Positions 1 through 14,190 of a DNA stretch of 14,190 nucleotides are shown here, one piece after another (position 1 is the first letter of the stretch; every line of letters starts with the position of its first letter). The position numbers and the translations under genes are program-made. The notes under the pieces were generated by a model. The model made no database searches. It saw nothing but the letters and a program-made list of their open reading frames with translations, and had not been told where the DNA came from. The DNA comes from Nitrospirae bacterium CG2_30_53_67 (GTDB lineage: Bacteria > CG2-30-53-67): assembly GCA_001873285.1 (NCBI GenBank), contig MNYV01000145.1, positions 1 through 14,190 on the forward strand. Direction: 5' to 3'.

Positions 1-24
1 AGGCTCTGTGAATGACCATGTGAA

Positions 25-57
25 GAGCCGTGTGCGTAAATAGCGCACGCACGGTTC
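25..57 (+). ncRNA. Group II intron domain V hairpin
   Basis: A 33-nt hairpin has the group II intron domain V layout. GAGCCGTG (25-32) pairs with CACGGTTC (50-57), including one G-T pair. The AGC triad lies at 26-28. TGCG (33-36) pairs with CGCA (44-47), and a two-base CG bulge (48-49) separates the two helices on the 3' side. The terminal loop TAAATAG is not a GNRA tetraloop, so this copy is slightly off consensus. Domain V is the catalytic core of these self-splicing retroelements. The intron body and any reverse transcriptase would lie upstream of the window, so only the 3' end is visible. The hairpin is seen directly; the intron assignment rests on the known domain V pattern. Confidence 0.75.
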
Positions 58-178
58 TGTGAGGGGCCGGGGTCAACGGATGTATGGTTGAGATCTTGTG
101 GCACCGCCGGGAAACCAGGCGGAAACAGAGAAGACAAACATCAACCTACAGCATCTGGAGTAACCGGTCTACTCGACC
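58..178 (+). ncRNA. Probable group II intron domain VI and 3' end, expanded
   Basis: Downstream of domain V, GGCCGG (65-70) can pair with CCGGTC (164-169), followed by CTACTCGACC, a sequence typical of the 3' ends of related bacterial introns. The roughly 90 nt between the arms contain two further nested stems: GGTTGA (86-91) with TCAACC (141-146), and CCGCC (104-108) with GGCGG (118-122). This makes an unusually long, multi-stem domain VI, or a normal domain VI that has acquired an insert. I have not located the bulged branch-point adenosine, and the exact 3' splice site (about 170-178) is unresolved. The pairing is observed; the domain assignment is inferred. Confidence 0.45.
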
Positions 179-205
179 ACTACACAAAGTGCAATGTGTA
201 GGTCT

Positions 206-292
206 GACCCCAAAGCCACATTGAGAGTTACACCCGCTATGGAAGCGGGATTGACTGACCACGTATGGAAATGGGATGAAATTTTAAATTAG
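206..292 (+). pseudogene. Transposase C-terminal remnant
   Basis: The frame ending in TAG at 290-292 reads DPKATLRVTPAMEAGL followed by TDHVW. A 'TLRVTPAMEAGLTDHVW' ending is what I recognise from the C-termini of IS1-like or DDE transposases (the 'HKTLRVTPAMAAG..DHVW' type). Nothing upstream in the frame looks like the catalytic core: it runs into the intron 3' end and meets a TAA at 161-163. Only about 28 codons survive, so this is a scrap left by an insertion sequence, perhaps cut by the intron. The family assignment is from memory and tentative. Confidence 0.45.
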
Positions 293-295
293 GAC

Positions 296-392
296 ACTAC
301 CCATTTCTTGGTAATGGGGTATTTTGGAATAATTTGGTATAGTTTGGGTTAAATGTAATTAATATTTAAATAGTAGACTTTGGATTTATTTT
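296..392. other. AT-rich leader between remnant and first gene
   Basis: This non-coding stretch is strongly AT-rich. It contains a small stem, ACCCATT (298-304) against AATGGGGT, with no convincing U-tract after it. No SD-like sequence precedes the ATG at 393, and I see no promoter close to consensus. It may hold a weak AT-rich promoter for the gene at 393. Confidence 0.3.
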
Positions 393-1373
393 ATGTTAAA
401 TATGAATATATCTTTCTTTAATCAACCCAATGGCAATGATATGCACAAGAACGCTACGTTTCAAATATCCTATGACGGTGAAGCCGTAGAAGATGGGACT
501 ATCGATGTCCGTGAATTGGCTCCGTCTTTGCTTGCTTTGGGAGATTTAATTGATGAGACAAACAGGCATATTACGCAGGGCAGAATGGAGGTATCTCTTC
601 GTGTAAGTGCTGACATTGAACGAGGTTCATTTCTCGTCAGATTGGAAATAGCGACAAAGTTTTATGAGAAATTTGTTGAAATCTTCAGCGGCCCTGATGC
701 AACAGCAATAACTACATTTCTTACTCTCTTGGGAATTTCCGGAGCATATGGAATATTCCAGCTTGTTAAAGATAGCAAGGGAGCAAAACCAAAGAATGTA
801 ATCAAAATCAGTCAGACCACTAAAGTAAAACTGGAGTTTGATAATATAGAACCGATTGAGGTTGAGAAAGACGTATATGATATATACAATAATTTTAGAG
901 CAAGAAGTGCTATATCGCGTATTGTCAGACCTTTGAAAGATAAGGGTATTGATGTACTCAAATTTATTCATGGTGGTCGAGAGACAATCAAGGTAACAGA
1001 AAGTGAAATTGAATGTTTCAGGGTGCCGGAAGAAAGAGAGGGTGAAAGAATCTCGGAATCTGAAATTGTTCTTCGAATCCTAAATTTAGCATTTCAAAAA
1101 GGCAATAAATGGAAAGTGACTGATGGTAGCGGGAAATACTTTGTATCTATATCGGACATTATTTTTTTAAAAAAGATTGAAGATAGACAAATATTGTTTG
1201 GTAAAAATGATTGTTTGCGTGTAAGATTACAAACACGGCAGTGGTATGAAAATAAAGAACTAAAATCAAGTCATGAAATTATAGAGGTACTTGAACACAT
1301 ACCCGCCTCTGATCCATCACAAATGTCATTATTAGAAGAAAACACAGACGCAGACGACAATGGAGAGCGTTGA
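393..1373 (+). CDS. Hypothetical protein of an accessory-island family
   Basis: This 326-residue protein has no function I can name. Residues 20-60 read like the start of an uncharacterised mobile-element family, with the order 'F-I-YDGEA....DVRELAPSLLALGDLIDETNR'. A beta-rich stretch follows (65-90). One hydrophobic glycine-containing segment (about 103-125, ending GAYGIFQLV) could be a single membrane-inserted or buried helix. The rest is charged and soluble, ending in an acidic tail. There is no signal peptide and no catalytic motif I recognise. The start is uncertain: ATG 393, ATG 402 and ATG 441 all lack an SD. It is the only plus-strand gene in the AT-rich island and converges on the HEPN-ParA operon. 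Low GC relative to the genes beyond 4 kb suggests horizontal acquisition. That the ORF is a real gene is likely; a role in defence or mobile-element biology is only a guess. Confidence 0.8.
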   Translation: MLNMNISFFNQPNGNDMHKNATFQISYDGEAVEDGTIDVRELAPSLLALGDLIDETNRHITQGRMEVSLRVSADIERGSFLVRLEIATKFYEKFVEIFSGPDATAITTFLTLLGISGAYGIFQLVKDSKGAKPKNVIKISQTTKVKLEFDNIEPIEVEKDVYDIYNNFRARSAISRIVRPLKDKGIDVLKFIHGGRETIKVTESEIECFRVPEEREGERISESEIVLRILNLAFQKGNKWKVTDGSGKYFVSISDIIFLKKIEDRQILFGKNDCLRVRLQTRQWYENKELKSSHEIIEVLEHIPASDPSQMSLLEENTDADDNGER

Positions 1374-1589
1374 GGGTCGAATCTTTCATCTTGACAACTT
1401 CTTCTCCTCTACGAGCCATCGGCAAACGGCCAATCAACACCGATGAGTCTAACAATGATATACCGCTCCAGAATATCGCATTCTCAATGGCCGGGTCAAA
1501 GTAATAAACCTTCAAACGCAAACCAGATCTGTTTGTCAATTTAAAAGATGTGACCCTCTCGCCCCTCCCCGGCTTTTCCCGTGGTATGA
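1374..1589. other. Convergent intergenic gap, nothing clear
   Basis: The gap lies between two converging genes. I see no clear terminator. A minus-strand frame starting at a TTG (1602) stays open across the whole gap to 1279. It could be a gene scrap, but it begins inside the HEPN gene, ends inside the upstream gene, and carries no motif I recognise, so I do not call it. Confidence 0.3.
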
Positions 1590-2192
1590 CTAAACAACCC
1601 AAGCGTGAATGTGTTCACATAACTTTTCGATGAACGTAGCAGCATTCTCCACGTCACTATGAGAAATCGGCCAATAAGTTCCTGGGTAACTTGGGTCCAA
1701 ATCAGCTTCGTGCGCAATTATATTACGACGTTCAACAATTAAACGAAGATGGATTTTTACATCGTGAACAGACAATCCAAATTTGGAAGCGACTGAAGGC
1801 CAAAGTTCGCAGGATGAAAATAGTCGGATGGCATCAGCGATTCTATCAGGGTGCTGGAAGGCAAGGAAACTGTGTTTTTCTCTGATTTCTTGTTCAAACC
1901 AAGAGCTATCACCAGGTATCCCTAAGCCTATCATTGCTGAATCTATGGTAACTTGAAAGCGGCGGAAAGAACTTGTAGCTGGTCTTAATCCATTAAAAAC
2001 TTCAAGCATACCAAGACGCGTAATCTCATGAACGTAATGGTCAAGAGCACTAACAGTCAGTACTATTTGTGAACGCAGAATGTCAGACGCATCGACAATA
2101 GGCGTTGTCAACCGAGTGAGTGACATATAAAGCCCCCCGAGGCTACGCACACGCTCAATATTTGACCGGAATTGTTGAATTGCTTTATGCAT
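1590..2192 (-). CDS. HEPN-domain protein (RiboL-PSP-HEPN-like)
   Basis: This 200-residue all-helical protein carries the HEPN signature. A predicted helix contains 'SALDHYVHEITRLG' (about residues 48-61), and a later helix has 'ERRNIIAHEAD', giving the R-N-x3-H motif. HEPN domains of this class are typically metal-independent RNases in toxin-antitoxin, abortive-infection and RNA-processing systems, with the Arg and His as catalytic residues. The first in-frame start is a TTG at 2198. I prefer the ATG at 2192, which overlaps the stop of the ParA-like gene by 8 nt. No SD is visible, so translation is probably coupled to the ATPase gene. The pairing suggests the ATPase controls or localises the HEPN protein. 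The HEPN call rests on motif recognition; the toxin role is inferred. A non-nuclease, nucleotide- or protein-binding HEPN remains possible. Confidence 0.7.
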   Translation of the reverse strand: MHKAIQQFRSNIERVRSLGGLYMSLTRLTTPIVDASDILRSQIVLTVSALDHYVHEITRLGMLEVFNGLRPATSSFRRFQVTIDSAMIGLGIPGDSSWFEQEIREKHSFLAFQHPDRIADAIRLFSSCELWPSVASKFGLSVHDVKIHLRLIVERRNIIAHEADLDPSYPGTYWPISHSDVENAATFIEKLCEHIHAWVV

Positions 2193-3234
2193 TGTCAATT
2201 ATAGTAATAATGCGATCGGCCCCCTCTGAGAATAGTTTGAGAAACCGCTTCATAGATTTTTTTGTTATCTCTAAAACTACTCCTCTTTGCTCAAGCTGTT
2301 TATCTGTCAAGTCAAAAATTGGTGCTTTATGCTTCTGTGAAAGAGCAATTAGACTATTGAAATCTGACATTTGGATCAAAGGCTTTGTTGGCTGCACCCC
2401 GGCGTTTTTATATATTCTATCAGTAAGAAGCATACCATTTTCTTTTAGAACCGGAACAAGCCTTGTTTTTACACCTATTTCAATTTCATCTATCCATTTT
2501 TGAAAGGCTGCAGAAGGCGTCTTCCCACCTCTTAACCGATATTTCTGAATTATAGTACCGAGAAATTTGGGATTTTTATCAGGGTATGGATATGTTGCTT
2601 TTTGAAGTACAGATTGTGATTTCGCCTGCCTCGACCAACCGGCCCACTTTGGCAATATAGACGCAAGACTATCCGTCGCCATTACTGAAAAATAATCCGG
2701 TGCCATAGGGATAATGAAATAATCACTTGTCATTAACAAGTTCTGGTTTATTGGTCCAAGGCTTGGACTCATATCAATAAGGATAATGTCAGCGTTATAT
2801 TTTTCAGCGGTAATATTGAATAAATGACGGAGCGATCCTGGCAAATTCTGGAGCGTGACTAAGGAACCCGACAATTCCTGAGCTATACCCAATGTTACTT
2901 CGTATTCCGCAAGCCCAATGTGCCCCGGTAGTAAGAGCATATTTGCCTGCCCTTTTATTTTTTCGCATATGACAGGTTCAATAGCTGTCGGCCGAGATTC
3001 AAAAGCTGGTGCTAATCCATCGCGAATGTTTCGTATCCCTTTTGCTTTATAAATCGCGTCAAATTCTTCTGATTTCTTGAATCCTAAAACCATTCCCGTG
3101 AGGTTACATTGTGGGTCGCAATCAACGATGATAACCTTCTTGCCTTTTCTTGCTAACATCCAACCCAAATTAAAGGTTGATGTGGTTTTGCTTACTCCAC
3201 CTTTGTGATTAAAGAGTGCAATTTGATTTGTCAT
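2185..3234 (-). CDS. ParA/MinD-type P-loop ATPase
   Basis: This 349-residue SIMIBI-class ATPase has the deviant Walker A 'FNHKGGVSKTT' near its N-terminus (signature lysine plus catalytic lysine), a 'VIIVDCDPQCNLT' segment, and Walker B 'IILIDMSPSLG'. Such proteins dimerise on ATP, often on DNA or membranes, and partition plasmids or position complexes. The C-terminal part (about 215-349) is longer than in a minimal ParA and has a charged helical region 'QWEQRGVV'-like (LEQRGVVLEITKK). The frame is open to 3264, but I choose the ATG at 3234 because GGAG lies 6 nt upstream and the Walker A then sits at the usual N-terminal place. No ParB gene is present. The partner is the overlapping HEPN gene instead, which argues against simple plasmid partition. 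AT-rich composition marks it as part of the accessory island. Confidence 0.85.
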   Translation of the reverse strand: MTNQIALFNHKGGVSKTTSTFNLGWMLARKGKKVIIVDCDPQCNLTGMVLGFKKSEEFDAIYKAKGIRNIRDGLAPAFESRPTAIEPVICEKIKGQANMLLLPGHIGLAEYEVTLGIAQELSGSLVTLQNLPGSLRHLFNITAEKYNADIILIDMSPSLGPINQNLLMTSDYFIIPMAPDYFSVMATDSLASILPKWAGWSRQAKSQSVLQKATYPYPDKNPKFLGTIIQKYRLRGGKTPSAAFQKWIDEIEIGVKTRLVPVLKENGMLLTDRIYKNAGVQPTKPLIQMSDFNSLIALSQKHKAPIFDLTDKQLEQRGVVLEITKKSMKRFLKLFSEGADRIITIIDNA

Positions 3235-3308
3235 GTAATTCTCCAGTGTTTGTTGAAAAAACATTTTATGATTCGCCGAACAGTGATTAGACTGATCCGC
3301 ATAGCATG

Positions 3309-3323
3309 TCTACGACTCGTAGA
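3309..3323. promoter_or_regulatory. Perfect dyad upstream of the ParA-like gene
   Basis: TCTACGA-C-TCGTAGA is a perfect inverted repeat with 7-bp arms and a one-base centre. It lies about 75 bp upstream of the ATPase start, where an operator or a centromere-like site would be expected. I could not identify a convincing -35/-10 pair next to it. A role in autoregulation by the ATPase or its partner is inference from position. Confidence 0.35.
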
Positions 3324-3378
3324 GCGGAACGCCGGTTTCTGATCCATGTCGCACGCCGTTGAAATTGGGGATCGTCGT

Positions 3379-3966
3379 TCACTTTCTTTTTTGTGCGCTT
3401 CTGACCTCAAGGCGTTTGTTATAGAGCCGTTCGGTGAAGCCGCCCTCTTTTAAAAAACGTTCCTCCAACTGTCGAAGCTGCTGATCAAGCAGGTAGTTCG
3501 CCTGGTGGATCAGGCAAATCAGTGTGTTGGCTGCCACATCAGGGGCTTCAGCTTCAATATAGGTCCTATAGGTCGCATAGGACCTATTTTGACAATGCGC
3601 GAGCTTCCGCACAGTCCGCGCCCTCGGGTGCTCCTTTCCCCAAAGCAACAGTCCTCGCTGGCGCAGAAAGTCCTCGCAGTCAAGCAACAGCTCTTCAAGA
3701 CTCGCCCGCGCCACGCCCACCAGCTTCAGCTCGGTCTTGCGCGATGTACCCGAGGCCATACTCCCCTCGGCAATGTTCTGCTTGCCGCTCCGCGCCGCTT
3801 GCACCATCTGGTCACGGGTACGCGAACCGTGGTCGATGAATCGATTACAAAACGCCACCGCCGCATCATAGATGATCTCCGCCATCTGATACGATTTCAG
3901 GTTACGGTAACCGCCATGGGCCTCGATGAGCTTTGCTTTTGGGTTTTGTTTTTTTATATAGGTCAT
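3379..3966 (-). CDS. Four-helix-bundle suffix domain protein (23S IVP/S23 relative)
   Basis: This 195-residue protein resembles the four-helix-bundle family first seen as proteins encoded in 23S rRNA intervening sequences. The hallmark helix 'MVQAARSGKQNIAEGSMASG' lies at about residues 54-73, followed by 'SLEELLLDCEDFLRQRGL' and a long C-terminal helical region (about 140-185) that matches the 'suffix' variant. Related bundles include the accessory subunit (Avd) of diversity-generating retroelements, but no reverse transcriptase or variable repeat is present in this window. The ATG at 3966 is preceded at 5 nt by AGGA, which is itself part of the 9-bp repeats that overlap the start. A second repeat block encodes the 'YATYRTYIE' segment in mid-protein. 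GC content is higher than in the neighbouring island genes. The molecular function of the family is not established. Confidence 0.8.
   Translation of the reverse strand: MTYIKKQNPKAKLIEAHGGYRNLKSYQMAEIIYDAAVAFCNRFIDHGSRTRDQMVQAARSGKQNIAEGSMASGTSRKTELKLVGVARASLEELLLDCEDFLRQRGLLLWGKEHPRARTVRKLAHCQNRSYATYRTYIEAEAPDVAANTLICLIHQANYLLDQQLRQLEERFLKEGGFTERLYNKRLEVRSAQKRK
3558..3587. repeat. Internal 9-bp tandem repeat, ATAGGACCT type
   Basis: On the minus strand, 9-bp units such as TATGCGACC and TATAGGACC follow one another and encode the tripeptide-like Y-A-T / Y-R-T series. Each unit also contains near-palindromic AGGACCT or AGGTCCT cores. The unit matches the repeat at the start of the same gene (3955-3986), about 400 bp away. 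Because 9 is a multiple of 3, expansion or contraction keeps the frame. Confidence 0.7.
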
Positions 3967-3986
3967 ATAAGTCCTATAAGACCTAT
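3955..3986. repeat. 9-bp tandem repeat overlapping the start codon
   Basis: On the minus strand the units ATAGGTCTT, ATAGGACTT and ATATGACCT run in tandem. The third unit contains the ATG, and the second supplies the AGGA that serves as SD 5 nt upstream. Changes in unit number or sequence would therefore directly affect initiation of the four-helix-bundle gene. Confidence 0.7.
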
Positions 3987-3996
3987 GAGAATTTTT

Positions 3997-4024
3997 GGGG
4001 GGTCCCCCTCACGGAAGACCCCCC
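3997..4024 (-). terminator. GC-rich stem-loop after the long nrdJ
   Basis: GGGGGGTC (3997-4004) and GACCCCCC (4017-4024) form a perfect 8-bp stem with a 12-nt loop, 36 nt past the stop of the long reductase gene. On the minus transcript the stem is followed by AAAAATT, not a U-tract, so it is not a standard intrinsic terminator. It could halt a processive exonuclease or act with Rho. A smaller dyad, CCTGA-GA-TCAGG (4048-4059), lies directly at the stop. Confidence 0.4.
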
Positions 4025-4059
4025 GATGCCCTGAGCCAACCACATCCCCTGAGATCAGG

Positions 4060-6660
4060 TTATGCGCATTTTGAGTAACCGCAGGCGAGGCATTTCAGAC
4101 ACCCCTCGGACCGTTCCATGCTCCCGGAAGCCCCACAGTCAGGGCAGGTATCGGCAGTGATGGAGAGAAGATCCACCTCGGTGTGTATGCCGTTTTTCCC
4201 GTTCTTTTTCATATACCGCCGCTCCAGGATCCGGGCGATGGCGTCGGGGATGGAACGGACCAGACCGTCCTTCTGGAAGATCGGGTGTTCCCCGCCGATC
4301 CCCTTGAGCTGTTCCACGATCTTTTCCACCGGAACCCCGTACCGGAGCGAAAGAGACACGAGGCGTCCGATGGCCTCGGTCTTCGCCATGGTGCTTTGTC
4401 CCGACTTCCCGATGGTGGCGAAGACCTCGAAGGGCTTCCCATCCAGTTCGTTGACGGTGATATAGAGGGTCCCATGGGCCAGCTTCATCTTGGCCGTGAA
4501 TCCGTCCAGGATCTCGGGCCTGGGAAGAAACGTTTCTACCGCGGTCCTGGCTCCCGCAATCGGCTGAGCCTTCACTTCTTCCCTGGGCATCACGAGTTCG
4601 GCCGGTTCGACAGCGGGCTTGGCCCCGTTGCCGTTTTTCTTGTCATCCTGTTTCAGGTTCAGGACCTGCTCGCCCTTACTCCCGTCCCGGTAGATGGTGA
4701 CCCCCTTGCATCCGCTCTCATAGGCCCGGAGGTAGACCTCTTCCACATCCTTGATCGTGGCATGATGCGGGAAGTTCACGGTCTTGCTCACGGCATTGTC
4801 CGTATATTTCTGGAATGCGGCCTGCATGAGGATGTGGAACGAAGGGGGCACGTCATGCGCGGTCACAAAGATCTCCCGCACATCCTGGGGGATCTCGGTC
4901 ATCCCCTGGATGCTTCCGGTTCGGGCGATCTTCTCCATCAGTTCATCGGAATAAAATCCGCGGCGCTTGGCCTCCTGCTGAAAGGCGTGATTAACCTCGA
5001 TCAGCTTGTCATGGTCCATGACATTGCGGTAGTAGGAGAGGGCGAAGATCGGTTCGATTCCCGATGACGTGTTGGCGATGATGGAGAGGGTCCCGGTGGG
5101 GGCGATGGTCGTGGTGGTGGCGTTTCGCACCCTCGGCATCCCTTCCCGGTCATAGATGCTCCCCTTGAAGTTGGGAAAGACACCCCGTTTTTCAGCCAGG
5201 TCCGCGGAGGCGGCCCGGGCCTCGGTCTGGATGAAGGACATGACTTTTTCCGCGGTCTTGATGGCCGCCTCGGAATTGTAGGGGGTCCGGAGGGCGATCA
5301 GCATATCGGCCCATCCCATGACGCCGAGGCCGATCTTCCGGTTTCCCTGCGCCATCTCGGTGATCTTCTTCAGAGGGAATCTGGACATGTCGATGACATT
5401 GTCCAGGAAGTTGACCGAGGTCCAGACCACCCTTTTAAGGCGATCATAATCCGCCACGGGCGTCCCATGTTCGGTCTTGACCATCCTGGCCAGGTTGATG
5501 GACCCGAGATTGCAGGCCTCGTAGGGGAGAAGGGGCTGCTCACCGCATGGGTTAGTGCACTCGATCTCTCCGAGCTGGGGCGTGGGGTTGTCCCGGTTCA
5601 GCCGGTCCAGAAAGACGATCCCCGGATCTCCGCTCTGCCAGGCCAGATTGACGATCTCGTCGAAGATCTTTTTTGCGCTCAGGGTTCCTGTGATCTCTCT
5701 GGTGCAGGGGTCGATGAGCTCACAGTCCGACCCGGATTGAACCGCCTTCATGAATGCTTCGGTGATTCCCACAGAGAGGTTGAAATTATTGAGACTCCCA
5801 TCGTGCTTCTTGGCATGGATGAATTCGAGGATGTCCGGATGGTCCACGCGGAGGATCCCCATGTTGGCCCCGCGGCGGGTCCCTCCCTGTTTGACCTGCT
5901 CCGTGGCCGTATTGAAGATCCGCATGAACGAAACGGGCCCTGAGGCGACGCCCCCTGTGGTACCGACCTTGGAGTTCTTCCGCCTTATATTGGAAAACGA
6001 AAACCCGGTCCCCCCGCCGGACTTATGAATCAGGGCCGCATGTTTCAGGGAATCAAAGATTCCTTCCATGGAATCATCCACAGGAAGGACAAAACATGCG
6101 GAAAGCTGCTGCAGTTCACGGCCTGCATTCATCAGGGTCGGGGAGTTGGGAAGGAACTCCAGTTCGGTCATCAACCGGTAGAAGAGTCTTGCCTTTTCCG
6201 GCACGTTGGCCTTCTTGTCATAGATCTTCTCGGGCTCCGCGATGTTCTTGGCCACACGGAGGAACATGTCACGTGGTTCCTCGATCGGTTTCCCCTGATC
6301 GTCTTTTTTCAGGTACCTCCGCTCAAGGACCTTGATGGCGTTCGGATAGAGAGTCAGCTTCTCCTCCTTGGCTTTGGGCACGGGGAAGACCAATGGAGGC
6401 ATGCGTTTGATTCCGTATTTCAGCAGTTTGGCCTCGATCAGTTTCTGCATGACCGCATGCGGAACGGACTTTCCGTTCATCCGGCAGAATTCCTGCTCGA
6501 TATCCCGGCTGATCATGGCCGCCATCTCCTCGTTGCCATGATTTTCAAGTAGAAGGGCCTGCATGAAGTGGTCGCGGTTCCAGGATAAGACAGGAATCAG
6601 ATCCAATCCGTCCTGGTTTTGAACTTCTCCGCCCATCCCCATGGCTTCTTTCATAACCAT
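4060..6660 (-). CDS. nrdJ: Adenosylcobalamin-dependent (class II) ribonucleotide reductase, long form
   Basis: This protein reduces ribonucleotides to deoxyribonucleotides with a thiyl radical generated from coenzyme B12, so it works with or without oxygen. Numbering here is from the longest frame (GTG at 6666, 868 aa). An N-terminal helical, ATP-cone-like region spans about 25-90, and the catalytic barrel about 105-670. The first redox cysteine is C191 (LSACFV). The NPCGE motif gives N372, radical C374 and E376, with C385 as the other redox cysteine. The glycine-rich 'HKSGGGTGFSFS' and 'APTGTLSII' stretches contribute to substrate and phosphate binding. A TSCPD domain (about 720-815) and a terminal zinc-ribbon or redox tail with CPDC and CLKC-x-C pairs (841-867) complete the long form. 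I choose the ATG at 6660 because AGGGGG lies 5 nt upstream; from the GTG at 6666 that spacing would be too short. The gene has its own promoter with NrdR-like boxes. Confidence 0.95.
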   Translation of the reverse strand: MVMKEAMGMGGEVQNQDGLDLIPVLSWNRDHFMQALLLENHGNEEMAAMISRDIEQEFCRMNGKSVPHAVMQKLIEAKLLKYGIKRMPPLVFPVPKAKEEKLTLYPNAIKVLERRYLKKDDQGKPIEEPRDMFLRVAKNIAEPEKIYDKKANVPEKARLFYRLMTELEFLPNSPTLMNAGRELQQLSACFVLPVDDSMEGIFDSLKHAALIHKSGGGTGFSFSNIRRKNSKVGTTGGVASGPVSFMRIFNTATEQVKQGGTRRGANMGILRVDHPDILEFIHAKKHDGSLNNFNLSVGITEAFMKAVQSGSDCELIDPCTREITGTLSAKKIFDEIVNLAWQSGDPGIVFLDRLNRDNPTPQLGEIECTNPCGEQPLLPYEACNLGSINLARMVKTEHGTPVADYDRLKRVVWTSVNFLDNVIDMSRFPLKKITEMAQGNRKIGLGVMGWADMLIALRTPYNSEAAIKTAEKVMSFIQTEARAASADLAEKRGVFPNFKGSIYDREGMPRVRNATTTTIAPTGTLSIIANTSSGIEPIFALSYYRNVMDHDKLIEVNHAFQQEAKRRGFYSDELMEKIARTGSIQGMTEIPQDVREIFVTAHDVPPSFHILMQAAFQKYTDNAVSKTVNFPHHATIKDVEEVYLRAYESGCKGVTIYRDGSKGEQVLNLKQDDKKNGNGAKPAVEPAELVMPREEVKAQPIAGARTAVETFLPRPEILDGFTAKMKLAHGTLYITVNELDGKPFEVFATIGKSGQSTMAKTEAIGRLVSLSLRYGVPVEKIVEQLKGIGGEHPIFQKDGLVRSIPDAIARILERRYMKKNGKNGIHTEVDLLSITADTCPDCGASGSMERSEGCLKCLACGYSKCA

Positions 6661-6686
6661 TTCCACCCCCTCAATGACTTCTTATT

Positions 6687-6740
6687 TATTCCACAGGATC
6701 GCCTCAAAATGCACACAGGATATTCACAGCATCTTCACAG
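6687..6740. promoter_or_regulatory. Phased CACAG repeats in the nrdJ leader, DnaA-box-like
   Basis: On the plus strand CACAG occurs at 6692, 6714, 6725 and 6736, so successive copies are 22, 11 and 11 bp apart: the same face of the helix. ATATTCACA, ending at 6728, differs by one base from the DnaA box TTATNCACA, and the others are weaker (about 7 of 9). DnaA is known to bind the control regions of reductase genes in E. coli and B. subtilis. Binding here is inferred. Confidence 0.4.
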
Positions 6741-6743
6741 AAA

Positions 6744-6759
6744 TCGCATCATGTTGTAT
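6744..6759 (-). promoter_or_regulatory. Candidate NrdR box 2
   Basis: On the minus strand ATACAACATGATGCGA matches the core of the NrdR consensus (CwAtATaTwG) at about 7 of 10 positions. It starts exactly 32 bp from candidate box 1, which is the three-turn spacing known for paired NrdR boxes. It lies just downstream of the expected transcription start. Confidence 0.45.
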
Positions 6760-6769
6760 ATGGCTGACC

Positions 6770-6797
6770 AATATACTACAATACTTAGTGATGTCAA
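6770..6797 (-). promoter_or_regulatory. Sigma-70 promoter of the long nrdJ
   Basis: On the minus strand, TTGACA (6792-6797, perfect -35) and TATATT (6770-6775, -10) are separated by 16 bp. The predicted start is near 6762, which leaves a leader of about 100 nt. The spacer is exactly NrdR-like box 1, so a bound repressor would block RNA polymerase. The leader is too short for a cobalamin riboswitch. Confidence 0.7.
6776..6791 (-). promoter_or_regulatory. Candidate NrdR box 1
   Basis: On the minus strand TCACTAAGTATTGTAG fits the NrdR consensus core CwAtATaTwG at 8 of 10 positions. It fills the whole spacer between the -35 and -10 elements. NrdR is the dATP/ATP-sensing zinc-finger repressor of bacterial ribonucleotide reductase genes. 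No nrdR gene lies in this window. Confidence 0.5.
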
Positions 6798-6866
6798 GAA
6801 AAAAGTGGGGTGTGAAAACAGAAAAAATTGGGGCCGGTGAAAGGTCGCCGGTCATGGGTCAGTCAA

Positions 6867-6964
6867 TGGCGGGAGGGGGCGGGAATCGAACCCACCAGGC
6901 GGGGTATTAAGCCGCCCCACCGGATTTGAAGTCCGGGCCGGACACCAGCACCGAATCCCCTCCC
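6867..6964 (-). tRNA. selC: Selenocysteine tRNA (tRNA-Sec, anticodon UCA)
   Basis: This tRNA inserts selenocysteine at recoded UGA codons, working with SelA, SelB and SelD. The 98-nt span on the minus strand includes an encoded CCA (6867-6869) and the discriminator G. The acceptor stem is 8 bp (GGGAGGGG, 6957-6964, with its complement at 6871-6878), and together with the 5-bp T stem it gives the bacterial 8+5 architecture. The anticodon loop CTTCAAA (6925-6931) holds TCA (6927-6929) on the stem CCGGA/TCCGG. A long variable arm follows, with GGCGG pairing to CCGCC. The T loop is TTCGATT. No selenoprotein with an in-frame TGA is evident in the window, so the partner genes lie elsewhere. Confidence 0.95.
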
Positions 6965-6973
6965 GTAAAATCA

Positions 6974-7022
6974 AACTCTAAACTCTAATATCTAAACTCT
7001 AAACAAAATCAAAATTCCAAAC
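6974..7022. repeat. AT-rich repeat, downstream arm around the four-helix-bundle gene
   Basis: This tract of CTCTAAA-type units contains TCTAAACTCTAAACAA (6991-7006), an exact reverse complement of 7426-7441. It also contains a 17-mer at 7006-7022 that matches the reverse complement of 7395-7411 with one mismatch. The gene at 7060 lies between the arms, so the unit looks like an inserted intervening-sequence-type element. Confidence 0.65.
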
Positions 7023-7059
7023 ACAAATGTTCCAAACCATTCTGAACTTTTTGCCTTCT

Positions 7060-7497
7060 CTACTTTGTTTTTTCCAGGATGGCTCCAAAAATCTTCATAA
7101 GCTCGGTGGCTTCCTGAATTAGATAGTGATTTGTTTTCTCAGTTTCTTTATTACAATCGACAAGTTTTAACCAATAACGAGTCTCTTTTGCTTCCTTTCG
7201 GCAGATCTTCACCCTCATTATAAAATCTTTTTTACTTAATGACTCATTAGCCTCAATATAATTCGCTCCCACCGACCCTGCCGATCTCACCAATTGTTTT
7301 ATGACTTCATTATTGGTCAACGTCTTCGGCAATTCATTTACGAACTCAATAGTTCGCCTTGCATAATTCAGAGTCCGTTCCTCTAGATCATATCGTTTTG
7401 AATTTTGATTTTCTGTCATTCGATATTGTTTAGAGTTTAGAATTTCGTATTTAGGATTTGAACCCATATCAGTGAGAATATATATTTTCTCAATCAT
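7060..7497 (-). CDS. Four-helix-bundle protein (23S rRNA IVP family)
   Basis: This 145-residue protein has the typical family order: an N-terminal low-complexity lead-in, 'LEERTLNYARRTIEFVNELP' (about 38-57), the signature 'RSAGSVGANYIEAN' and 'KEAKETRYWLKLV' (about 100-112). The fold is a four-helix bundle that forms pentamers in studied relatives; its cellular role is unknown. The ATG at 7497 has AGGTG 7 nt upstream and lies 6 nt past the Nudix stop, so translation may be coupled. The family-typical start, however, is probably the ATG of 'MTENQNSKRYD' (residue 27). The first 26 codons are built largely from the flanking AT-rich repeat. That suggests the element landed behind the Nudix gene and borrowed its signals. 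Low GC, unlike its neighbours. Confidence 0.85.
   Translation of the reverse strand: MIEKIYILTDMGSNPKYEILNSKQYRMTENQNSKRYDLEERTLNYARRTIEFVNELPKTLTNNEVIKQLVRSAGSVGANYIEANESLSKKDFIMRVKICRKEAKETRYWLKLVDCNKETEKTNHYLIQEATELMKIFGAILEKTK
7395..7441. repeat. AT-rich repeat, upstream arm inside the four-helix-bundle gene
   Basis: This arm is the inverted partner of 6991-7022: 7426-7441 is an exact 16-nt reverse complement of 6991-7006, and 7395-7411 matches 7006-7022 at 16 of 17 positions. It encodes the N-terminal 'NSKQYRMTENQNSK' region, so one arm is translated. Confidence 0.65.
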
Positions 7498-7503
7498 GGG
7501 GAA

Positions 7504-8010
7504 TCACCTATGGCTTCTCAGAGACTCCTTATAATACCCGTATTCTTCTTCGAAGTTCGGAGTAAAGACCCCGGTCCCGATGCTCTTTTCGATCTCCTTC
7601 ATGTTCCAGAACCGGACCTCGGTGATCTCGACGGGATCAAATGCAATCTTTCCGCAGTACCGGCAGAGGTAGGTCCGCACATTCTCGGATTCGACCGGGT
7701 TTCTAAGCGGATAGGCGTAAAGAAACGAGAGGTCACGGCCCTCGATCCCCAGTTCCTCTTTCATCTCGCGGCAGACCGCAGTCTCGTAGTCCTCGCCGAT
7801 ATTCAGATGGCCGCCCACGGACGTGTCCCATTTACCGGGCTGGATATCCTTGGCCGGCGAGCGTTTCTGCAGCAGGATCCGTCCTTGTTCGTCGACCAGC
7901 AGGACATGGACAACCCGGTGCACGAGGGAGGGGTTCCCATGGCATTCGGACCGGAGGGCCTTGCCGACCACATGGTCCTTCTCATCGACAATTTCTAAAT
8001 ATTCTTCCAT
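7504..8010 (-). CDS. Nudix hydrolase (YfcD / IPP-isomerase-like)
   Basis: This 168-residue enzyme of the Nudix fold hydrolyses nucleoside-diphosphate-linked substrates or similar pyrophosphates. The Nudix box G-x5-E-x7-REUxEExGU is complete: G67, E73 and 'REMKEELGI' at 81-89. The N-terminus ('YLEIVDEKDHVVGKALR') and 'LLQKRSPAKDIQPGKWDTSV' resemble the YfcD and type 1 isopentenyl-diphosphate isomerase branch. The conserved Cys and Glu of the isomerase are not placed clearly enough to call it Idi. The start ATG (8010) lies 1 nt after the stop of the ferritin-like gene, so the two are surely co-transcribed. The actual substrate is unknown. A clean-up role for damaged nucleotides would fit the neighbouring reductases and MutS, but that is inference. 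Confidence 0.9.
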   Translation of the reverse strand: MEEYLEIVDEKDHVVGKALRSECHGNPSLVHRVVHVLLVDEQGRILLQKRSPAKDIQPGKWDTSVGGHLNIGEDYETAVCREMKEELGIEGRDLSFLYAYPLRNPVESENVRTYLCRYCGKIAFDPVEITEVRFWNMKEIEKSIGTGVFTPNFEEEYGYYKESLRSHR

Positions 8011-8011
8011 C

Positions 8012-8545
8012 TTACCGCTTCAAGACTTTCAGGAGGCTTTCCAATGTGCGCACGTGGCCCTTTTCAAACTCGACCAGATCTGAGAAGGCCTTCCGTGTTT
8101 CCGGATCTTGGGTCATCCGGACCATCTCGGAATAAAAGGCTACGGCGTCCTTTTCAAAATTTGAGGCGAGTTTCACGGCCTGGATCTCGTCATTGAGGTT
8201 GAGCGCCGCCTTCTCCGCATCCGGGCCCTCGGGGAAGATTCCTCCCTCCATATAACCCTCGAAATAGCGCTGCACAATCTCTTCAACGGCCGGGTCCGGA
8301 TACCCCTCGGAATTCGGGTCCGTGATCATGGATTCGATGTCCGAGACATGCTTCTGCTCTTCCTCGGCCATTTTCTCGAAGACCGTACGGGCCTGTTTTC
8401 CCGTGACCCGGTCTTTTATCCCATGATAAAACCGGAACCCCTGGCGCTCCAGGGCAACGGCGATCTTCTTGGCTTCATCCGTGTTAAAGGGTTTTCCTTC
8501 AAAAACGCTCAAAATATTTTTTTTGTTCATCGGCGGCTGCTCCAT
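8012..8545 (-). CDS. Ferritin-like / rubrerythrin-type diiron protein
   Basis: This protein of up to 177 residues has a four-helix bundle carrying the two diiron half-sites of rubrerythrins. The first half-site has E33 on 'ALERQGFRFYHGI' and ExxH at E63-H66 ('EEEQKHV'). The second has E131 on 'NFEKDAVAFYSEM' and ExxH at E161-H164 ('EFEKGHV'). There is no C-terminal rubredoxin domain, so it would need a separate electron donor if it is a peroxidase. Family members reduce peroxide or protect anaerobes from oxygen. Two starts are possible: the ATG at 8545 has no SD, while the ATG at 8530 (residue 6) has GGAG 9 nt upstream and may be the true one. It heads the ferritin-like/Nudix unit and has its own promoter, separated from the upstream nrdJ by a 165-bp palindrome. 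Confidence 0.85.
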   Translation of the reverse strand: MEQPPMNKKNILSVFEGKPFNTDEAKKIAVALERQGFRFYHGIKDRVTGKQARTVFEKMAEEEQKHVSDIESMITDPNSEGYPDPAVEEIVQRYFEGYMEGGIFPEGPDAEKAALNLNDEIQAVKLASNFEKDAVAFYSEMVRMTQDPETRKAFSDLVEFEKGHVRTLESLLKVLKR

Positions 8546-8569
8546 AGGTTGATTTTCAAATTAAAAAGG

Positions 8570-8599
8570 ATCTTATCAGAAGCCCCGGATCCGTTTCAA
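8570..8599 (-). promoter_or_regulatory. Probable promoter of the ferritin-like/Nudix unit
   Basis: On the minus strand, TTGAAA (8594-8599) and TAAGAT (8570-8575) are spaced by 18 bp, ending about 25 bp before the ATG at 8545. The match to sigma-70 is moderate. It implies that this unit can be expressed separately from the reductase gene upstream. Confidence 0.45.
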
Positions 8600-8640
8600 G
8601 CAAAATCCCGGAACCATCCTTCTGAATGTCCCCGGTCCTT

Positions 8641-8805
8641 AGTGGCCCTGTTCGTAAATACTGTGACGCACCGAGAGGGTTGTAGAGCGGTCTCATCAAG
8701 GCGCGCGACTGAGGCGTACCCCCTGTGGTACGGCGCAGGGAGCGATACGATGATGAGGCCGCTCTACAACACTCAAATGCCACCGTATTTACGAATAGGG
8801 CCACT
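8641..8805. repeat. 165-bp nested palindrome (MITE-like)
   Basis: Three concentric inverted repeats share one centre near 8723. The outer arms 8641-8661 and 8785-8805 are 21 nt with one mismatch (ends AGTGGCCCT / AGGGCCACT). The middle arms 8679-8698 and 8751-8770 are 20 nt with one mismatch (GTTGTAGAGCGG core). The inner GTACC/GGTAC pair lies at 8716-8731. The right end abuts the TGA of the short nrdJ. The non-coding, terminal-inverted-repeat structure fits a miniature transposable element, but I see no target-site duplication. As RNA it would be a huge hairpin at the end of the nrdJ transcript, possibly a terminator or stabiliser. Confidence 0.75.
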
Positions 8806-10568
8806 CAAATCCCGCAGACCCGGCAATAGCCGTTGAACTCCTGGTCCACGGAGACCAGGCTGCCGGGTTTTTGTTTCAAGAGGTTCAGGACCTGGGTCCC
8901 CTTGCTCCCGTACCGGTAAATGGTCACGCCTTTGCATTTGAGGGCGTGTGCCATGAGATAGATTTTTTTCACGTCATCGGCCGTGGCCTGTTCGGGCAGG
9001 TTCACGGTCTTGGACACGGCATTGTCCGTATAACGCTGAAACGCCGCCTGGATTTTGAGATGATCTTCCGGAGCGATGTCCATGGCGGTCTTGAAGAGGG
9101 CCCGGATCCCTTTGGGGACGGAGCGGACGTTCCGGATGCTCCCGATGCCCATGATCTCATCCCTGAGCCGAGGTGTCAGGACCTTTGCTGCCATCTCTTC
9201 GAATAGGGGATTGAACTCGATGAGGTCCCGCCCGTCGAGCACGTGCCGGACGAATGAGACCGCGAAGTGCGGCTCGATGCCGCTCGATGTCCCTGCGATG
9301 ATGCTGATGGTCCCGGTCGGGGCCACGGTAGTGACCGTGGCGTTGCGCAGTGGCGGGAACCCCCTTCCGGGATAAATGCTCCGTGAGAAGTTCGGGAAGG
9401 GGCCCCGCTCCCTTGCCAATTGTGCCGACACCTTCCTTGCTTCCGAGGTCACGTAGCGCATGAGTCTCCCGGCAAGGCGGAGCGCAATCTCCGAATCATA
9501 GGGGATCCCGAGCCTGATCAGCATATCGGCCCATCCCATCACGCCGAGACCGATCTTCCGGTTCGCGAGGGTCATTCTCTTGATTCTAAAGAAGGGGTAT
9601 CGGTTGAGGTCAATGATATTGTCAAGGAAACGGACGCCGATCCCGATGATTCTCTTGAGCTTCCTGTAATCAACCCGGCCGTTTTGAACCATATGTGAGA
9701 GGTTGATGGATCCCAGATTGCAGCTCTCGTAAGGGTAGAGAGGAAGTTCGCCGCAAGGGTTGGTCCCATCCATCTCCCCAAGGTCAGGGGTCGGGTTCTT
9801 CCGGTTCACCTCGTCGACGAAAAGGAGCCCCGGATCGCCGGTCTTCCACGCCATCCGGGCAATGAGGCCGAAGAGGTCAGGCGCATTCTCTTCTCTTTCG
9901 ATCCTGCCGGTCTTGGGGTTGATGAGGGGGATACTCTTTCCGCTCTTGACCGCCTTCATGAAACGGTCGGTCACGGCCACGGATATATTGAAATTCGTGA
10001 ATGCTTCCGGGTCCTCCTTGGCTTGGACAAAGGTCCGGATGTCCGGGTGGTCCACGCGGAGGATCCCCATGTTGGCCCCGCGTCTTCTCCCCCCCTGCTT
10101 GACCACCTCCGTGGCCTGGTCAAAGACCCGCATGAACGAGACCGGCCCCGAGGCTACCCCTCCGGTGGATTTGACCACACCCCCTTCGGGCCGTAACCTG
10201 GAAAAGGAGAAGCCCGTCCCCCCGCCGGACTGGTGGATCACGGCCATCTCCGAGACCGCCTTGAAGATCCCTCGGATTGAATCCGGCACCGGGAGCACAA
10301 AACAGGCGGCAAGCTGTCCGAGCCGGGTCCCGGCATTCATCAATGCAGGAGAGTTGGGAAGGAAATCGAGATCGGTCATGACCTCAAAGAAGTCCTGTTC
10401 GATCTCAGCCGGGTCTTTTCCTTTACTGTAGAGCCTTCCGGCCGCAGCCACATGACGGGCGACCCGGGCAAACATCTCTTCGGGTGTTTCACAGACCCTG
10501 CCTTGAGGATCCCGTTCAAGGTAACGCTGTTTCAGGATGATGCGTGAATTTTCTGAAAGGCTGATCAT
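8805..10568 (-). CDS. nrdJ: Adenosylcobalamin-dependent (class II) ribonucleotide reductase, short form
   Basis: This is a second, 587-residue class II reductase paralogous to the product of 4060-6660. All core residues are present: redox C89 ('LAACFV'), N270, radical C272 and E274 in NPCGE, and redox C283. 'HQSGGGTGFSFS' (112-123) and 'APTGTISII' are also present. The C-terminus ends 'YCRVCGI', a C582-x2-C585 redox pair that would re-reduce the active site. It lacks the N-terminal cone-like extension, the TSCPD domain and the zinc ribbon of the long form, so allosteric activity control is probably absent. The ATG at 10568 lies 6 nt after the thioesterase stop; the SD is weak, consistent with coupling. 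The stop TGA overlaps the end of the large palindrome. Whether it is an alternative housekeeping enzyme or a specialised copy is unknown. Confidence 0.93.
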   Translation of the reverse strand: MISLSENSRIILKQRYLERDPQGRVCETPEEMFARVARHVAAAGRLYSKGKDPAEIEQDFFEVMTDLDFLPNSPALMNAGTRLGQLAACFVLPVPDSIRGIFKAVSEMAVIHQSGGGTGFSFSRLRPEGGVVKSTGGVASGPVSFMRVFDQATEVVKQGGRRRGANMGILRVDHPDIRTFVQAKEDPEAFTNFNISVAVTDRFMKAVKSGKSIPLINPKTGRIEREENAPDLFGLIARMAWKTGDPGLLFVDEVNRKNPTPDLGEMDGTNPCGELPLYPYESCNLGSINLSHMVQNGRVDYRKLKRIIGIGVRFLDNIIDLNRYPFFRIKRMTLANRKIGLGVMGWADMLIRLGIPYDSEIALRLAGRLMRYVTSEARKVSAQLARERGPFPNFSRSIYPGRGFPPLRNATVTTVAPTGTISIIAGTSSGIEPHFAVSFVRHVLDGRDLIEFNPLFEEMAAKVLTPRLRDEIMGIGSIRNVRSVPKGIRALFKTAMDIAPEDHLKIQAAFQRYTDNAVSKTVNLPEQATADDVKKIYLMAHALKCKGVTIYRYGSKGTQVLNLLKQKPGSLVSVDQEFNGYCRVCGI

Positions 10569-10574
10569 GGGTGG

Positions 10575-10979
10575 TTATCTTTTCTCTTTTTTCGAGTCCT
10601 TCAGTGCCGTCAGGATCTCCTTCGGGATGCGGACCGGTTTTCCAGTCTTCCCGATGCAGGCCATACTCGTTGCGCCGGCCGCAATGGCCTGATGATCCTC
10701 TTCACGGGAGACTCGGTAGCCAAGGTCGAACCGCGCGCCCGACAGCGAAATGCATGCCGTCTCCACCAGGAGGAGGTCTCCATACCTGGCCGGCGAGAGA
10801 TAGTCCACCTCGGCATGGGTCACCACGAATAGGATGCCCTGATCCATCCATGTGTTCAGGTTCAATCCAAGATCAAGCAGAAACTCGGTCCGGGCCGCCT
10901 CGAAGAAGCGGAGGTAGTTGGCATAGTAGACCACGCCGCCCGCGTCCGTGTCCTTGTAATAAATCCTGGTCCTGTACAT
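10575..10979 (-). CDS. ybgC: YbgC/FadM-family acyl-CoA thioesterase
   Basis: This 134-residue single hotdog-fold (4HBT) protein hydrolyses acyl-CoA thioesters. The N-terminus has the family active-site segment 'YYKDTDAGGVVYYANYLRFF', with the catalytic aspartate at D12. The residue after 'VVY' is Tyr, where YbgC usually has His. 'AARTEFL' and 'TPAR'-like 'LSPARYGD' follow as in the family, and the length is normal. The ATG at 10979 has AGAGGG about 8 nt upstream. It is the first gene of a two-gene unit with the short nrdJ and has a consensus promoter. In many bacteria ybgC precedes the Tol-Pal genes; that context is absent here, so the gene symbol reflects family only. Confidence 0.88.
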   Translation of the reverse strand: MYRTRIYYKDTDAGGVVYYANYLRFFEAARTEFLLDLGLNLNTWMDQGILFVVTHAEVDYLSPARYGDLLLVETACISLSGARFDLGYRVSREEDHQAIAAGATSMACIGKTGKPVRIPKEILTALKDSKKEKR

Positions 10980-11009
10980 TTTCGAGCCCTCTTCCCGTCT
11001 GAATTCAAA

Positions 11010-11038
11010 ATCATATCAGGAGAGCAGCGGTTTGTAAA
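11010..11038 (-). promoter_or_regulatory. Sigma-70 promoter of the thioesterase-nrdJ unit
   Basis: On the minus strand, TTTACA (11033-11038) and TATGAT (11010-11015) are separated by exactly 17 bp. The predicted start near 11003 leaves a leader of about 25 nt, and the SD AGAGGG lies within it. The GGGCGCCC arm of the inverted-repeat element begins 8 bp upstream of the -35. No NrdR-like box is apparent. Confidence 0.7.
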
Positions 11039-11045
11039 GCTGGAA

Positions 11046-11285
11046 GGGCGCCCGGGGTCTGCGACAAATTTATGGGTACAAATCAGGGTTACATATGTTT
11101 GTCATTGTCCGGCCCCCCGATCGGGGGATCGGAGGGCATGCTTGACCGGACAATCCATGGTTCGACAAGCTCACCATGACAATTGTCACCCTGAGCCTGT
11201 CGAAGGGTGGATTCCCCGATCGAGTCGGGGAATGACGCTACCAGAGAAATATTTACCCATAAATTTGTCGCACACCCGGGCGCCC
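11046..11285. mobile_element. 240-bp unit with 32-33-bp inverted ends
   Basis: The end arms 11046-11078 and 11254-11285 are reverse complements over 32-33 nt, with one mismatch and one length difference (TACCCATAAATTTGTCGC is shared exactly, then GGGCGCCC at the tips). Between them lies a cluster of smaller hairpins, with no plausible gene. The form fits a non-autonomous miniature element, or an element invaded by REP-type repeats. No target duplication is evident, because the right tip is shared with the next inverted repeat. Confidence 0.6.
11104..11233. repeat. REP-like hairpin cluster ('HPEPVEGW' repeat)
   Basis: Four dyads lie in succession: ATTGTCCGG (11104-11112) with CCGGACAAT (11146-11154), enclosing CCCCCGATCGGGGG (11114-11127); TTCGACAAGCTCA (11161-11173) with TGAGCCTGTCGAA (11192-11204); and ATTCCCCGA (11211-11219) with TCGGGGAAT (11225-11233). 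The TTCGACAAGCTCA/CCTGTCGAAGG motif is a widespread extragenic repeat in bacterial genomes; read in one frame it gives HPEPVEGW. Such repeats act as stability elements or transposase-mobilised units. Confidence 0.7.
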
Positions 11286-11435
11286 CCGAAAACAGCGATA
11301 GGACTGTACAGAGATATCATAAGTCCATGCAGTGCAAGTGTTTCACTGATCACCAGGAATTCACCCAAAGCCGCAGAGGAAAGGTCTATTCTGACTATGT
11401 TAGGCGGGTCTATCGCTGTTTCGGGGGGGGCGCCC
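11278..11435. repeat. Second inverted repeat, 24-26-bp arms around 107 bp
   Basis: GGGCGCCCCCGAAAACAGCGATAG (11278-11301) is mirrored by 11410-11435, which differs only in the lengths of the C and A runs. The left tip GGGCGCCC (11278-11285) is also the right tip of the adjacent 240-bp unit, so the two structures share one arm. The 107-bp interior has no plausible gene. Confidence 0.6.
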
Positions 11436-11481
11436 CAAATTCCGAGATAGAAATTCTAAAATTGTACCCTCTTCCTCTTCA

Positions 11482-11510
11482 TTGACAAATCCGCCTCCAT
11501 ATTCTATGAT
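11482..11510 (+). promoter_or_regulatory. Consensus sigma-70 promoter of mutS
   Basis: TTGACA (11482-11487) and TATGAT (11505-11510) are separated by 17 bp: a perfect -35 and a five-of-six -10. Transcription should start near 11517, about 54 nt before the GTG. Confidence 0.8.
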
Positions 11511-11520
11511 CATCCAGCCA

Positions 11521-11554
11521 TCAAGAAAAAAAGACAGCGCCCATTTTTTCTTGA
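11521..11554 (+). promoter_or_regulatory. Leader hairpin before the mutS ribosome site
   Basis: TCAAGAAAAAA (11521-11531) and TTTTTTCTTGA (11544-11554) form a perfect 11-bp stem with a 12-nt loop. It begins close to the predicted start of transcription and ends 5 nt before the SD GGAG (11560-11563). An AT-rich stem here could stabilise the message or modulate initiation. Confidence 0.5.
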
Positions 11555-11570
11555 TATTTGGAGATCTCTT

Positions 11571-14189
11571 GTGTCTGACCTAACGCCGCTGATGCGGCAA
11601 TACACACAGATCAAATCCCGGTATAAGGACTCGATCCTCTTCTTCCGCATGGGCGACTTCTATGAGATGTTCAATGAGGACGCCAAAGTAGCCTCCCGAG
11701 CCCTGCAGATCGCTCTGACCAAGCGGGGGAAATCCGAGGGCATGGACATCCCCCTCTGCGGCATCCCCTACCATGCGGCCGAGTCATACATCGCGAAGCT
11801 GATCCGCCAGGGATTCAAGGTGGCCGTATGCGAGCAGGTCGAAGACCCGAGGAAGGCCAAGGGGATCGTAAAAAGGGAGGTGATCCGGGTGGTGACCCCG
11901 GGCACGGTCCTGGAGCAGGGGATGCTGGAGGAACGGGAAAATCATTACCTTGCCTCATGGGCGGCGGTGAACGGCGGGGCCGGGCTGTCGTTCCTGGATC
12001 TCACGACCGGGGCGTTCCTGCTGACTGAAAAGCGCGGGGAGCACCTTGCGGATTTCGTCCTGGACCGGTTCGGAACCTATGAGCCCAAGGAGCTGATCGT
12101 CCCCGAGGAGATCAAGGGGTCCCCTCTGCTGCAGCAGATCCTCCGGGAATATCCCCGGCTTCCGGTACAGTATATGGAAGGGTGGGCCTTTGAGGGATCC
12201 GAGGCCTACCGTAAACTGACCCGGCATTTCAATACCACCACTCTTCAGGGATTCGGATGCGAGGAATTCGCCCTGGGTATCGCGGCCGCCGGCGCGCTTC
12301 TCCGCTACGCGGAGGAGACCCAGAAAGGGTCGGCGCCGCATATTCTTGGGATCCGTGCCCTCAGAGACGGCGACCGGATGTTCCTGGATGTCTCCACCAT
12401 CAAGAATCTTGAACTGGTCCGAAGTAACCTGGACGGGGGAAAACGGGGCGCCCTTCTCGGGGTCCTGGACCGGACCCGGACGGCCATGGGCGGCCGGACG
12501 CTCAGGAACTTTCTGCTCAGCCCCCTGCTCGATCCCCAAGAGATCCGGAAACGTCAGGATGCCGTTGCCGAGCTTTTTGAGAACCCGCAGGCACTAAATG
12601 ACCTGAGGGACCAGATGAAAGAGGTCCATGACATGGAACGCCTGATCGGGCGGGCCACACTCGGAGTGGCCAATGCCCGGGACCTTCTCGCCCTCGCGTC
12701 ATCGCTCAGCCCCCTTCCTGTAATCAGGGCGATGATGGGCCGCCTGGAGAGCCCGCTCCTTGCGGAACTGCATGGAGAGATCGATGACCTGCAGGACCTC
12801 TTCCGCCTGATTCAGGAGGCCATCCACGACGACCCGCCTAACACCATACGGGAGGGGAGGGTGATCCGGGACGGTTACTCCGGGGAACTCGACGAACTCC
12901 GGAACATCGGGAGGGAGGGGAAAAACTGGATCGCCCGGCTGGAAAACCAGGAGCGGGCACGGAGCGGGATCAACAATCTCAAGGTTCGGTACAACAAGGT
13001 CTTCGGCTACTACATTGAAATAACCAAGTCCAATCTGAGCGAGGTGCCCGAAGATTATATCCGCAAACAGACGCTGGTCAATGCCGAACGCTTCATCACT
13101 CCCGAACTCAAGGAGTACGAGGCCAAGGTCCTCGGGGCCGAGGAGAGGATCATCGAATTGGAGATGGAGCTCTTTGCGCGGGTGAGGGAGAGCGTATCAA
13201 AGGAGGCCCCGCGCGTACAGAAAACGGCCGGCGCCCTTGCTATCCTGGATGCCCTCAGTTCCCTGGCCGAGGCCGCTCGAGAGAACCGCTATGTCCGCCC
13301 TGAAATTACAGGGGAGACAGGGATCGTGATCCGGGACGGGAGGCATCCGGTGATCGAGGCCATGGAAGGCGCGGACCCCTTTGTCCCCAACGATACGGTC
13401 ATGGATACCGAGAGTCAGAGGCTTCTGATCATCACCGGCCCCAACATGGCCGGGAAATCCACCTACATGCGGCAGGTGGCATTGATCGTGCTCATGGCCC
13501 AGATGGGAGGATTCGTCCCGGCAGGAGAGGCCAGGATCGGGATCGTGGACCGGATCTTTACGAGGGTCGGGGCCTCGGATGCGCTGGTGCGCGGGCAGAG
13601 CACCTTCATGGTGGAGATGAACGAGACCGCCAACATCCTTCACAACGCGACCGGCCGGAGCCTGATCATCCTCGATGAGATCGGCCGGGGGACCAGCACC
13701 TTCGACGGGATCAGCATCGCCTGGGCCGTGGCTGAATTCATCCATGACCGGATCCGGGCTCGAACCCTCTTTGCCACCCATTACCACGAACTGACCGAAC
13801 TGGCCATGACCCTCAATGGGGTCAGGAACTATAACATTGCAGTCAAGGAGTGGAACGATCAGGTTATCTTTCTGCGGAAGATCGTGGATGGGGGAGCGGA
13901 CAAGAGCTACGGGATACAGGTGGCCAGGCTTGCCGGCCTTCCACCCGGTGTGATCGAGAGGTCCCGTGAGGTGCTCGCCAATCTGGAGAAGAGCGAACTC
14001 GACGAGACCGGAGAACCCGTGATCGCCCACTCCGAAAACAAGGAGAAAGCGCTGCATCAGCCCGACCTGTTTGCGGCCCGCCCGCACCCGGTCATACAGG
14101 AGATCAAGGAACTGGATCTTCAGACCATGACGCCCCTTCAGGCCTTGAATCTGTTGGCGGAGCTGAAGAAAAAGCTGGAGAAAGATTGA
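11571..14189 (+). CDS. mutS: DNA mismatch repair ATPase MutS
   Basis: This complete 872-residue MutS recognises base mismatches and small loops and starts methyl- or strand-directed repair with MutL. Domain I carries the mismatch-wedge motif F30-Y31-E32 ('GDFYEMF'). The connector, lever and clamp follow through about residue 560. The ATPase domain has Walker A 'GPNMAGKST' (K629), Walker B 'LIILDEIG' (D702, E703) and 'ATHYHEL'. Near the C-terminus QPDLF (830-834) fits the sliding-clamp-binding motif. A final helix-turn-helix-like segment, 'MTPLQALNLLAELKKKL', serves dimerisation. The start is GTG at 11571, with GGAG 7 nt upstream. It has its own promoter and reads away from the thioesterase-nrdJ unit. 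All key motifs are intact. Confidence 0.97.
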   Translation: MSDLTPLMRQYTQIKSRYKDSILFFRMGDFYEMFNEDAKVASRALQIALTKRGKSEGMDIPLCGIPYHAAESYIAKLIRQGFKVAVCEQVEDPRKAKGIVKREVIRVVTPGTVLEQGMLEERENHYLASWAAVNGGAGLSFLDLTTGAFLLTEKRGEHLADFVLDRFGTYEPKELIVPEEIKGSPLLQQILREYPRLPVQYMEGWAFEGSEAYRKLTRHFNTTTLQGFGCEEFALGIAAAGALLRYAEETQKGSAPHILGIRALRDGDRMFLDVSTIKNLELVRSNLDGGKRGALLGVLDRTRTAMGGRTLRNFLLSPLLDPQEIRKRQDAVAELFENPQALNDLRDQMKEVHDMERLIGRATLGVANARDLLALASSLSPLPVIRAMMGRLESPLLAELHGEIDDLQDLFRLIQEAIHDDPPNTIREGRVIRDGYSGELDELRNIGREGKNWIARLENQERARSGINNLKVRYNKVFGYYIEITKSNLSEVPEDYIRKQTLVNAERFITPELKEYEAKVLGAEERIIELEMELFARVRESVSKEAPRVQKTAGALAILDALSSLAEAARENRYVRPEITGETGIVIRDGRHPVIEAMEGADPFVPNDTVMDTESQRLLIITGPNMAGKSTYMRQVALIVLMAQMGGFVPAGEARIGIVDRIFTRVGASDALVRGQSTFMVEMNETANILHNATGRSLIILDEIGRGTSTFDGISIAWAVAEFIHDRIRARTLFATHYHELTELAMTLNGVRNYNIAVKEWNDQVIFLRKIVDGGADKSYGIQVARLAGLPPGVIERSREVLANLEKSELDETGEPVIAHSENKEKALHQPDLFAARPHPVIQEIKELDLQTMTPLQALNLLAELKKKLEKD

Positions 14190-14190
14190 G

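Follow-up and report, generated by a model that had tools for sequence, protein, structure and literature searches.

The window analyzed here, a 14,190-nucleotide stretch of contig MNYV01000145.1 from Nitrospirae bacterium CG2_30_53_67, carries two overlapping genes on its minus strand. The upstream gene (positions 3234 to 2185, stop included) encodes a ParA/Soj-type ATPase of 349 amino acids; its likely start codon is the ATG at 3234, the longest open reading frame (ORF) beginning at 3264. The downstream gene (2192 to 1590) encodes a 200-amino-acid protein of the RiboL-PSP-HEPN family, a predicted RNase effector. An earlier note on this DNA had described a ParA-type ATPase gene and a HEPN gene overlapping by 8 nt, and both ORFs and the overlap were confirmed. 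The overlap (ATGCATAA, 2185 to 2192) spans the stop codon of the ATPase gene and the start of the HEPN gene, with the HEPN ATG lying within the final ATPase codons, an arrangement that suggests translational coupling. Together with a short leader 5' of the ATPase gene (3235 to 3282, minus strand), the two genes make up a mobile unit at 1588 to 3282. No ParB-like ORF was found beside the pair and no parS-like or centromere-like repeat array was found at 1370 to 3800, in agreement with the earlier statement that the ATPase has no ParB partner.

The GC content is 38 to 43% over positions 1 to 3500 and mostly 53 to 62% past 3500, falling to 35% at 7001 to 7500. Part of a group II intron (23 to 177, plus strand; Rfam RF00029, 44.4 bits) lies right where the contig begins. 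The pair had been placed in an AT-rich island beside intron and IS debris; the base composition and the intron bear this out, but IS debris was not confirmed, as the next ORF (3379 to 3966, minus strand) looks instead like a four-helix 23S-rRNA-IVP-like protein, under Pfam's cut-off. A second four-helix protein of the 23S-rRNA-intervening-sequence type, this one over Pfam's cut-off, is encoded at 7060 to 7497 (minus strand). Convergent with the pair and within the same AT-rich island is a gene for a 326-amino-acid LAPAL family protein (393 to 1373, plus strand; NF053583, 8.5e-73), which also matches the PADLOC candidate PDC-S42 (2e-81) and phrog_3243. Further along, a selenocysteine tRNA gene (6871 to 6964, minus strand; RF01852, 73.9 bits) lies between ORFs of 868 and 587 amino acids, which by eye resemble paralogous B12-dependent ribonucleotide reductases.

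Sequence and structure of the two proteins

The ATPase matches Pfam AAA_31 over its cut-off (1.2e-31) and contains a deviant Walker A motif, KGGVSKT (KGGVSKTT). In alignments, the Walker A lysines and key aspartates are invariant or nearly so. Its AlphaFold2 (AF2) model (pLDDT 92.1) matches Soj/ParA and the PDB entry 3pg5, which was also the closest entry in a PDB profile search, matching over nearly the full length (3e-38). This nearest solved relative, DIP2308 of C. diphtheriae, is an uncharacterised protein. The extended C-terminal part pointed out in the earlier note is present when Soj is the reference (349 versus about 250 amino acids), though its final helix and the [SLI-Q-PVF-L] motif recur across the wider ParA-like superfamily, solo members included. 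Using NCBIfam, no equivalog scored over its cut-off for either protein. In PADLOC-DB 2.0, the ATPase matched only a short Walker A stretch of PDC-M28B and no listed system over most of its length, and the HEPN protein had no match.

The HEPN protein matches Pfam HEPN_RiboL-PSP (PF18735) at 3e-11, with 44 bits against a curated cut-off of 28.4. The R-N-x3-H motif reported earlier is intact and reads R-N-I-I-A-H (R155 R156 N157 xxx H161). Residues invariant in 22 aligned HEPN sequences include R40, D51, H55, W131, R155, R156, I159, H161 and D164. Among the 25 HEPN proteins readable through the motif, R and H are invariant and N is present in 24; in that of L066 (4200 to 4823) the motif reads RRHKIVH, with H in place of N and with R and the final H retained. 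The top VIA matches of the HEPN AF2 model (pLDDT 94.6) are HEPN proteins, including HepT of HepT/MntA; their Z scores of 8 to 10 are modest for a helical protein, and the sequence profile and the motif agree with this fold match. Foldseek gave no match with E below 0.001 for the model, and HEPN proteins came first only in the VIA ranking. The protein is a predicted RNase with an intact predicted active site.

Distribution, co-inheritance and mobility of the pair

Genome contigs, plasmids, phage records and IMG/VR were scanned, and 26 distinct loci were identified in which an ATPase of the same type has a HEPN gene directly downstream. The spacing between the two genes ranges from -17 to +23 nt and is exactly -8 nt in 9 of the 26 pairs. 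In a maximum-likelihood tree, the HEPN-linked ATPases form a single clade (starred), in which a HEPN gene directly follows the ATPase gene in 26 of 30 rows. The other four comprise two with a different downstream gene of 171 to 310 amino acids (L024 and L092), one that is truncated (L089) and one that is solo (L093); the 310-amino-acid product in L024 has an RNxxxH motif of its own. No HEPN gene of any kind accompanies the truncated or frameshifted ATPases of L089 and L147, although the numbers are small. The distance matrices of the ATPases and HEPN proteins correlate with an r of 0.88, a value inflated by related sequences; none of 5,000 permutations reached it, the best being 0.33, and no partner swap was evident. 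The two proteins share ancestry and are co-inherited.

The proposal that the two genes form a joint system had been left to depend on whether homologous ATPases are linked to HEPN genes and whether R and H are conserved among orthologs. The linkage in 26 of the 30 clade members and the invariance of both residues in all 25 readable HEPN proteins leave a joint ATPase-HEPN system well supported. The link to the ATPase is specific to the HEPN subfamily of the pair: a survey of 28 other RiboL-PSP-HEPN loci, in 365 genomes, revealed no ParA-type Walker A less than about 1.5 kb away from any of them. Similarly, no ParA was found at the four MAE_28990-type (PF18737) loci surveyed, which adjoin a gene of 360 to 397 amino acids that is DUF262-like by eye.

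Evidence for movement of the pair comes from a locus in a MAG of another group (L003), to which positions 1588 to 3281 (1.69 kb, containing the two genes only) are 88.5% identical at the nucleotide level. No alignment to L003 was found outside this interval, and the flanks are unrelated. Position 1588 is two bases beyond the HEPN stop codon, and the homology with a close relative (L006) ends at 3282, on the other side of the unit. Phage carriers include the filamentous Pf1 and WX-TY and one Mu-like phage, and the pair also occurs on further IMG/VR contigs, in MAGs and on plasmids of Burkholderia. The emphasis on phages is owed in part to the viral collections being searched. In the Mu-like phage the pair sits between the virion morphogenesis and Mu-like I protease genes, in Burkholderia glumae it is found on conjugative plasmids, and in MAGs its neighbors are a DNA methylase gene at L003 and a MazE-PIN pair at L005. 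The pair is rare among the cellular genomes sampled, because in three phylum samples, each with about 400 genomes, the close ATPase family was met only in the respective center genome; the first and third samples comprise largely the same genomes. The pair is therefore stable as well as co-inherited and mobile, and the predicted active sites of both proteins are intact.

The Pf1 record (AY324828) annotates the ParA-like gene only. Its HEPN frame (L007, 9741 to 10268) stops at 175 amino acids, just past RNSIVH, with a continuation in another frame, which may reflect either a real truncation or an error in the record.

ATPase relatives without this HEPN

About 40 ATPases, about 36 to 40% identical and with the N- and C-terminal motifs in common, form a sister group whose members are solo. 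These occur in dsDNA prophages, where cI or XRE repressor genes adjoin them in the annotated cases (ST160; E. coli), as well as in a Helicobacter prophage and Pantoea plasmids. At L014, L018 and L011, for example, a solo ParA-like ATPase gene is located by a cI or XRE regulator in the lysogeny region of E. coli or P22-like Salmonella prophages. One solo form is present in 109 of 5,426 complete E. coli genomes at a coverage of at least 80%. HEPN remnants beside the solo prophage ATPases were no more frequent than expected by chance. As about 40 sister ATPases have neither a HEPN gene nor a remnant nearby, the ATPase is likely to have a HEPN-independent role too.

At six loci (L012 at 4992 to 6910, L027 to L030, and L053), a SIR2 gene directly follows the gene of a more distantly related ParA-like ATPase (about 30% identity, KGGVGK); these loci are on a Salmonella plasmid, on viral contigs and in one genome, and the SIR2 protein of L012 is ThsA-like by PADLOC. 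At two further loci, L026 (4001 to 6946) and L045, the gene of a distant ParA-like ATPase overlaps one for a protein of 224 to 228 amino acids, which in L026 has no Pfam or PDB sequence match, and this pair is possibly a further ParA-gated module. A 344-amino-acid gene that is RelA/SpoT-like by eye comes next in L026. Other distant ParA-like ATPases are encoded directly 5' of methylase or helicase genes.

Proposed function and relation to known systems

On balance, we consider it probable that the two genes form a mobile conflict module, in the style of a toxin-antitoxin or abortive-infection system, with the ATPase gating a HEPN RNase. The RNase activity, its inhibition and the trigger are what we infer from the proteins and their arrangement. 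The ParA-type ATPase would be translated first from a shared message, with the start of HEPN translation coupled to it by the overlap, and would bind the HEPN protein and hold it inactive in one nucleotide state. Perturbation of the ATPase by a superinfecting phage or by loss of the element would then free the HEPN protein, which as a ribonuclease would cut RNA, perhaps tRNA (a guess from other HEPN toxins), and halt translation. The beneficiary would be the phage, plasmid or genomic island bearing the pair. The known roles of ParA-family ATPases lie in the movement of DNA and cell parts; control of an RNase toxin by a ParA-type switch would, if true, be a new job for the ParA fold.

An antitoxin role for the ATPase is favored because the regulator comes first, the genes overlap, carriage is mobile and HEPN is absent beside the broken ATPases of L089 and L147, as would be expected if the ATPase protects. 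Counted against the module are the sister ATPases that occur without HEPN and the Pf1 HEPN frame that is cut after the motif. In addition, the ATPase-first gene order cannot separate an inhibitor from an activator. A serious rival is that the ATPase is a sensor, which would polymerise or dimerise with ATP on incoming DNA or on a protein of a phage and so turn on a HEPN protein that is harmless alone, a logic in line with other defense pairs of sensor ATPase and effector. What makes it serious is that more distant ATPases of the superfamily pair with other effectors, namely SIR2 and the 224- to 228-amino-acid protein, while L024 combines its ATPase with the 310-amino-acid RNxxxH protein; one ATPase type with swapped effectors resembles sensor-effector modules. 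However, a two-gene overlap with an upstream regulator is just as typical of toxin-antitoxin pairs, and the two broken ATPases with no adjoining HEPN, small as that number is, fit an inhibitor, so that we regard activation as possible rather than probable.

The module could also do nothing more than stabilize its carrier through post-segregational killing, with no anti-phage role. Its toxin-antitoxin-like architecture and mobile carriers suit such addiction, and Pf prophages commonly carry parDE toxin-antitoxin operons as cargo (PMC7549136), but a cargo position inside phage structural operons fits phage-phage competition at least equally, and we hold pure addiction to be somewhat unlikely. 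A partition or positioning function, with the ATPase placing the element and a noncatalytic HEPN protein serving as an adaptor instead of ParB, draws on the ParA/Soj fold and profile of the ATPase and on the plasmid-borne pairs. It is contradicted by the invariant catalytic residues of HEPN and by the missing ParB and parS-like repeats, and some pairs have locations that require no partition, namely integrating phages, the interval between Mu-like structural genes, and chromosomes; a partition system was accordingly set aside as improbable. An extension of the gated-RNase module to the KGGVSK-type ParA ATPases, as a dedicated control clade of phage conflict modules in which one branch gates HEPN and the solo prophage branch serves as an orphan antitoxin or immunity factor against such modules, with more distant ParA-like ATPases gating SIR2 and other effectors in a similar way, is speculative and in our judgment unlikely.

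The earlier note knew of no characterised system of this composition, but the composition is not new. In the passages of Anantharaman et al. (2013; PMC3710099) that concern it, the pairing of a ParA/Soj-like ATPase with a HEPN protein of the MAE_18760 family, one of the less common dyads, is predicted to be a toxin-antitoxin system, with the ATPase as the antitoxin acting via a nucleotide-dependent change or phosphorylation. The gene pair and the predicted logic are thus alike. The HEPN of that dyad is filed under MAE_18760, whereas the one studied here falls into a different though related Pfam family, being over the cut-off for PF18735 and not for PF18737 (MAE_28990/MAE_18760), a profile that gave a sub-threshold E of 0.13 for the HEPN of L003 and no match for P0001; the two may nevertheless be one family under different names. 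Phage carriage and clade structure, which are described here, are not named in those passages, and the solo prophage sister clade and the ATPases paired with SIR2 or other proteins are likewise new. No experimental study of the ParA-HEPN pair was found in the literature searched, which excluded subscription papers, and within it the 2013 prediction has apparently stood untested for over a decade. The value of the finding lies in the phage carriage, the clade structure and testability: the question can be addressed directly because Pf1, which serves as a model filamentous phage, carries the pair, as do phage and plasmid loci small enough to clone with ease, and the solo prophage sister clade offers a second, cheap handle on the ATPase.

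Among other known systems, HEPN-MNT (HepT-MntA, type VII toxin-antitoxin) is alike in being a two-gene HEPN RNase module with an R-x4-6-H motif, and in the fold match to HepT, but its partner is a nucleotidyltransferase (MNT) and not an upstream AAA_31/ParA-type ATPase. ParABS partition has a deviant Walker ParA ATPase in common with the pair, which differs in having a HEPN partner, a longer ATPase C-terminal part and neither ParB nor parS-like repeats. A region of Gifsy-1 in S. Typhimurium 14028s (STM14_3218-3220), in which a ParA-like gene has two small genes downstream of it, is needed for an RNA-damage signal (RtcR activation) and lowers phage titer (Kurasz et al. 2023; PMC9879122). A Gifsy-like IMG/VR contig (L180) was taken to represent this locus, as its products of 279 and 220 amino acids match the lengths of STM14_3218 and STM14_3220. 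PDB entry 9oij (HepS of Gifsy-1) was considered as the HEPN protein of the locus and rejected, since the third gene of L180 had no PDB sequence match; the fold match of our HEPN model to HepS (Z of 6.0) is weak for a helical bundle. Because the L180 ATPase is distant (26% identity over 195 amino acids to the one in the window) and the 220-amino-acid product of the third gene has no match to the HEPN profile, the Gifsy-1 locus is regarded as an analogue and a lead, not as a member.
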